DNA of 64,000 nt from Runella sp. SP2 (GTDB taxonomy: Bacteria; Bacteroidota; Bacteroidia; Cytophagales; Spirosomataceae). The stretch spans positions 7,122,501-7,186,500 of the forward strand of contig NZ_CP031030.1 in assembly GCF_003711225.1 (NCBI RefSeq). The letters run 5' to 3'. A program made the position numbers and the translations under genes. Of the stretch, positions 1 to 64,000 are shown piece after piece. Each line of letters starts with the position of its first letter. Within the stretch, counting starts at the first letter, position 1. The notes beneath the pieces were generated by a model. That model ran no database searches, was not told where the DNA came from, and was given only the letters and a program-made list of their open reading frames with translations.

Positions 1-1925
<1,925 letters not shown>

Positions 1926-2003
1926 TTTGTAAATACAGATTTGCATAAATTATTCTCTACCAATGTCAATTGCTTATTGAAAGACGAAATAGCTAATAAC
2001 CTT

Positions 2004-2114
<111 letters not shown>

Positions 2115-2126
2115 ATATTAAAATCC

Positions 2127-2158
2127 GAGAGGAGTTCAGAAATGAGCTCCTCTTTTTT
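2127..2158 (+). terminator. Intrinsic terminator of the rRNA operon
   Basis: A GAGGAGTTC / GAGCTCCTC stem (one G-U pair) with a six-base loop is followed immediately by a T run. It lies just after 5S rRNA, where the rRNA operon should end. Confidence 0.85.
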
Positions 2159-2203
2159 GTGCTATATATTACTCGCCTCCAGTGCCTCGCGTGCCGTTTG
2201 TAA

Positions 2204-2283
2204 GGATCAAGACCAAAAGTTGTGGGGGATGTTGGATTTTTTTGGATCAAGACCAAAATTTGTGGAGAGGGTTGGATTTTTTT
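2204..2283 (+). repeat. Tandem 40-bp duplication of the IS left end
   Basis: 2204-2243 and 2244-2283 are the same 40-bp unit with a handful of differences, each starting GGATCAAGACCAAAA and ending GGATTTTTTT. Each contains a complete copy of the left terminal inverted repeat. The second copy matches the right end better (TTTGTGGAG), so it is probably the functional one. Confidence 0.85.
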
Positions 2284-2289
2284 AAGTTT

Positions 2290-2691
2290 GTGCTTTTAAT
2301 CAATCGTACTTGCTTTGGAGAGTTTCCTACCTATCGTTCAGTTCCTGTTGCCCGATTTCATTTTGGACTGGGCGTCCCCGAAAATTTTGAATTGACCACT
2401 ATTAACCGCCAAGAGGGTGTCTTCGATATCCATCTTACAGAGAAAAATACAGACGCTCGAGACCCTGAAAGGAAAAATCTGCTTTCCAAAGGTTTTTTTG
2501 CACCCATAACTGTCCAAGACTTTCCCCTGCGTGGGCATAAGGTCTTTCTTCACATTAAGCGCCGCCGATGGCTCCATACCCAAACCGGTAAAGTAGTTTA
2601 CAGAGACTGGGCAGAAGTAAGCAAAGGAACGCGAATGACAAGTGAATTCGCGAATTTTTTAAAAGGTATCAGTGGATACGAATCCGAGTAG
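2290..2691 (+). CDS. ISAon1-type transposase N-terminal region protein
   Basis: Encodes a small basic protein with the signature of the N-terminal partner of ISAon1 transposases: an IHLTEKN segment, GFFAPITVQDFPLRG, KVFLHIKRRRW, then a C-terminal GTRMTSEFANFLKGIS stretch. It probably helps bind the element ends. The frame is open back through the duplicated inverted repeat to 2182; the GTG at 2290 is my choice because it is the first plausible start inside the element, and it is uncertain. Its end overlaps the next frame by 20 nt (2672-2691), so the second protein is made by re-initiation at a GTG or by frameshifting. Confidence 0.65.
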   Translation: MLLINRTCFGEFPTYRSVPVARFHFGLGVPENFELTTINRQEGVFDIHLTEKNTDARDPERKNLLSKGFFAPITVQDFPLRGHKVFLHIKRRRWLHTQTGKVVYRDWAEVSKGTRMTSEFANFLKGISGYESE

Positions 2692-3671
2692 TACAAATTC
2701 AATCGGAGAGTTTTATGGCGTGAAGGGTCGGAATTTGCTTCGTCACTACAAAGATTGCCAAGGTGGATTCAAACATTGGAATCAAAAGTCTCATGCTAAA
2801 CTATGGCTGTTATACCCTCAAAATATGGGAACTCATCTTTCCATTGATGAAACCTCGTTATCTGATGGGGAGTTGTATACGATTCTTACCAATAAAGCTG
2901 CCAAAGGCAGTAAAGGAAGTATTGTGGCTATCATTTCGGGCACCAAGGCTGAAACAGTGATTGAGATTCTTCGAAAAACTCCTCAAAAGCTTCGTAAAAA
3001 AGTCGCTGAGATTACGCTGGACATGGCCAGCAATATGGCTTTAATTGCCAAGCGATGTTTCCCTTGCGCCACACAGGTAACTGACCGTTTTCATGTCCAA
3101 AAGTTGGCTTCGGAAGCCTTACAGGAAATCAGAATAAAACACCGTTGGCAAGCAATAGATGCTGAAAATGAATCTATTGAGCAAGCTAAAGCCACTCAAA
3201 CAGACTACCAAGCGGAAGTACTCTCCAATGGCGATACGGTGAAACAGTTATTGGCACGCAGCCGGTATGTGCTCTACAAAAAGCAGAAAGATTGGACAGA
3301 GAATCAAAAACAAAGGGCAACACTACTTTTTGAGCGCTATCCTGATTTGAAAAAAGCTTATGAGTTAACCATGGCCTTGAGCCATATTTTTGAGAATACT
3401 ACTGATAAACTTTATGGATTGGCCAGACTCGCCAAATGGCATGAGAAGGTGCGGCAATCCGGCTTTAAAGCCTTCAACACGGTGGCGCGTTCTATCCAAA
3501 ATCATTATGAAACCATCCTTAACCGCGGCGGCGGACCGCTATTTTGATAATCGAAGTACGAACGCGTCTGCCGAATCTTTTAATGCCAAGATTAAAGCTT
3601 TTCGAGCTCAGTTCAGAGGGGTAAGGAATGTAGAATTCTTTCTGTATCGGCTAACTCAGATATATGCTTAA
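2672..3671 (+). pseudogene. ISL3/ISAon1-type DDE transposase, frameshifted
   Basis: The reading frame from a GTG at 2672 shows ISL3 DDE transposase features: LSIDETSLSDGELYTILTNK with the first Asp, TLDMASNM with the second, and TDRFHVQKLASEAL. It ends early at 3547 in a spurious RGGGPLF tail. The expected continuation YFDNRSTNASAESFNAKIK, containing the catalytic Glu, and the normal C-terminus FFLYRLTQIYA are found in another frame up to 3671. The break is explained by 16 extra bases at 3524-3539. Removing them joins ETILN directly to YFDNR. The truncated product lacks the third catalytic residue and should be inactive. Confidence 0.85.
3524..3539 (+). other. 16-bp GC-rich insertion that breaks the transposase
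   Basis: The sequence CGCGGCGGCGGACCGC has 15 of 16 bases G or C, in an element that is otherwise AT-rich to moderate. Its length (15+1) shifts the frame exactly between the codons for ETILN and YFDNR. It is inferred from the family's conserved protein sequence, not from an aligned DNA copy. Confidence 0.7.
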
Positions 3672-3704
3672 TCCAAGTTGCTCCACAAATTTTGGAATTG
3701 AGCC
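3670..3704 (-). repeat. Right terminal inverted repeat of the IS
   Basis: The reverse complement begins GGCTCAATTCC and continues with the shared core. It aligns over 35 positions with the left end at 2244-2278 with about seven mismatches. It begins two bases before the end of the transposase stop codon. Confidence 0.85.
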
Positions 3705-3731
3705 AAAATATCATTCAAGTGGGTTAGTGAG

Positions 3732-3783
3732 AATATAAAAATAGCCGCCCAAAAATTGCTTTTGAGGCGGCTATTTTTATATT
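3732..3783 (-). terminator. Bidirectional terminator downstream of hppA
   Basis: A perfect 18-bp stem (AATATAAAAATAGCCGCC at 3732-3749 with its complement at 3766-3783) has a 16-base loop. A/T runs at both arm ends make it usable on either strand. It lies 16 nt beyond the hppA stop codon and also faces the IS. Confidence 0.85.
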
Positions 3784-3798
3784 AGATTAGTACTTTAA

Positions 3799-6027
3799 CT
3801 ATTTTGCAGCGATTTGACCAAGAGCTGAAGCTTTGGTGAACGTGCTTACTTTTGTTGTTTGTACTGAACTTACTTTGTTGGTTTCTTTTGTTGCGCTATG
3901 CTCGTGACTGCCATTCACGGCAATGTACGGAGCAATAACCAACGATACGATAGACATTAACTTAATTAGGATGTTCATTGAAGGGCCAGAAGTATCTTTG
4001 AATGGGTCACCTACAGTATCGCCAGTCACTGATGCTTTGTGTGGCTCTGACTTTTTGTAGAAAGTTTCTCCGTTGATTACTACCCCTTTTTCAAAAGATT
4101 TTTTAGCGTTATCCCATGCACCACCTGCGTTTGATTGGAACATTCCCATCAACACACCCGATACGGTTACCCCTGCCAACAAACCACCTAATACTTCTGG
4201 CCCCATGGTGAAGCCTACAAGTACAGGGGTAACAAGTGCGATTGCTCCTGGCAAAATCATTTGTTTGATAGATGCTTCAGTTGAAATAGCTACGCATTTT
4301 TCGTACTCTGGTTCTGTTTTGTACTCCATAATGCCAGGAATTTCGCGGAACTGACGGCGAACTTCATTTACCATTTCCATGGCAGCCTTACCTACTGCTG
4401 ATATAGCTAATGCACTGAAAATGAATGGAATCATTCCCCCTACAAACAAGCCTGCTAGTACGTCTGCTTTGTAAATGTCAATTTGGGAAATGCCTGCAAT
4501 TCCTACAAAAGCGGCAAACAATGCCAACGACGTCAAGGCTGCAGAAGCAATCGCAAAGCCTTTCCCTGTAGCAGCCGTTGTATTACCTACGGCATCCAAG
4601 TTATCCGTGCGTTCACGTACTTCAGAAGGCAGCTGTGACATTTCAGCAATACCACCTGCGTTGTCAGCAATAGGCCCAAAGGCGTCGATGGCTAACTGCA
4701 TCGCTGTGGTTGCCATCATACCTGCGGCTGCAATAGATACACCATACAAACCAGCAAATTTATAGGACAAAATGATACCCGCTGCCAACACGATGATAGG
4801 CAACACAGTAGATTCCATCCCAACGGCTAAACCACCAATGATGTTGGTAGCGTGACCTGTTCCTGATTTTTCGATGATTGAATTCACAGGACGTTTGCCC
4901 ATGGCCGTATAATATTCAGTAATATACGACATCAATGCGCCTACAATTAAACCAACCACAATTGAGTAAAATACGCCATCAGAGGTAAATTCAAATCCTC
5001 GAAGCACAAGACTTTCTGGCAGAATATTTTTCACAAGAAAATACGAAGCTACAAATGTAATACCAATCGATGCCCAGTTGCCAATATTTAAGGCATTTTG
5101 GACAGATGCGTTTTCGTTGTTTATACGTACAAAAAACGTAGAAACCAAAGAGGCCAATAAACCTACCCCAGCAATCAACATAGGAAGAAGTACTGGAGAA
5201 AAGCCGCCGTAGTTATCTGTTACATCAATTTCTTGGCCTAAAACCATGGTAGCCAAAATCGTTGCTACGTACGAACCAAATAAGTCAGCACCCATACCTG
5301 CTACGTCACCTACGTTGTCGCCTACGTTGTCAGCGATGGTTGCTGGGTTACGAACGTCGTCTTCAGGAATACCTGCTTCCACTTTTCCTACAAGGTCAGC
5401 ACCTACGTCGGCAGCTTTGGTATAAATACCACCACCTACCCGCGCAAACAACGCGATAGATTCAGCGCCCAACGAGAAACCAGCCAAGACTTCGATTACT
5501 TTTTTCATTTCGACCGAAGTAAGTGGTTGGCCTGCCGCAAACATTTGATAAAAAACAATGAATAGGCCACTCAGACCTAATACAGCCAAACCTGCTACCC
5601 CCATACCCATAACCGAGCCACCAGTAAAAGATACATTAAGGGCCTTGGCGAGTGAAGTGCGGGCTGCTTGGGCGGTGCGAACGTTGGCTTTGGTAGCCAC
5701 TTTCATACCGATGTACCCCGCGGTAGCTGAAAACACTGCTCCAATCAAAAATGCGACAGCAATCAGTGGAGACGAGTGTATTTCGATGCCATTGGCTTCG
5801 GTTTGGCTACCCAGATACGCCAAAATTAAGGCAGTAGGAATGGCGAAGTAGGCCAAAATTTTCCATTCAGCTTTCAAGAAAGCGATGGCGCCATCGGCAA
5901 TATAGCCTGATAGCTTTTTCATGTTGTCGTCGCCAGCAGGTTGGTTGGCAACCCAGTTGAAACGCCAAGCGGTGTACAGAAGCCCAATAGCCCCAAAAGC
6001 TGGGACAAGGTAAACGATACTATTCAT
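3799..6027 (-). CDS. hppA: Membrane-bound pyrophosphatase, K+-dependent ion pump
   Basis: A 742-residue polytopic inner-membrane protein that couples pyrophosphate hydrolysis to H+ or Na+ export. Hallmarks are [11 protein letters not shown] near residue 208, the [20 protein letters not shown] block at 230-250, and [10 protein letters not shown] near 478. The Ala after TTA in that last motif is the type associated in this family with K+ dependence (K+-independent enzymes carry Lys there). Whether it moves H+ or Na+ cannot be read safely. An upstream in-frame ATG at 6096 would add 23 residues and lie upstream of the likely -7 box, so the ATG at 6027 ([12 protein letters not shown]) is preferred. 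It appears to be a single-gene unit with its own terminator. Confidence 0.95.
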
Positions 6028-6072
6028 GCGTAGGTTAAAAGATTTAGTTGAATATTTATATAAAATGTCGGA

Positions 6073-6080
6073 CAAATATA
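6073..6080 (-). promoter_or_regulatory. -7 box of hppA promoter
   Basis: On the minus strand the sequence is TATATTTG, an exact fit to the Bacteroidota -7 consensus TAnnTTTG, 45 nt upstream of the chosen start. It supports the ATG at 6027 over the longer open frame. No clear -33 TTTG was found at ideal spacing. Confidence 0.5.
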
Positions 6081-6145
6081 GCAGAACGTGATTCATTTCC
6101 CCAACCCAAATCTTAGTTAATTGCTTATTTTGTATCGTTATTGTA

Positions 6146-6197
6146 CAATTTTAGACCCTATTTTAGGTGGGTGTCACTAAAACAGGGCCTAAAATTG
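6146..6197 (-). terminator. Long hairpin after the giant surface-protein gene
   Basis: The 21-base arms CAATTTTAGACCCTATTTTAG (6146-6166) and 6177-6197 pair with only two G-U positions around a 10-base loop. It lies 12 nt beyond the stop of the 3965-codon gene. The AT-rich arms can act as a terminator on the minus strand and insulate hppA. Confidence 0.8.
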
Positions 6198-6208
6198 ATA
6201 AATGAGCT

Positions 6209-9200
6209 TTAATTTACTTTTACAACTTTCAGCGTTGCTTGTTTTTCAGGCGTCGTCACCTTCAAGAAATACATGCCAGTTGGTAGTTCGCTTACGCCAA
6301 ACTCCTCTTGATGGGTGTTCGTTTCGGGTACAAATTGACGGCGTAGCACCTCCCGACCCGATGCATCCGTTAAAGCCGCTTGCACCATGTGTCCCTTGCT
6401 CTCTTGCACTTTTAAGCGCAGGATGTTGCTGACGGGGTTGGGCATGACTGTGGCGAAAGACCCGTTATCAGTTATCTGTTTTCCGTTATCCGACCCTTGC
6501 CCTTTGCTTTTTGCCTCTTCGCTCTCCGCTGCGCGTGCTGCTCCCACGCCTACTCCATCTTTCGACTGGATTCTGAACCAGTACTCTTGATAGGCCAAGA
6601 CATTGCCTTGTGGTTGACGCGTCGAGGGGTAAATGCTACCCCAACCCTTCATATCCCAATAACGGATGCCTAACTTGTACAAACCCTTGGGTAAACCTGC
6701 ATCATATATGTTACCACCTGAACCGTTGTCTTGGTAGAAACCGTAGGCGGGGTGGTTTTGAGCGTACAACTCCGTCCAGCCCTCGCGGTTGGCGTACATG
6801 AAGTATGGCGCGTTGTTCTCGTGCGTGTTAAATGAACGAATTACCCCCATTTCTGGCGTCGCCAACATGTCGAAGGTCAATGAACCATCGGTGCTTAATC
6901 CGCAAGCTTCTACGTTGATTGTCCAGTAACGAGGAGCCATTTTGTTGGCATTCTCAACGTAGTATAAGGTCGGATTTACCTGCGTACTCTGCTCCAATTC
7001 GGGGCCACCGTCGCGGGTGATGAATTGGCTTGTCCACAACGACTTATCATTCGCAGGCTTTACTGCCGATTTTGATTCGCCGATGTTAATCAACGTCACT
7101 ACAAAAGCATTCCAGTAAACATCTTTGCGAACACTTTCTGAGCTCTGACAACCGCCTTCAAATAGACACTTCGCCCAGTACGTTTGCTTGGTCACGTTGC
7201 TAAATGCCACTTCAAAACTTGGCGCGGTGACGCCCGTATTCCAAAACGTTTGGCTTCCTGCGGGGCAATTGGCCGAAATCGTGACCGTTGTGCCTGTGCA
7301 AACAATCTCTTGACTTGCCGTAATCACGGGAGCAACTTGCGTTGGCGTTAACGTAAACGTTACCACATTGCTCTTTTCACTTACACAACCATTTTCCGTC
7401 TGACAACGAGCGTAATACGAGGTCGTTTGGCTGGGAACAGTCGATGGAAGGCTTGGCAGAGCAACATTCGTTGTGGCATTGTACCAAACAGTGCGCAAGC
7501 TTCCACAAGTTGACTGTCCACTGAAACTGGCTGTCGCGTCACAACTAGCTGTAGATGACAATGAAACCGTCGGAGCTGTTGGAATCGTCACCAATTTTAA
7601 GCGCATTACCCCTGATTCAGATTCTACACACGAAGGCGTTCCGTCTGATTTGCGGCAACGTACGCGGTAGTTGTGGAATTGATTGTCCACCAAACCTACG
7701 GGAACTCCTGCACTGTACTCGCCACCGTCAACTGAGTAAAGAATCACTTCGCCAGCAGCACAGTTCGCATTAAATGTGAGCGTAGTAGTCACTAAGCTAC
7801 AGACTTCTTTGGTTTCACCTACGGCAACCGTTACACCATCCACCAACATCGACACATTTTGCGGAACGGAAGCACGGTTATTTATCGTCAATTCTATCAC
7901 GCCCGAATAGGTCGAAGCGCAATTGGCATCACAAGCCGCTTGGTAGCGGTGGGGTTGGTTATTGGACGGCTGGGAAACTGGTGCTGTCGCCGACCAGTTG
8001 CTCCATGCACCACTACCAACTTGAACTCGCCAAACGGGATTGCCAACCACACACGAACTCGAAACCCCAAACTGTAAACCGTTAACAGGATTGGCATCCG
8101 TATCGCACAAAACGGGGTTGTTGCCTTCGTTTAGGGTTTGTTGAAGGGTAGTCAACGAAATAGTTGGTGGAACAACTACCGTCACCATCACATCCACAAA
8201 TCCACTCAATTGAGGGGCTAGTTCACAACGAACTTTGTAAACCGTACTTGCCGTAAGTGTTGGTGTCACCAGCGGTGAGCCCACAAACAACTGGGTGGTG
8301 CCCGCCGCGTTGTACCATGTTACTTGTCCCACTGCACACGAAGCCGTCAATGATGCCGTCGCGTTTTTGCAAATGGTCACGTTGGTAGTATTTGTTGGAA
8401 GTTCCACCGAAGCAATGACGGTCAATACCGCATCGTTGCCATCGCCACCTACGTAACTGATGCGGGCGTTTAACTGACTTCCCAAAAATGGTGCAATCGT
8501 TGACCCTTCGGGTAAGCCGTTGAACGTACCTTGAATGGCATCGCTTCCGTCGTTGTTGACTAGCACAAACGTTTGTCCCAATACTGGTATGTGGCTACCG
8601 CTGAGTACCAAATCAAGTCCCGACAAGTTGACCGACCCTTCTACTTTTAACTGACGGTAGTCGGTATCAGCCGTAGTTCCGTTGATGACAATGGCCAAGT
8701 CATTGCCCGAGGCAAACGACACGGTTCCGACGTTGACATCCGTTCCCGCTGCCGTTGGATTGATTCCTGCTGCTGCGTTGATGACAAGGTTACCTCCGTT
8801 GGTCGCCAAGGCCGAAGCGTTCAAATTAACTGCCCCTGCCGTCGAGAGGTTGACGTTGGTGGCTGCGGCGCGGCTGATGGGCGCACTGACAGTAATGGCG
8901 CCGCTGTTGGCATCACCGATTTGGAGCGTACCCGCCGTGATGCGGTCAAGTTCGTCGTCGGAAAGGCTCAAAGGACCGCCCAGAGGGTTTGTTGACGAGC
9001 CTAAGTCGATGTTTACGCCGTTGGTGTAAGGACGAAGTATGACACTGCTGGCCGAGTTGGTGCTGATAGTCGCCGTATTTTTGATGTCAATACTGTTGGT
9101 AATCAGCGAAATGTTTCCTCCCATGCTCGCTGTTGTAATTTGTCCACCAGAAAGTGATTCAATCTCAATACCCACGCCGCTTCCACCTTCGATGCCAGTT

Positions 9201-12200
9201 ACGGTGATGGCACCTCCTGAGGTGCTATTGATAGTCCCACGAATATACACTCCTTTATTATCAGGCCCAGTTGAGCTTCCAGCCGTTCCTTGAATGTTGA
9301 TTGCTTTCCCATTCCCCGCCGTAATGGTGCCATTTAAGTCAACCCCTACACTTCCATTGGATGCTGTAGCATCAGCTCCTCCTATACCAATAATCGTAAT
9401 GGTGCCATCGTTGGTTGTGACCAAGTTACGAACTTCTACTCCATCGCTAAACGACTGGTTGGCACCCGTACCTTCTATATAAATACTACCAGTACCCCCC
9501 GCAAGGACTTTTCCACTTAGACCAATTCCCGTATTGCCCGTAGGATTATTGAATGAACCATTGGTTCCTTGACCGCCTTGACCAATGAGTCGGATATTAC
9601 CGTTATTGGTACTAATTTGGCTATTGGAACCAGAAAGCTGAAGACCATAATTAAACGAAGCGGTGCTTGGTGAGCTACTGCCAGTACCTTGCACGGTGAC
9701 ATTCCCAGTTCCTCCCGCCGCAATACGGCTAGTAGCATCAAGTAAGACACCTTTGGCGCTACCTGTGCTTGCTCCTCCTGCTTGGCCTGTAACGCTAATG
9801 TGGCCATTGGTAGAAGTGATGGCACTCGATGTTAGAAAAACACCTTGATGGTATCCATCTGTACCAGTTCCGCCAGTGCCTAGTACCGTTACAGTTCCCG
9901 CTCCACCCGCAGAAATTAGTCCTGAACTTTCAAGATTAATACCATGGTTGGAAGTCGCATCACTACTTCCCCCACCTTGGCCTGTTACGCTTACATTTCC
10001 TCCTGAAGAGGTGATCGTACCTGCATCGAGGTGTACCCCAAAGGTATTACCATCGGTCTGGCTAGCTCCTGTGCCTTGTACAGTAACCGTACCCGTTCCA
10101 CCTGCGGTAATCATTCCTAGGTCGGTGACTGCCACTCCGTGTTGGTTATATTCGTCCGCAAGTCCGCCACCTTGTCCTGTTACGCTGACGTTGCCGCCTA
10201 GTGAGGTTATTTTGGAATTCGTACCTGTAACCAATACGCCAATGTTTTCATTGCCCGAGGCAGTACCACCCGTTCCTACTACTGAAAGTGGAGCGTTACC
10301 TCCCTCTATTAGACCACCACTATTGACCGAAACCCCTGCTTTGTAGCCGGCAACCCCGCTTTTCCCTTTAATGGTTGCTTGCCCACTGCCTGTTACTTTT
10401 AGTGAGCCGCCATTGACATCAACACCAGCAAAATCGCCCGATGAAGGCGTTGTCTGTTGGTTGGCTTCTACGACTAAATTTCCGTTTTGTGTTAGTAAGC
10501 TACCCCCTGTATTAATGGTTGCATTTTTGCTTACTTTCACCGTTGCCGTACCTGTGCCAGAGAGGGTGACAATCGCATTAGCAGCGATACTCAAAGCATC
10601 CGTTCCAGGCGTGGTAGCATCATCATTTTGCAAGTCTAAATCCAAGTTAGCATTGCTGACAAACGTGATGTTGCCATTCAAATTCACTTCGTCATCGCCC
10701 GTGCCACCGTTGATGGTCAATGTAGGCAATTGGGTTGTAAATGCCCCAACGTTGATGATGTCGTTGCCTCCAGCAGTGTTGACAGTAATACTGGTTTTTC
10801 CCGAAAGTACTACCTCCGCAGGCGTGGTAAAGGCCGTAGTGATACCGCCGTCGATGTTATACGTTTTACCCGTGACGTTGAAGCGGATTTTACCGCTGTT
10901 TTCACTTACCTCCAGCGTTTCGCCCGTGCCTTTGGCATCGGTAATGACGATGTTTCCGCTTGTGGTCGTGATGGTGTAGTCGGGAGAGGTACAAGCAATG
11001 TTTTGAGCATCACCCGTGATTGTCCAGCCTTTGTTGGTAATCAAATTATTACGCGCCGATTGAGCAGTACAATATTTTAGCCCTAGTGCGCCCAAACTCC
11101 GACCCGTCACTGTCCCCTGATTGAAGCCAATCAACGTCGCATCGTAGTTGACCTCGCTCATTCCACAGTTGTCTAGGAAGTTGCCTAGATTAACGCTGGC
11201 ATTGAATTTGGTTCCCCAAGCCGCCAAGCTTTGATTGAAAGCCGTCGCATTTTGAAACATTAACGACATGTTAGTGACATTACTCACGTCCCAATTGCTA
11301 ATATCTTGGTTAAACGAAGTCGCTTCTTGAAACATACGTGACATCCCCGTTATGGTGCTTGTATTCCACGTACTGATATTTGCGGGGCCATTGAGAATCG
11401 TACAATTAGCAAACATGGATGAAAGCGACGTTACGCCAGACAAGTTGGGGACATCTGTCGCGGTAACGCTCAGGTTATTACAACCATTGAAAGCACTGCT
11501 CATAGATGTCCAAGCAATATCGCCCCATTGACTAATCGTCAGTAATTTAGAAGCATCTCCTACGGAGTTGAAATGAATCCTTGGGAAATCCCCTCGAATA
11601 GCCACTGTGTAAGTACCTGCTGTACCGTAATTATGGGTAACGCTCCCCGTTACTGCCAACTCATCATAAATACCGTCGTTGTTCCAGTCCACGTCATAAT
11701 TGTAGCCTGTACCTAAGGTCGGGATGGTGATGGAAGTAGCGTTGGAAGTACCTGAGTTGTCAGTTTTCCAAGTTGTGATAAAAGGCTTTCCACCGTAACC
11801 TTCAATGGCAAAGGTGTAAGGCGAGCCAGGGTCGTTGCTCGGAATGCTGATAGTGGCCGTGCGTTTACCCGTTGTTGTAGGGTCAAACGTTACCGTAAAG
11901 GTTGTTGAACTACCTACAGCAACAGTCGTTGAAGAAGGCTGCGTGATGGTAAAATCGGTGGTTCCTCCCGTGATTGTTCCCAATGTCAAAGCTCCCGCTC
12001 CCGTATTTTCGATGGTGAAAGTACGTGTCACCGAGCCACTTGGCACTGAGACAGGCCCAAAATCTGTGTGGTCGGTGATAATTGGTGAGTTATCACCACT
12101 TACGATGCTAACGTTGTTGCCTTTGAGGTTAATCTCTGGCGCACACGTAGAAGAAAGAGCATCCCCCGTGATAGTCCAGCCTTTGTTGGTAGTTAGGTTC

Positions 12201-15200
12201 GTACGAGCCGATTGAGCAGTACAATATTGCAAACCTGTTGCTCCCAAATTTCGACCTGTCACAGTGCCCTGATTGAAGCCAATTAGCGTAGCGTCGTAGT
12301 TGGCAATGCTCATGCCGCAGCTACTCAGCATCTCTGTTAAATCAACACTGGCATTGAATTTGGTTCCCCAAGCCCCCAAGCTTTGATTAAAAGCCGTTGC
12401 CCCCAAAAACATCCCAGTCATATTTGTCACCTTACTCACATCCCAACCGCTGATGTTTTGATTGAAAGCCGTAGCACTAGCAAACATCCCAGTCATATCT
12501 GTCACCTTACTCACATCCCAACCGCTGATGTCTTGATTGAAAGCCGTCGCACCAGCAAACATCGTACTCATATTTGTCACCTTACTCACATCCCAACCGC
12601 TGATGTCTTGGTTGAAAGAAACAATACTACTGAACATGTTTGACATGTCCTGGACACTACTCACGTCCCAAGCACTAATGTCTTGGTTGATAGCTGTAAT
12701 AGCCGTAAACATGTTACGCATGTTGGTTACGTCGTTCAAATCAGGCTTATCGCTGGCGTTAATCTCTAAATTGGTACAACCCTCAAAAGCGTCCTCAAAA
12801 CTTTTCCAATCAATGTCTCCCCATTGATTTACTGTTAATATTTTACTTATGTCATTATCATCATGAAAATAAATTCGTGGAAAAGCTCCCCTAATAGCTA
12901 CTGTGTAGGTGCCTGCCGTACCATAGTTATGGGTAACGTTGCCCGTCAGCCCAAACTCATCATAAATACCATCATTGTTCCAGTCCACGTCGTAGCTATA
13001 GCCCGTACCCGTGGTCGGGATTTCAATAGAGGTACTGTTTGAACTAGAACTACCTAAGTTGTCGGTTTTCCACGTCGTAATGAAGGGCCTTCCACCGTAG
13101 CCTTCAATGGCGAAGGTGTAAGGGTTTTCGTCGGTATCGTTGTTTGGAATGCTGATGGTAGCCGTGCGTTTACCCGCTGTGGTAGGGTCAAACGTCACCG
13201 TAAAGGTGGTAGAACCATTGGCAGGAATAGTCGTCAACGAAGGTTGTGTGATGACAAAATCAGTGGTTCCACCTGTGATTGTTCCCAACGTCAAGGCCAC
13301 TGCCCCCGTATTTTCGATGGTGAACGTACGCGTTACCGAACCGCTTGGCACTGAGACTGGGCCAAAATCTGTGTGATCAGTAATGATAGGTGTATTATCT
13401 CCACTTACGATGCTGACGCTGTTGCCTTTGAGGTTGATTTCAGGAACACAGGTGCTGCTTAAAGCATCGCCCGTAATGATCCACCCTTTTCCTCCACTTC
13501 CAGTCGCTCCCACTAAAGTAGCGCGCGCGGCGGCAGCAGCACAGTATTTCAAGCCTGCTGCTCCCATTTCTCTATTCGTGACTGTACTTTGGCTAAACCC
13601 AGTGAGGGTAGCATCATAGTTCGCAACACTCATCCCGCAGTTATCAAGAAAAAACCTTAAATCAACGTTCGCATTAAGTTTTGTTCCCCACGAAGACAAA
13701 CTTTGGTTAAAGGCCGTTGCACCGTAAAACATACCGTACATGTTCTCTACAGCCCTGATGTCCCACGAGCTCAAGTCTTGATTAAAAGAGGGTGCTTGAT
13801 AGAACATCAATTTTATGTTCGTAGCTGCGCTTACAATCCACCCACTTATGTTTTGATTAAAAGCAGTTGTACCATGAAACATCGATTCCATATTTGTCAC
13901 TGCACTTACCTCCCAACGACTGATGTCTTGATTGAAAATGACTGCATCTCGAAACATTGATCTCATGTTAGTAACAGCACCTACTTGCCAATTACCGATG
14001 TCTTGATTAAAGTGACTAGCCCCGTCGAACATTCCAGACATATCATTGACCGTTTGCACATCCCACCCGCCAATGTTTCCATTAAAATCGGTAGCTCCGT
14101 AAAACATTTGTGAGGTCGAAAGCGCTTTCGTTGGCTGCCAACTTCCAATGTTTTGATTGAAACGGAAGGCCTCAAAGAACATCCGTCTAAACGTGGTAAC
14201 ATTTCTTACATCCCAGTTCGTGATATTCCCGTTAAATGCGTCTGCCTGGCTAAACATCTCTTCCATCGAGGTCACGGCACCTACTTGCCAGTTGTTGAGC
14301 GATTGATTAAAAGACGCTGCTAAAGCAAACATGTTTCTCATGTTATTTACGGCTCTCACATCCCAACCACCAATATCCTGATTGAAAAGTACACATGCAG
14401 CAAACATATACCCCATGTCGGTGACAGAACTTACATTCCAGCTACCTATGTTGCTTGGTCCTGTTAGTTTTAGACAGCTAGCAAACATTGCATTGGTAGA
14501 AGTAACATTTGTTAAGTCAGGAACATCTGTGGCTGATACATCTAAATTTACACATCCTTTAAAGGCGCTTTCCATGCTTGTCCAAACGCCACTTCCCCAC
14601 TGAGTTACCCCGAGTAACTTTGCTGCTTCACCCGAAGCATTGAAGAATATTCGTGGAAAAGTCCCTCTGATAGCCACTGTATATGTACCTGCCGTACCGT
14701 AGTCGTGGGTAACGTTGCCCGTCAGCCCAAACTCATCATAAATACCATCGTTATTCCAGTCCACGTCGTAGCTATAGCCCGTACCCGTGGTCGGTATTCT
14801 AATAGAGGTACTATTTGAACTACCTGGGTTGCCTGAGTTGTCGGTTTTCCAAGTAGTGATAAAAGGCGTTCCACCGTAGCCTTCGATGGCGAAGGTGTAA
14901 GGATTTTCGTCGGGGTCATTGCTCGGAATGCTGATGGTAGCCGTACGTTTACCCGCTGTGGTAGGGTCAAACGTCACCGTGAAGGTGGTTGAACCATTGG
15001 CAGGAATAGTCGTCAACGAAGGTTGTGTGATGACAAAATCGGTGGTTCCTCCCGTGATTGTTCCCAGCGTCAAAGCGCCCGCTCCCGTATTTTCGATGGT
15101 AAAGGTGCGCGTCACCGAGCCGCTTGGGCTTGACACTAAAACAGGGCCAAAGTCTGTGTGGTCGGTAATGATAGGTGTATTGTCGCCCCTTGCGATATTT

Positions 15201-18106
15201 TGACTGTTGCCTTTGAGGTTGATGTCGGGTACGGCAGGGGCGGACACTGTAATCACCACATCATTGTTACCGGTTCCTCCCGTGTAACTAATCGTCGCAT
15301 TGAGGCCGCTTCCTCGGAAGTTAGGAATCGTTGCTCCTTGTGCTAGACCGGTGAACGTACCCACGATAGGGTCGGTACCGTCGTTGTTGACGATGGTAAA
15401 TACTTCGTTCCCTGTTGGCACGTAAGTACCCGCCAAAAGCAAATCTACACCCCTTAAATCGATTTCTCCTTCTACGTTGAGTTGGGAGTAAGTGCTGCCC
15501 GTACCGTCGCCGAGGGTAGTGCCGTTGATGGTGATTTGCAAATCACTGTTAAACGACAGCGTGCCGGCAATGACATCCGTCCCGTTGAAGGTAGGTTTCA
15601 CGGCTTTGGGTGACGTGCCTGGGTCGAGTAACAGCGTACCGCCGTTGGTATTGATACTTCCGCCACTGATGATGACATCGCCGCCGCTGATGAGTTGCAT
15701 GTTGGTAAGCGTTGGGCGAGTAATTCCAATCCCAACGGTGATATCGCCCATCGTAGCATCACCTACGACAAGCGTACCCGTGCTGATTCTGTCAAGTTCA
15801 AGATCCGATAAAATAAGGGGGCCATTTGCACCATCAGGGGCAAGAGAAAAATCAATCGCCGTACCTGCCGTGAAGGGTTTGAGCGTGACACGGCCTGACG
15901 AATTAGTGCGAATGTCAGGGGAATCCACTATTCGTAAACTGTTGGTAATGATTGCAATATCACCGCCATTTACTTCCGTGGTAATGCTAGAGACGGGAGC
16001 CCCAATTTGTTTTGACATATAAATACCATAAGTCGAACTGCCGCCGCCTGATTTTCCCGTGAGCGCAATATTCCCTCCCGCAGACTTAACCAAGCCTTCC
16101 AATGTTATTCCATGGTTTGAGACACCAGTAGAGGTTCCACCTTCTCCTGTGATAGTTACGGTTCCAGTGCCTCCAGCTGAGATTTCGCCACTTTGGCTCA
16201 TCGAAAGTCCGTAGTTCAATTGGCTAGTTCCACTGCCTCCGCCGTAGGCATTGACCGTGATACTCCCGCCAACTGAAGTGATTTTGCCAGAAGTTTGTAG
16301 ATTAACTCCTATGTTATTGTTTCCCGTTGAAGCACTTCCTCCTCGCCCAGTGACCGTCACCGCACCCGTTCCCGCAGAGGTAATTTCACCAGAAGTAGTA
16401 AGTCTTATCCCGTCATTGCCAATACTGCTTCCTGTTCCACCACCTGTACCCTCTACGGTAACGGCTCCGCCCAAAGAGGTTATTTTAGCCGTACTTCCTT
16501 GAATGAGAATACCGTAATTACCGATTCCACTCGACGCACCACCGTTGCCAATTACTGAAACGGTATTGCTACCTCCATAGATGACTCCTCCAAAGTTTAA
16601 GAAAATACCTGCCTGACCACCCGATGCGTCATTTCCTCCTTTTCCTTTGACCGTCAGAGCACCCGAACCTAGCACTTGCAATTGGGTACTAGTAGTCATG
16701 GATACACCGATGAAATTACCAGCAGTAGGACTTGTTTGTTGGTTTGCTTCTACTGTGAGGTTACCATTGTTCGTTCCGAGTGTGCTTCCATTATTGAAAA
16801 CTACATTTTTACTTACTTTGAGAGTCGCCGCCCCTGTTCCTTGAAGTATAATGTTAGCATTAATGGCAAACGTGATGGCATCCACTCCTGGGCTAGCGTC
16901 ATCGTTCTGCAAATCCACATCTAAGTTGGCATTGGTCGCAAAAGTGATGTCTCCGTTGAAATTCACTTGGTCGTCGCCCGTGCCGCCGTTGATGGTTAGT
17001 GAAGGGAGATTGCTGCCGAGAGCGCCGATGTTGATGATGTCATTGCCGTCAGCGGTGTTTACTGTGATGCTTGCTAAACTACTCAAAGGTACATCCGCGG
17101 GAAAGTTGGTGGTAGGGCCATTGTTTAGACTGAATGTTTTCCCTGTCACATTAAAACGGATGTTCGTACTATTTGGAGTAATGTCCAACGTTTCCCCCGT
17201 TCCTGTTAGGTCGGTGATGACTAGGTTGTTGCCTGAAGTACTGATGTTATAATCAGGCTGGCCAGCATTGTTAAAGGCAAACGGAACTACATAAAAACAT
17301 CCGCCCGTATTCGGGGTGATTTTTGCATACAGGGTTTGCGAGCCGGAAGGCAAACTATTGGAGGGTGTAAACGTATTGGGGGCGGTAAAGGTACCTGCCG
17401 AAGCAGTGGCGGCGGCATCGGTGAAGATTCCGTTTACGGTGCCGTTAAAAGCATTTCCATAGATAAAAATAGGATCGGAGTTATTGACAAATAGGTAATT
17501 ATTTTGAATTCCAGCAGCTGAACCCGTATTTTTTTTAAAGACTCCAGTATTGGTAAAAGTGCCGAAATATTGCGTATTGCCGGGAGCATGCCCGCTTATA
17601 AAACCAAAACCATCGGCTATGATCATTCCATAGTTATTGCAAACACCTCCTAAATTGAATGTTCCGTTAGGAACAAACACTTTCCCGCATACTTCATTTT
17701 TAAATTCAAGGATTGTTAAAGGGGTTGACGAAAAGTCTTCAGCATAAATACAATAATGGGTGAGATTACCATTCACTGTAATAGTTCCTGAGTTTGAAAT
17801 AACCCCACTTCGCAGAGTAAAAAAATTGTTTATAAAATCAGTTGTAACGGTAAATGAGCCCAAAGAAGTTATCGTCAGGTCATTACCTACAAAGGCTTTA
17901 TTGACAGTGACTGCGGTATTAATAACCGGATCATGCGGAACGTTATCCAAAATAGTTATATCATCATTAGCCGTAGGTACACCGCTTGGCGACCAGTTGG
18001 AGGCAGTATTCCAGTCAGAGTTGGTAACCCCAATCCAATTTTTATCAACGGCAAACAAATTTTGGCTTATCAGCAAAGCCATTAAGAGATAAATGAGTTT
18101 TTTCAT
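6209..18106 (-). CDS. Giant T9SS-secreted surface protein with BspA-like (DUF285) repeats
   Basis: A single 3965-residue frame. Order: signal peptide (1-19, ending NLFA); a NWIG..WNTASNWSPSGVPT adhesin-like start; a Gly/Thr-rich beta-strand repeat region (about 285-958); then three modules, each a choice-of-anchor-D/ASH-like domain (about 961-1076, 1555-1675, 1992-2115) followed by PKD-like DVDWNNDGIYDE and DUF285 25-residue repeats (about 1150-1550, 1755-1985, 2180-2370); a second beta-strand repeat region (about 2375-3225); Cys-containing Ig-like/SprB-like repeats (about 3235-3675); and a C-terminal T9SS type A sorting domain (about 3889-3965, PNPVSNILRLKV ... GMYFLKV). Family knowledge suggests export by T9SS and cell-surface or matrix adhesion. 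The ligand is unknown. It stands alone between terminators. Confidence 0.92.
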   Translation of the reverse strand: MKKLIYLLMALLISQNLFAVDKNWIGVTNSDWNTASNWSPSGVPTANDDITILDNVPHDPVINTAVTVNKAFVGNDLTITSLGSFTVTTDFINNFFTLRSGVISNSGTITVNGNLTHYCIYAEDFSSTPLTILEFKNEVCGKVFVPNGTFNLGGVCNNYGMIIADGFGFISGHAPGNTQYFGTFTNTGVFKKNTGSAAGIQNNYLFVNNSDPIFIYGNAFNGTVNGIFTDAAATASAGTFTAPNTFTPSNSLPSGSQTLYAKITPNTGGCFYVVPFAFNNAGQPDYNISTSGNNLVITDLTGTGETLDITPNSTNIRFNVTGKTFSLNNGPTTNFPADVPLSSLASITVNTADGNDIINIGALGSNLPSLTINGGTGDDQVNFNGDITFATNANLDVDLQNDDASPGVDAITFAINANIILQGTGAATLKVSKNVVFNNGSTLGTNNGNLTVEANQQTSPTAGNFIGVSMTTSTQLQVLGSGALTVKGKGGNDASGGQAGIFLNFGGVIYGGSNTVSVIGNGGASSGIGNYGILIQGSTAKITSLGGAVTVEGTGGGTGSSIGNDGIRLTTSGEITSAGTGAVTVTGRGGSASTGNNNIGVNLQTSGKITSVGGSITVNAYGGGSGTSQLNYGLSMSQSGEISAGGTGTVTITGEGGTSTGVSNHGITLEGLVKSAGGNIALTGKSGGGSSTYGIYMSKQIGAPVSSITTEVNGGDIAIITNSLRIVDSPDIRTNSSGRVTLKPFTAGTAIDFSLAPDGANGPLILSDLELDRISTGTLVVGDATMGDITVGIGITRPTLTNMQLISGGDVIISGGSINTNGGTLLLDPGTSPKAVKPTFNGTDVIAGTLSFNSDLQITINGTTLGDGTGSTYSQLNVEGEIDLRGVDLLLAGTYVPTGNEVFTIVNNDGTDPIVGTFTGLAQGATIPNFRGSGLNATISYTGGTGNNDVVITVSAPAVPDINLKGNSQNIARGDNTPIITDHTDFGPVLVSSPSGSVTRTFTIENTGAGALTLGTITGGTTDFVITQPSLTTIPANGSTTFTVTFDPTTAGKRTATISIPSNDPDENPYTFAIEGYGGTPFITTWKTDNSGNPGSSNSTSIRIPTTGTGYSYDVDWNNDGIYDEFGLTGNVTHDYGTAGTYTVAIRGTFPRIFFNASGEAAKLLGVTQWGSGVWTSMESAFKGCVNLDVSATDVPDLTNVTSTNAMFASCLKLTGPSNIGSWNVSSVTDMGYMFAACVLFNQDIGGWDVRAVNNMRNMFALAASFNQSLNNWQVGAVTSMEEMFSQADAFNGNITNWDVRNVTTFRRMFFEAFRFNQNIGSWQPTKALSTSQMFYGATDFNGNIGGWDVQTVNDMSGMFDGASHFNQDIGNWQVGAVTNMRSMFRDAVIFNQDISRWEVSAVTNMESMFHGTTAFNQNISGWIVSAATNIKLMFYQAPSFNQDLSSWDIRAVENMYGMFYGATAFNQSLSSWGTKLNANVDLRFFLDNCGMSVANYDATLTGFSQSTVTNREMGAAGLKYCAAAAARATLVGATGSGGKGWIITGDALSSTCVPEINLKGNSVSIVSGDNTPIITDHTDFGPVSVPSGSVTRTFTIENTGAVALTLGTITGGTTDFVITQPSLTTIPANGSTTFTVTFDPTTAGKRTATISIPNNDTDENPYTFAIEGYGGRPFITTWKTDNLGSSSSNSTSIEIPTTGTGYSYDVDWNNDGIYDEFGLTGNVTHNYGTAGTYTVAIRGAFPRIYFHDDNDISKILTVNQWGDIDWKSFEDAFEGCTNLEINASDKPDLNDVTNMRNMFTAITAINQDISAWDVSSVQDMSNMFSSIVSFNQDISGWDVSKVTNMSTMFAGATAFNQDISGWDVSKVTDMTGMFASATAFNQNISGWDVSKVTNMTGMFLGATAFNQSLGAWGTKFNASVDLTEMLSSCGMSIANYDATLIGFNQGTVTGRNLGATGLQYCTAQSARTNLTTNKGWTITGDALSSTCAPEINLKGNNVSIVSGDNSPIITDHTDFGPVSVPSGSVTRTFTIENTGAGALTLGTITGGTTDFTITQPSSTTVAVGSSTTFTVTFDPTTTGKRTATISIPSNDPGSPYTFAIEGYGGKPFITTWKTDNSGTSNATSITIPTLGTGYNYDVDWNNDGIYDELAVTGSVTHNYGTAGTYTVAIRGDFPRIHFNSVGDASKLLTISQWGDIAWTSMSSAFNGCNNLSVTATDVPNLSGVTSLSSMFANCTILNGPANISTWNTSTITGMSRMFQEATSFNQDISNWDVSNVTNMSLMFQNATAFNQSLAAWGTKFNASVNLGNFLDNCGMSEVNYDATLIGFNQGTVTGRSLGALGLKYCTAQSARNNLITNKGWTITGDAQNIACTSPDYTITTTSGNIVITDAKGTGETLEVSENSGKIRFNVTGKTYNIDGGITTAFTTPAEVVLSGKTSITVNTAGGNDIINVGAFTTQLPTLTINGGTGDDEVNLNGNITFVSNANLDLDLQNDDATTPGTDALSIAANAIVTLSGTGTATVKVSKNATINTGGSLLTQNGNLVVEANQQTTPSSGDFAGVDVNGGSLKVTGSGQATIKGKSGVAGYKAGVSVNSGGLIEGGNAPLSVVGTGGTASGNENIGVLVTGTNSKITSLGGNVSVTGQGGGLADEYNQHGVAVTDLGMITAGGTGTVTVQGTGASQTDGNTFGVHLDAGTITSSGGNVSVTGQGGGSSDATSNHGINLESSGLISAGGAGTVTVLGTGGTGTDGYHQGVFLTSSAITSTNGHISVTGQAGGASTGSAKGVLLDATSRIAAGGTGNVTVQGTGSSSPSTASFNYGLQLSGSNSQISTNNGNIRLIGQGGQGTNGSFNNPTGNTGIGLSGKVLAGGTGSIYIEGTGANQSFSDGVEVRNLVTTNDGTITIIGIGGADATASNGSVGVDLNGTITAGNGKAINIQGTAGSSTGPDNKGVYIRGTINSTSGGAITVTGIEGGSGVGIEIESLSGGQITTASMGGNISLITNSIDIKNTATISTNSASSVILRPYTNGVNIDLGSSTNPLGGPLSLSDDELDRITAGTLQIGDANSGAITVSAPISRAAATNVNLSTAGAVNLNASALATNGGNLVINAAAGINPTAAGTDVNVGTVSFASGNDLAIVINGTTADTDYRQLKVEGSVNLSGLDLVLSGSHIPVLGQTFVLVNNDGSDAIQGTFNGLPEGSTIAPFLGSQLNARISYVGGDGNDAVLTVIASVELPTNTTNVTICKNATASLTASCAVGQVTWYNAAGTTQLFVGSPLVTPTLTASTVYKVRCELAPQLSGFVDVMVTVVVPPTISLTTLQQTLNEGNNPVLCDTDANPVNGLQFGVSSSCVVGNPVWRVQVGSGAWSNWSATAPVSQPSNNQPHRYQAACDANCASTYSGVIELTINNRASVPQNVSMLVDGVTVAVGETKEVCSLVTTTLTFNANCAAGEVILYSVDGGEYSAGVPVGLVDNQFHNYRVRCRKSDGTPSCVESESGVMRLKLVTIPTAPTVSLSSTASCDATASFSGQSTCGSLRTVWYNATTNVALPSLPSTVPSQTTSYYARCQTENGCVSEKSNVVTFTLTPTQVAPVITASQEIVCTGTTVTISANCPAGSQTFWNTGVTAPSFEVAFSNVTKQTYWAKCLFEGGCQSSESVRKDVYWNAFVVTLINIGESKSAVKPANDKSLWTSQFITRDGGPELEQSTQVNPTLYYVENANKMAPRYWTINVEACGLSTDGSLTFDMLATPEMGVIRSFNTHENNAPYFMYANREGWTELYAQNHPAYGFYQDNGSGGNIYDAGLPKGLYKLGIRYWDMKGWGSIYPSTRQPQGNVLAYQEYWFRIQSKDGVGVGAARAAESEEAKSKGQGSDNGKQITDNGSFATVMPNPVSNILRLKVQESKGHMVQAALTDASGREVLRRQFVPETNTHQEEFGVSELPTGMYFLKVTTPEKQATLKVVKVN
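11575..15230 (-). repeat. Three near-identical DNA copies of an anchor-D plus PKD-like module
   Basis: Segments 11575-12138, 12871-13442 and 14645-15230 are strongly similar at DNA level, including many identical stretches such as CCGTAGCCTTCGATGGC-type runs and TGTGTGGTCGGTAATGATAG. Each encodes the TFTIENTGA..LTLGTITGGTTDF domain and the DVDWNNDGIYDE segment. The intervening DNA encodes DUF285 repeats of different lengths. Confidence 0.85.
12385..12680 (-). repeat. 75-bp tandem repeat array (DUF285 units)
   Basis: Successive units of 75 bp encode FNQDISGWDVSKVTNMSTMFAGATA and close variants. At least three units here are nearly identical in DNA. Older, more diverged units of the same 25-residue period occur at about 13690-14480 and 11210-11400. 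Confidence 0.85.
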
Positions 18107-18259
18107 GAGTAGAAAAGATTAAATGTGGAGAAAGAATCGAAATAGGGCAGCGAGGCAAAAGGAGGGGAGGTGCTTCGTCAAATACCCCCTTGTTCCTCCT
18201 TCCCTTTCTACCATGAAAGTGTCAGCCAAAACAGTCCCAAAAGGACAAGGCTATCGCCT

Positions 18260-18281
18260 AGCCCTCCTAAAAAGGAGGGCT
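18260..18281. repeat. Perfect short palindrome between giant gene and cytochrome operon
   Basis: AGCCCTCCT and AGGAGGGCT pair around AAAA. There is no T run on either side, so it is a poor intrinsic terminator by itself. It lies in the 209-bp gap upstream of the giant gene and downstream of the cytochrome gene. Similar C/G-rich runs (GGAGGGGAGG, CCTCCTTCCC) lie within 100 bp, suggesting an intergenic repeat family. Confidence 0.55.
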
Positions 18282-18315
18282 CAAAACGAGAGAATTACGT
18301 CAAGGATGGGGTTAG

Positions 18316-18903
18316 TTACTGCAACTTATCAGGCGCAATAGGCATCGGCACGATGTTGTTGACAGGTGGCGTGCTCTTCAAGTAGGCAAATACCGCTTGC
18401 AGGTCTTCTTCAGCCATGTTTACGTAGTTGGGCCAAGGCATCGGAGGCAACAAAGGGCGTGCGGTCGCAATCCCTTTTGATTTACCCTGCGTGAGGGCAA
18501 TCTTGAACTGCTCAAACGACCAAGAACCAATTCCTGTGGTATCGGAGGTCAAATTGGCCGCAAAGCTCATTCCCCAAGGGCCAACGGCCGACGTACCGTC
18601 GCCGCCAAGTAGCATCCAGCCACTTTTCAACGCGTCGGGGGTGACTTTCGCAATGGGACGGTCAGCGGGGTAGCCTGACAAGTGGCGACCTGGTACTTCT
18701 TCTGGCCCTTTCGGACCCAGCTGCTTGGGCGAATGGCAGTCTTGGCAGCCCATGATGCCGACCAAGTATTCACCACGCTTGATAAGCGCCGAGTCCGATA
18801 GTTCCAGTTCAGCCTTGGCTGTGTCCTTCGACTCTTGCGAAGGTTGACAAGCTGCAATAAAGAAAACGAGTAGGGCAAATGCGTAAATAGGATAGCTTTT
18901 CAT
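18316..18903 (-). CDS. Monoheme cytochrome c lipoprotein
   Basis: 195 residues. The N-terminus MKSYPIYAFALLVFFIAAC is a lipoprotein signal with the lipobox IAAC (Cys at about 19). One heme-binding motif, CQDCH in GIMGCQDCHSPKQLG, and a later Met-rich LLPPMPWPNYVNM segment can supply the distal Met ligand. It is therefore an exported, membrane-anchored electron carrier. It starts 23 nt after the stop of the ScyD-like gene on the same strand, so the two are probably co-transcribed. Its redox partner is not visible. Confidence 0.88.
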   Translation of the reverse strand: MKSYPIYAFALLVFFIAACQPSQESKDTAKAELELSDSALIKRGEYLVGIMGCQDCHSPKQLGPKGPEEVPGRHLSGYPADRPIAKVTPDALKSGWMLLGGDGTSAVGPWGMSFAANLTSDTTGIGSWSFEQFKIALTQGKSKGIATARPLLPPMPWPNYVNMAEEDLQAVFAYLKSTPPVNNIVPMPIAPDKLQ

Positions 18904-18926
18904 TGTTGTAGGGAAAAAAGATTAAA

Positions 18927-19916
18927 TTAGTATGTTAGTTTTTGAATGGTTCCAAGGGCATAGCTCAAAAGGTAAAATTCGCGGTTTCCGCTGCGTTCGA
19001 TGTCGGTTGGCATCATGATGCTTGGAAGTAATACTTTGCCTTCTTCGTTGACCACTTTACCCGAAAGCGGCTGAAAGCCCGTTGCGCCAAACTCCGCCAT
19101 CTGAATCGCCAATGGCTTGTTGTTTTTAGAAAGGGTCAAATGCGACAAAGTCGTAAAACCTGTTTTGTACTCACTTACGGTACCGTCGGTCGTTATTTGG
19201 TACATTTTAGCATTACCCGGGGCAAACGGAAACCCGCTGAGCGTTGTCACTAAGAAACGCGTACCGTCAAACACGATACCAGTAGGTACAGACTCTACTT
19301 TCGGAGCCGCATCAGGGATTTTGGCAAACAAGCTCAATTTACCAGTGGCCTTGTCGCGTTTAAAAATGGCATTGGCACCTGCGTCGGCGATGTATAGATT
19401 GCCATCGGGGCCAACGACCAAATCATACACGTTAGAATTGATAGGGTTGGTAAGATTGAGGGTACGGATGTAAGTTCCTAAATCCTCCTTTTGGGCAGTG
19501 GCTATATTGAGAGGAGCATCCCCAGCCTTAAATGAAGCAACATCAATAGTATAAAGCATTCCACTAACACCGTGAAGCACGTACAATTTCCCGTCGTGGA
19601 AAAGAGGGTGGCTCATGCCTTCAATGGCCCCGTTGGCAATGACCGAAGGGAAGCCCGTCATAGCCGTCGTTTTTGTTCCTTGGGGGGTAATCATGACGAT
19701 GCTTGCGTCGTTTTTACCCGTACCAGCTTCGGTGACCCAAAGCTGTCCTTTGGTGTCGAGCGTGAGCCCAATGGGAGCGCGTAATTGATCTACAAAATTG
19801 GCCGCTGTCAATTGCTCTGGCTCAGGCACGACTTCTTCTTTTTCATTACAAGCCACAAGCCAACCAACCAATACGACAGTCGAAAGTGATAACCAAAATG
19901 TGCGGGAAGTTTTCAT
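18927..19916 (-). CDS. ScyD/ScyE family beta-propeller lipoprotein
   Basis: 329 residues, beginning with a signal and lipobox LVAC. The sequence shows repeated propeller blades: PIGLTLDTKGQLWVTEAGTG, DLVVGPDGNLYIADAGANAIFKRD, and the HPLFHDGKLYVLHGVSGMLYTID segment typical of the ScyD/ScyE family. In cyanobacteria, members are linked to scytonemin synthesis; in Bacteroidota the role is unknown and no scytonemin genes are present here. It is the first gene of an operon with the cytochrome c lipoprotein, suggesting a shared periplasmic or outer-surface redox role. This is inference from neighbourhood only. Confidence 0.8.
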   Translation of the reverse strand: MKTSRTFWLSLSTVVLVGWLVACNEKEEVVPEPEQLTAANFVDQLRAPIGLTLDTKGQLWVTEAGTGKNDASIVMITPQGTKTTAMTGFPSVIANGAIEGMSHPLFHDGKLYVLHGVSGMLYTIDVASFKAGDAPLNIATAQKEDLGTYIRTLNLTNPINSNVYDLVVGPDGNLYIADAGANAIFKRDKATGKLSLFAKIPDAAPKVESVPTGIVFDGTRFLVTTLSGFPFAPGNAKMYQITTDGTVSEYKTGFTTLSHLTLSKNNKPLAIQMAEFGATGFQPLSGKVVNEEGKVLLPSIMMPTDIERSGNREFYLLSYALGTIQKLTY

Positions 19917-19950
19917 AAAAGAATGAGTTTTGAGTGAATAGTAAACTGCA

Positions 19951-19958
19951 CAAATATC
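19951..19958 (-). promoter_or_regulatory. Candidate -7 box for the ScyD-like/cytochrome operon
   Basis: On the minus strand GATATTTG has one mismatch to TAnnTTTG, 34 nt before the start codon at 19916. Confidence 0.35.
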
Positions 19959-20004
19959 GTATCGAATGGACTGAGGGTGTTAACTCAAAATGGACATTCT
20001 TTGT

Positions 20005-20090
20005 CTCATTTTTGACATTTGAAAAATTTTGATGTAAAAAATTTCAATTTTTATTAACTCATTTTTGACTTTCTTTTGCTCATTTTTGAC
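20005..20090 (+). promoter_or_regulatory. Three direct repeats CTCATTTTTGAC, a probable regulator site
   Basis: Identical 12-mers lie at 20005-20016, 20058-20069 and 20079-20090. The last two start 21 bp apart, two helical turns, the layout typical of LytTR-type direct-repeat operators. They sit in the 431-bp gap between the divergent ScyD-like gene (start 19916) and mntA (start 20348). The pair is 50 and 71 bp before a perfect plus-strand -7 box at 20129, a normal activator distance. Confidence 0.6.
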
Positions 20091-20128
20091 AAAACGCCGT
20101 TTTTAGCCCATTTAAAGCGGGATTGTGT

Positions 20129-20136
20129 TAATTTTG
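20129..20136 (+). promoter_or_regulatory. -7 box of an apparently orphaned promoter
   Basis: TAATTTTG fits TAnnTTTG exactly. It is followed 53 nt later by an ATG opening a 31-codon frame that looks like a signal peptide. Together with the upstream CTCATTTTTGAC repeats it resembles a full activatable promoter whose gene is missing. Confidence 0.45.
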
Positions 20137-20188
20137 AGTTTGGGAAAGAGGAGAATAAAACTGGTGCCGCTAAACTGATATTTTTTCA

Positions 20189-20284
20189 ATGCCAATCATC
20201 ATTTTACAACTCTTGTTTCTTTGCTTATTCTGCTCTTGCTCTTGTTTTGCGCAACAGGCGTCCTCACTACTACAGCAATTTTAG
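20189..20284 (+). pseudogene. Signal-peptide stub of a lost exported protein
   Basis: A 31-residue frame reading MPIIILQLLFLCLFCSCSCF, then AQQASSLLQQF and a stop. The hydrophobic core ending in CFAQ looks like a complete secretion signal with a cleavage site, but nothing follows. It lies downstream of a good promoter and directly before the MntA/HepT module. It could instead be a genuine tiny peptide or chance. Confidence 0.3.
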
Positions 20285-20318
20285 CGGCTATTCTCTTCTG
20301 CTTTCTAGCAGAAAACCG

Positions 20319-20326
20319 TAACTTTG
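20319..20326 (+). promoter_or_regulatory. -7 box of the mntA-hepT operon
   Basis: TAACTTTG matches TAnnTTTG. Transcription would begin around 20333, leaving a short leader to the ATG at 20348. The alternative TTG start at 20324 lies inside the box and is therefore unlikely. Confidence 0.55.
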
Positions 20327-20347
20327 GATAGAAAATTTAGTTCTACT

Positions 20348-20635
20348 ATGCAATCTCTGACAACCATCATTCAGTATTTAGAAAGCTCACTGTTTTTCCA
20401 AACCTATAATTTGGAGAAAATTGGCATTTTTGGCTCAGTAGCACGTGAAGAGGATGCAAATGACTTAGACTTATTGATTGATGGTGACCCAAGTGACTTC
20501 AAAAAATGGGTTCAATTCAAGGAAAAAATTGAAGCTGATTTAGCTATTAAAGTAGATATTATGTTTGAAAAATACGCCGACCCGATTATTCTTTATCGTG
20601 CAAAAAAAGACTTAATCTATGCAACAAGACATTAA
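20348..20635 (+). CDS. MntA-type nucleotidyltransferase antitoxin
   Basis: About 95 residues of the minimal nucleotidyltransferase fold. The catalytic signature is IGIFGSVAREEDANDLDLLID (Gly-Ser, then paired Asp in DLDLL), with a further Asp in KVDIMFE. In characterised MntA/HepT systems this protein neutralises HepT by adding AMP units to a tyrosine of the toxin. The next gene overlaps it by 17 nt, the usual tight coupling. Start chosen at ATG 20348 because the -7 box covers the upstream TTG. Possible alternative: a solitary MNT protein, but the HepT neighbour argues against that. Confidence 0.85.
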   Translation: MQSLTTIIQYLESSLFFQTYNLEKIGIFGSVAREEDANDLDLLIDGDPSDFKKWVQFKEKIEADLAIKVDIMFEKYADPIILYRAKKDLIYATRH

Positions 20636-21062
20636 AAATGATTTGGTTTATTTGCTCAGAATGCTTGAATCAATTGGAAAAATACAGCTGTACATTGCTA
20701 ATTTCGATAAAGCTATTGAGTTTTTTCGAGCTAATGACCAACAAAATTTCAATGCTTCTCTTATGTTACTTATTAATATTGGAGAGCAGTCCAATCGAGT
20801 AAGTAACATTCTTAAAATAAAACATTCTGATTTAGCATGGCTTCAGATAAAGAGTTTTCGTAATCGTGTAGCTCACGACTATATTGGTATTGACCGATTT
20901 ATTGCATTTGACATTCTTCAAAACGAGTTGCCTACATTGAAACGCCAATTAGAACAAATTATACGTGTGGAAATGTTAGATGGTAATTTTGATAGAGAAG
21001 AATACAAACTCGCTCAAAATAGTGAATACTATACTCATATTGACTATAAAAATATTGAATAA
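20619..21062 (+). CDS. HepT-like ribonuclease toxin (DUF86)
   Basis: 147 residues, mostly helical, with the HEPN signature RNRVAHDYIGID (R-x4-H-x-Y) near residues 86-97, the RNase active site and the tyrosine that MntA modifies. It overlaps mntA and forms the toxin half of a type VII toxin-antitoxin module. It ends only 11 nt before the dnaE start, so dnaE is likely transcribed at least partly from the mntA promoter. No terminator lies between. Confidence 0.85.
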   Translation: MQQDIKNDLVYLLRMLESIGKIQLYIANFDKAIEFFRANDQQNFNASLMLLINIGEQSNRVSNILKIKHSDLAWLQIKSFRNRVAHDYIGIDRFIAFDILQNELPTLKRQLEQIIRVEMLDGNFDREEYKLAQNSEYYTHIDYKNIE

Positions 21063-21073
21063 TCTCCCCAATT

Positions 21074-24000
21074 ATGCAATTCTCCCACCTCCACTGCCAC
21101 ACCCAATATTCCCTACTCGACGGGGCGGCAGATATTAAGAAACTGTTTAAAAAGGCCAAAGCTGACGATATGCCCGCCATTGCCATTACTGACCACGGCA
21201 ACATGTTTGGCGTATTTGAGTTTGTGGCCGAAGGACATAAACAAGGCATCAAACCCATCGTGGGCTGTGAGTTTTATTTGGTAGAAGACCGCCACAAAAA
21301 ACAGTTTACCAAAGAACAAAAAGACGTTCGCCGCCACCAATTGCTGCTGGCCAAAAACGCCGAAGGCTATCGCAACTTGGCCAAACTCTGCTCGCTGGGC
21401 TTCATCGAAGGGATGTACGGCAAATACCCACGTATCGACAAAGAACTTCTAGTAAAATACCACAAAGGACTCATCGCCACGACTTGTTGCATTGGGGCAA
21501 GTGTACCACAGGCTATCATCAAAAAAGGTGAAGAGGCTGGACGCCAAGAGTTTAAGTGGTGGCTCGATTTGTTTGGGGATGACTATTACGTCGAAATCCA
21601 ACGCCACGGTATTCGTGATCAAATCATTGCCAACGAAGCCTTGCTCAAATACGCCAAAGAGTTCAACGTCAAGGTGATATGTTCCAATGATAGCCACTAT
21701 GTAGAACAAGACGACGCCAACGCTCACGATATTTTGTTGTGTGTCAATACGGGTGATAAACAATCAACACCTACCAACAAGGACTTTGATGACGAAAATC
21801 CGATGCCCAAAGGCACGCGCTTTGCGTTTTTCAACGATGAGTTTTATTTCAAAACCAAAGACGAAATGCTCAAAACGTTCAGTGATTTACCCGAATCGCT
21901 GGACAATACGCAAGAAATCGTTGACAAAGTAGAATTGTTAAAGCTCAATCGGGATATTTTATTGCCTAACTTCCCCATTCCCGACGAGTTTAAAAAGCAC
22001 AGTATTTCGCAAATGATTGAGTTCAACGGTAAAATGAAAGAACTCACCGCCGACGTGCTCAATCAGTGGGAATACCTCAAACACTGGACTTTTGAAGGCG
22101 CCCGTAAGAAATACAAAGAAATTACGCCCGAAATTGAGGAACGACTCAACTTTGAGCTGAATACCATCAAAAACATGGGTTTTCCTGGCTACTTCCTTAT
22201 CGTAGCCGACTTTATCCAAGCGGGGCGCGACATGGGCGTACTCATTGGGCCAGGGCGGGGGTCGGCGGCAGGGAGTGCCGTCGCCTATGCCATCGGAATC
22301 ACCAACATCGACCCCATCAAGTACGACCTACTTTTTGAGCGTTTTTTGAATCCTGACCGTATCTCCATGCCCGATATTGATACGGACTTCGACGACGAAG
22401 GCCGTCAACGGGTGATAGATTATGTAGTGCAGAAATACGGTAAAAATCAGGTAGCCCAAATCATCACCTATGGTACAATGGCCGCTAAATCGTCGATTAA
22501 AGACGTGGCGCGGGTAATGGACTTACCGCTGCAAGAGGCCAATGCCGTGGTAAAACTCGTGCCCGATAAGCCTACTTATGGCATGAACCTCGACAAGGTT
22601 TTCAAAGTGCCTCTCGAAAAAATGGCGGAGGTTATCACGCCCGACGAGGTAGAAAACCTAAAAAAACTGCGTGAAATGCTGAAAGGCAACGACCTGACGG
22701 CCAAAGTCCTTAAAGAGGCTCAAAAGCTCGAAGGAACCGTCCGCAACGTAGGTATTCACGCCGCGGGGATTATCATTGCACCTTCTGATTTAACCGACTT
22801 GATTCCTGTCAGTACCTCCAAAGAATCAGACTTACTAATTACTCAGTACGAAGGAAAAATCATTGAAGATGCGGGGGTTATCAAGATGGACTTCTTGGGG
22901 CTTCGCAACTTGACCATCATCAAGGAAGCCCTTCGAATGATTGAGGCGAACCACGGAGTTAAAATTGAGATTGATTATATTCCACTGGACGATGTCAAAG
23001 TTTTTGAATTGTTCCAACGAGGGGATACCAACGCCGTTTTTCAGTTTGAATCCGACGGGATGAAAAAGTACATGCGCGAACTCAAACCTGACCGTTTTGA
23101 AGACCTTATCGCCATGAACGCCCTGTATCGTCCAGGCCCAATTGCGTACATTCCTAACTTCATCAACCGTAAACACGGCCGTGAAAAAGTAGAATACGAC
23201 CTCCCCGAAATGGAGGAGTATTTGGCTGATACATACGGAATTTGTACTTATCAAGAGCAAATTATGTTGCTTTCGCAGAAAATGGCTGGCTTTACCAAAG
23301 GGGATGCCGACGTACTGCGGAAGGCTATGGGGAAAAAGCAGATTGAAGTTCTCAACAAGATGAAAAGCAAGTTCATCGACGGCGGAAAAAATAAGGGCCT
23401 TGATGAGAAAAAACTCGATAAAGTCTGGACCGACTGGGAAGCTTTTGCCTCGTATGCCTTTAACAAATCGCACTCTACTTGCTATGCCTTTGTAGCTTAC
23501 CAAACGGCGTATCTCAAAGCCCATTACCCTGCCGAGTACATGGCGGCGGTCTTGACAAGTTCACTGGGAAACATCGAAAAAATCACGTTCTTCCTCGAAG
23601 AATGTAAAGCCCTCGGGATTCCTGTACTGGGGCCTGATGTCAACGAATCGGAACGTCGTTTTGGGGTAAACAAACGCGGCGAAATTCGTTTTGGATTAGG
23701 CGGAATCAAAGGAACAGGCGACGCCGCCGTAGAAAGTATCATCGAAGAACGAACCAAAAACGGGCCTTACAAAGACCTTTTTGATTTTATCACTCGGGTA
23801 AACTTGCGTACAGTCAACAAGAAAACCATCGAATCGTTGGCCTATGCGGGAGCGTTTGACTTGTTTGAAGAATACCACCGCGCGCAGTACTTCACGGCCG
23901 CCGAGGGCGAACAGCAAAACTTAATCGAAAAACTAATCAAATACGCCAACGCCGTTCAAGCCGATAAATCCAACGCACAAGCATCGCTGTTTGGTGGTTT

Positions 24001-24778
24001 TGGCGGAGGTGGCGCCGATATTGCCAAACCTAAAGCACCTAACGTCGAACGATGGAGCGATATTGAGCGGTTGCGTTTTGAAAAAGACGTGGTTGGCTTC
24101 TACATTTCGGGTCACCCGCTTGATATGTATCGTCTAGAATTGACCAACTTCTGTACCTGTACCCTCGACAAGGTGATGCTCACTTCCGAAGTTACCGAAA
24201 CCAGTGATACCGAAGAAGGCGATACGCCTGCCGTTGCCAACGTAGAAATCGGCGGCCGTCCGCTCTTGTTTGGAAAAGATATTACCGTAGCAGGTATTGT
24301 GAGTAGCAGCCAAGTTAGAACTACCAAAACAGGAAACCCGTTTTGTATTTTTAAGCTCGAAGATTATGCAGGTTCGATGGAAATGGCGCTTTTTGGCGAA
24401 GATTTTGTGAAGTTTTCGGCTTACGTCCAAATGGGACACTTTTTGTTTGTCAAAGGCAAAATTCAAAACCGCTGGAAACAAGAAGATCAATACGAGTTTA
24501 AAATCACGTCGATGCAGCTTTTGAATGAAGTTCGTGAAAAACTCACCAAGGAAATCAAGTTGCAGTTGGATTTAGATTTACTGGATAGCGGTCTTGTAAC
24601 CAAGCTCAACGAAGCCGTACAAGCCTATCCGGGTCACTGTGCGCTCACGGTATCGGTTGTGGATCATCAAAGTCGGACGGAGGTGAAACTTCAATCACGA
24701 ACGCACCGAGTCGCGCCTACCAACGAATTTTTTAAACTGATAGAATCAATGGGAGGGGTGAATTTTTCGGTCAATTAA
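21074..24778 (+). CDS. dnaE: DNA polymerase III subunit alpha
   Basis: 1234 residues, normal for Bacteroidota DnaE. Order: N-terminal PHP domain starting HLHCHTQYSLLDGA; palm with GPGRGSAAGSAVAYAIGI near 393; catalytic PDIDTDFDDEGR near 432 with two metal-binding Asp; third Asp in KMDFLGLRNL near 604; finger and helix-hairpin-helix region; OB-fold near 1070-1110 (ITVAGIVSSSQVRTTKTGNP). It is the replicative polymerase. It starts 11 nt after hepT, an unusual partner for a core replication gene. Confidence 0.98.
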   Translation: MQFSHLHCHTQYSLLDGAADIKKLFKKAKADDMPAIAITDHGNMFGVFEFVAEGHKQGIKPIVGCEFYLVEDRHKKQFTKEQKDVRRHQLLLAKNAEGYRNLAKLCSLGFIEGMYGKYPRIDKELLVKYHKGLIATTCCIGASVPQAIIKKGEEAGRQEFKWWLDLFGDDYYVEIQRHGIRDQIIANEALLKYAKEFNVKVICSNDSHYVEQDDANAHDILLCVNTGDKQSTPTNKDFDDENPMPKGTRFAFFNDEFYFKTKDEMLKTFSDLPESLDNTQEIVDKVELLKLNRDILLPNFPIPDEFKKHSISQMIEFNGKMKELTADVLNQWEYLKHWTFEGARKKYKEITPEIEERLNFELNTIKNMGFPGYFLIVADFIQAGRDMGVLIGPGRGSAAGSAVAYAIGITNIDPIKYDLLFERFLNPDRISMPDIDTDFDDEGRQRVIDYVVQKYGKNQVAQIITYGTMAAKSSIKDVARVMDLPLQEANAVVKLVPDKPTYGMNLDKVFKVPLEKMAEVITPDEVENLKKLREMLKGNDLTAKVLKEAQKLEGTVRNVGIHAAGIIIAPSDLTDLIPVSTSKESDLLITQYEGKIIEDAGVIKMDFLGLRNLTIIKEALRMIEANHGVKIEIDYIPLDDVKVFELFQRGDTNAVFQFESDGMKKYMRELKPDRFEDLIAMNALYRPGPIAYIPNFINRKHGREKVEYDLPEMEEYLADTYGICTYQEQIMLLSQKMAGFTKGDADVLRKAMGKKQIEVLNKMKSKFIDGGKNKGLDEKKLDKVWTDWEAFASYAFNKSHSTCYAFVAYQTAYLKAHYPAEYMAAVLTSSLGNIEKITFFLEECKALGIPVLGPDVNESERRFGVNKRGEIRFGLGGIKGTGDAAVESIIEERTKNGPYKDLFDFITRVNLRTVNKKTIESLAYAGAFDLFEEYHRAQYFTAAEGEQQNLIEKLIKYANAVQADKSNAQASLFGGFGGGGADIAKPKAPNVERWSDIERLRFEKDVVGFYISGHPLDMYRLELTNFCTCTLDKVMLTSEVTETSDTEEGDTPAVANVEIGGRPLLFGKDITVAGIVSSSQVRTTKTGNPFCIFKLEDYAGSMEMALFGEDFVKFSAYVQMGHFLFVKGKIQNRWKQEDQYEFKITSMQLLNEVREKLTKEIKLQLDLDLLDSGLVTKLNEAVQAYPGHCALTVSVVDHQSRTEVKLQSRTHRVAPTNEFFKLIESMGGVNFSVN

Positions 24779-24826
24779 ATCGACAATTACTTACGCCTTT
24801 TTTCGTTTATTAGAAAAAATTGCATT

Positions 24827-26320
24827 ATGAAATATCCTCTCTACGGCCTTTTTGCGCTTTTGTTTACACAAATCCTAAAGGCACAAAATGCCCAAATTAC
24901 CCTCAAAATGGCACCTGAGGCCACCAATTTTTCGGTGTCGCTGGTAACGGAAAAAATAAAGTTTCAGCCTTCGCCAGCCATTGGTTTGGCCGACGTTGAG
25001 TTTCTAAATATTGGTTATTTTGAAATTACCAACCAAAAAGTCGCCAATGCGGAAGTAGAACTTACTGAACCTCAGTTGGTACGCCTTCAAATTGTCCCTA
25101 CTTCTGCGGGGGCTTCGGCTTATCAGCCTGGTAATCAAAGTTTTAATCGGGTGTTGTTTATCAGCCCCAATGATAAACTGACGGTGACAATTCATCCCAA
25201 TAAATCACTGACTTTTGAGGGAACAAATGCTTATTACCAAGAGTTTTTGCGGGATTATTTCAAAGAAAACTTATACGAATACTTGCCCGTATTTGGCTAC
25301 AAACCCACCAAAAATGACAACAGCATCATTTTGCCAAAGGTGGACAGCCTGCATCAAGCTCGTTTGCAGCGTTTTCAAACATTGAAAAGCCAACAACCCA
25401 TCAGCGAGGCGTTTGATGCGTACATCACGGCGACCATCAATACCGAAGCGTATCTGACCCGTCAATTGGTATTGGATAAAAAACTCCGTGAAAGTCAGGG
25501 TGTTCAGCTGAAGTCGAATCAGCGCCAAGAAATTGAGAACTTTACGCTTCAAAATTTCAAAATCTTGCCCGATGCCGCCCTCATGAGTGAGCCGTACCGC
25601 CGCGAATTGGTAAATCATATCCTGATTCCTATTACCAAAAAATACCCAACGGATTCGGCACAGCGCTACATTTTGTCGGGGGACGCATTACAATTAGCTT
25701 ACCAAGAAAGCGACGAACAGCTACGAGCCTATCCCAAACAACGCGCTTACTTACTCACACATTGGGTTGATTATGCGGTAGCGTTTAGAAGCGACATGAC
25801 CGCCGCTCGCAGTTTATTGGAAAAATTTGAACGTGCGTACCCATCTTCCGAGCTAATTCCGTATTTCAAGCAAAGCATTACGGCCAAAGAAGGTATGTAC
25901 GTAGGAAAGGGCGCCCCCAACTTTTTACTTAAAGACCGTGATGGTAAAGAAGTAACCCTCCAAAGTCTGCAAGGTAAGCCCATTTGTATTGCCTTTTGCT
26001 TTAATCTAAAACAACACGAGCTTATTTTTAAACCGCTCGAAGAAGCTTATAAGGGTCGTTTAACGTTTGTTTATCTCAACGTTACACCCAATACTTCTTT
26101 TGAGCTTTGGCAATCGTTGACCGAAAATCGTCCGAGTGTTGTCCATCTTTGGGCTTCCGACGAAGACGCACAAAAATTAAAAGAAACCTACGCAACCACC
26201 ATGGGTTATCCGTTCGTATTGATAGATGCGCAAGGAAAGATTGTAGAACGCTGGATTCCGCAAGAATTTCCTGATAACAAAACGCTTCAAAAAGAGTTAA
26301 GTGGATTGGTAAAGAAGTGA
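24827..26320 (+). CDS. Exported thioredoxin-fold protein lacking the CxxC motif
   Basis: 497 residues with a signal peptide (MKYPLYGLFALLFTQILKAQ). The central part is unrecognised and mostly helical. The C-terminal 130 residues follow the TlpA/AhpC-TSA pattern: GKGAPNFLLKDRDGKEVTLQSLQGKP, a central sheet segment, GYPFVLIDAQGKIVERW. The place where WCxxC should be reads ICIAFCFNLKQ, so no redox-active dithiol is present. It is probably a periplasmic binding or scaffold relative of TlpA proteins. It is separated from dnaE by 48 nt and could be co-transcribed; a strong terminator follows. Confidence 0.75.
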   Translation: MKYPLYGLFALLFTQILKAQNAQITLKMAPEATNFSVSLVTEKIKFQPSPAIGLADVEFLNIGYFEITNQKVANAEVELTEPQLVRLQIVPTSAGASAYQPGNQSFNRVLFISPNDKLTVTIHPNKSLTFEGTNAYYQEFLRDYFKENLYEYLPVFGYKPTKNDNSIILPKVDSLHQARLQRFQTLKSQQPISEAFDAYITATINTEAYLTRQLVLDKKLRESQGVQLKSNQRQEIENFTLQNFKILPDAALMSEPYRRELVNHILIPITKKYPTDSAQRYILSGDALQLAYQESDEQLRAYPKQRAYLLTHWVDYAVAFRSDMTAARSLLEKFERAYPSSELIPYFKQSITAKEGMYVGKGAPNFLLKDRDGKEVTLQSLQGKPICIAFCFNLKQHELIFKPLEEAYKGRLTFVYLNVTPNTSFELWQSLTENRPSVVHLWASDEDAQKLKETYATTMGYPFVLIDAQGKIVERWIPQEFPDNKTLQKELSGLVKK

Positions 26321-26336
26321 TTGGTTTCGTGAAGAG

Positions 26337-26372
26337 AATCGCCGCAACGGGTAACCATGCGGCGATTTTTTT
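26337..26372 (+). terminator. Intrinsic terminator
   Basis: AATCGCCGCA and TGCGGCGATT form a perfect 10-bp stem, followed by seven T. It starts 17 nt after the upstream stop codon. Confidence 0.9.
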
Positions 26373-26406
26373 ATCGTATTATTTCAAGTGGCAAAGTGTT
26401 AATTTG

Positions 26407-26829
26407 TCACCAAATTTCCTCCAATATATCTATGAATTTTTTCATGCTTACAATTTCAGTTGTAGCATAATTTTGAAGTTGCAGCAAGTCTGGATCACCA
26501 GTGATTAGATACGTTGCTCTACCATCTCTTGCTAGGCTTAGTAAATAATGGTCGTTTCTGTCACGCCCTATTTTTACCTGAGAGGTCACGATTACTTTAA
26601 CAGCAAACCCTTGAAAATATCCCAAAAACGTTTTAACACTAGCGGCGTCAACGCCCTTTGTCTTGAAGTAGTTTTTTCGCGGAAAACTTCGTATCTCTTT
26701 AATTAATTGGTCACAGTACAAAAACTCTATTGTATCTAAGTGATAGGTCAATTCTACAAATCGTTCTCTTGTGATACCCCCAATCAACACACTTGCAATT
26801 AGATTGGGATCAATGATGACACGTATCAT
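26407..26829 (-). CDS. PIN-domain toxin (VapC-like RNase)
   Basis: 140 residues. PIN-domain features: first acidic residue in IIDPNLIASVLIGG (family norm DTN; here DPN), a mid-protein IKEI segment, then DRNDHYLLSLARDG and ATYLITGDPDLL with the later acidic residues. It matches the 'putative toxin-antitoxin system toxin component, PIN family' group. The partner antitoxin ends 5 nt upstream on the same strand. Confidence 0.85.
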   Translation of the reverse strand: MIRVIIDPNLIASVLIGGITRERFVELTYHLDTIEFLYCDQLIKEIRSFPRKNYFKTKGVDAASVKTFLGYFQGFAVKVIVTSQVKIGRDRNDHYLLSLARDGRATYLITGDPDLLQLQNYATTEIVSMKKFIDILEEIW

Positions 26830-26834
26830 ACAGA

Positions 26835-27074
26835 TTATTCAAAGTTTCCTTCTCGAACTTCTCTGACAGCCTTAGTTACTTCAGATTGATTGGAAGTACG
26901 GTTGGGTAATTGCGTCAAGAAATCTCTCATTCCCTGGGCAGCTTTCAACGCTTTTTTGGTGGGAGGGGGCGACGTAATTTGTCGTTCTATTTTTACAAAA
27001 TCCAACGACTCCAAGTACCGAAGTAAAGCTTCAGCCTGTTTACTTTCAGAAAGTGTAAGCGTAACCTGAGTCAT
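26835..27074 (-). CDS. Antitoxin partner of the PIN-domain toxin
   Basis: 79 residues, charged, beginning MTQVTLTLSESKQAEALLRYLESLDF and ending in a Lys/Glu-rich tail (TKAVREVREGNFE). No strong DNA-binding motif is visible, but size and position, 5 nt before the PIN gene, fit a VapB-type or orphan-class antitoxin. It begins 13 nt after the M23 peptidase gene, so the pair may depend on the upstream promoter. Confidence 0.65.
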   Translation of the reverse strand: MTQVTLTLSESKQAEALLRYLESLDFVKIERQITSPPPTKKALKAAQGMRDFLTQLPNRTSNQSEVTKAVREVREGNFE

Positions 27075-27087
27075 AGCCTATAATTTT

Positions 27088-27831
27088 TTATCGTATTATT
27101 TCAGCACTCGCTAACCAATCGTAGGTATTTACAGGATGAGGAAGCGCTTCGGGCGTTAGTTGAAGATACATCATGTGTAAATGCGTGCCTGAGCGGGCTT
27201 TTGCAGCATTAAGCCCTGTACGTCCGACTTCCGCTATTTTCTGCCCTAAAGCGATTTCATCGCCTGCTTCTACCATTACTTTGCTGTGGTGGGCGTAATA
27301 AAATAACCCGTCGAGGCAAGGGTCATAAATCCACACAAAATTGCCGCCTCGGTACAAGCTTTCGTGCGACCAATTCGTTTCGGTTGCTACTACAATACCA
27401 GGGCGCATCGCCAACACATCCACGGGTTTATCTGTCTGATCATCAACGCTATCTTGGTTGCGGTCATAGACAAAAATATCGTGCGCAGGATGGCTTCCTT
27501 GTACGGAATGATCGAATAAATTAAAGCCTTTCGGGCGAAAACCCGACCCATGCCCTCCGATGTTGTTGGCATCGTAGTCGCGCAAAGGAAACACAAATCG
27601 AACCGAATCCGTGCAGTTTTGCTGGCGATACGGCTGAGTTACTTGGCGCAATTCGCGCAAAATGGCCTGAAAGCGCAATTGCGCCGAATCAGGCGTCAGG
27701 GTTTGTTCACGAATCTGCGTATTCAAATCTTGAAAAGCCATTCCCAACGTTATCATTTGTTCGCGCGGGGCATCCGAACGAGCGGCTAGTAAGCCTAAAA
27801 TCAGAATGATAAGAGCGTTAAACTTCTGCAT
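27088..27831 (-). CDS. M23 family metallopeptidase (exported)
   Basis: 247 residues with an N-terminal hydrophobic signal. LytM-type zinc ligands are visible: His and Asp in GSHPAHDIFVYD near residue 110, and the HxH pair in SGTHLHMMY near 217. GLFYYAHHSKVMVEAGDEIALGQKIAEVGRTG is the usual fold segment between them. Family members cut peptidoglycan cross-bridges or act as amidase activators. It starts 18 nt after the SMP-30 gene and precedes the antitoxin gene by 13 nt; the four genes probably form one transcript. Confidence 0.87.
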   Translation of the reverse strand: MQKFNALIILILGLLAARSDAPREQMITLGMAFQDLNTQIREQTLTPDSAQLRFQAILRELRQVTQPYRQQNCTDSVRFVFPLRDYDANNIGGHGSGFRPKGFNLFDHSVQGSHPAHDIFVYDRNQDSVDDQTDKPVDVLAMRPGIVVATETNWSHESLYRGGNFVWIYDPCLDGLFYYAHHSKVMVEAGDEIALGQKIAEVGRTGLNAAKARSGTHLHMMYLQLTPEALPHPVNTYDWLASAEIIR

Positions 27832-27849
27832 TTAAACGTATTAATGGGG

Positions 27850-28746
27850 TTATTTCTTTCCTAAAAAAGCTTGCATCATTGTCCACTCTCTACCAGGAGC
27901 GTCGGCGGTAAAAGTTTCCATACAGCCCCTGTCTTGTAAAGTGATGTAGCAAGTTCGCCCTTTTTTGCCTCCAAAACAAATATTAGACACACTTTTGCCT
28001 TTGGTTTTGATGGTTTTGACAATCTTTCCATCGGGCGCTATGACGGCCACTTCTCCCTTGCCATGGCGTGTGATATACAGGTTCCCGTTGGCGTCACAGC
28101 GCATTCCGTCCATTCCTCCGTCGGCAAATTGTATCAACAATCGTTTGTTTGACAAGCTTCCATCCGCGCCAATGTCGAAAGCCCAGACGTTACGCTGCAC
28201 GCTTTCATTGACGTATAGTGTCCGCTCGTCAGGACTCACATCAATGCCGTTGGTTGTTCCCATCGAGGGAGCGACAATTTTGGCTTTTCCTTCGGGCGAC
28301 ACGTGCCAGACTTGCCCCGTACCAGCTTTCCAGTTGGGGTCCGAACAAAAAATGTGTCCTTTGCTCGTAATCGCCAAATCATTGGGTTGATTCATGCTTG
28401 GTTCGTGGCAGTGAACAGTCACTTGCTTCGTTGCTAGGTTGACTTTCAATACATTATGGCCTGTAAAGTCGGCAACATAAAAAGTATTGGCATTGCCAAA
28501 ACGTATCCCATTGCCTGTACTTCCTTTGGGTAAGGTCAAAAAAATCGACGTTTTGTTGCGTTTGGGGATTTGGGCAATGGTACCATCCATGGCATAGTTG
28601 ACGGCATAAACATTGCCTTCGCCATCTACCGATGGGCCTTCGCAGTTGTTGGTAAACTCATGTTCACGGGTAAAGTCGGAAGTTTGGGCAAGGGCTCCGA
28701 GTCCAGATAACGCAGTAAGAATAGTTGAGAGGTAAAAATGGCGCAT
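27850..28746 (-). CDS. SMP-30/gluconolactonase family beta-propeller, exported
   Basis: 298 residues with a signal peptide ending GALAQ. Blades include EGPSVDGEGNVYAVNY (metal-binding Glu), NQPNDLAITSKGHIFCSDP, TNGIDVSPDERTLYVNES and DGMRCDANGNLYITRHGKG, the usual metal-site Glu, Asn and Asp of the SMP-30/LRE family. It probably hydrolyses a sugar lactone in the periplasm; the substrate is not known. First gene of the SMP-30/M23/antitoxin/PIN transcript. Confidence 0.87.
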   Translation of the reverse strand: MRHFYLSTILTALSGLGALAQTSDFTREHEFTNNCEGPSVDGEGNVYAVNYAMDGTIAQIPKRNKTSIFLTLPKGSTGNGIRFGNANTFYVADFTGHNVLKVNLATKQVTVHCHEPSMNQPNDLAITSKGHIFCSDPNWKAGTGQVWHVSPEGKAKIVAPSMGTTNGIDVSPDERTLYVNESVQRNVWAFDIGADGSLSNKRLLIQFADGGMDGMRCDANGNLYITRHGKGEVAVIAPDGKIVKTIKTKGKSVSNICFGGKKGRTCYITLQDRGCMETFTADAPGREWTMMQAFLGKK

Positions 28747-28798
28747 GGTTTCGCTGGTTTTAGAATACTGTAAAGATTAAGGTTTGACTCAAAATAAA

Positions 28799-28833
28799 AA
28801 AACTTTCCAAGTGACGAACACCTGAAAAGTTTT
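28799..28833 (-). terminator. Intrinsic terminator after the TlpA-like gene
   Basis: A 15-bp stem (AAAACTTTTCAGGTG with its partner, two G-U pairs) with a five-base loop is followed by a T-rich run on the minus strand. It lies between the TlpA-like gene and the SMP-30 gene and close to the SMP-30 promoter region. Confidence 0.85.
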
Positions 28834-28873
28834 CATGTTTTATTTTTCTAGCAGTAAAAAGCGAGAAGTACGC

Positions 28874-29992
28874 CTAATTATTTACTTTCAACACTTCTTC
28901 CAATTTTTTCTCAAGCGCTTCACCACGAAGATTTTTACCGATAATTTTTCCGTCTTTGTCCAACAAGAATGTTGCAGGAATACCGTTTACACCATACGTT
29001 TGGGCCGCAGCCGATTGCCAATATTTTAAATCAGATACGTGACTTGGCCATAACAAACCGTCTTTTTCAATAGCTTTGACCCACGCGGTTTTGTCTTTAT
29101 CAAGCGATACGCTAAAAATCTCGAAGCCTTTGTCTTTGAAACGATTGTAGGCTTTCACCACATTAGGGTTTTCTTGGCGACAAGGCCCACACCACGACGC
29201 CCAAAAGTCAATCAAAACTACTTTTCCGCGAAGCGATGAGAGGCTTAGAGGCTTGTCGCCTGTTGTGTTTAGGGTAATTTCAGGGGCACTGTCACCAATC
29301 TGAATTCCGCGCATACGTTTGGCATTACCGACAAAAATCTGTCCTTGCTTCATGTTAGGGCGTTCTTTCTCAAACTTCTGAGCCAGGTCGAAAATAGTAC
29401 TCATTTCTACTTCTGGGTTGAGAAAATTGGTCGCAAACAACGCAGCCAACGACGTTCCCATCTCTGGAATCATGGCCTTCACTTTGGCCGTAAAGTCCTT
29501 GCTTTCTGCTTCAAATGCCTGCTGAATTTCGGCTATTTTCTTGCTGTCTTTCTTTTGTTCAGCTTTGGCGTATTCATCTTGCCATTTGGCCGATTTTTCT
29601 GACATTACCTTATAGAGTCCCAACAACTTCTGGTAGTAATCGTTGTTGGCCGAGCCTTTGATTTGCGCAGCGCCATTTTCCGTTCCATCCGCAGTAACTT
29701 CGATGTTTTCACCGCCTTCAATCAACACAATGAAACGCTGTTTCTTAGCGATGTTGACCTGATACACAGTGCCTTCGTCAAGTTCTTTCCGCTTAAATGT
29801 AAAACGTTTATCGCTTCCTACGGTTACTGAATCTAGCACCACCAAAGGCTGAGTGCCAGGAATTTCGAGATATACTTTATCGTTGGCTTGCAAGGTCTTA
29901 GCCGACCCCGATATGGTAAAATCTTTGGGTGTGCTTTGTGCAAAGAGCGTTATGCTTGCCAATAATGCCGAGGCAGTCAGTAGTTGTTTCAT
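28874..29992 (-). CDS. TlpA-family thiol:disulfide reductase with DUF4369
   Basis: 372 residues. Signal peptide MKQLLTASALLASITLFAQ; N-terminal DUF4369-like domain (FTISGSAKTLQANDKVYLE..., PLVVLDSVTV); helical linker; C-terminal thioredoxin domain with the redox motif FWASWCGPCRQENP near residue 262 and GIPATFLLDKDGKIIGKNL. It reduces disulfides in the periplasm. A start 36 codons upstream is open, but the TACCTTTG -7 box at 30052-30059 falls inside that extension, so 29992 is the better start. Confidence 0.93.
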   Translation of the reverse strand: MKQLLTASALLASITLFAQSTPKDFTISGSAKTLQANDKVYLEIPGTQPLVVLDSVTVGSDKRFTFKRKELDEGTVYQVNIAKKQRFIVLIEGGENIEVTADGTENGAAQIKGSANNDYYQKLLGLYKVMSEKSAKWQDEYAKAEQKKDSKKIAEIQQAFEAESKDFTAKVKAMIPEMGTSLAALFATNFLNPEVEMSTIFDLAQKFEKERPNMKQGQIFVGNAKRMRGIQIGDSAPEITLNTTGDKPLSLSSLRGKVVLIDFWASWCGPCRQENPNVVKAYNRFKDKGFEIFSVSLDKDKTAWVKAIEKDGLLWPSHVSDLKYWQSAAAQTYGVNGIPATFLLDKDGKIIGKNLRGEALEKKLEEVLKVNN

Positions 29993-30051
29993 TGTTGTGC
30001 GAATGTTTGCCAATAGTGAACGAAAAAAGGCCGCTTTTGTTGCGTGTGTTA

Positions 30052-30059
30052 CAAAGGTA
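30052..30059 (-). promoter_or_regulatory. -7 box of the TlpA-like gene
   Basis: On the minus strand TACCTTTG matches TAnnTTTG exactly, 59 nt before the ATG at 29992. Confidence 0.55.
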
Positions 30060-30060
30060 C

Positions 30061-30105
30061 AAAAAACAAAAATGCTGCCAGTCATTCTGACCAACAGCAT
30101 TTTTG
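30061..30105 (-). terminator. Intrinsic terminator of the PspC/LiaF-like operon
   Basis: CAAAAATGCTG and CAGCATTTTTG pair, with TTGGTCAG / CTGGCAG giving partial extra pairing. A TTTTTTG run follows on the minus strand. It lies 32 nt beyond the operon's last stop. Confidence 0.8.
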
Positions 30106-30137
30106 AGACTATTTATTTTTCAAGTTATTGGTTTTAT

Positions 30138-31154
30138 CTAGTAGCGATTCACCTCCAAAGAAGAGATACCACCCTCGTACGAAATTTTGATTTTTTTCTT
30201 CGCCGAGTTATAGTTAGAGGTGCGATACAAACCGCTGCTGATTTTTTCAAAATTGTCGAGGTCTTTTGAGTTGAGTGCTCCGTCGATTTTAAATTCACAA
30301 CCTACTGATTCGGGGATGTTAATTTCAATAGACGCCACTCCAGCTTCAATGTCGATTTGCGCATCATTTTCAACGTTTTCGCCGAGTCTGAGGTCAACTT
30401 CGGCAGCACCTGCACCGAGTTTTACTTTTTTCACCCGATAGGCCGACAAGTCGAAATTTCCTTTTCCAGCACCAAGCCCCAAATCGAAAGTCCAAGTAGG
30501 TTTGTCGCTCAAACGCATCTCTACGCGGTTATCCATGTTGTCAAAATCACGAATACGGATTTTCTTACGGCCCGTGCTGTCTTTGCTTTCCATTTCAAAG
30601 TCCACCACGCTTGTTTTGGTGCTTTCGTTTCGTTTTGCCGTCATGACATAGTTACCAAACTCCGTTTCAGCATCCGCTTCTACCAGTTGTGAAGTAGTGC
30701 CTTCAATGGTAAACTCTCCCGCCCCAGCGCCAAATTTCAAAGTTGCATCGGCAATATTTTCGGTAAATGGCTCAGAAAAGTGGGTTTTCCCGTCTTTTGA
30801 ATACGTATCAGAGCGTTCTTCGTAGTCGTTGCGGTGGTTATGGTGGTCGTCATCATCGTCGTCAAAATCGTCGATGTTGAACTCAAAACCACGGTCATCC
30901 CAGTCGTGAAACTTTTTATTGGCACCATTAATGATGGCCGATGGAATCGCTAAGGCAATCAAAATGGCCGTTACTACCCCAGACCAAGATTGTTTGAGTA
31001 ACAAAACGCCCCCTGCCAATATCAATAAAACAGGCCAAAAACGAAGCGTGAAACCCCAGTCAATGTGGAACCAACCGAGGGTTTTGGCCAAAAGTACCAA
31101 CCCAAAGGCCAGAAGTATAGAACCCCAAACGAGGGTATTAGAGGATTGTTTCAT
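30138..31154 (-). CDS. LiaF-like envelope-stress protein (DUF5668 + toast-rack domain)
   Basis: 338 residues. Two or more N-terminal membrane spans (NTLVWGSILLAFGLVLLAKTLGWF, LRFWPVLLILAGGVLLL) of the LiaI/LiaF type; an acidic Asp/His-rich linker (DDDDDDHHNHRND); then a C-terminal beta-helix-like domain with repeats LKFGAGAGEFTIEG, LGLGAGKGNFDLS and LGAGAAEVDLRLGENV, as in cell-wall-active antibiotic response proteins. Probably a membrane sensor or modulator working with the PspC protein in the same operon. It starts 12 nt after the small membrane protein gene. Confidence 0.85.
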   Translation of the reverse strand: MKQSSNTLVWGSILLAFGLVLLAKTLGWFHIDWGFTLRFWPVLLILAGGVLLLKQSWSGVVTAILIALAIPSAIINGANKKFHDWDDRGFEFNIDDFDDDDDDHHNHRNDYEERSDTYSKDGKTHFSEPFTENIADATLKFGAGAGEFTIEGTTSQLVEADAETEFGNYVMTAKRNESTKTSVVDFEMESKDSTGRKKIRIRDFDNMDNRVEMRLSDKPTWTFDLGLGAGKGNFDLSAYRVKKVKLGAGAAEVDLRLGENVENDAQIDIEAGVASIEINIPESVGCEFKIDGALNSKDLDNFEKISSGLYRTSNYNSAKKKIKISYEGGISSLEVNRY

Positions 31155-31166
31155 GGCGAAGTGGGG

Positions 31167-31337
31167 TTAAGAAAGATTCTTGATTTTATCTTTAAAGATG
31201 AGTAACGCCCCTCCGACAATCAACACAACAGGTAAAAAGTAACGCTCGAAATCAAACCAATCAAACAACTCACGCATGAGCAAGAGGCCGCCGATTAATA
31301 CGAGGAGAATTCCCCAGAAAGTGCTTCGATAATTCAT
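31167..31337 (-). CDS. Small LiaI-like membrane protein
   Basis: A 56-residue frame starting MNYRSTFWGILLVLIGGLLL, with a second hydrophobic segment YFLPVVLIVGGALLIF and a basic tail KDKIKNLS. Two short membrane spans joined by RELFDWFDFER resemble the N-terminal half of the neighbouring LiaF-like protein. It sits between and close to the PspC and LiaF-like genes on the same strand, so it is very likely a real member of the operon despite its size. Confidence 0.8.
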   Translation of the reverse strand: MNYRSTFWGILLVLIGGLLLMRELFDWFDFERYFLPVVLIVGGALLIFKDKIKNLS

Positions 31338-31394
31338 GGCAATCAAAATTTAGAGGTGTAAAGAAGTAAACGTTTTTTAGTGAGTATTACGGCA

Positions 31395-31988
31395 TTAAGC
31401 TTTTGGCTCATCGGGGCTTTTGTCTTCTTTTGGTTCGTCCGAAGATGGCGTCGTTGGGGCGGTCGGTTCGGTAGAAGCAGGCGGCTGCCACGAAGAGATA
31501 GGAGCTGAGTCCGTCCACGAAGGGGTAGCACGGTCACTATCCACCGAGGAAGTTGGCGTTCCGCTTTGGGAGTTGTTGTGTCTCAAAATCAAAAACAAAC
31601 CAATGCCAATCAAAATCGCCGCTGGAATGTACTTTTGTAGGTGCATCCAGTAGAAAAGACGGTCGAAAAGCATAAATCCGCCAATCAAAAGTAAACCGTA
31701 TCCTACGATTTCTATTCCACGATTACTGGTTTTCTTAGGAGCCATATCGTCGGGATACTGCCAACTATTCTCCAACCCAACGGCGGGAGTTGATGATTCG
31801 CCTACTGGTAAGGCTACCCACAGAATGATGTATAATAATACGATGGGAAACCCTTTCGCAAAAATCATTAGGACGATAAGGATAACACGCATCAAAGCTT
31901 TGTCCATTCCGAAATAATCGGCAAGACCAGCAGCGACACCGCCTAAAACGGCTTCACTTTGTATTCGGCGTAAGGGCTTATTGTTCAT
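31395..31988 (-). CDS. PspC domain membrane protein
   Basis: 197 residues. The N-terminal PspC domain shows the family start KPLRRIQSEAVLGGVAAGLADYFGMDKALMRVILIVL, followed by more membrane segments (GYGLLLIGGFMLFDRLFYWM, PAAILIGIGLFLILR) and a Pro/Ser/Thr-rich C-terminus ending in DEPKA. PspC proteins respond to envelope stress. It is the first gene of an operon with the small membrane protein and the LiaF-like protein, preceded by a good -7 box. Confidence 0.9.
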   Translation of the reverse strand: MNNKPLRRIQSEAVLGGVAAGLADYFGMDKALMRVILIVLMIFAKGFPIVLLYIILWVALPVGESSTPAVGLENSWQYPDDMAPKKTSNRGIEIVGYGLLLIGGFMLFDRLFYWMHLQKYIPAAILIGIGLFLILRHNNSQSGTPTSSVDSDRATPSWTDSAPISSWQPPASTEPTAPTTPSSDEPKEDKSPDEPKA

Positions 31989-32055
31989 GGCTATGGTTGA
32001 TTTATAAGTGATTGTTAAAAGTTGGTTTGTGTGCCGTCGGGCTTTATTGTTGATT

Positions 32056-32063
32056 CAAAGGTA
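32056..32063 (-). promoter_or_regulatory. -7 box of the pspC operon
   Basis: On the minus strand TACCTTTG is an exact TAnnTTTG match, 67 nt before the ATG at 31988. Confidence 0.5.
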
Positions 32064-32150
32064 CTATGCAATGCAAGGTAATAAAATATTTTTTACGACC
32101 AACGGTTAAAGGACAAAATGAATGGAGAATTTTGGGGATGAGGTGGAAGC

Positions 32151-32618
32151 CTAGGAATGGAGATTTTTCTCAAAATACACTACGTCCGCCTCTGGATTGA
32201 AATTATAAGGAGAGATTGGCTGAAAGCCGTAGGAAGTATATAATTTTACGGCAGCTTCCAAGCGTTGTAGGCTGTCTAAACGCATGGTATGGTAGCCCAA
32301 TGATTGAGCGGTTTGGAGCGCAACGTCCATCAATTCTCGCCCCCAGCGCTTACCTCGGTAAGTAGGGCGGATATACATTCGTTTTAGTTCACAAATGCTT
32401 TCATCTAGTTTTCGCAGGGCAGCACAGCCTACAAAACTGTCGTCTTCTTCCAACAACCACAACTCGCCGACAGGTGGGCCATACATGGTCGGAAGGATTT
32501 GGAGTTCGTTGTCGAACTTCTGAAACTGCAAATCAATGCCAAGGCTGGTGGCGTACTCTTTGAAGAGTTCGACGGCCTCAAGGTAGTGTTCAGAAGTTCG
32601 AGCAACGATGATATTCAT
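32151..32618 (-). CDS. GNAT family N-acetyltransferase
   Basis: 155 residues with the acetyl-CoA binding motif MYIRPTYRGKRWGRELMDVAL (near 91-111) and the C-terminal LYTSYGFQPISPYN segment usual in GNAT proteins. Substrate unknown. It starts 3 nt after the thrC stop codon, so it is translated from the thrC transcript. Confidence 0.88.
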   Translation of the reverse strand: MNIIVARTSEHYLEAVELFKEYATSLGIDLQFQKFDNELQILPTMYGPPVGELWLLEEDDSFVGCAALRKLDESICELKRMYIRPTYRGKRWGRELMDVALQTAQSLGYHTMRLDSLQRLEAAVKLYTSYGFQPISPYNFNPEADVVYFEKNLHS

Positions 32619-32621
32619 AGT

Positions 32622-33923
32622 TTATCCCAACAAATAGGCTTTGAAATCAGCAAACTGTTTGGTCATTGGGGTTGCTACTTTTTCTTTACTAAGCAAATCA
32701 GACAAACGCGTCGGAATTTCGACGTCGCCAGTGCCCAACGCTTCTTCCACGACGTTTAAGAATTTGGCATAATGCGCCGTTGACAAAAATACTCCTGCTA
32801 CTTCTTTTTGAGTTAGGTTCGTGTATTCTTTTAAACCTAAATAAGCCACGGCCGTATGTGGACACATTAAGTAGCCCGTGCGGTCATACACCTCGCGCAT
32901 GGCGGCTTTGGTTTGGTCATCATTAAACCAAAAACCCGAAATGTCTTGTTTTACTTTGGGCCACTCGTCGCCAAAAAAGCGGGTCATTCGCACAAAATTA
33001 CTTGGATTGCCTACGTCCATGGCGTTAGAAATGGTTTCAACCGACGGCACAGGCGCATAATTCCCGTTCGACAAATAATTAGGAACGACGTTGTTGCGGT
33101 TGGTGGTGGCAATAAAATGCGCCACGGGTAAGCCCATCCGATACGCCAAAAGCCCAGCGCTCAAGTTGCCAAAGTTTCCGCTTGGCACCGAAAACACCAC
33201 AGGCAAACCCAATTGTTTCACTTGGGCATACGCGCGGAAATAATAAAACGACTGCGGAATGAGGCGTGAAATATTGATGGAGTTGGCCGAAGCTAGGTTG
33301 TACTTTTTATTGAGTTCGTCGTCCAAAAATGCTTGCTTTACCAGCGCCTGACAGTCATCAAATGTACCATCGACTTCTAGCGCGGTTACATTTCCGCCCA
33401 AGGTGGTCAATTGCTTTTCTTGAATATCGCTGACCTTACCACTAGGGTACAAAATCGTTACGTTGATGCCAGGGACATTGTGAAACCCTTGGGCTACCGC
33501 GCCACCTGTATCTCCCGATGTAGCCACCAAAATGCGTATTTCTTGCTGCGAACGTACCAAAAAGTAGGACATCAACGAAGCCATAAAGCGCGCCCCAAAA
33601 TCCTTGAAAGCCATCGACGGCCCGTGGAATAGCTCCAAACAGTACGTTTTATCTTCAATAGGGACAACTGGCGCATCAAAATCAAAGGCCCGCTCCACAA
33701 TGCGCAAAATATCGGCTTCGGGAATGTCGTCGCTCAGAAGTGTTTTTGATACTTCAAACGCAATTTCGTTGAACGAACGTTGCTCGATATTCGCTAAAAA
33801 ATCGGGTGAAATACTGGGAATATGTTCGGGCATATACAACCCATTATCGGCAGGAAGGCTACGAAAAACAGCTTCTTCTAATGAGGCTTTGAGCTGTGCA
33901 TTTTTGGTACTGTATAAAATCAT
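32622..33923 (-). CDS. thrC: Threonine synthase
   Basis: 433 residues. Converts O-phosphohomoserine to threonine with pyridoxal phosphate. Visible: FHGPSMAFKDFGARF with the PLP-binding Lys near 104; ILVATSGDTGGAVAQGF; VFSVPSGNFGNLSAGLLA; and the C-terminal YLMCPHTAVAYLGLKEY. No thrA or thrB homolog is adjacent, so threonine genes are dispersed here. Followed 3 nt later by a GNAT gene. Confidence 0.95.
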   Translation of the reverse strand: MILYSTKNAQLKASLEEAVFRSLPADNGLYMPEHIPSISPDFLANIEQRSFNEIAFEVSKTLLSDDIPEADILRIVERAFDFDAPVVPIEDKTYCLELFHGPSMAFKDFGARFMASLMSYFLVRSQQEIRILVATSGDTGGAVAQGFHNVPGINVTILYPSGKVSDIQEKQLTTLGGNVTALEVDGTFDDCQALVKQAFLDDELNKKYNLASANSINISRLIPQSFYYFRAYAQVKQLGLPVVFSVPSGNFGNLSAGLLAYRMGLPVAHFIATTNRNNVVPNYLSNGNYAPVPSVETISNAMDVGNPSNFVRMTRFFGDEWPKVKQDISGFWFNDDQTKAAMREVYDRTGYLMCPHTAVAYLGLKEYTNLTQKEVAGVFLSTAHYAKFLNVVEEALGTGDVEIPTRLSDLLSKEKVATPMTKQFADFKAYLLG

Positions 33924-33971
33924 TGGAAGGTGGTACGCGATGCGTGTTAACTTTTTTCAAAATTGAGAGTC

Positions 33972-33979
33972 CAAAATTA
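33972..33979 (-). promoter_or_regulatory. -7 box of thrC
   Basis: TAATTTTG on the minus strand, an exact match, 48 nt before the start. Confidence 0.5.
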
Positions 33980-34123
33980 CGCCGCTCATCCCCCTCATGC
34001 AAGAACTTCCTCATTTTTGCGTTTCGATGCACTTCAAAAAAGCTATAATACGTGGTGCGTAAAACGGAGAAAAAAAAATCTTTTTACATGACAGTCAAGG
34101 ACAGTTGAGGGTATGCAGCTATC

Positions 34124-34131
34124 TAAGTTTG
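34124..34131 (+). promoter_or_regulatory. -7 box of rhaT
   Basis: TAAGTTTG matches TAnnTTTG and lies 59 nt before the ATG at 34191. The open frame starting at 34113 would have to begin upstream of the transcription start, so the shorter start is preferred. Confidence 0.5.
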
Positions 34132-34190
34132 TACAATTTGTTGTATTAATACAATTTTCAACTCTTTACCAACTCAAAAACCGTTTTCTC

Positions 34191-35243
34191 ATGGAGTCTA
34201 TTTTAGGCGTTATTTTTCACTCAATAGGGGGATTTGCCTCGGGTAGTTTTTATATGCCCTACAAAAAAGTAAAAGGATGGTCTTGGGAAAGTTATTGGAT
34301 TATCGGGGGGCTATTTTCGTGGCTCATCGTGCCGCCTCTGGCCGCTTGGTTAACCATTCCAGGTTTTTCCGAAATCATCAAAGCTACTTCCTCTGATGTT
34401 ATTAAACTGACCATTTTCTTTGGACTTTTATGGGGAATCGGCGGGCTTACTTACGGGTTAGGAGTTCGTTATTTGGGTATGTCGCTTGGCAACTCCGTAA
34501 CTTTAGGATTCTGTTCGGCGTTTGGGTCATTGCTTCCCGCTATTTTCTACGCAGTTTATCCAACCGAAGGGAAAGTGTCTATCATTGATATGATTAATTC
34601 GCGTAGCGGACAAGTGGTGTTGCTGGGAATTGCCGTGTGCTTGCTTGGTATTTTTATTTGTGGAAAGGCTGGAATGATGAAAGAAAACGAGCTTTCTACC
34701 GAAGAAAAACAAAAGAGTGTGGCGGAGTTTAACGTGGGAAAAGGGCTAGTTGTGGCCATTATTTCGGGAACGTTGAGCGCTTGCTTTAATTTCGGTATCG
34801 AAGCTGGAAAACCCATGGCTGACGCCGCCGTAGCAGCGGGCATGAATCCGCTTTACCAAAACAACGTGATTTATGTGGTGTTACTTTGGGGAGGACTAAC
34901 AACCAATTTTATTTGGTGTATGATTCTTAACAGTCGCAACAAATCGTTTGGCGATTACCTCAATCCCGCCACGCCACTTGTCAAAAACTATGTATTCTCG
35001 GCACTTGCAGGCACTACCTGGTTCTTGCAATTTTTCTTCTACGGAATGGGCGAAAGCAAACTGGGCAATGGGGCTAGTTCGTGGATTCTTCACATGGCAA
35101 CCATCATCCTAACGGCCAACTTATGGGGTTTATACTTTAAAGAGTGGAAAGCCGTTTCTCCCCGTACCTTCCGCACGATAGTATTAGGGATTCTTACCAT
35201 GCTCGTTTCGGTGGTTATTGTGGGGATTGGCAATAGTTTATAA
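34191..35243 (+). CDS. rhaT: L-rhamnose/proton symporter family transporter
   Basis: 350 residues, close to the 344 of E. coli RhaT, with about ten membrane segments. Family features: MESILGVIFHSIGGFASGSFYMPYKKVKGWSWESYW at the N-terminus, then GLLWGIGGLTYGLGVRYLGMSLGNSVTLGFCSAFGSLLP, and GTTWFLQFFFYGMGESKLG. It carries L-rhamnose, or possibly a related deoxysugar, across the inner membrane. No rhamnose catabolic gene is in view. Monocistronic, with its own promoter and terminator. Confidence 0.9.
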   Translation: MESILGVIFHSIGGFASGSFYMPYKKVKGWSWESYWIIGGLFSWLIVPPLAAWLTIPGFSEIIKATSSDVIKLTIFFGLLWGIGGLTYGLGVRYLGMSLGNSVTLGFCSAFGSLLPAIFYAVYPTEGKVSIIDMINSRSGQVVLLGIAVCLLGIFICGKAGMMKENELSTEEKQKSVAEFNVGKGLVVAIISGTLSACFNFGIEAGKPMADAAVAAGMNPLYQNNVIYVVLLWGGLTTNFIWCMILNSRNKSFGDYLNPATPLVKNYVFSALAGTTWFLQFFFYGMGESKLGNGASSWILHMATIILTANLWGLYFKEWKAVSPRTFRTIVLGILTMLVSVVIVGIGNSL

Positions 35244-35257
35244 TGCTCGTTTTTATA

Positions 35258-35299
35258 CAAAAAGAGGCTGTCTCTTTGGTTGGAGACAGCCTCTTTTTG
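35258..35299. terminator. Bidirectional terminator between rhaT and the BlaR1-like gene
   Basis: A perfect 17-bp stem (CAAAAAGAGGCTGTCTC with its complement) and an eight-base loop, with A and T runs at both ends. It serves the convergent rhaT and blaR1-like genes. Confidence 0.9.
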
Positions 35300-35313
35300 T
35301 TTTAACAAAATGC

Positions 35314-36798
35314 TTATTTGCCTTTCTCTGCATTTTCTTTCTTCCACTTGGCCATGTTAAAACCCAAATAATAACGCTTATCTGCCAAGGTTTCTGCTCG
35401 GTTTTTTTCGTAGTATGCCGTTGTTTCCAAGTCCAACTGAAACTTGTATTTGTAACCAATCGTCGCTTGGGCGTTTTTGTAAAGTCGGCTAATAAACACT
35501 TGCGAAAAATCCGATGCCTTGTAATTGTTTAACACCGAATTAGGTACCTTTTTGCCATCAATCCAGAGTCCGTAAATTTTCGGATTTTTGTACGATTCAA
35601 ACTCCTTTTCCGTAGGTGTAATTCTTGGTAATGGCCCTAAAGGAGGATTCATGGCGTACTGCTGCTGTAACTGCTGCGTCTCACTCATCGACTTAAAAAG
35701 CACTTCCAAACGGGCACGGTCGGTTTCGTTGGGGCGATCCAATCGGCTCCATTCTTTGCCGTTATGTACACCTTTTGTAACGTATTTGTTAACCAGGGTT
35801 TGGTATTCGGTAATCATTTCGGGAGAAGCTCCGTCGGGGTTGGATGGGGCTTTTGCGCTAGAAGCAGGTTGAATAGTCGGAGGAGCAGGGGTTTGCGCCC
35901 AACTAAGGTCGGCAAAAGCAATGCCTACGCCCAAAAGGACAGCAAAAGCAGCAGCTTTAAGGCCAAAGGCGCGGAGAGGAGTTGTGTTTTTTTGCATCAT
36001 GGCGAAACGGGTTTTGGTGACTTTATAATTAAATGAACTCGACAGAGCAAGGTGCGTGTGGTGGCAAAGGCGGTGGAGCAGTAAGTATTGGTAAACGGGC
36101 GGATTGGGATGGGCGCGAAGTACCCATTCGTCGGCCAAAAACTCGTGGTTGAGAGCAATCGCGTGGCGGTAATACCAAACTGCGGGATTGAACCAGCCAA
36201 TAATTTTGAAAAACTCGCTCCAAAGAATATCAAAAGTGTGTTTCTGACGAATGTGCGCTTCTTCGTGTTGCCAGATTTCGGGTTCGATGCTGCCTTGTTG
36301 GTATTCGGTTTCGTTGACAAAAACGTAATTCCAAAAACTGTACGGAGTGATGGCTTGGGGAAGAAGAACTATCCTTAATTGACCCTGCCGAACGACGGGG
36401 TGCTGCCCAATACTCTTTCGCATAAGCCAAAGATTTTGGACAAAACGTACGAACAATAAGCTGGCTACCAGCAGATACAACCCGCCAACGAGTTGCTCCA
36501 AAGAAGGGACAATAGTGGTTGTTTTTTCAACTGTCTGCTGCACAAAAGGAGGAGTTGTTGTGGCTTTTGGCGTAAGGTTGGGGGAAATAATGGCTGTTTC
36601 ATGGCTGAGGTAGGTAGGTACGGGCGCGACCGTAGAAGGAAGTTGAATAGGGACAAAGGGCACGAGGGCAGCAAAAGCCAGCCCAAACACTAAGAAAAAG
36701 CGACTAAAGACATAGACTTTTTCTTTTCGCAGCAAAAAATGATAAACCATCAGCAACACGGCTGACACAACGGTGAATTTGAGCACGTAGAGTATCAT
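35314..36798 (-). CDS. BlaR1/MecR1-like M56 metallopeptidase
   Basis: 494 residues with N-terminal membrane spans, then the M56 zinc motif WQHEEAHIRQKHT (HExxH, near residue 179) and the downstream EFLADEWVL segment. Another membrane span (FGLKAAAFAVLLGVGIAFADLSWAQ) precedes a poorly conserved periplasmic tail. It lacks the penicillin-binding sensor domain of true BlaR1, so it probably senses something else and relieves repression by the linked BlaI-like repressor. It overlaps blaI by 4 nt. Confidence 0.9.
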   Translation of the reverse strand: MILYVLKFTVVSAVLLMVYHFLLRKEKVYVFSRFFLVFGLAFAALVPFVPIQLPSTVAPVPTYLSHETAIISPNLTPKATTTPPFVQQTVEKTTTIVPSLEQLVGGLYLLVASLLFVRFVQNLWLMRKSIGQHPVVRQGQLRIVLLPQAITPYSFWNYVFVNETEYQQGSIEPEIWQHEEAHIRQKHTFDILWSEFFKIIGWFNPAVWYYRHAIALNHEFLADEWVLRAHPNPPVYQYLLLHRLCHHTHLALSSSFNYKVTKTRFAMMQKNTTPLRAFGLKAAAFAVLLGVGIAFADLSWAQTPAPPTIQPASSAKAPSNPDGASPEMITEYQTLVNKYVTKGVHNGKEWSRLDRPNETDRARLEVLFKSMSETQQLQQQYAMNPPLGPLPRITPTEKEFESYKNPKIYGLWIDGKKVPNSVLNNYKASDFSQVFISRLYKNAQATIGYKYKFQLDLETTAYYEKNRAETLADKRYYLGFNMAKWKKENAEKGK

Positions 36799-37166
36799 TG
36801 TTGTTTGTTTTTGATTTGTTGTTCAATCACGCTTTTTAAGTCTTCAAGCTCGGTTTCGGAGAGGTCGGTGGCCGTGGTAAAAAAGGAGGCAAATTGAGAA
36901 GCAGAGTTGCCAAAAAATTGCTGAATCAATCCCTTGACGTGTTTCCCGAAATAATCCTCTTTGGTCACAAGTGCATGGTATTGTCGAGAATTTCCAAAGG
37001 TTTCGTAGCCCACAAAGCCTTTGTCTTGCATTCGTTTGAGCAAAGTAGCAACGGTAGTAGCGGCGGGTTTCGGGTCGGGATGGGCCTCAATGAGGTCTTT
37101 CATGAAAATGGGGCCTTGCCGCCAGAGGTATTCCATGAGTTGTTCTTCGGCTTTAGAAAGTTGCAT
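36795..37166 (-). CDS. BlaI/MecI/CopY family transcriptional repressor
   Basis: 123 residues with the winged-helix signature LSKAEEQLMEYLWRQGPIFMKDLIEAHPDPKPAATTVATLLKRMQDKGFV, then a helical dimerisation part. It should repress its own operon until cleaved after a BlaR1-like signal. A TACA-N2-TGTA palindrome overlaps its own -7 element, direct evidence for autoregulation. First gene of a two-gene operon. Confidence 0.93.
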   Translation of the reverse strand: MQLSKAEEQLMEYLWRQGPIFMKDLIEAHPDPKPAATTVATLLKRMQDKGFVGYETFGNSRQYHALVTKEDYFGKHVKGLIQQFFGNSASQFASFFTTATDLSETELEDLKSVIEQQIKNKQQ

Positions 37167-37187
37167 ATTCTACGGATGTGTATTTTG

Positions 37188-37203
37188 TTCTACAAATGTA
37201 GAA
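37188..37203 (-). promoter_or_regulatory. BlaI-type operator overlapping the blaI -7 box
   Basis: The palindrome TTCTACA-AA-TGTAGAA has the BlaI/MecI core TACA-N2-TGTA. Read on the minus strand, TACATTTG (37193-37200) is also a perfect TAnnTTTG box, so a bound repressor would cover the promoter. A weaker half-like site (TACGGATGTGTA) lies between it and the start codon. Confidence 0.7.
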
Positions 37204-37363
37204 TTTCAGAATGATACTTCCAACTAATTTTTCAAATTTAATTGGATGGTAGAAAGAAATCCGTGCGGTTAATCGTTAACTGTTAGTCGTTATCCGTTTA
37301 AAGTCAACGAATTGTATAAAAGAAAATACCCCAAAGCTTTTGCTCGGTTACTTAAAAAGTAGC

Positions 37364-37414
37364 CTCGGAGAGGCGCAACGTTTGTAGAATCTCGGAGAGG
37401 CGCACCGTTTGTAG
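37364..37414 (+). repeat. Two 24-bp direct repeats in the intergenic region
   Basis: CTCGGAGAGGCGCAACG followed by TTTGTAG occurs at 37364-37387 and, with one change, at 37391-37414 (27-bp period). The gap 37167-37517 also holds the blaI operator, a simple TAACTGTTAGTCGTTATCCG-like stretch near 37270-37300 and the promoter of the next gene; I see no gene in it. Confidence 0.75.
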
Positions 37415-37449
37415 CAACGGATACATTTTCCTTAATGATTGTTAACGGG

Positions 37450-37481
37450 TTTGGTAATTGAAATGAAATGCAGTACCTTTT
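37450..37481 (+). promoter_or_regulatory. Promoter of the DUF6600 gene
   Basis: TTTG at 37450-37453 and TACCTTTT at 37474-37481 (one mismatch to TAnnTTTG) are separated by 20 bases, the favoured spacing. The ATG follows 36 nt later at 37518. Confidence 0.5.
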
Positions 37482-37517
37482 CGTTATCATTACAAAAGCA
37501 ACAGCTTCCTTTAACAA

Positions 37518-38735
37518 TTGAAAACAATGATGACTTTCAATAACTTCCGCGCGCTATTTTTGGCTTTGGGTGTTGCCGTGACACTCTTCGCAGCCCAAAA
37601 AAGCTGGGCCCAAAACTACGACTACGAGCCTTCGTACGATGAGTTTTACGACGAGCTTTCTCCTTATGGCGATTGGATGGACTATCCGTCGTACGGACGG
37701 GTATGGCGCCCCCGCGTAGAGCCTGATTTTCAGCCCTATGGTACCAATGGGCGCTGGGAAATGACCGAATACGGCAACACGTGGGTGTCGGATTATCCGT
37801 GGGGCTGGGCACCGTTTCACTACGGACGCTGGACGTTTGACAACTACTATGGCTGGGTGTGGATTCCTGGTTATGAATGGGGGCCTGCTTGGGTAACTTG
37901 GCGCTCGGGTGGCGGCTACTACGGCTGGGCACCGTTAGGCCCAGGGATGGGGCTGGACATCAATATTAACATCAACATCCCGCATAACTACTGGGTGTTT
38001 GTTCCCGATATGTACATTCGTAGCCCGCGTGTGTATAGCTACTGTGTGCCACGCAACCGCATCTCTGGTTTGTGGGGTGGAACATCCTACCTCAACAATT
38101 ATTACCGATACAACAACCGTTCGTACGTGTTTGGCCCTCACCGCCGTGACCTAGAACGCGTGACTCGCAACCGCGTGTATGTGTATCGCGCCGATGACTT
38201 GTACCGCAATTACCGCCGCAACGATTATAACCGTAACGACCGTTATTCACAAAATAACCGCTCGTATCCACAGCGGCAGTATGACAATCGCATGGGGCAA
38301 AACAACTCACGCTACAACGACCGTTCTATGCCTCAGTCGAGACGAGAAAGCGAAGAGCGTTGGGAAAATCGCTCGCAAAATACACCTCGGCGTGATGACG
38401 ACCGTAACTCACAAGGTCAGCGTAACGATGGCCGTAGAGACGAGGGACGTTATCAGCAACCTCAACCCCGTTACGAACAGCCACAACAACGCCAGGAACA
38501 ACCCCAGCAACGCTACGAACAACCGCGCGGTGGTGCTGAGCGTACTTGGCAGGGTGGAGGAGAAAGAGACAGTAGCCCCCAACGCCGTAGCGAAGGACAA
38601 AGCCCTAGCCGTTCGACAGAACGGAGCGAAACGCCCCGCAATGACCGTGGAGGATGGCAAGGACGTGGCTCAGCCCAGTCGTCGCCTTCGGGAGAACAAC
38701 AGGGTGAACGAGGAGGGAGAAGAATAAGAGATTGA
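37518..38735 (+). CDS. DUF6600-type exported aromatic/Arg-rich protein
   Basis: 405 residues. Signal peptide ending KSWAQ. The first half is rich in Tyr and Trp and carries the DUF6600 pattern: FYDELSPYGDWMDYPSYGRVWRP, YGNTWVSDYPWGWAPFHYGRW, GYYGWAPLGPG. The second half is low-complexity Arg/Asn/Gln/Ser with tandem PQPRYEQPQQRQEQPQQRYEQ-like repeats and a basic end. It is probably a surface or periplasmic protein with a disordered tail; function unknown. Stands alone between promoter and terminator. Confidence 0.85.
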   Translation: MKTMMTFNNFRALFLALGVAVTLFAAQKSWAQNYDYEPSYDEFYDELSPYGDWMDYPSYGRVWRPRVEPDFQPYGTNGRWEMTEYGNTWVSDYPWGWAPFHYGRWTFDNYYGWVWIPGYEWGPAWVTWRSGGGYYGWAPLGPGMGLDINININIPHNYWVFVPDMYIRSPRVYSYCVPRNRISGLWGGTSYLNNYYRYNNRSYVFGPHRRDLERVTRNRVYVYRADDLYRNYRRNDYNRNDRYSQNNRSYPQRQYDNRMGQNNSRYNDRSMPQSRRESEERWENRSQNTPRRDDDRNSQGQRNDGRRDEGRYQQPQPRYEQPQQRQEQPQQRYEQPRGGAERTWQGGGERDSSPQRRSEGQSPSRSTERSETPRNDRGGWQGRGSAQSSPSGEQQGERGGRRIRD

Positions 38736-38772
38736 GCAAAAAAGGCATTCACAACTTGATATGAGTCATTCG

Positions 38773-38803
38773 ACGGGCTGAAATAGACATTCAGCCCGTT
38801 TTT
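38773..38803 (+). terminator. Intrinsic terminator
   Basis: ACGGGCTGAA pairs perfectly with TTCAGCCCGT around ATAGACA, followed by a T run. It lies 37 nt after the DUF6600 stop. Confidence 0.9.
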
Positions 38804-38841
38804 GTTGCCTTATTATGAGCTAATTCCTTATTTTTACTTTG

Positions 38842-39960
38842 ATGAATCTAGCTCCTTCTGACTTTCTCAGCAAACGCCAACAACTCCAACTTGCTTGGAG
38901 TGTGGTGATTGTTTATTTGCCAATTCGGATTTATATCAACATTCATGACCTTAGCCAAGTCCCGATTTTGCAACGCTTACCGCTCTGGATGATGGAGGTG
39001 ACAGTCAATGTGCTGTTTTTCTTTTTGTGGATTAACGTCATTGAGTGGGTGCAGAAACGGTTGTTTAGCTGGTTTGGTAGGGGATTTCTGATGGAATTCA
39101 AAATCCCCGCTCAATTGGCGATGTTTTCGATGGCTACCGTGTTGGCGATTATGTTCAATATCGGCTTTCGGGGTTTATGGAGTTTTGCCGAAGATTCGCT
39201 CGAACAACGTTTTGGTCTTGCCCCAAACCATTCGCCCGAAAACAGCGTTGCGCATCATTTTACAAAGCAGCAAAAGAAAAAGGCCAACATGGGCCTGACC
39301 ATTTTGGCGATGTTATCGGCCTTTTACTTGGCCTCCAACCGACGGGCATATCAACAACTGGAAAACGTGCAACTAAAGGCCGAGCGGTTGGAAAAAGAAA
39401 ACGTGAAGACGCAGTTTAATGCTTTAAAAAACCAAGTTAGCCCTCATTTTTTGTTCAATAATTTCAGTATCCTTTCTTCCTTAGTAGAAACCGATAGCGA
39501 GCAAGCAAGTAAATTTCTTCAGCAACTTTCAAAAGTTTATCGGTATATTTTAGAACAAAGTGACAACGAACGTAGTAGTCTCAAAGGAGAGTTAGAGTTT
39601 ATTGAAACGTACCTATTTTTGTTAAAAATGCGTTTTGATGAAAAATTGAAAGTCGAAATTGAGATTCCTGAGCTGGTTGCAAATCGGTATTCGATTGCCC
39701 CGCTGACGCTACAATTGTTGGTTGAAAACGCCGTCAAACACAATCGAATGTCGGCCGAAGAGCCGCTGCTGGTTTCTATTCACTGCGACGAGACGTATTT
39801 GAGCGTGGTTAATCCGATTCAGCCTCGTCCCCAGAGCGAACCTTCGACGGGCTTAGGACTGAACAATATCGTCAATCGATACAAATTACTAACCTCAACT
39901 CCCGTTTCTATCACCCAAAAAGAGGGGATGTTTAGAGTTACCATACCATTGCTTACATGA
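38842..39960 (+). CDS. LytS/YehU-type sensor histidine kinase
   Basis: 372 residues. N-terminal membrane region of about four spans, a coiled linker, and the His_kinase domain starting NQVSPHFLFNNFSILSSLV with the phosphorylated His near 202. LQLLVENAVKHNRM (N-box) and GLGLNNIVNRY (G-box) complete the ATPase. The open frame begins with TTG at 38839; the ATG immediately after is chosen. It overlaps the response regulator by 4 nt (ATGA). The signal is unknown. Confidence 0.93.
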   Translation: MNLAPSDFLSKRQQLQLAWSVVIVYLPIRIYINIHDLSQVPILQRLPLWMMEVTVNVLFFFLWINVIEWVQKRLFSWFGRGFLMEFKIPAQLAMFSMATVLAIMFNIGFRGLWSFAEDSLEQRFGLAPNHSPENSVAHHFTKQQKKKANMGLTILAMLSAFYLASNRRAYQQLENVQLKAERLEKENVKTQFNALKNQVSPHFLFNNFSILSSLVETDSEQASKFLQQLSKVYRYILEQSDNERSSLKGELEFIETYLFLLKMRFDEKLKVEIEIPELVANRYSIAPLTLQLLVENAVKHNRMSAEEPLLVSIHCDETYLSVVNPIQPRPQSEPSTGLGLNNIVNRYKLLTSTPVSITQKEGMFRVTIPLLT

Positions 39961-40721
39961 ACGTATTAATTATTGAAGATGAAAAACTGACGGCCCAGCG
40001 GTTGGCTCATTTGCTGCATCGTTACGATCCCGAAATTCGGGTATTGGCACAAATCCCCTCGGTGACAAATGCAATCAATTGGTTCGAAAACCCCCAACAT
40101 CCCAAGCCCGATTTGTTGTTTCTGGATATTCACCTAGAAGACGATTTAGGGTTTCGGATTATCGAAAAACTTCAGCTGACGATTCCTGTCATTTTTACCA
40201 CCGCTTACCACGAATATACCTTGCGGGCTTTTAAAGCCAATAGTATTGATTATTTGTTGAAACCGATTGATTTTGAGGAGCTAAAAGCGGCAGTTGATAA
40301 GTTTAAACGGCTGCGACAACCGCTTGTTCCTGAAGTAAATCTCAATGCAATGCTCCAACTTTTTGGGCAAAACCAAGTGGCTTACAAAGACCGTTTTATG
40401 GTAACGGTGGGTGCAAAATTGCGGAGTATTCAAACCAGCGAAATTGCTTATTTTTCGTTTGAAGACCGAGCTACGATTCTTACCACGCACGACAACCTTC
40501 GCCTCAGCGTCGATTACAGCCTTGATAAGCTTACGCAGTTGCTCAACCCGCATGATTTTTTTCGGGTCAATCGCTCCCTGCTCGTTTCCTTGTCGGCGAT
40601 TCAAGTTGCCCACGCGTATTCGGGCGGTAAAATAAAGCTAGAATTGACGCCTCCTTATAAACAAGAAGTTTTTGTGAGTGGTGATCGCATTGCTGATTTT
40701 AAGGAGTGGCTGGGCAAATAA
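39957..40721 (+). CDS. LytTR family response regulator
   Basis: 254 residues. The receiver domain carries the acceptor Asp in PDLLFLDIHLEDD and a switch Lys in YLLKPIDFEEL. The C-terminal LytTR DNA-binding domain (about 150-254) contains FFRVNRSLLVSLSAI. Paired with the upstream kinase by a 4-nt overlap. Regulators of this type bind direct repeats two turns apart; such repeats occur at 20058-20090, but no link is shown. Confidence 0.93.
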   Translation: MNVLIIEDEKLTAQRLAHLLHRYDPEIRVLAQIPSVTNAINWFENPQHPKPDLLFLDIHLEDDLGFRIIEKLQLTIPVIFTTAYHEYTLRAFKANSIDYLLKPIDFEELKAAVDKFKRLRQPLVPEVNLNAMLQLFGQNQVAYKDRFMVTVGAKLRSIQTSEIAYFSFEDRATILTTHDNLRLSVDYSLDKLTQLLNPHDFFRVNRSLLVSLSAIQVAHAYSGGKIKLELTPPYKQEVFVSGDRIADFKEWLGK

Positions 40722-40907
40722 ACTAAAGCCGCTTTCAACGCCTGAGATGCCCTATTTAAGCATCCAAAACGGGCACTGGTGCTTTTTTATTTTTTCTGAC
40801 GCGCTCTCCGTTCTATTTTTAGGGCGCTTGGTTTGCTTGCTTTTTTGCGCGCTTTCCATTCTTCCAAATGCACTTAAAGACTTTTTAGATAGAATGAGTG
40901 AGGGGGC

Positions 40908-40934
40908 CACGGGGGAGGTTTTGCCTCCCCCGTG
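40908..40934. terminator. GC-rich hairpin between convergent regulator genes
   Basis: CACGGGGGAGG and CCTCCCCCGTG form a perfect 11-bp stem with a TTTTG loop. It lies between the LytTR and AraC genes, 32 nt from the AraC stop. The following sequence is only moderately T-rich. The rest of the gap 40722-40966 has T runs near 40785 and no gene. Confidence 0.7.
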
Positions 40935-40966
40935 CTTGATTTTATCACACTTCAACACAAGGTCTT

Positions 40967-41845
40967 TTAGTCAAGCTCAGGGACTTGTTTTCGGTACTGG
41001 CTTGGCGCTATTCCAAAACGGCTTTTAAACAGTTTAGAAAAATAGTAGATGTCAAACACACCTACTCGGTCGGCAATTTCTTGCAGTGAAAGCGAAGAAG
41101 TCGTTATCAATAATTTGGCCCGTTCTAGCCGTTTATTGATGATATAGTCCAACGGGCGAACGCCCAATATTTTTTGGAATTGCCGCGAAAAATAATCGCA
41201 ATTCAGCCCCTGAAGGTCAGCCAATTGCTCTACTGTCAGCTTTTTATCCAAATGCGTATGAATAAACCGAAGTACAAAACCGATGTCACTACGGCGGTGT
41301 TTGTCGCTAGTATTGTCGAAGGCAGTGGTAGGGCGGATAAATCGAGATACTAGCTGAAGTAAAATTCCCTGCGTTTCGATCAGATGGTGTTCGTTGGTTG
41401 GAGGGTATTTTTGGTTAAAACTGAGCAAATCTGCGCGGTTATCGTAGGTTTTAGGGTCGCTTTTTAAGATGGCACGGCCTGGGTGTAAATCCAATAAGCG
41501 CTGGAACAGTTCCTTGTCAAAATGAGAAGCTTTGGCCTCATACACAAACGGTAGAATGTCGAATACCGAAAGCCCCGACTCGGAATCATCTAAAAAGGAG
41601 ATATAATATTGCTGCATGTTGGTGTCGCAATGATAACGACTGACCGAAAACTTGGGAATGAGGTACATATACCCAGGTTTTAATACGTATTTCTGCTGAT
41701 TATGATAAACCCAAGCTTCTCCTTCGGTGATAAAGTACAAGCGGGAAAAGGGGCTTAACACGCCGTCAAATTGCCAATCATTGCCTAGCGAAGCATAACC
41801 AATGTGCAAGAGGTCAAATTTTAAGGTGTAGAGTGTGTCAATCAT
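40967..41845 (-). CDS. AraC family transcriptional regulator
   Basis: 292 residues with an N-terminal cupin-like ligand domain (WVYHNQQKYVLKPGYMYLIPKF) and a C-terminal pair of helix-turn-helix motifs: LTVEQLADLQGLNCDYFSRQFQKILGVRPLDYI and LSLQEIADRVGVFDIYYFSKLFKSRFGIAPSQYR. The ligand is probably a sugar. It is divergent from the PSCyt1/DUF1553/DUF1501 operon and is the nearest candidate to regulate it. Confidence 0.92.
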   Translation of the reverse strand: MIDTLYTLKFDLLHIGYASLGNDWQFDGVLSPFSRLYFITEGEAWVYHNQQKYVLKPGYMYLIPKFSVSRYHCDTNMQQYYISFLDDSESGLSVFDILPFVYEAKASHFDKELFQRLLDLHPGRAILKSDPKTYDNRADLLSFNQKYPPTNEHHLIETQGILLQLVSRFIRPTTAFDNTSDKHRRSDIGFVLRFIHTHLDKKLTVEQLADLQGLNCDYFSRQFQKILGVRPLDYIINKRLERAKLLITTSSLSLQEIADRVGVFDIYYFSKLFKSRFGIAPSQYRKQVPELD

Positions 41846-41865
41846 TGTAGTATGGATTAGATAAA

Positions 41866-41901
41866 AAAAAGCTCATGTATAAAAGGAACAATGAGCTTTT
41901 T
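41866..41901 (-). promoter_or_regulatory. Terminator-like hairpin in the AraC leader
   Basis: AAAAAGCTCAT and ATGAGCTTTTT pair over 11 bp with a 14-base loop. On the minus strand a run of eight T follows, only about 20 nt before the AraC start codon at 41845. This is an intrinsic terminator layout in the leader of the gene it precedes. Confidence 0.6.
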
Positions 41902-42307
41902 GCGGCTTTAACCTATCTATCTATTTATAAAAACGCTGCGTTATAATGGGTGTCGGGCGCTTTAACTGTTACAAAGAAAACGTATTTTAGTTTAATTTTA
42001 TCTTTGAAATTTACCATAGTTGTAAGATATTTTAACTTCTAATTCGCATAAAATAGATTCTATTGGGAATAATTATTTAGCAAAGAGTAGGATTGTGGTA
42101 TTTCTAAATTTTGATTCTGGAAATATGTGTACTGTATCCGAAGGTTCTTATCCTTTTTATGCGTTCATCCGTCTAAACCTGTTCAATCTGCTGTATCCGT
42201 GGGCTATTATCGGCGGTTGTTATACACGGATGGCTTGGGTTCGAGACGGTTTTTGAGGACTTAAAAAATATTCGGGCGCAGTAACTTATGCGGGAAAGTA
42301 TTTAAAA
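41902..42307. other. Intergenic region without a recognisable gene
   Basis: AT-rich stretch between the divergent AraC and PSCyt1 genes. I find no supported frame. An ATCCGTG...CACGGAT pair (42197-42235) frames a short loop, and the text around 42160-42200 resembles simple intergenic filler. The AraC promoter must lie here but no clear TAnnTTTG was found. Confidence 0.5.
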
Positions 42308-42375
42308 AAGTCGGATTTGTACAAATAGCTGACACTTTTATTCATTTTTGAAAGGCAAACTTCACCTTACTTTTG
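42308..42375 (+). promoter_or_regulatory. Activator box and promoter of the PSCyt1/DUF1553/DUF1501 operon
   Basis: AAGTCGGATTTGTACAAATA (42308-42327), then TTTTATTCATTTTTG, then a -33 TTTG at 42347-42350 and a -7 TACTTTTG at 42368-42375, 17 bases apart. The first 20 bases are identical to 54755-54774 before susC, and the distance from box start to the -7 box is 60 bp in both. The ATG follows at 42401. Confidence 0.8.
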
Positions 42376-42400
42376 TGTATCCTAAACCAGAAAAACTTGC

Positions 42401-43870
42401 ATGATGACCGTTGCCGAATACATAGGCCGTTTTCACCCACTTTTAGTGCACCTCCCCATCGGTATCCTATTGTTTGGATTTGCGTTGATGTTGTACCAAA
42501 AAGTCCGAAGAGCGGAGTTAACTGAGGCTATTTCGCTGGCGTGGCTGGCCGGGGCGATTGCCGCATTGTTGTCGTGCGGGGCGGGCTGGCTGTTGGTGCA
42601 ATCGGGCGACTACGAAGCGGAGGCCGTGCAGGTACACCAATGGACGGGGCTGGCAACGGCTGCGTTGAGTTTTTTGACCTACGCTTTTGTAAAATACCGC
42701 TGGCTATTGGCCTCGGCAACGGTGATTCTATTGACCATCGCAGGGCATTACGGCGGTAACCTGACGCACGGCGAAGGTTATTTGTCGTTTGTTAATCGAC
42801 CCACTGAGGCATCTGATACGACGGCGGTGGTCATTGCGCCTGAGGTAACAAAACAAGATTCGTTGGTAGCGGCCAATCAGCCCCAAGTTCGTCGCACGTT
42901 TTTTTACCGCGACCAAGTGGTGCCTATCCTAGAAAAAAACTGTTACAGTTGTCATTCGGCGAAGAAAAAGAAGGGCGGACTGCGGCTTGATACCGAAGCT
43001 TTTATCCAAAAGGGAGGTAAAAATGGGGGAGTGTTAGTAGCGGGAAATCCGCAAAAAAGCAAACTGTTTAGCTACCTGCTGCTTCCGCACGACGACGAAA
43101 TGCACATGCCACCCAAAGGCAAACGCCAATTAACTTCCCAAGAAGTAGCCATACTGCACCATTGGATTGCGAAAGGGGCATCGTTTAAGGAAGAAGTGGA
43201 GGTTATTCAGAATCAGCAACCGTCGGAGGTGGAAGCCTCGGCGATTTTGCCACTTACCTTTCCCGCTGCGCTTGCTGACTGCACGATTGTTCCTCAAAAA
43301 GAAACACATGCCGTGGCAAGCGTCGAGACGTCGATATTGGCGAAACCAACCGACGCACCTACTACCTCGACGGTGGCGTATTTTCAGCAACAGCAGGTGA
43401 CGTTGACGCCCGTCCAGCAAGGAACGGGCTACGTAGCGGCCAATTTTGTGAATGTAAAAGCGTACCAGCCGTCGATGTTGAAAGAATTGAGCCGCGTGCA
43501 AGGTCAATTGGTACGGTTGCGTCTTTCCAACCAGCCCGTGCGCGATGAAGAGTTGAAGCCGCTGAGTACCTTGACCAACCTCAACCGACTCAATCTTGAA
43601 AATACACAAATTACGGATGCGGCGTTGGCCGAATTGAAGCAATTGCCGAAATTAGAACAGCTAAATTTGTACGGTACGGCGGTGACCGATGAAGGTATTC
43701 AACAATTAGCGACTTATCCACAATTGAAGGTCGTTTATTTGTGGAAAACCAAGGTAACTCCGCAAGGAATTGAACGGCTCAAACGCGCCAAACCAACGTT
43801 GAAAATAGAAGATGGACAACAAAGACTCACGTTGCCCGATACCAATAAAACCACAAAAACGCAATCATAG
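42401..43870 (+). CDS. DUF2231 membrane protein fused to PSCyt1 cytochrome and leucine-rich repeats
   Basis: 489 residues. Residues 1-130 form a four-span DUF2231 domain (FHPLLVHLPIGILLFGF). Residues about 170-270 are a planctomycete-type cytochrome c domain with CYSCH near 183 and the distal segment HDDEMHMPPKGKRQLT. The C-terminal part (about 385-470) has leucine-rich repeats: LNRLNLENTQITDAALAELKQL, LEQLNLYGTAVTDEGIQQL. It should be an inner-membrane-anchored periplasmic heme protein with a binding surface. First gene of a three-gene operon, ending 2 nt before the next start. Confidence 0.85.
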   Translation: MMTVAEYIGRFHPLLVHLPIGILLFGFALMLYQKVRRAELTEAISLAWLAGAIAALLSCGAGWLLVQSGDYEAEAVQVHQWTGLATAALSFLTYAFVKYRWLLASATVILLTIAGHYGGNLTHGEGYLSFVNRPTEASDTTAVVIAPEVTKQDSLVAANQPQVRRTFFYRDQVVPILEKNCYSCHSAKKKKGGLRLDTEAFIQKGGKNGGVLVAGNPQKSKLFSYLLLPHDDEMHMPPKGKRQLTSQEVAILHHWIAKGASFKEEVEVIQNQQPSEVEASAILPLTFPAALADCTIVPQKETHAVASVETSILAKPTDAPTTSTVAYFQQQQVTLTPVQQGTGYVAANFVNVKAYQPSMLKELSRVQGQLVRLRLSNQPVRDEELKPLSTLTNLNRLNLENTQITDAALAELKQLPKLEQLNLYGTAVTDEGIQQLATYPQLKVVYLWKTKVTPQGIERLKRAKPTLKIEDGQQRLTLPDTNKTTKTQS

Positions 43871-43872
43871 TC

Positions 43873-46800
43873 ATGATGAGGTTACTCCTTTTTTTCTTGG
43901 CCAGCGTGCCTTTTTGGTTTCCTCCCACCAAAACCATTGACGGCGTAAAAGTGCCCGAGGAAGTGGCCGCCGCCTATGACAAACTCCCCGCCGAACTGGA
44001 TTATAACCAACACGTAAAGCCTGTGCTTTCCGACAAATGCTTTGCCTGCCACGGCCCCGATAAAGCCAAACAAAAGGCGGGTTTACGCCTTGACGTAGCA
44101 CAAGCTGCTTACGGTTCGCTGCCCGAAAACCCTGGCAAAGTAGCCGTCAAGCCAGGTAGCTTGGCCAAAAGTGAGTTGGTACACCGCATTTTGTCCAACG
44201 ACCCTGACTACCAAATGCCGACGCCGCAATCGCACCTCACCCTGACGGCGGAGGAAAAAGCCGTTTTACTCAAATGGGTAAAAACGGGAGCGGTGTACAA
44301 GCCACACTGGGCGTTTGTGAAACCTGAGAAAAAAGCCATCCCTAGCCCGCCCGCATTCAGCGGCTACACGCCCGTCAATGAAATTGATTATTTTGTTGGA
44401 CAACGGTTGATGCGTGAAGGACTGACGCCATCGGTCGAAGCGCCCAAGGAGTTATTGTTGCGGCGGTTGTCGTTGGATATAACAGGATTACCCCCGACCA
44501 TCGCCGAAATCGACGCTTTTTTGGCAGATAAAAGCCCCAATGCCTACGAAAAACAAGTGGATAGGCTGCTGGCGTCGCCGCATTTTGGCGAGCGCATGGC
44601 CACCGATTGGCTGGACGTAGCCCGCTATGCTGATTCTCACGGCTATACCGTCGATCGGTTGCGTGATATGTCGCCTTACCGCGACTGGGTCATCAATGCT
44701 TTCAACCAAAACATGCGCTACGATGCCTTCATCCACCAGCAATTGGCGGGGGATTTGATGAAAGGGCCTTCGGGAAATACCCCAAGCCGTGACATGCTGA
44801 TTGCGACGGCCTTCAACCGAAACCACCAACAAAACATGGAAGGGGGAATTGTGGAAGAAGAGTTTCAGACCGAATATGTTATGGATCGAGCCAATACCTT
44901 GGGTGATGCGTTCATGGCGTTGTCACTGGGTTGTGCGCGTTGCCACGACCACAAATACGACCCTATTTCTCAGAAAAATTACTACGAACTTTACAGCTTT
45001 TTCAACAACGTGCGCGAAGCGGGACAAATTTCTTGGAACGACGACTTGCCCACGCCTACGCTGCTGTTGCCTACCGAAAAGCAAGAGGAGTTAATCCGTT
45101 TTATGCAGTCGTCGATGAAAGAACAGGAAGCCAAATTGGCCAAAACTGTGGATGCTTCCGAGGCTTCTTTTCAGGCGTGGCTAGGAACGGAAGAGCCGCA
45201 AAAACTCAAAATCCAAGCCGTGCCGCAGGTAGGACTACAGGGCTTTTTCACGTTTGAAGATTCGTTGAGAAATACGGTAAATCCTTCGCACAAGGGCAAA
45301 ATGAAACGCGACGCGGGCGATGCCGACAAGCCTGTTTTTTCAAAAACCGCCCGTGGACAAGTACTCGAACTCAACGGCGATTCGTACGCCGATTTGCGGC
45401 CTGTGGGCATTTTTCGGAAATCAGAGCCGTTTTCGGTTGGGATTTGGGCGTGGTTTCCCAAAGAGTTTAAAGAAGGCGTGATTTTTCACAAAAGTAATGC
45501 CGAGCGGTTGTACAATTTCAAAGGTTTTCATTTGCACGTCAAAGACAACCGTTTTGAAATCTGCATGGCGCACACCGCTCCGTCCAATGCCATCACGCGG
45601 CAAAGCAATCAACCCATTCCGCGCGACCGCTGGGTGCAGTTGACCATGACGTACGACGGTTCGTCCAAAGCCAATGGTTTTAAATTGTTTATGGACGGCA
45701 CCGAATTGGCGATGGAAACGGTGATAGACCAGTTGTACAAAGACATTATTTTTTACGATGCCAAAAACGAAACGGGGCTACAAATCGGTGGCTGGTGGCG
45801 TGGATTGGGCTTCAAAGGGGGTAAAGTGGACGACGTGGCGGTGTATAACCGAACCCTCACGCCTTTTGAAATAAAGATTTTGGCCAACAAAGCTACGTGG
45901 CAAGCCATCGTGGATAAACCTGCTGCCGCGCTGTCGCAGGAAGAACGGGCAGTGCTGAAAGACTACTACGTGTCGGCCGTGGATGCGGCGGTGGCTGCCG
46001 AACGGGCAGTTCTCCAACAACAACGAACGGCTTTCAGCGATTCCACGCGCCACATTGCCGAAATTATGGTAATGCAGGAAATGCCAACGCCCAAACGCTC
46101 GTACTTGCTACAACGCGGGCAATACGACGCGCCTGGCCCCGAAGTGTTTCCCAATACCCCTTCGGCGGTATTGGCTTTCCCCGCCACCCTTCCCAAAAAC
46201 CGCCTTGGCTTGGCACAGTGGTTGACCGATCCTAATCACCCGCTGACGGCGCGGGTAGCAGTGAATCGCTATTGGCAAAATTTCTTTGGAACAGGCTTAG
46301 TAAAAACCACCGAAGACTTTGGAAACCAAGGCGAATTGCCCTCTCATCCTGAACTGCTGGATTGGTTGGCCGTCACGTTCCGTCAGGATTACGGATGGGA
46401 TGTCAAACGATTGGTGAAATTGATGGTGATGTCGGCTACCTACCGTCAAGATTCGCGCACGACGGCCGCTTTGCGAGAGCGCGACCCCGAAAATCGCTTA
46501 TTGGCACGAGGCCCAGCCACTCGCCTAACCGCCGAAATGCTCCGCGACAATGCGCTGGTGGCCAGTGGATTATTGAATAATAAAATTGGGGGTAAAAGCG
46601 TGAAACCTTACCAGCCCGATGGCTTGTGGGAAATCAACAGCATGACCTACAAAATGGATACGACCGATGCCATTTACCGCCGTAGCCTGTACGTGATTGT
46701 CAAACGCTCCGTGCCCAATCCGACCTTGGGGACGTTTGATGCCCCCACGCGTAGCAGCTGCATCGTACGCCGACAACGCACCAACACGCCTTTGCAAGCC

Positions 46801-47127
46801 TTGGTCACGCTCAACGACCCCACCTACGTGGAAGCCTCGCGGGTAATGGGCGAGCAAATGGCCCGCCAAAAACAGTCAGCGGAAGCGATTGAATGGGCGT
46901 ACCGACAACTGACGGGAAAACGACCCAACGAAAAGGAAGTACAGTTGTTGGATAAATTATACACGACGCAATACCAGACCTTTAAAGCAACCCCCGCCAA
47001 AACAAAAGGTTGGCTAAAAACAGGGCTGAAAAAAATAGATACCACGCTCGAACCTGCCCAAGTGGCAGCCTACGCCGTCGTGGCCAATACCATTTTAAAT
47101 TCCGATGCAACCATCACCAAACGCTAA
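43873..47127 (+). CDS. PSCyt1-DUF1549-LamG-DUF1553 protein
   Basis: 1084 residues. N-terminal PSCyt1 domain with heme motif CFACH near 56 (LSDKCFACHGPDKAKQKAGLRLD) and MPTPQSHLTLTAEE; DUF1549 (about 165-375: LLRRLSLDITGLPPT, DWLDVARYADSHGYTVD, RCHDHKYDPISQKNYY); a LamG/concanavalin-like insert (about 455-680); DUF1553 near the end (LAQWLTDPNHPLTARVAVNRYWQNFFGTGLVKT, RTNTPLQALVTLND). This 'PSD1' family is abundant in Planctomycetes and Verrucomicrobia; its biochemical role is unknown, though a redox or carbohydrate-linked role is often suspected. The next gene's ATG overlaps its stop (TAATG). Confidence 0.92.
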   Translation: MMRLLLFFLASVPFWFPPTKTIDGVKVPEEVAAAYDKLPAELDYNQHVKPVLSDKCFACHGPDKAKQKAGLRLDVAQAAYGSLPENPGKVAVKPGSLAKSELVHRILSNDPDYQMPTPQSHLTLTAEEKAVLLKWVKTGAVYKPHWAFVKPEKKAIPSPPAFSGYTPVNEIDYFVGQRLMREGLTPSVEAPKELLLRRLSLDITGLPPTIAEIDAFLADKSPNAYEKQVDRLLASPHFGERMATDWLDVARYADSHGYTVDRLRDMSPYRDWVINAFNQNMRYDAFIHQQLAGDLMKGPSGNTPSRDMLIATAFNRNHQQNMEGGIVEEEFQTEYVMDRANTLGDAFMALSLGCARCHDHKYDPISQKNYYELYSFFNNVREAGQISWNDDLPTPTLLLPTEKQEELIRFMQSSMKEQEAKLAKTVDASEASFQAWLGTEEPQKLKIQAVPQVGLQGFFTFEDSLRNTVNPSHKGKMKRDAGDADKPVFSKTARGQVLELNGDSYADLRPVGIFRKSEPFSVGIWAWFPKEFKEGVIFHKSNAERLYNFKGFHLHVKDNRFEICMAHTAPSNAITRQSNQPIPRDRWVQLTMTYDGSSKANGFKLFMDGTELAMETVIDQLYKDIIFYDAKNETGLQIGGWWRGLGFKGGKVDDVAVYNRTLTPFEIKILANKATWQAIVDKPAAALSQEERAVLKDYYVSAVDAAVAAERAVLQQQRTAFSDSTRHIAEIMVMQEMPTPKRSYLLQRGQYDAPGPEVFPNTPSAVLAFPATLPKNRLGLAQWLTDPNHPLTARVAVNRYWQNFFGTGLVKTTEDFGNQGELPSHPELLDWLAVTFRQDYGWDVKRLVKLMVMSATYRQDSRTTAALRERDPENRLLARGPATRLTAEMLRDNALVASGLLNNKIGGKSVKPYQPDGLWEINSMTYKMDTTDAIYRRSLYVIVKRSVPNPTLGTFDAPTRSSCIVRRQRTNTPLQALVTLNDPTYVEASRVMGEQMARQKQSAEAIEWAYRQLTGKRPNEKEVQLLDKLYTTQYQTFKATPAKTKGWLKTGLKKIDTTLEPAQVAAYAVVANTILNSDATITKR

Positions 47128-48584
47128 TGCCCATGACACCGCATCACGATGAACCTTTTCGATTGCATACGCCCGAATTTTCGGGCTTGAACCAACAGCT
47201 CGACCGCCGCGATTTTCTCAAGCGAACGGCCTCGGGATTGGGGGCGTTGGCGCTGGGTAGTTTGTTAGGAACGCCAAGTTTTGGCGCAACGCCGATTTTG
47301 CCCAAAGCCAAACGGGTGGTTTACTTGTTTATGGCAGGCGGGCCTTCGCAGTTTGAAACCTTTGATTACAAACCCAAATTGCAGTCGATGCTCGGGGCAG
47401 CTTTGCCCGATTCGGTGCGAAAAGGGCAGCGCCTGACGGGGATGAGCGCCAACCAAGCGTCGTTGCCGATTGCCCCAAGTGTGTATGGTTTCAAACAACA
47501 CGGAAGTACGCGCACGTGGGTGAGTGAGCTGCTGCCTTACACGGCGCAGGTGGTGGACGAATTGTGTTTGGTTAAATCGCTTTATACCGAACAAATTAAC
47601 CACGATCCCGCCATCACGTTTTTTCAAACGGGTCATCAACTCCCTGGGCGTCCGTCGATTGGGTCGTGGGTGAGCTATGGCTTAGGCTCTGAAAATCAGA
47701 ACTTACCTGCTTTTATCGTGTTGGTGTCCAAAGACGCATCCAAAGACCAGCCTTTGTACGCGCGGCTGTGGGGAAATGGCTTTTTACCGTCCGAATACCA
47801 AGGCGTGCAGTTTCGGTCGGGCAAAGACCCCGTGTTGTTTCTCAATAATCCCGAAGGCTACGACGGCACCGACCGTGAGCAGATGTTGGGGTACTTGAGC
47901 CAACTCAATAGCTTGCAAAACGATACGTGGGGCGACCCCGAAGTGAATGCCCGCATTGCGCAGTACGAAATGGCGTATCGGATGCAAACTTCCGTGCCCG
48001 AAGTGATGGATACCAGCCAAGAACCCGACGAGGTATTTGACCTGTACGGCCCTGGTAGTCGCGATAAAGGAAGCTACGCGGCCAATTGTTTGTTGGCCCG
48101 TAAACTGTTGGAAAAAGACGTGCGTTTTGTGCAGCTTTACCACCAAGGCTGGGATCACCACGGGTCGTTGCCCAAAGGCATGGCGAAGCAGTGCAAACAA
48201 ATTGACCAAGCCACGGCGGGGCTGTTGATTGACCTCAAGCGCCGAGGACTGCTCGAAGATACCTTGGTCGTGTGGGGAGGCGAATTTGGCCGAACAGTAT
48301 ATTCACAAGGAAAACTAGCCGCCAACGATTACGGCCGCGACCACCACCCGCGTTGCTTTACGATGTGGATGGCAGGGGCAGGCGTGAAATCAGGGTTTTC
48401 GTACGGACAAACCGACGATTTTAGCTACAACATCGTCAAAGATCCCGTGCACGTGCATGACTTTCAAGCGACGTTGCTGCATTTGATGGGCGTTGACCAC
48501 GAGCAGTTGACGTATAAATACCAAGGCCGCCGTTTTCGCCTTACAGACGTACACGGGAAGTTGGTGAAAGGGATTTTGAGTTAA
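47127..48584 (+). CDS. DUF1501 domain protein with Tat-like signal
   Basis: 485 residues, sulfatase/alkaline-phosphatase-like fold. The N-terminus has a twin-arginine-like signal (LDRRDFLKRTASGLGALALGSLLG, near 25-48). DUF1501 features are VVYLFMAGGPSQFETFDYKPKL, DTLVVWGGEFGRTVYSQGK and the later DYGRDHHPRCFTMWMAG. It is nearly always found beside a DUF1549/DUF1553 protein. The ATG at 47127 overlaps the upstream stop by 1 nt, so I prefer it to the longer open frame that runs back to 47010. Last gene of the operon. Confidence 0.92.
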   Translation: MPMTPHHDEPFRLHTPEFSGLNQQLDRRDFLKRTASGLGALALGSLLGTPSFGATPILPKAKRVVYLFMAGGPSQFETFDYKPKLQSMLGAALPDSVRKGQRLTGMSANQASLPIAPSVYGFKQHGSTRTWVSELLPYTAQVVDELCLVKSLYTEQINHDPAITFFQTGHQLPGRPSIGSWVSYGLGSENQNLPAFIVLVSKDASKDQPLYARLWGNGFLPSEYQGVQFRSGKDPVLFLNNPEGYDGTDREQMLGYLSQLNSLQNDTWGDPEVNARIAQYEMAYRMQTSVPEVMDTSQEPDEVFDLYGPGSRDKGSYAANCLLARKLLEKDVRFVQLYHQGWDHHGSLPKGMAKQCKQIDQATAGLLIDLKRRGLLEDTLVVWGGEFGRTVYSQGKLAANDYGRDHHPRCFTMWMAGAGVKSGFSYGQTDDFSYNIVKDPVHVHDFQATLLHLMGVDHEQLTYKYQGRRFRLTDVHGKLVKGILS

Positions 48585-48627
48585 GACCTGCGTCGGAGAC
48601 GCTAGGCTGTTTTTTTATTTTTTTTAC

Positions 48628-48660
48628 AACGCAGGCAACCTTTCGCCTGCGTTTCTTATT
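48628..48660 (+). terminator. Intrinsic terminator after the DUF1501 gene
   Basis: AACGCAGGC and GCCTGCGTT form a 9-bp stem with AACCTTTC as loop, followed by TCTTATT. Further upstream there is a long T run (48610-48625). Confidence 0.75.
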
Positions 48661-48682
48661 ATAAGCCCAAAACGCACCTAAT

Positions 48683-49240
48683 TTGATTACACTCGCCACC
48701 ATACAAAAAGCCCAGCACCGCGATAAAATGGCCCAAAAACAGCTTTTTGAAGGCTATGGTAATGTTATTTATCGCTTGGCTTTTAGGTACTTGCGAGAGC
48801 GAGCCGATGCCGAAGACGTTGTTTCGGAAGCGTTTTGCTTGGCTTTTGAGAATATGCCGAAAGCAAATTTCCAGAGTGTGCCATTTTTTGAAGCTTGGTT
48901 GAAGCGTATCACGGTCAATGAGGCGTTGAAATCACTTCGCAAGCGTGCCAATTTTCATTTGTTGTCAGATTCTGAGTTTGAAATAGAAGCCGTTAGCGAA
49001 AACACCATCGAGAGGCTTTCGGCCGCACAAATTTGGGAAATTGTTTCGCAGCTTCCTGTTGGCTACCGAACCGTTTTTAACCTGTACGAAATCGAAGGGT
49101 ATAGCCACGCCGAGATTGCCAAAATGCTGAACATCTCGGAAGGGACATCCAAATCTCAATTAAGTAAGGCAAAATCATTGTTGCAAAAAAGGGTCATTGA
49201 ACTAGAAAAAGACTATGCACAATCAAAAATTGTTCGATAA
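48683..49240 (+). CDS. ECF-type RNA polymerase sigma factor
   Basis: 185 residues. Region 2 reads YRLAFRYLRERADAEDVVSEAF; region 4 reads QLPVGYRTVFNLYEIEGYSHAEIAKMLNISEGTSKSQLSKAKSLL. The TTG at 48683 is chosen because it includes the usual N-terminal helix; the ATG at 48728 is the alternative. The next gene overlaps its end by 26 nt, the classic arrangement of sigma and membrane-bound regulator. Confidence 0.92.
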   Translation: MITLATIQKAQHRDKMAQKQLFEGYGNVIYRLAFRYLRERADAEDVVSEAFCLAFENMPKANFQSVPFFEAWLKRITVNEALKSLRKRANFHLLSDSEFEIEAVSENTIERLSAAQIWEIVSQLPVGYRTVFNLYEIEGYSHAEIAKMLNISEGTSKSQLSKAKSLLQKRVIELEKDYAQSKIVR

Positions 49241-50012
49241 AATCCGAGATACGCTCAGCGACGATGCGGCGGAGGACGTTAGCCCTTTTGAATGGGATAA
49301 AAAAGCCGTGTGGGAGCGTATCGAAACGCAAAATTCCCCCCGCCGTGGTTTTACTTTTGGTAGATGGGCGGCGGTGGCTGCCGCTTTTATTGGGATACTA
49401 TTGTTGGGTAAATGGTTGTTGAGTCCCCAGTCTTTGAACGAATTACCACCAAGCTTGGCTAAAGTTACTCCGCAGCCTAGTCTTTCTAAGCCACCCGTAG
49501 AGCCGTTAAAAGTAGCAACCACTCAGCAGAATAAGGCGTTTGTGAAGAAAAACAAAAGCTACAGATACGTTGAAAGACAGTTGGTTGTAGAAGATACTTG
49601 GGCCGTTGAGCCAGAGGATTCAAGTAAGCTTGCGCAAGTCGTTGTCCAAGCCGATGGAATCACCTCACCCCAACCCCTCGCCTTGTTGGAGAAGGGTGAA
49701 GCGTTTTCCCGTGTCCAAAAGGAAGAAGGCGACGCCCAAAAAAGTCCCCTTCTACAGAAAGGAGAGGAGGATTTAGGAAATGAGGCGAAGCCCAAAGAAC
49801 GAGTCCTGATTGTGGATATTGACTTACCAGATTTTCCCGAGAAAACCCCCGCCCAAGATTTGTTAAGAACCACCTTTTTAGAACGCTTTAGTCGAGAAAC
49901 GCGCCGTTTGCGCACAGAACGAAAATTTGATTTAAGAGCATTGGACCGCCGCGCAGGCAAAGGCGTGTGGTCATTGGTCGCGCACAGCCTCGTTGTACCA
50001 GAATCGAAATAA
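49215..50012 (+). CDS. Probable membrane anti-sigma factor carrying a repeat-derived segment
   Basis: 265 residues. A cytoplasmic N-terminus (about 1-45: DDAAEDVSPFEWDKKAVWERIE), one membrane span (RWAAVAAAFIGILLLGKWLL, about 50-69) and a basic, poorly conserved periplasmic part. Overlap with the sigma gene and topology support an anti-sigma role, but no zinc or known ASD motif is visible. Residues about 150-192 (SPQPLALLEKGEAF ... KSPLLQKGEEDL) are translated from a dispersed intergenic-type repeat. Confidence 0.65.
   Translation: MHNQKLFDKIRDTLSDDAAEDVSPFEWDKKAVWERIETQNSPRRGFTFGRWAAVAAAFIGILLLGKWLLSPQSLNELPPSLAKVTPQPSLSKPPVEPLKVATTQQNKAFVKKNKSYRYVERQLVVEDTWAVEPEDSSKLAQVVVQADGITSPQPLALLEKGEAFSRVQKEEGDAQKSPLLQKGEEDLGNEAKPKERVLIVDIDLPDFPEKTPAQDLLRTTFLERFSRETRRLRTERKFDLRALDRRAGKGVWSLVAHSLVVPESK
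49664..49789 (+). repeat. Dispersed repeat translated inside the anti-sigma-like gene
   Basis: CCTCACCCCAACCCCTCGCC, GAGAAGGGTG, AAAAGTCCCCTTCTACAGAA and AGGAGAGGAGGATTTAGG have the look of the interspersed CCCCTTCTCC/GGAGAAGGGG-type repeats common between genes in Bacteroidota and cyanobacteria. It is in frame and open, adding a block with Leu-Leu-x-Lys-Gly-Glu motifs twice. Confidence 0.6.
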
Positions 50013-50024
50013 CCAATAACAACC

Positions 50025-51134
50025 ATGAAAACAACCCTCTTAATGTGTCTCCTTGCTACGAACTGTAGCTGGGCTGCCGACTCCCTCATTGTGAATGCAG
50101 GCCCTGCAAGCCGCGTTATTTTTTACGGAAAAACGCCCGCAGATTTACAAAAGCTTGAGCGTTTGGATTTAAACAAACTTCTACGTGACCTGAATCAAAC
50201 CAAAGATTCTACGTTGGGACACATTCAGCTGAGTTCAGCGCCTTATCGTGCAACGGCCAAGCCACTTCCCAAATGGCAACAATACTGGCAAGCGTACAAG
50301 AAAAACACCTTTTTTAACTTGCATCTGGGAATGGGTAGTTATACTTTTTTTAACCAGCCCATTGATCGGTATGAATACCTTAGGCTCAATGACCCTTCGA
50401 TTTTTATGGAAAATGCACCCAACAAAGGACTTGTTATTTCGAACTCACTTTGGTTACGAACCCGTTCGGTGGTAGGCGTGAGTTTGGTGCATGACGCCTA
50501 TTGGTGGAACGGTAAACGAATGGGAATGAAATTTAGGTACGGAGTAGGGGTAGAAGCACTAGGTTTGAGGTATCAATATTCCAATGTGGTAAAAGTGGAC
50601 AGTGAATTGTTTCCGAATAACGAATGGTCGTCACCCAGATCTGATTATTATCAGAATACGTTGATGCTTAGGCCAGAGCAAACCGATGTGCGTGCGTTTA
50701 GTTATAATTTTCAACTGATGCCCAAGGTGTTTCTCAAAAACAAAAAAGGAAAAGAAACTTTCTCTTTGGGTTTGGGAGTGCGTTACAACGTAAGTAGGAT
50801 GAAACAGCCATTGGATGGTGGTGGGATGATCGTTGGGTGGGGCGTTTATCCAATAGATTCAGATAAAGTTTTGGGAGGTCGAGTTACGGCCACCAGCGGC
50901 CCCATTGTTGCTTCTAAGGATATGTATTTCTTTGCGAAGGAGGGTGGCCTGAAAAACTTTACTTATATGGCAGAAATGGGTTACCGAAGCGTGTCGCTTT
51001 TTTTTAATTATACGCCTTCATTTACTCAAATTACCCCTAGCTTGACGAGGTTCTCTACCAGCAATGCCCAATATTACAATCAGCAAAGTGGCAAGCTCGG
51101 GTTTATCAATTTTGGGGTAAAAATAGGCCGTTAG
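50025..51134 (+). CDS. Exported protein of unknown function, beta-barrel-like
   Basis: 369 residues. Signal peptide MKTTLLMCLLATNCSWA. The rest has many short alternating strands (MKFRYGVGVEALGLRYQYSNVV, ETFSLGLGVRYNVSRM, YMAEMGYRSVSLFFNYTPSF) and ends in FINFGVKIGR, consistent with an outer-membrane barrel. I do not recognise a family. It starts 12 nt after the anti-sigma-like gene, so it is the third gene of the sigma operon and could be a target or sensor partner. Confidence 0.75.
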   Translation: MKTTLLMCLLATNCSWAADSLIVNAGPASRVIFYGKTPADLQKLERLDLNKLLRDLNQTKDSTLGHIQLSSAPYRATAKPLPKWQQYWQAYKKNTFFNLHLGMGSYTFFNQPIDRYEYLRLNDPSIFMENAPNKGLVISNSLWLRTRSVVGVSLVHDAYWWNGKRMGMKFRYGVGVEALGLRYQYSNVVKVDSELFPNNEWSSPRSDYYQNTLMLRPEQTDVRAFSYNFQLMPKVFLKNKKGKETFSLGLGVRYNVSRMKQPLDGGGMIVGWGVYPIDSDKVLGGRVTATSGPIVASKDMYFFAKEGGLKNFTYMAEMGYRSVSLFFNYTPSFTQITPSLTRFSTSNAQYYNQQSGKLGFINFGVKIGR

Positions 51135-51145
51135 TCTCCTTTCCG

Positions 51146-52018
51146 CTACTTATCTGCGTGGGCTTTTTGGTACGAAAACGGACTCATGCCTGTAATGTTT
51201 TTGAACTGCTTATAAAAACAAGTGAAGTTGTTGAAACCACTTTCAAAACAAATTTGCTTGATGGCCATGGGCGTGTTAATGAGTAACTTACAGGCATTGC
51301 CTACCCGTATTTCGAGCAAAAACTGAGAGTACGATTTACCCGTTCGGTGCTTGAAATACCGACAAAAAGAGTTGGGCGTTAGTCCCGCCAACGACGCAAT
51401 GTCTTGCAGTTTTATTTTGTTATGAAAATTCTGGAGGGTGTATTTATAAATGCCATGAAGGCGTTCATTCTCCAGATCGGAGGCGTCGTATTGAAAACTA
51501 AGGGAAGATAATAAGTCATTTTCGTCGCAGTGCTGAGCCAATAATATACATTGAATCAGGGCGATGAGTTGGTAAGTGCCCTCGGTGGCGAAAATGACTT
51601 CTATTTGTTGGGCCACTTGTTGGCTCAATTCTTCTGAAAAAGAGATGCCCCGCTTGGCTTTATCAAGGACATTTTTAAGCATTTTATTCTCGGGGAGTTG
51701 TAGAAATTGGCTCCCCCAAAAATCTTCCGTAAAATGAATGACGGAAGAATAAAACTCACTTCCTTTTGGGCAATCTATTTTTTCTTCGTGGTCAAAGTGC
51801 CAATAATGCGGTAAATTTGCCCCTACCAGCACTACATCGCCAGGTTTAAAGCGTCGGATACTGTCGCCAATAAACTGCGTTCCGCTGCCTCGGTGAAACC
51901 AAACCAATTCGACCTCTTTATGGCAGTGCCAACGGTTGTTGATGTTCGGAATTGGATCTCGACGAAGGCTAAAAGAACGATTAGGGCTAATAGCAACTTG
52001 TAAAAGCTGGGGTTTCAT
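51146..52018 (-). CDS. AraC family transcriptional regulator
   Basis: 290 residues. N-terminal cupin (GDVVLVGANLPHYWHFD, WHCHKEVELVWFHRG) and C-terminal AraC domain: IKLQDIASLAGLTPNSFCRYFKHRTGKSYSQFLLEIRV and MAIKQICFESGFNNFTCFYKQFKNITGMSPFSYQ. It is divergent from the GH95 gene (168-bp gap) and next to SusC/SusD, so it probably activates this glycan-use region. It is a second candidate, with the regulator at 40967, for the shared box at 42308 and 54755. Confidence 0.93.
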   Translation of the reverse strand: MKPQLLQVAISPNRSFSLRRDPIPNINNRWHCHKEVELVWFHRGSGTQFIGDSIRRFKPGDVVLVGANLPHYWHFDHEEKIDCPKGSEFYSSVIHFTEDFWGSQFLQLPENKMLKNVLDKAKRGISFSEELSQQVAQQIEVIFATEGTYQLIALIQCILLAQHCDENDLLSSLSFQYDASDLENERLHGIYKYTLQNFHNKIKLQDIASLAGLTPNSFCRYFKHRTGKSYSQFLLEIRVGNACKLLINTPMAIKQICFESGFNNFTCFYKQFKNITGMSPFSYQKAHADK

Positions 52019-52186
52019 AGTTAAAAAATTAGCAGAAAATATCCGTTTATATCTGTTTCGTAGTTAAAATAACTTATAATCTTGATAATTTCCAAATTTA
52101 TACTGGATTAGAAATACACGTACTTTGTAAAACCAATAGTTCTATTTCTAATCATAGCCTTAACTCCATAAGTTTCTACACGCATT

Positions 52187-54658
52187 ATGAAGTACTTTTT
52201 CAAATCTTTTGCCTTCCTCTTTTTATGTTATTTTCAAACCTTTGGCCAATCGAGCCAAAAACTATGGTATGCCAAGCCCGCCGAAAGGTGGGTGGAGGCA
52301 TTGCCAGTGGGCAATGGTCGAATCGGTGCAATGGTGTTTGGCGGTGTCAATGAAGAGTTGATACAGTTGAACGAATCAACGCTGTGGTCGGGTGGTCCGC
52401 TCAAAAAGAACGTCAACCCCGAAGCGCATCAATACCTCAGTGCCATCCGCGAGGCGTTGTTGGAAAAAGAAGATTATTCAAAAGCCAACGAACTCACCAA
52501 AAAAATGCAAGGGTTTTATACCGAATCGTACTTGCCGTTGGCCGATTTGATGATTAAGCACCGTTTGACAAATGGCACGCCAACGGCTTACTACCGCGAC
52601 CTTGACATTTCAAAAGCTATATCCACCACCCGTTTCACCGTGGACGGGGTCACTTACGTTCGGGAAGGTTTCGTTTCGGCACCTGCCAATGTGTTTGTGG
52701 TACGTTTGAGTGCTGATAAGTCGAAACAACTTAATCTAGACATCAATACGCGTTCCAAACTACGGATTCAAAAACAACCGTTGAGCAATACCGAATTGGT
52801 CGTCAATGGCAAAGCTCCAGCGAAAGTGGACCCGTCTTATTATAACCCTAAAGGCCGTACTCCTGTCATTTACGAAGATGCCGAAGGCTGTAATGGAATG
52901 CGTTTTCAGTACCGAATCAAGGCGGTTGCCAAAGATGGTTCGGTAAAAACCGACACCGCAGGTATCCACATTGAGAAGGCCAGTGAAGTAGTTTTGTACA
53001 TTGTGGCTGCTACCAGTTTTAACGGCTACGACAAATGCCCCGACAAAGACGGAAAAGACGAAAAACAACTGGCGGCTGGTTTCCTGACCAAAGCCCTAGC
53101 GCAGCCCTACGCGACTTTATTGAAACAACATCAGAGCGAATATCAATCGTATTTTAACCGTTGCCAGTTGACGATTAAAGACACGTTGAATGCCAATACA
53201 ACCCCAGTTCCAACCGACGAGCAGCTAAAAGCATATACAGCAGGGCGTTACAATCCTGATTTGGAAGTGCTTTATTTTCAGTATGGTCGCTATTTGCTGA
53301 TTTCGTCGTCGCGCCCAGGAGGGCCGCCTGCCAACTTGCAAGGAATTTGGAACAAAGAGCTTCGTGCCCCGTGGAGTTCCAATTATACCATCAATATCAA
53401 TACCGAAATGAACTACTGGCCTGCCGAAGTGACCAACCTTTCGGAAATGCACCAACCGCTGCTTGATTGGATTCAGCATTTGGCCAAAACAGGTCACGAA
53501 ACGGCCCACGATTACTACCGCGCCAAAGGATGGGTTGCGAACCACAATTCCGACATTTGGGCGTTGAGTAATGCCGTGGGCGACGTAGGTGCAGGTGACC
53601 CCGTTTGGGCAAATTGGCCTATGGGTGGCAATTGGCTGTGTCAACATTTGTGGGAGCATTATCGGTTTACGGGCGATAAAAAGTTTTTGGCCGAAAAAGC
53701 CTACCCTGTCATGAAAGAAGCCGCTCTTTTTAGCCTCGATTGGTTGGTGACAAACAAAGACGGCTACCTCGTAACTGCCCCTTCTACTACGCCTGAAAAT
53801 AAGTTTTTTGACGCGGCTGGCAAGCAACAAGGGGTATCGGTAGGAACTACAATGGATATGTCGATTATCTGGGATTTGTTTACTAACCTTATTGATGCCT
53901 CAACAGTTTTAGGCCAAGACAAAGAATTTAGAGAGCTGTTGATTGCCAAGCGAAACAAGCTGTTGCCGTTGCAGATTGGTAGCAAAGGTCAATTGTTGGA
54001 ATGGTCGAAAGACTTCAAAGAGACAGACCCGTACCATCGCCACGTATCGCATTTGTTTGGTTTACACCCAGGGCGTCAGATTACGAAAGAAACGCCTGCC
54101 TTTTTTAACGCGGCTAGAAAGACCTTGGAGCTACGCGGCGACGAAGGAACGGGCTGGAGCAAAGGCTGGAAAATCAACTTTTGGACCCGATTGCTGGACG
54201 GCGATCACGCTTATACCCTCATTCGGGAGTTATTGAAATATACCAATGAAACAGGTACCATCATGAGCCGTGGTGGAGGAACCTACCCTAACTTATTCGA
54301 CGCTCACCCACCTTTTCAGATAGATGGGAACTTTGCAGGAACGGCGGGTATGGCCGAAATGCTCATTCAAAGTCATCAAGATAAAGTACACTTATTGCCT
54401 GCGATACCTACCAGTTGGCCATCGGGCAAAGTCAGTGGTTTGCGTGGGCGCGGAGGGTTTGAAGTATCAATGCAATGGGAAAAAAATACCTTGACCCAAG
54501 CTCAAGTTAAGTCTATAAACGGCGAAGAATTGCGCCTGCTCACCCACAAACCCGTGACCGTACAAGGAACAAATACTACTTCCGTAAAGACGGCTGACGG
54601 GTACTTGCTGCAATTAAAAACCCAAAAAAATAAAACCTATTTACTGACGGTGAAATAA
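52187..54658 (+). CDS. GH95 family alpha-L-fucosidase (exported)
   Basis: 823 residues with a signal peptide ending FQTFGQ. The N-terminal beta domain starts LWYAKPAERWVEALPVGNGRIGAMVFGG with LNESTLWSGGP. The catalytic (alpha/alpha)6 part shows YTININTEMNYWPAEVTNL near 400 (Asn pair), TTPENKF near 534 (general acid Glu position), HRHVSHLFGLHPG near 615 and QIDGNFAGTAGMAEML near 710 (Asp). These correspond to GH95 active-site blocks. It releases alpha-1,2-linked fucose or a related galactose from glycans; the exact specificity cannot be read. Followed by its own terminator before susC. Confidence 0.93.
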   Translation: MKYFFKSFAFLFLCYFQTFGQSSQKLWYAKPAERWVEALPVGNGRIGAMVFGGVNEELIQLNESTLWSGGPLKKNVNPEAHQYLSAIREALLEKEDYSKANELTKKMQGFYTESYLPLADLMIKHRLTNGTPTAYYRDLDISKAISTTRFTVDGVTYVREGFVSAPANVFVVRLSADKSKQLNLDINTRSKLRIQKQPLSNTELVVNGKAPAKVDPSYYNPKGRTPVIYEDAEGCNGMRFQYRIKAVAKDGSVKTDTAGIHIEKASEVVLYIVAATSFNGYDKCPDKDGKDEKQLAAGFLTKALAQPYATLLKQHQSEYQSYFNRCQLTIKDTLNANTTPVPTDEQLKAYTAGRYNPDLEVLYFQYGRYLLISSSRPGGPPANLQGIWNKELRAPWSSNYTININTEMNYWPAEVTNLSEMHQPLLDWIQHLAKTGHETAHDYYRAKGWVANHNSDIWALSNAVGDVGAGDPVWANWPMGGNWLCQHLWEHYRFTGDKKFLAEKAYPVMKEAALFSLDWLVTNKDGYLVTAPSTTPENKFFDAAGKQQGVSVGTTMDMSIIWDLFTNLIDASTVLGQDKEFRELLIAKRNKLLPLQIGSKGQLLEWSKDFKETDPYHRHVSHLFGLHPGRQITKETPAFFNAARKTLELRGDEGTGWSKGWKINFWTRLLDGDHAYTLIRELLKYTNETGTIMSRGGGTYPNLFDAHPPFQIDGNFAGTAGMAEMLIQSHQDKVHLLPAIPTSWPSGKVSGLRGRGGFEVSMQWEKNTLTQAQVKSINGEELRLLTHKPVTVQGTNTTSVKTADGYLLQLKTQKNKTYLLTVK

Positions 54659-54678
54659 TGCACGAAGCATTAAAAAAT

Positions 54679-54714
54679 AAGGAGTTACTATCAATGACAA
54701 ATAGTAACTCCTTT
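54679..54714 (+). terminator. Intrinsic terminator after GH95
   Basis: AAGGAGTTACTA and TAGTAACTCCTT form a perfect 12-bp stem with an 11-base loop, then a short T run. Confidence 0.8.
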
Positions 54715-54754
54715 GCTATCGCTATGCCTAAAATGTGAAAAATAGCCTCCAAAT

Positions 54755-54822
54755 AAGTCGGATTTGTACAAATATTTTACGGTTTTATCCATTCTTTCGC
54801 TCCCTTGTGGGTCTTAAATTTG
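54755..54822 (+). promoter_or_regulatory. Activator box and promoter of susC/susD
   Basis: AAGTCGGATTTGTACAAATA (54755-54774), then ACGGTTTTATCCATTCTT, then -7 TAAATTTG at 54815-54822. This reproduces the box and geometry found at 42308 (60 bp from box start to -7 in both). The -33 position reads TTTC rather than TTTG, so the promoter probably needs an activator. The leader to the ATG at 54909 is about 85 nt. Confidence 0.8.
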
Positions 54823-54908
54823 TCTAACCATTTCACTGAATCTTCCTATGGAAAACAACCCTAACATCTGTTCATTTACCAAATTCTAACCTTTAATCAT
54901 TTTACTTT

Positions 54909-57900
54909 ATGGCAATTCATTCTACGCCTTTTGAAAGGAGTACAGGCATCCCTTTGCCCCAAAAACGGGTGATGTACACAACGCAAGACAGTAACAAACA
55001 AGAATTTTTTACCCTAACGCGTCGGTTACGCATTGGCTTTAGGGCTAGTGTATTGGCGTTGCTGATGTTGTTGGGGGGCATGGTGCAAGGGGCTTTTGCA
55101 CAAAACCGACAAATCTCAGGGACGGTTTTTGACGCCAGCGGCGTGCCTTTGCCTGGTACGAGCGTGAAAGTAAAGGGTACGGTGACAGGTACCATCTCCG
55201 ACGTCAACGGCAAGTACAGTGTTCAGGCTGCCAACAATGCCACGTTGGTATTTAGCTACATTGGGTATATTTCGCAGGAAGTACTGACCGATAGCCGAAG
55301 CGTCTATGATGTAACACTCCAAGCCGACGCCTCCGCCCTTTCGGAAGTGGTCGTGGTGGGCTATGGCACGCAGAAAAAAGTAAACCTGTCGGGGTCGGTA
55401 GCCACGGTTTCAGGCACAGAGTTGACGCAGCGCCCCGTGCCCAACATGCAAAACCTATTGCAAGGTCGCGTAGCAGGTTTGGACATTATCCAAAGTACGG
55501 GCGAGCCAGGCCGCGACGATGCCTCTTTCCAGCTCAGGGGATTTGGGTCGTTTGGTGCTTCTTCGGCTCCTTTGGTCTTGGTTGATGGGGTCATTGCTTC
55601 TATCAAGAACCTTTCGCCGCAAGACATTGAAAGTGTGACAGTTTTGAAAGATGCCGCGTCGGCTTCTATCTACGGTGCGAGGGCTGCCAACGGGGTTATT
55701 TTGATTACGACCAAAAAAGGAAAAGCAGGCAAAACCCAGATTGAATACAACGGAAGCATGGGTGTAAGCGAAGCCACAAAATACCCCGAGCTGATTACCA
55801 ATTCAGCCACGTATATGGAAATGTACAATTCGGCGCGCCTTCGTAGTGGACAGCCTGCGCTTTATACCCAAGCCCAAATTGATTTGTACAAAAACAACCC
55901 CAACAGCGACAAGTACCCCAATTTTAATTGGTTGGACCATGTGCTAGGCAAAGGCCCGATTCAAAATCACCATATCGGGTTTTCGGGTGGAAACGAGCAG
56001 ACGATTTACAATGCCTCTTTCAATTACTTAGACCAACAAAGTATTACCAAAGGGTATAAGTACAAGCGATACAACGGGTTAATTGACTTTTCGTCGCAAG
56101 TGCACAAGCGGGTACGCGTTGGAACAAACATCAACTTGTCGTTTCAGGATGCAAAAGCACCTTGGTTGACCAACGACAACTTGTTGTTACTCGCCTACGC
56201 CTCAGCACCGACCATGATGCCGTTTTTGCCCGATGGAAGTGGAAGAGCGACTAACCGCGATTTTACGACCAACGGAACAGGAAACCGCAGCGTAGAAGAA
56301 GTGTATGCGACGGGTGGACAATTCACCAAAACGTACAATGTCAACGCCCAGGCATTTGCCGAAGTAAGCATTTTGAAAAACTTAAAATGGATGAGTAAGG
56401 GGGCTATTACGTATTTCGATGAACAATACAAAAACCGTCAGTACCCAACGCAGTCGTTTGCGTATCAGCCCGACGCTTCAGGAAATTATGTGCAAGTAGC
56501 AAACGGTAACCCTAACTTCAACGGGCTTCAACAAAATGAAACCCGCGCTATTACGAAAACCTTTTTCAGTACCCTCAATTACAACACCCAATTTGGTACT
56601 GACCATAATCTGAACTTACTGGCGGGTTATGAGCAACAAAACAACTTCACCGAAAACGTAGGTGGTGCTAGATACGACTTCCCAACCACGTCCATTATGG
56701 TGCTTGATGGTAGCGGTCCGACCAACCAAACAACCAACGGTGGTGCTTCCGAATGGGCCTTGCAGTCGTTGTTTGGAAGGGCTAATTACGATTTCAAAAA
56801 CAAATATTTCCTTGAAGGTAACATTCGCTACGACGGAACGTCACGCGTGGGAATCGACAACCGTTGGGGGATTTTTGGCGGAGGTTCGGGGGCGTGGAAG
56901 CTTTCGGAAGAAAATTTTATTAAAAACAACGTATCGTGGATTGATAACCTAAAATTGCGCGCTTCGTACGGAACGCTTGGAAACCAAGAAATCGGGAACT
57001 ACCCTTACCAAGACGTACTCAACCTAACGGCTTATCCATGGACTTCGTCGCTCACAACGGGGGCGCAGTTGACCCGCTTGGTGACCAAAGATTTGAGATG
57101 GGAAAAAACGTCGATGTTGGATTTTGGGCTAGACGTTGACTTGTTCAAAGGACTTTTTGGCGCTACCATCGACTGGTACAAACGTGACACCCGCGACATC
57201 CTTACGCAGCGCCAAGATTTGCCAAACAGCGTAGGACTTACCGCGCCTATTGTCAATGCAGGAGCGATGCAAAATACGGGGATTGAGTTGGAATTGAGAC
57301 ACAACAAAACCATCAACGAATTCAATTACGGGGTGGGTGTGCTTTTCCACCGCTATCGCAACAAAGTTACCAACTTGTTGGCCGAGACCTTAGGTACAAT
57401 CGAAATTGGGCAGCCGTATAACAACTTCTTTATGTATGAGTGGGTGGGTATTTTCCAAAGCCAAGACGAAATCAACAGCTCGCCCAAGCAACCTAACTCA
57501 GGTACGCTCAAACCAGGTGATTTGAAAATCAGAGACTTAGATGGCAACGGCACCGTTGGCCCCGAAGACCGAGTGCGTATTAGCCGTTTTCCTTCGTACA
57601 ACTACTCGTTTAACCTCAACGCAGGCTGGAAAGGTTTTAACCTAACGGCGTTTTTCCAAGGGGTACAGGGAATAAAGACCCAAGTGAGCGGTTGGGGGTA
57701 TGAGCCGTTCCAACAAGGTTCTGCGCCTCCGTTGCGCTTCCTAAACGCTTGGTCGCCTACCAATCCTAGCACGACCGTTCCTGCCGTGTATCAAGTGGGC
57801 TACCCAGGGGTGTCAGGTTATACCTCTACGTATTTCTTGCAAGATGCGTCGTATTTGCGTTTGAAAAACTTGTACCTCTCTTACACTTTCAATCAAGACA

Positions 57901-58067
57901 TCCTCAGCAAAGTAGGAGCCAAAGGGTTGATTGTGTATTTCTCGGGTGACAATTTAATTACGTGGACAAAATACGAAGGAAACGACCCCGAAAGAGCAGG
58001 TTCAGGACGATTTGCGCAATTCCCTCAGTTGAAAATTTTTACGGGAGGATTGAACATCAAATTTTAG
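54909..58067 (+). CDS. SusC/RagA family TonB-linked outer membrane transporter
   Basis: 1052 residues. A long N-terminus precedes the signal (SVLALLMLLGGMVQGAFAQ, ending near 65); then a carboxypeptidase-regulatory-like domain (QISGTVFDASGVPLPGTSVKVKG, about 66-140); the plug with SEVVVVGYGTQKKVNLSGSVA (from about 147) and RGANGVILITTKKGK-like block; then a 22-strand barrel ending LKIFTGGLNIKF. It imports an oligosaccharide together with SusD. An ATG at 54972 would give a shorter start. First gene of the pair. Confidence 0.96.
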   Translation: MAIHSTPFERSTGIPLPQKRVMYTTQDSNKQEFFTLTRRLRIGFRASVLALLMLLGGMVQGAFAQNRQISGTVFDASGVPLPGTSVKVKGTVTGTISDVNGKYSVQAANNATLVFSYIGYISQEVLTDSRSVYDVTLQADASALSEVVVVGYGTQKKVNLSGSVATVSGTELTQRPVPNMQNLLQGRVAGLDIIQSTGEPGRDDASFQLRGFGSFGASSAPLVLVDGVIASIKNLSPQDIESVTVLKDAASASIYGARAANGVILITTKKGKAGKTQIEYNGSMGVSEATKYPELITNSATYMEMYNSARLRSGQPALYTQAQIDLYKNNPNSDKYPNFNWLDHVLGKGPIQNHHIGFSGGNEQTIYNASFNYLDQQSITKGYKYKRYNGLIDFSSQVHKRVRVGTNINLSFQDAKAPWLTNDNLLLLAYASAPTMMPFLPDGSGRATNRDFTTNGTGNRSVEEVYATGGQFTKTYNVNAQAFAEVSILKNLKWMSKGAITYFDEQYKNRQYPTQSFAYQPDASGNYVQVANGNPNFNGLQQNETRAITKTFFSTLNYNTQFGTDHNLNLLAGYEQQNNFTENVGGARYDFPTTSIMVLDGSGPTNQTTNGGASEWALQSLFGRANYDFKNKYFLEGNIRYDGTSRVGIDNRWGIFGGGSGAWKLSEENFIKNNVSWIDNLKLRASYGTLGNQEIGNYPYQDVLNLTAYPWTSSLTTGAQLTRLVTKDLRWEKTSMLDFGLDVDLFKGLFGATIDWYKRDTRDILTQRQDLPNSVGLTAPIVNAGAMQNTGIELELRHNKTINEFNYGVGVLFHRYRNKVTNLLAETLGTIEIGQPYNNFFMYEWVGIFQSQDEINSSPKQPNSGTLKPGDLKIRDLDGNGTVGPEDRVRISRFPSYNYSFNLNAGWKGFNLTAFFQGVQGIKTQVSGWGYEPFQQGSAPPLRFLNAWSPTNPSTTVPAVYQVGYPGVSGYTSTYFLQDASYLRLKNLYLSYTFNQDILSKVGAKGLIVYFSGDNLITWTKYEGNDPERAGSGRFAQFPQLKIFTGGLNIKF

Positions 58068-58109
58068 GTGAAACCGCGCTTTAGTACTCATTTTAAACGT
58101 TCGACAACA

Positions 58110-59627
58110 ATGAAATTTTATAAAAAATACATGACCCAATGCCTCGCAGCTTTGATGTGCTTCAGCACGTTGAGTTCTTGCGATAAAGACTTTTTGGATA
58201 AAAACCCACTGAATGCCATCTCGGGCGCGACATTCTGGAAAACCGAAACCGACGTTACCATGGCGTTGGCGGGGGTGTACCGCACACTTCAAAACGGGAT
58301 TTATGGCCACCGCAAGCCGTTTTTTGATGCATACTCTGACAATGCCTATGACCGACATAATTATTTTGGGTATCAGGCCGTAACCCTAGGCGTTGTGAAC
58401 CCAAGTAATGTCAACTCGGGGCTTTACAACCAGCCTTATGCGGGAATTGCGGCTTGTAATTATTTTTTAGAAAACGTGGGTTCAGTCGCGGCGGTGTCGC
58501 AAGCCAATAAAGACCTGTACTCGGCCGAAGTACGCTTCTTGCGGGCCATGTACTATTTTGACTTGGTACAAATGTTTGGCGGAGTGGTCTTGTACAAAGT
58601 AGCTCCCAAAACCGCCGAAGAAGCCAAAATCAAACAGAGCACCAAAGAAGAAGTACTCGCCTTTGTGTTGGAAGACTTGGATTATGCCATTTCAAAACTA
58701 CCCGCCACTGCCTATACAGGACGTGTCGTAAAAGCCAGTGCGCAGTTTTTGAAAGCCCGCGTGCGGCTCTACCAACAAAACTGGGCGGAGGCTGCGACCA
58801 TCACCAACGAGATAATCAACTCAAAGTTGTTTTCGATTTATCAGGGTGGATACGCCAATCTCTTTTTGACAACTACCCAACAAAATAACAACGAGATATT
58901 GTTTTCGACCAAATACTTGGCACCTAACAACCCTCAGGGCAACGAAGGAATGTTGGTGGAAATTGGTTGGTACGGTGCCATTGCTCCTTATCAAAACTTG
59001 GTGGACGAATACGAAATGACCAACGGGAAGATGATTTCGGAAGCAGGCTCTGGCTACGACGCGGCTAATCCTTACACCAACCGTGACCCACGTTTGCGCA
59101 TGACGATTAAAGCGCCTGGTGACCCAGAAACGACCAATTTTATCCATACTGACCCACTTCTAACGGGCTTTGCGCAGAAAAAGTACATGGATTTGTCGAA
59201 ATTGCCGTACGATAGAACCAAGATTCCAGTGACCGACATGAACGTGGTACACATGCGCTATGCCGAAGTACTTTTGGCGTATGCCGAAGCCAAAAACGAA
59301 GTGTCGGGGCCTGATGCGAGTATTTACGACGCGCTCAACGCCATTCGTACTCGGACGAGTGTGAAACTCCCTGCGGTGGATCAAACAAAATACAACACCA
59401 AAGAATCGTTGCGGGAGTTTATTCGTCACGAGCGCCGCGTGGAATTGGCCTTGGAAGGACACCGTTATTTTGATTTGAAACGCTGGAATGCGATGGCTTC
59501 GAGACTAACCGCGGTAAAAAACCCTGCGGGACAAACGTTGGTGTTTGGAGAGAAAAACAACGTGTTGCCGTTCCCTCAGTCGGAAGTGGATAGAAATAAA
59601 AGCTTGACGCAGAATACAGGATATTAA
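58110..59627 (+). CDS. SusD/RagB family nutrient-binding outer membrane lipoprotein
   Basis: 505 residues. Lipoprotein signal ending FSTLSSC, followed by DKDFLDKNPLNAISGATFWKTETDV, the usual SusD start. TPR-type helices include YSAEVRFLRAMYYFDLVQMFGG; the C-terminus has RRVELALEGHRYFDLKRWN and NVLPFPQSEVDRNKSLTQNTGY. The frame is open from a GTG at 58068, but the ATG at 58110 gives a proper signal peptide. It follows susC by 42 nt and ends before a strong terminator. Confidence 0.95.
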   Translation: MKFYKKYMTQCLAALMCFSTLSSCDKDFLDKNPLNAISGATFWKTETDVTMALAGVYRTLQNGIYGHRKPFFDAYSDNAYDRHNYFGYQAVTLGVVNPSNVNSGLYNQPYAGIAACNYFLENVGSVAAVSQANKDLYSAEVRFLRAMYYFDLVQMFGGVVLYKVAPKTAEEAKIKQSTKEEVLAFVLEDLDYAISKLPATAYTGRVVKASAQFLKARVRLYQQNWAEAATITNEIINSKLFSIYQGGYANLFLTTTQQNNNEILFSTKYLAPNNPQGNEGMLVEIGWYGAIAPYQNLVDEYEMTNGKMISEAGSGYDAANPYTNRDPRLRMTIKAPGDPETTNFIHTDPLLTGFAQKKYMDLSKLPYDRTKIPVTDMNVVHMRYAEVLLAYAEAKNEVSGPDASIYDALNAIRTRTSVKLPAVDQTKYNTKESLREFIRHERRVELALEGHRYFDLKRWNAMASRLTAVKNPAGQTLVFGEKNNVLPFPQSEVDRNKSLTQNTGY

Positions 59628-59651
59628 TTGTTGATTGTTTACCTCTAATCG

Positions 59652-59690
59652 GGAAGGTGTACGTTTTTTGTATGCCTTCCTTTTGTTTTT
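59652..59690 (+). terminator. Intrinsic terminator of susC/susD
   Basis: GGAAGGTGTAC and GTATGCCTTCC pair (two G-U) with a T-rich loop, followed by TTTTGTTTTT. Confidence 0.85.
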
Positions 59691-59692
59691 AA

Positions 59693-59917
59693 TATGTTGC
59701 CGTTCAAGAAATGCTGATGCAAACCGTGGGTGACACGATTTATTTGTTGCCCGCTTGGCCTAAGAACTGGGACGTGGATTTTAAGCTACATGCTCCTAAA
59801 AATACAACGATTACAGGGACAGTCAAACAAGGCAAACTGATGAAATTGGAGGTTTTTCCAAAAATGCGTAGGACAAATATTAAAGTAATGGGTAATGTTG
59901 GTAGGCAAGGCAAATAA
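59693..59917 (+). pseudogene. C-terminal remnant of a large glycoside hydrolase
   Basis: The frame reads YVAVQEMLMQTVGDTIYLLPAW, then PKNWDVDFKLHAPKNTTITG and a VKQGKLMKLEVFPKMRRTNIKV tail. This matches the conserved C-terminal barrel-plus-beta-sandwich end of GH95-like or DUF5703-type glycosidases, beginning in the middle of their last catalytic helix. There is no start codon or upstream domain; DNA before 59693 is the susD terminator. It is the scar of a deletion between susD and the sialidase gene. The exact parent family is uncertain. The ATG at 59711 is probably not used. Confidence 0.7.
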
Positions 59918-59954
59918 ATGCCGTTGGCTATTAGTCTCTTTTCCTAGTTACATC

Positions 59955-61091
59955 ATGATGAATTTGTTAAAACTGCTGAGCGTAAGCTTGGTACTTATGG
60001 TTTCTTTTGCGGCTTTTGGGCAAGATGGAAACGTTCTCTTCAAAGCAGGAGACGATGGTTATCAGTGCTTTCGTATTCCTGCGATGGTGACAACCAAAAA
60101 AGGAACGTTGCTGGCCTTTGCAGAAGCTCGTAAAAAGGGATGCAACGATGCGGGTGATATTGATTTGGTGTTAAAACGCTCCAACGACGGCGGTAAAACG
60201 TGGTCTGAAATGAGTATTGTTTGGGACGACGCCGACAATACCTGTGGTAATCCTGCTCCCGTGGTGGATCAAAAAACTGGCAACATTGTGTTACTCTCGA
60301 CGTGGAATTTGGGCAGTGATCACGAAAGACAAATCATTGACCAAACCAGTAAAGATACGCGCCGTGTTTTTGTGCTATCGTCCAGCGACGACGGGCTGAG
60401 TTGGTCAAAAGCCCGCGAAATCACGGCCGACGTAAAACTTCCCAACTGGACTTGGTACGCCACGGGGCCTTGCAACGGGATTCAGATGCAGTCCAAAAAA
60501 TATAAAGGGCGATTGGTGATTCCCTGCGACCACATTGAGGCCAATACCAAAAAATATTTTTCGCACAGCATTCATTCCGACGACGGCGGACAAACCTGGC
60601 AGTTGGGCGGAACGACGCCTTCCGACCAAGTAAATGAGTGCAGCGTGGCTGAATTGCCCAAGGGAGTTTTAATGCTGAATATGCGCAATTATACGTCGGT
60701 ACGCGTGCGGCAAGTATCGATGAGCAAAGATGGTGGAGCAACGTGGTCGGAACTGCAACGAGATACTACCCTGATTGAGCCTGTATGTCAAGGAAGTTTG
60801 CTGTGGTACGGGAAAAAAGGCAGAAAACCATTGTTGGCTTTTTCCAATCCCGCCCATCAAAAAACAAGAGCCAACATGACAGTGCGGCTATCGTACGACC
60901 AAGGCAAGTCGTGGAAGCAAAGCCACGTAGTCTATGAAGGCCCTTCGGCTTATTCCAATTTGGCGATTTTACCCAACGGAAACTTGGCGTGTTTTTACGA
61001 AGCAGGCAAAAAAAGTCCTTACGAAAGCATCGTTTTTAAAGAGCTGTCGTTCGACGATTTCACTACGTCCATTTACTCAGAAAAACGCTGA
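59955..61091 (+). CDS. GH33 family sialidase (exported)
   Basis: 378 residues. Signal peptide [23 protein letters not shown]. The FRIP motif is [24 protein letters not shown] near 38 (first Arg of the triad), and there are five Asp-box-like turns: [36 protein letters not shown] and SYDQGKSWK. It removes terminal sialic acid from glycans in the periplasm or at the surface. No sialic acid catabolism genes are in the window. A start at 59895 is open but gives no signal peptide. Its 3' end overlaps the convergent LytTR gene by 29 nt. Confidence 0.93.
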
Positions 61092-61821
61092 AGGCATCTT
61101 TGTACTGGTCGCTGACGGGAATTGTCATCGTCCCAATTTGAATGCTATTTCGGGTGAGGCTGGAGATTTTATCCAACGAAACAATAAACGACCGATGTAC
61201 CCGCATAAACTTGCGGGGAGGAAGTTTATCTTCCAAAGCCTTTAGGCTCGTCAACGACAAAATAGGTTTGTTGCTTCCCTGAAGGTGAACTTTGACGTAA
61301 TCCTTTAGCCCTTCGATGTACAAAATATCCTTGAAAGCGACTCGAACAAGCTGGTATTCAACCTTCAAGAAGAGCGAATCTTCTTCGGGTTCGGCGGCAA
61401 CAGGCGCTGCTGTAACGGCAGGGGTTGGCGCGGGGCGGTTGATTAACTCAAAATACGCCTTGGCTTTGTTGGCAGCCCGCAGAAATTCTTCGTAGTTGAA
61501 AGGTTTCAACAAATAGTCTAAGGCATCGACTTTGTAGCCCTCAATGGCAAAATTGTTGAATGCCGTCGTGAAGATAATGCGCGGGCCAGCGCCATTTTGT
61601 TGGGCTTGTCCCAAAACCCGCGCAAGCTCAATACCCGTCAAATCGGGCATTTGGATGTCCAAAAAAATGAGGTCAACTTTCTGGTCATGTAACCCTTGTA
61701 GTGCTTCTACGGCGCTGGAGTATTTGCCGACCAACGTCAGAAATGGCGTTTTTTCGATAAACACACTGACCAATCCCAAAGCGAGGGGTTCGTCATCAAC
61801 GGCTATGCAAGTCAGGTTCAT
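61063..61821 (-). CDS. LytTR family response regulator
   Basis: 252 residues. Receiver domain with acceptor Asp in [15 protein letters not shown] and Lys in [11 protein letters not shown]; Pro/Ala-rich linker ([19 protein letters not shown]); LytTR DNA-binding domain at the C-terminus ([45 protein letters not shown]). It overlaps the kinase gene by 26 nt and the convergent sialidase by 29 nt. Confidence 0.94.
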
Positions 61822-62917
61822 AGGAAGGAGTTTGGGTCGATTGCGTTACATTAGGTGTTTGAATCACCAGTAGCACTAAGTATTCGTTGGTGGGGGTTTG
61901 CTCGGTGATGTCGAGGCGATAGCGGTTAGGATAAAGCAAATCCAACCGACGGCGGGTATTTACCAAACCAATGCCATTGCTCTCGTCCAAAGTAGGCCCT
62001 TTTCCCGAAAAGAGGGTATTTCTAACTTCTACTCTGAGGGTAGCGCCTTCTTGTGTCAAACCTACAAAAATTTCGCTGGGTTGTGTAGCACTGACGCCAT
62101 GTTTGAAGGCATTTTCCAAAAACGGCAACAAAAGCATGGGCGCAATCGATACATCGTGGTAAGGCTCGGGTTTGTCGAACGTTATTTTGACTTTATCCGT
62201 CAAACGCAGTTGCATGAGCTGGATGTAGTCCTGTAAAAATGCAATTTCATGGCTCAGGCTCACCATGCCTTCTTTGGTTTCGTACAACACATACCGCATC
62301 ATGCGCGAAAGCCGATGTAGCGCCTCACGGGCATGTTCTACGTCGAGCATTGTCAACGCATAGATGTTATTGAGGGTGTTAAAGAAAAAGTGAGGGTTGA
62401 TTTGTGCCTTTAAAAAAGACAATTCGGACGTTACTTTTTCTTGTTCGAGTTGTTCACGGATGTGTGCGTCTTTTTGCCATTTTTGAACCATCGTCAAGCT
62501 GGTACTTGCTCCCAGCGACAAGAGCGAATAAAGCAGGGTAAAGGTATCAAAACGACGCCCCCTAGCTATGCCATCCCATTTTTTATCGGGACGAACGGCC
62601 TTGTGCCAAAGCTCAGGTAAATTCAACCAAGACTCCACTCCCTGAATCGTCCAATAAATGACGAATACCACGGCAGCTATCGAGATCAAGTACCACAAGG
62701 TGTGGTTTTTAAAAAGCAATTTGGGTATGAGTACTTTGGCGTTAAAATAAAAACTACTGATAAGCAGCACCAAAAGTATCCATTGTTTCACCCAGTATTC
62801 ATCTGGAACAGCCAGCCGTCCACCAAAGGGTGGCATTAAGACCAGCCCTGAGATGAGGGACCATGCCAAAAGATGAATGACAAGCGGTAGGTTTTTTCTA
62901 TTCGGATTGAGTAACAT
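61796..62917 (-). CDS. LytS/YehU-type sensor histidine kinase
   Basis: 373 residues with four N-terminal membrane spans (VIHLLAWSLISGLVLMPPFGG, WILLVLLISSFYFNAKVLI, LWYLISIAAVVFVIYW) and the His_kinase domain starting LKAQINPHFFFNTLNNIYALTM with the phosphorylated His. The ATP-binding part has LLPFLENAFKHGVS and GIGLVNTRRRLDLLYP. It works with the overlapping LytTR regulator. It is transcribed away from rsmH. Input signal unknown. Confidence 0.94.
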   Translation of the reverse strand: MLLNPNRKNLPLVIHLLAWSLISGLVLMPPFGGRLAVPDEYWVKQWILLVLLISSFYFNAKVLIPKLLFKNHTLWYLISIAAVVFVIYWTIQGVESWLNLPELWHKAVRPDKKWDGIARGRRFDTFTLLYSLLSLGASTSLTMVQKWQKDAHIREQLEQEKVTSELSFLKAQINPHFFFNTLNNIYALTMLDVEHAREALHRLSRMMRYVLYETKEGMVSLSHEIAFLQDYIQLMQLRLTDKVKITFDKPEPYHDVSIAPMLLLPFLENAFKHGVSATQPSEIFVGLTQEGATLRVEVRNTLFSGKGPTLDESNGIGLVNTRRRLDLLYPNRYRLDITEQTPTNEYLVLLVIQTPNVTQSTQTPSYEPDLHSR

Positions 62918-63101
62918 GCGTTTCCTAATACAGTATGACGGAACAATCTTACTGAAAAAATAAAAATGATGGTTGTTATAATCGGCAGTTTATGGAAATT
63001 TACCGATAAAATACAGACCTGATTCTTTTGGCAATCAATGAATTGGTTAAGTGTCTGTAAAAAAGAAAGTTTAATAACTGTCCCTCTTCTCAACAAGTTG
63101 C

Positions 63102-63109
63102 TAAATTTG
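63102..63109 (+). promoter_or_regulatory. -7 box of rsmH
   Basis: TAAATTTG matches TAnnTTTG, 52 nt before the ATG at 63162. The rest of the gap 62918-63161 shows no gene. Confidence 0.5.
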
Positions 63110-63161
63110 TGGCGGTTCGCATACCCATATACTAAAACGAACCCAGCAGCTAAAAACCGAG

Positions 63162-64000
63162 ATGTATCATAACCCAGTATTATTGGAAGAATGTTTGGAA
63201 GCATTAGACATACAGCCCGACGGCGTGTATGTGGACGTGACGTTTGGCGGCGGTGGTCACTCAAAAGCGATTTTGGCGCGCTTGGGTGAAAAAGGCCGTT
63301 TGTTTGCCTTTGACCAAGACCCCGACGCGCGGGCCAATGCCGAAGCCATCAACGACAAACGCTTAACGTTTGTGGATGCCAATTTTCGTTACCTTCAAAA
63401 ATACCTTCGCCTGTACGGTGTCAAGCAAGTCAATGGGATTTTGGGCGACTTGGGCGTTTCATCGCACCAGTTTGATACCCCAGAACGGGGTTTTTCTACG
63501 CGTTTTGAGGCATCGCTTGACATGCGCATGAACCCCCGAATTGGCAAAACCGCTCGCGATATTATCGATACCTATACCGTGGAGGAATTACACCGTATTT
63601 TTGGAATGTACGGCGAACTCCAAAATGCCAAAACTGCGGCGCAGGCCATTGTAGCGGCCCGTGCTAATCGCTCGATTGAAACAGTAACCGACCTCAAGAC
63701 TGCCCTGCAACGGTTTGCCCCCCGTGGGAAAGAGAACAAATACTTTGCGCAGGTGTTTCAGGCGCTGCGGATTGAGGTAAACGAAGAAATGGCCGTTTTG
63801 CAAGAGTTTCTCACGCAGTCGGCCGAAGTGCTCAAGCCTCAGGGGCGTTTGGTGGTGATGTCGTATCATTCATTAGAAGATCGCCTTGTTAAAAACTTCA
63901 TTGCCAAGGGGAAATTTTTTGGGGAAGTCGAAAAAGATTTTTTTGGAAACGACCTCAAGCCATTGCAAGCCATCACCCGTAAGCCTATTGAAGCCAGTCC
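63162..64000 (+). CDS. rsmH: 16S rRNA (cytosine(1402)-N(4))-methyltransferase, cut by window end
   Basis: 279 codons visible, no stop before the window ends. Starts MYHNPVLLEECLEAL, the standard RsmH N-terminus. The SAM-binding motif is VDVTFGGGGHSKAIL near 22-36; further blocks are GILGDLGVSSHQFDTPERGFSTR, FGMYGELQNAKTAAQAI, KYFAQVFQALRIEVNEEM and GRLVVMSYHSLEDRLVKNF. It methylates C1402 of 16S rRNA. It is normally the second gene of the division (dcw) cluster after mraZ; no mraZ lies upstream here. Confidence 0.95.
   Translation, partial: MYHNPVLLEECLEALDIQPDGVYVDVTFGGGGHSKAILARLGEKGRLFAFDQDPDARANAEAINDKRLTFVDANFRYLQKYLRLYGVKQVNGILGDLGVSSHQFDTPERGFSTRFEASLDMRMNPRIGKTARDIIDTYTVEELHRIFGMYGELQNAKTAAQAIVAARANRSIETVTDLKTALQRFAPRGKENKYFAQVFQALRIEVNEEMAVLQEFLTQSAEVLKPQGRLVVMSYHSLEDRLVKNFIAKGKFFGEVEKDFFGNDLKPLQAITRKPIEAS

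Follow-up and report, generated by a model that had tools for sequence, protein, structure and literature searches.

The giant gene and its genomic setting

The window analyzed here is a 64,000-nt stretch of the Runella sp. SP2 genome. It contains a single uninterrupted frame of 3965 aa that occupies exactly positions 6209-18106, as a previous sequence-only reading had proposed; the gene lies on the minus strand, which that reading had not given, and it is indeed the largest ORF in the window. A same-strand H+-pyrophosphatase gene is located 112 bp downstream. A cytochrome c-like gene, also on the same strand, is 209 bp upstream, and an NHL-repeat (SMP-30-like) gene of the same orientation lies upstream as well. 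A consensus scan detected 28 promoter-like and 20 terminator-like sites, against 23.9 and 18.5 in shuffles, respectively, both within one standard deviation; the gene may either lack an operon partner, as the previous reading proposed, or share an operon with these neighbors.

Several other features were observed in this neighborhood. An ISL3-type transposase is encoded on the plus strand at window positions 2672-3547, two genes from the giant gene and alongside a short ORF (2182-2691); an R. defluvii stretch (L205) that aligns with the transposase region (85% identical) has a similar ORF at 604-1554. A pair of plus-strand ORFs (463/456 and 158 aa) separates the NHL-repeat gene from a dnaE-like gene in both R. 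defluvii (L206:2650-4490) and R. limosa (L208:2344-4163). The longer of these ORFs contains a P-loop-like stretch. Around positions 20147-20216 the window aligns on both sides of this ORF pair but lacks the ORFs themselves.

The architecture of the protein is given in Table 1.

Table 1. Features of the 3965-aa protein and their positions in the window
Feature	Position	Strand	Remarks
Start codon and apparent signal peptide, residues 1-19	18050..18106	-	hydrophobic MKK... start in sequence
N-terminal 'W..SDW...NW.P.GVPT' region, residues 20-260	17327..18049	-	
Beta region A, residues 284-958	15233..17257	-	residues ~350-690 modeled as beta-helix
Module 1	13448..15229	-	ASH 960-1079, PKD-like 1083-1208, 11 PARCEL/DUF285 25-residue repeats (from 1209), Cys-containing cap
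Module 2	12143..13444	-	ASH 1555-1672, PKD-like 1676-1800, 5 PARCEL repeats, cap
75-bp tandem array inside module 2	12383-12618		TRF
Module 3	10991..12139	-	ASH 1990-2106, PKD-like 2110-2232, 3 PARCEL repeats, cap
Beta region B, residues 2375-3232	8411..10984	-	homologous to region A
Ig_7-type domain, residues 3237-3299, upstream of shared region	8210..8398	-	Pfam
Shared 'constant' C-terminal region, residues 3307-3965	6212..8188	-	wholly or largely in 41 genes; mosaic
Four Cys-containing Ig-like domains in shared region, residues 3307-3665	7112..8188	-	
194-residue core domain, residues 3660-3853	6548..7129	-	most conserved part; without Pfam match
Type A T9SS sorting domain, residues 3888-3965	6212..6445	-	

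The order suggested previously (beta region, three modules, beta region) is correct, and beta regions A and B are related far beyond chance (phmmer, 535 bits). The interpretation as a giant T9SS protein also holds, as both Pfam (PF18962, 39.9 bits, cut-off 27) and NCBIfam (TIGR04183, 36 bits, cut-off 23) detected a type A sorting domain at the extreme C-terminus. Among the domains proposed earlier, DUF285, three ASH-type domains, Ig_7 and Por_Secre_tail were found above the Pfam cut-offs, whereas the PKD-like label is weak, since the PKD_4 match was sub-threshold (Pfam, E 0.59). NCBIfam agreed on the PARCEL repeats and on three choice-of-anchor-D domains. The latter matched in three stretches, with both NF012200 (184 bits, cut-off 45) and the ASH-type PF15780 (70.5 bits, cut-off 27), and the tandem 25-residue PARCEL repeat was recognized by DUF285 (1e-221) and by TIGR02167 (11 stretches). 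A custom profile counted 19 copies in total.

We also looked for palindromes in the PARCEL DNA, and two simple tests gave no excess. In the first, the best 60-nt self-complement matches in the three arrays were within the range of 20 shuffles, and the second test yielded a single 10-nt palindrome in the three arrays.

Predicted export, fold and probable function

The genome encodes the SprA translocon (PF14349, 461 bits, in a 2468-aa frame), and the sequence evidence supports the prediction that the giant protein is exported by the T9SS. In a structure model of the outer part, residues 350-690 form a beta-helix with pLDDT mostly 80-93; the mean for the whole model, whose input alignment consisted of 4 rows taken from repeats of the window itself, was 62, and the PARCEL and ASH parts had low to middling confidence. 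The best VIA-align matches of the beta-helix were the secretion domains of EtpA (Z 25.9, 288 residues aligned) and HMW1 (Z 25.6, 280 residues), followed by the EtpA adhesin (Z 21.5), with lyases and tailspikes ranking below among the families listed. Foldseek alone found no match to the outer part at E<=0.001, and a PDB sequence search with the whole protein gave no hit. Judging from the modeled fold, the giant protein may be adhesive or may have another binding role.

The tail was modeled as four Ig-like domains, a poorly modeled core and the sorting domain; the modeled C-terminal domain (CTD) superimposed on the mirolase CTD with Z 11.1 and rmsd 1.8 over 75 residues. When the shared region was submitted to Foldseek, the first seven matches were GhpA stalk fragments. 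A relationship to GhpA was nevertheless set aside: VIA-align placed it at Z 9.9 among generic Ig chains, and a profile search of PDB sequences gave three weak hits that were confined to the sorting domain, none of them to GhpA. We regard this similarity as an analogy only.

Alternatively, the protein could act as a secreted enzyme or as a toxin-like effector instead of an adhesin. Beta-helix folds do include PL6 lyases and tailspike depolymerases, and sister members of its gene family carry M36 peptidase or GH16 domains. However, no enzyme family was found among the Pfam or NCBIfam matches of the giant protein at E<=0.001, and adhesin and two-partner secretion domains outrank enzymes structurally, so that we consider an enzymatic role unlikely and a binding role the better candidate.

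A common C-terminal region in 41 genes

The earlier description of the gene had missed that it belongs to a family: its C-terminal region of ~659 residues is common, wholly or largely, to 41 genes of the SP2 genome. When the last 381 residues were searched against this genome, 50 matches were obtained, of which 41 were long (51-100% identity over most of the length) and nine were fragments, the sorting domain alone or the Ig part alone. The 41 frames comprise 308,589 bases; 40 of them encode 1194-4873 aa and one encodes 534 aa. Most family genes (27/41) are located within 3.33-3.99 Mb, and 35/41 are on the minus strand. The local match to the giant gene begins at residue 3296-3326 in 27 of the 40 paralogs, earlier in seven and later in five; for the remaining one (L071) no BLASTP tail match was listed, though it was matched in the own-genome tail search. 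Thus, as far as these alignments indicate, homology to the giant gene reaches approximately residue 3307. Within the genome, constant copies are ~72% identical in DNA (median of 630 pairs).

Upstream of this boundary, the front parts are largely unrelated and range from PARCEL arrays and beta-helices to M36 peptidase, GH16 and laminin-G domains. When the 41 variable regions were searched against Pfam (E<=0.001; counts refer to the best 25 of 53 and the best 25 of 44 families), Ig_7 occurred in at least nine, beta-helix in five, Calx-beta in at least four and DUF285 in three, with M36 peptidase, GH16 and laminin-G as single cases. The presence of enzyme domains in some members means that the family, taken as a whole, does not consist purely of adhesins.

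These counts bear on a different explanation, in which PARCEL arrays are horizontally mobile coding elements and the real unit of interest, and the host protein is incidental. PARCELs were described as mobile, variable repeats in the available part of the original report (PMC2996958). DUF285 occurs in 8/13 Runella genomes, in SP2 it also occurs near C1 4.42-4.43 Mb, in frames (385-839 aa) that have no tail hit, and an ISL3-type transposase is nearby in the window (2672-3547). On the other hand, just 3/41 variable regions match DUF285 (E<=0.001, among the families listed), so the family is independent of this domain, and dyad symmetry in the three arrays of the giant gene did not exceed that of shuffles in the simple test, apart from the one 10-nt palindrome. 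We therefore consider this explanation unlikely too.

Two further observations concern individual loci. Two tail fragments at C1:3535658-3536208 contain in-frame stops (two TGA and one TAG in the first, one TAG in the second) and are apparently a single decayed copy, which suggests that the cluster loses family genes as well. The DUF285 frames of C1:4.423-4.431 Mb (L011; 385-839 aa, without a shared-tail hit) form a plus-strand cluster, and a similar cluster with frames of 517-783 aa is present on contig C2 of R. defluvii.

Distribution of the tail and its conserved core

At E<=1e-40, the tail was detected in 5/13 Runella genomes, with 41, 54, 39, 2 and 3 matches, and in none of the other eight. 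The 54 matches of R. defluvii correspond to ~49 genes (five were hit in two pieces), and the 39 are the tail copies of R. limosa. All 79 named loci with tail relatives are from Runella, and, among the matches listed, all but two are from R. defluvii or R. limosa.

A profile of the 194-residue core matched 5/222 genomes of the taxonomic family, all Runella. Among 395 genomes sampled across the phylum, which included only one other Runella genome among those listed, the one match was SP2 itself. For a 207-residue stretch containing the core, Pfam gave no match at E values of up to 5, and pLDDT in the core model was mostly under 50. Purifying selection is strong, the median dN/dS being 0.031 for the core and 0.091 for the Ig part. 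This uncharacterized and strongly conserved domain may be a key part of the system.

Recombination among the tails

We compared variable and constant regions between genomes in 36 reciprocal-best variable-region pairs, in some of which coverage was as low as 0.3. The constant region of the partner was the closest one in only 10/36 pairs. Because 20 R. defluvii and 14 R. limosa genes were compared, out of 54 and 39 matches, the closeness ranks given here are minimal. The histories of variable and constant parts disagree in 26/36 pairs. In the pair L063/L080, DNA identity is 92-99% in the variable part and drops mostly to 63-83% in the constant part (0.88 in one comparison window); the upstream flank matches (94.7%) and the downstream flank has no match.

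Eight pairs had a variable-region identity >=80% with coverage >=0.8 both ways. Their downstream flank, tested over a stretch of mostly ~600 bases, matches in three and not in five. In the five without a downstream match the constant region of the partner ranks 4 to 14 and is never the closest, and in the three with a match it ranks 1, 1 and 8. The gene L060 could be followed further. In R. defluvii, its downstream flank immediately follows another member of the family (96% over 590 bases). The identity of L060 to its variable-region partner falls from 0.91 upstream to 0.53 at the 3' end, whereas that to its flank partner rises from 0.47 to 0.92. There is no single clean breakpoint, and identities are mixed over most of the constant region. 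By these alignments, one exchange can be placed within the shared region.

Within the SP2 genome, a Sawyer-type runs test (5/41 genes with <=600 aligned constant residues excluded) was significant at global p<0.05 for 71/630 pairs. As uneven conservation could inflate this result, the test was redone on third codon positions only; 21/630 pairs were significant, with 27/36 genes involved, including the giant gene and L057. Identical tracts of 100-650 bases occur between constant copies, and the median dS between the giant gene and 35 paralogs is ~1.3. The distance between genes in the genome was weakly correlated with tail identity (rho -0.18), the median identity being 0.79 for 35 pairs closer than 20 kb and 0.72 for 441 pairs more than 200 kb apart. 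Taken together, the sequence comparisons indicate that the tails are recombination mosaics and that many orthologous fronts carry non-orthologous tails.

It could be argued that the tail was maintained by purifying selection alone in a family that grew by duplication and plain vertical descent, with no exchange. The low dN/dS values of both core and Ig part are consistent with this idea, as are the 10/36 reciprocal-best pairs in which constant regions are closest. However, long identical tracts are difficult to reconcile with the median dS, and the significant pairs on third positions, the conflict in the remaining 26 pairs and the exchange mapped to the constant region all argue against it. 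Vertical descent without exchange is therefore improbable, and recombination between tails is the preferred interpretation.

In addition, the neighboring tails L065 and L066 (C1:3.538-3.561 Mb) are 98.7% identical in DNA, and L066 and L067 have an identical tract of 255 bases though they are just 74% identical overall. Both appear to be cases of very recent conversion.

Orthologs and the history of the blocks

The giant gene has syntenic orthologs in R. defluvii and R. limosa, with the same pyrophosphatase and cytochrome genes adjoining. The R. defluvii frame encodes 4711 aa and has three modules with 11, 4 and 3 PARCEL repeats; that of R. limosa encodes 4260 aa and has two PARCEL-bearing modules with 4 and 2 repeats. 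As both keep the beta-modules-beta plan and differ in repeats, modules and N-terminus, this plan is real and the length of the gene is species-variable. It is very improbable that collapsed or mis-joined repeats created the giant frame or apparent tail swaps: the family is repeat-rich and the two relatives are draft assemblies (50 and 80 contigs), but the SP2 assembly has 4 contigs and 99.98% completeness, plan and flanks are the same in two other species, frames are open over 1194-4873 aa in 40/41 members, and copies with ~72% DNA identity should not mis-join easily.

The N-termini differ most. Residues 1-134 of the window gene correspond to 903 and 918 residues in the two orthologs, including two ASH domains, and residues 135-260 have only 44% identity to the R. 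defluvii ortholog. No donor of this N-terminus was found at high identity among 76 family proteins (best full-length match 34%).

The near-symmetrical plan had previously been attributed to internal duplication of a whole block. This was not supported in that form. In a tree of 16 beta regions, the A regions of the three orthologs form one clade and the B regions another (each 100/100), and the same tree gave no support for A and B as nearest relatives. A recent whole-block duplication is ruled out by this separate orthology over three species, and the beta regions are, according to the tree, older than the split of these species. In the ASH tree, modules 1-3 of SP2 and R. defluvii group together (81/94), nested in a broader clade of the same module type (97/93) to which one R. 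limosa module of the giant-gene locus also belongs. Modules 1 and 2 have 86% DNA identity over 584 bp. Therefore, the modules were amplified separately and expanded once the beta regions were in place.

A tandem block does exist in the family, as the paralog L057 has the plan ASH-ASH-beta-ASH-ASH-beta, although such a block does not explain the recent past of the giant gene. Two R. limosa ASH domains at the giant-gene locus group with those of the L057-type paralog, and L102, which is probably the counterpart of L057 in R. limosa, carries a module of the giant gene's type. These relationships suggest that central parts were exchanged between loci. Another recent internal amplification is seen in L095 (R. 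defluvii C4, 2814 aa), which has three almost identical ASH domains with branch lengths of 0 to 0.07.

We also analyzed the tail of the giant gene itself. It has in common with L057, 3.7 Mb away, an identical constant-region tract of 185 bases, for which the third-position test value was reached by 0/1000 permutations; the giant gene was part of six significant pairs in the first runs test and of one on third positions. In DNA, the constant regions of five paralogs (0.861-0.876) are closer to it than that of the syntenic ortholog (0.853). In contrast, the ortholog is closest over the last 29 codons (0.92 vs 0.62-0.83 in three paralogs compared), and at the protein level the constant region of the R. 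defluvii ortholog ranks first among the 20 R. defluvii copies compared (93.2%). Since the flanks are in place on both sides relative to the orthologs and the protein tail is closest to the ortholog, we interpret the L057 tract as conversion and not as a tail swap. The giant gene thus appears to take part in conversion without an outright swap of its tail.

A model for the family

We propose, with a probability of roughly 0.7, that the giant protein is a T9SS-exported, probably adhesive protein of a family that has a constant tail and variable fronts and was diversified by homologous recombination. The protein would pass through Sec and the T9SS to the cell surface, sorted by its type A tail. 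The outer part, with its two beta-helices and three ASH/PKD-like/PARCEL modules between them, most likely binds cells, polymers or surfaces, and the Ig-like stalk would hold it away from the cell. The constant region of ~2 kb would serve as a homology block among the 41 genes, so that recombination between copies, either as conversion tracts or as exchanges that also change the downstream flank, could re-pair variable parts with tails. Repeat arrays inside the variable part would also change in copy number. A RecA-type agent may carry out these exchanges, and selection may favor diversity.

A further-reaching possibility, which we put forward tentatively, is a 'constant-variable' surface repertoire, in one Runella clade, of ~40-50 loci with a common end of ~2 kb, in which fronts move between loci by homologous recombination. 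The 3' tip would stay with the locus, as observed at one locus and suggested at the giant gene. Beta-helices, PARCEL arrays, Ig-like chains, peptidase and glycoside hydrolase would be interchangeable fronts, and exchange might still be active within populations. The genus-restricted core of 194 residues could be a common presentation or anchoring device usable by any front.

Approximately 4% of the SP2 genome (309 kb of 7.6 Mb) is given to the 41 T9SS-tailed genes on one common tail. These genes provide a natural setting in which to test how surface functions can be recombined on a constant export and anchoring unit.

Comparison with known systems

In the literature on T9SS or Runella paralog families, gene conversion and domain shuffling, covered mostly as titles and abstract openings, no such family was found, and the accessible portion of PMC5808330 contained no relevant precedent. 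Several known systems are similar in part. PARCEL/DUF285 surface proteins, as presented in the available text of PMC2996958, also have 25-residue tandem repeats with varying array length in otherwise gene-specific hosts. In Runella, however, the arrays are joined to an ASH/PKD-like unit, three times over between beta-helices, in a T9SS cargo, and simple tests revealed no dyad symmetry in the DNA. With the TPS/FHA-type adhesins EtpA and HMW1 the giant protein has in common a predicted beta-helix fold (structural match Z ~26 for the model); these proteins use two-partner export, whereas the Runella protein carries a T9SS signal and has no sequence match to solved structures.

In polymorphic toxins, the toxin part is the variable part. 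The TANFOR toxins of Bacteroidetes likewise join a common part to differing parts, but the common part named in the accessible section of PMC7073777 is N-terminal. The constant part in Runella is C-terminal, and the parts that vary are surface domains of a structural or enzymatic kind. Aureispira GhpA is, according to the portion of PMC11205867 available, also a large Bacteroidota T9SS surface protein with a tandem Ig-like stalk. This stalk fold is common to many Ig chains, and the analysis of the Runella protein gave no evidence for hooks or predation.

The P. gingivalis proteins RgpA, Kgp and HagA work in a similar way. The available part of PMC5266723 describes surface-protein diversification by recombination among a few T9SS adhesin genes: the proteins are exported by the T9SS, adhesin modules are reused between genes, the C-terminal sorting domain is conserved and variants are attributed to recombination. 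As in the HagA/Kgp type, the Runella family has modules common to several genes and recombination between copies; this likeness concerns how the systems work and not homology to CAD domains. The P. gingivalis system, as far as described there, differs in having few genes and a conserved CTD of ~80 residues (PMC5266723), compared with 41 genes, a region of ~659 residues and many unrelated front families in Runella. What is new relative to the known systems is thus the scale, the long constant tail, the diversity of the fronts and the mapped exchange.
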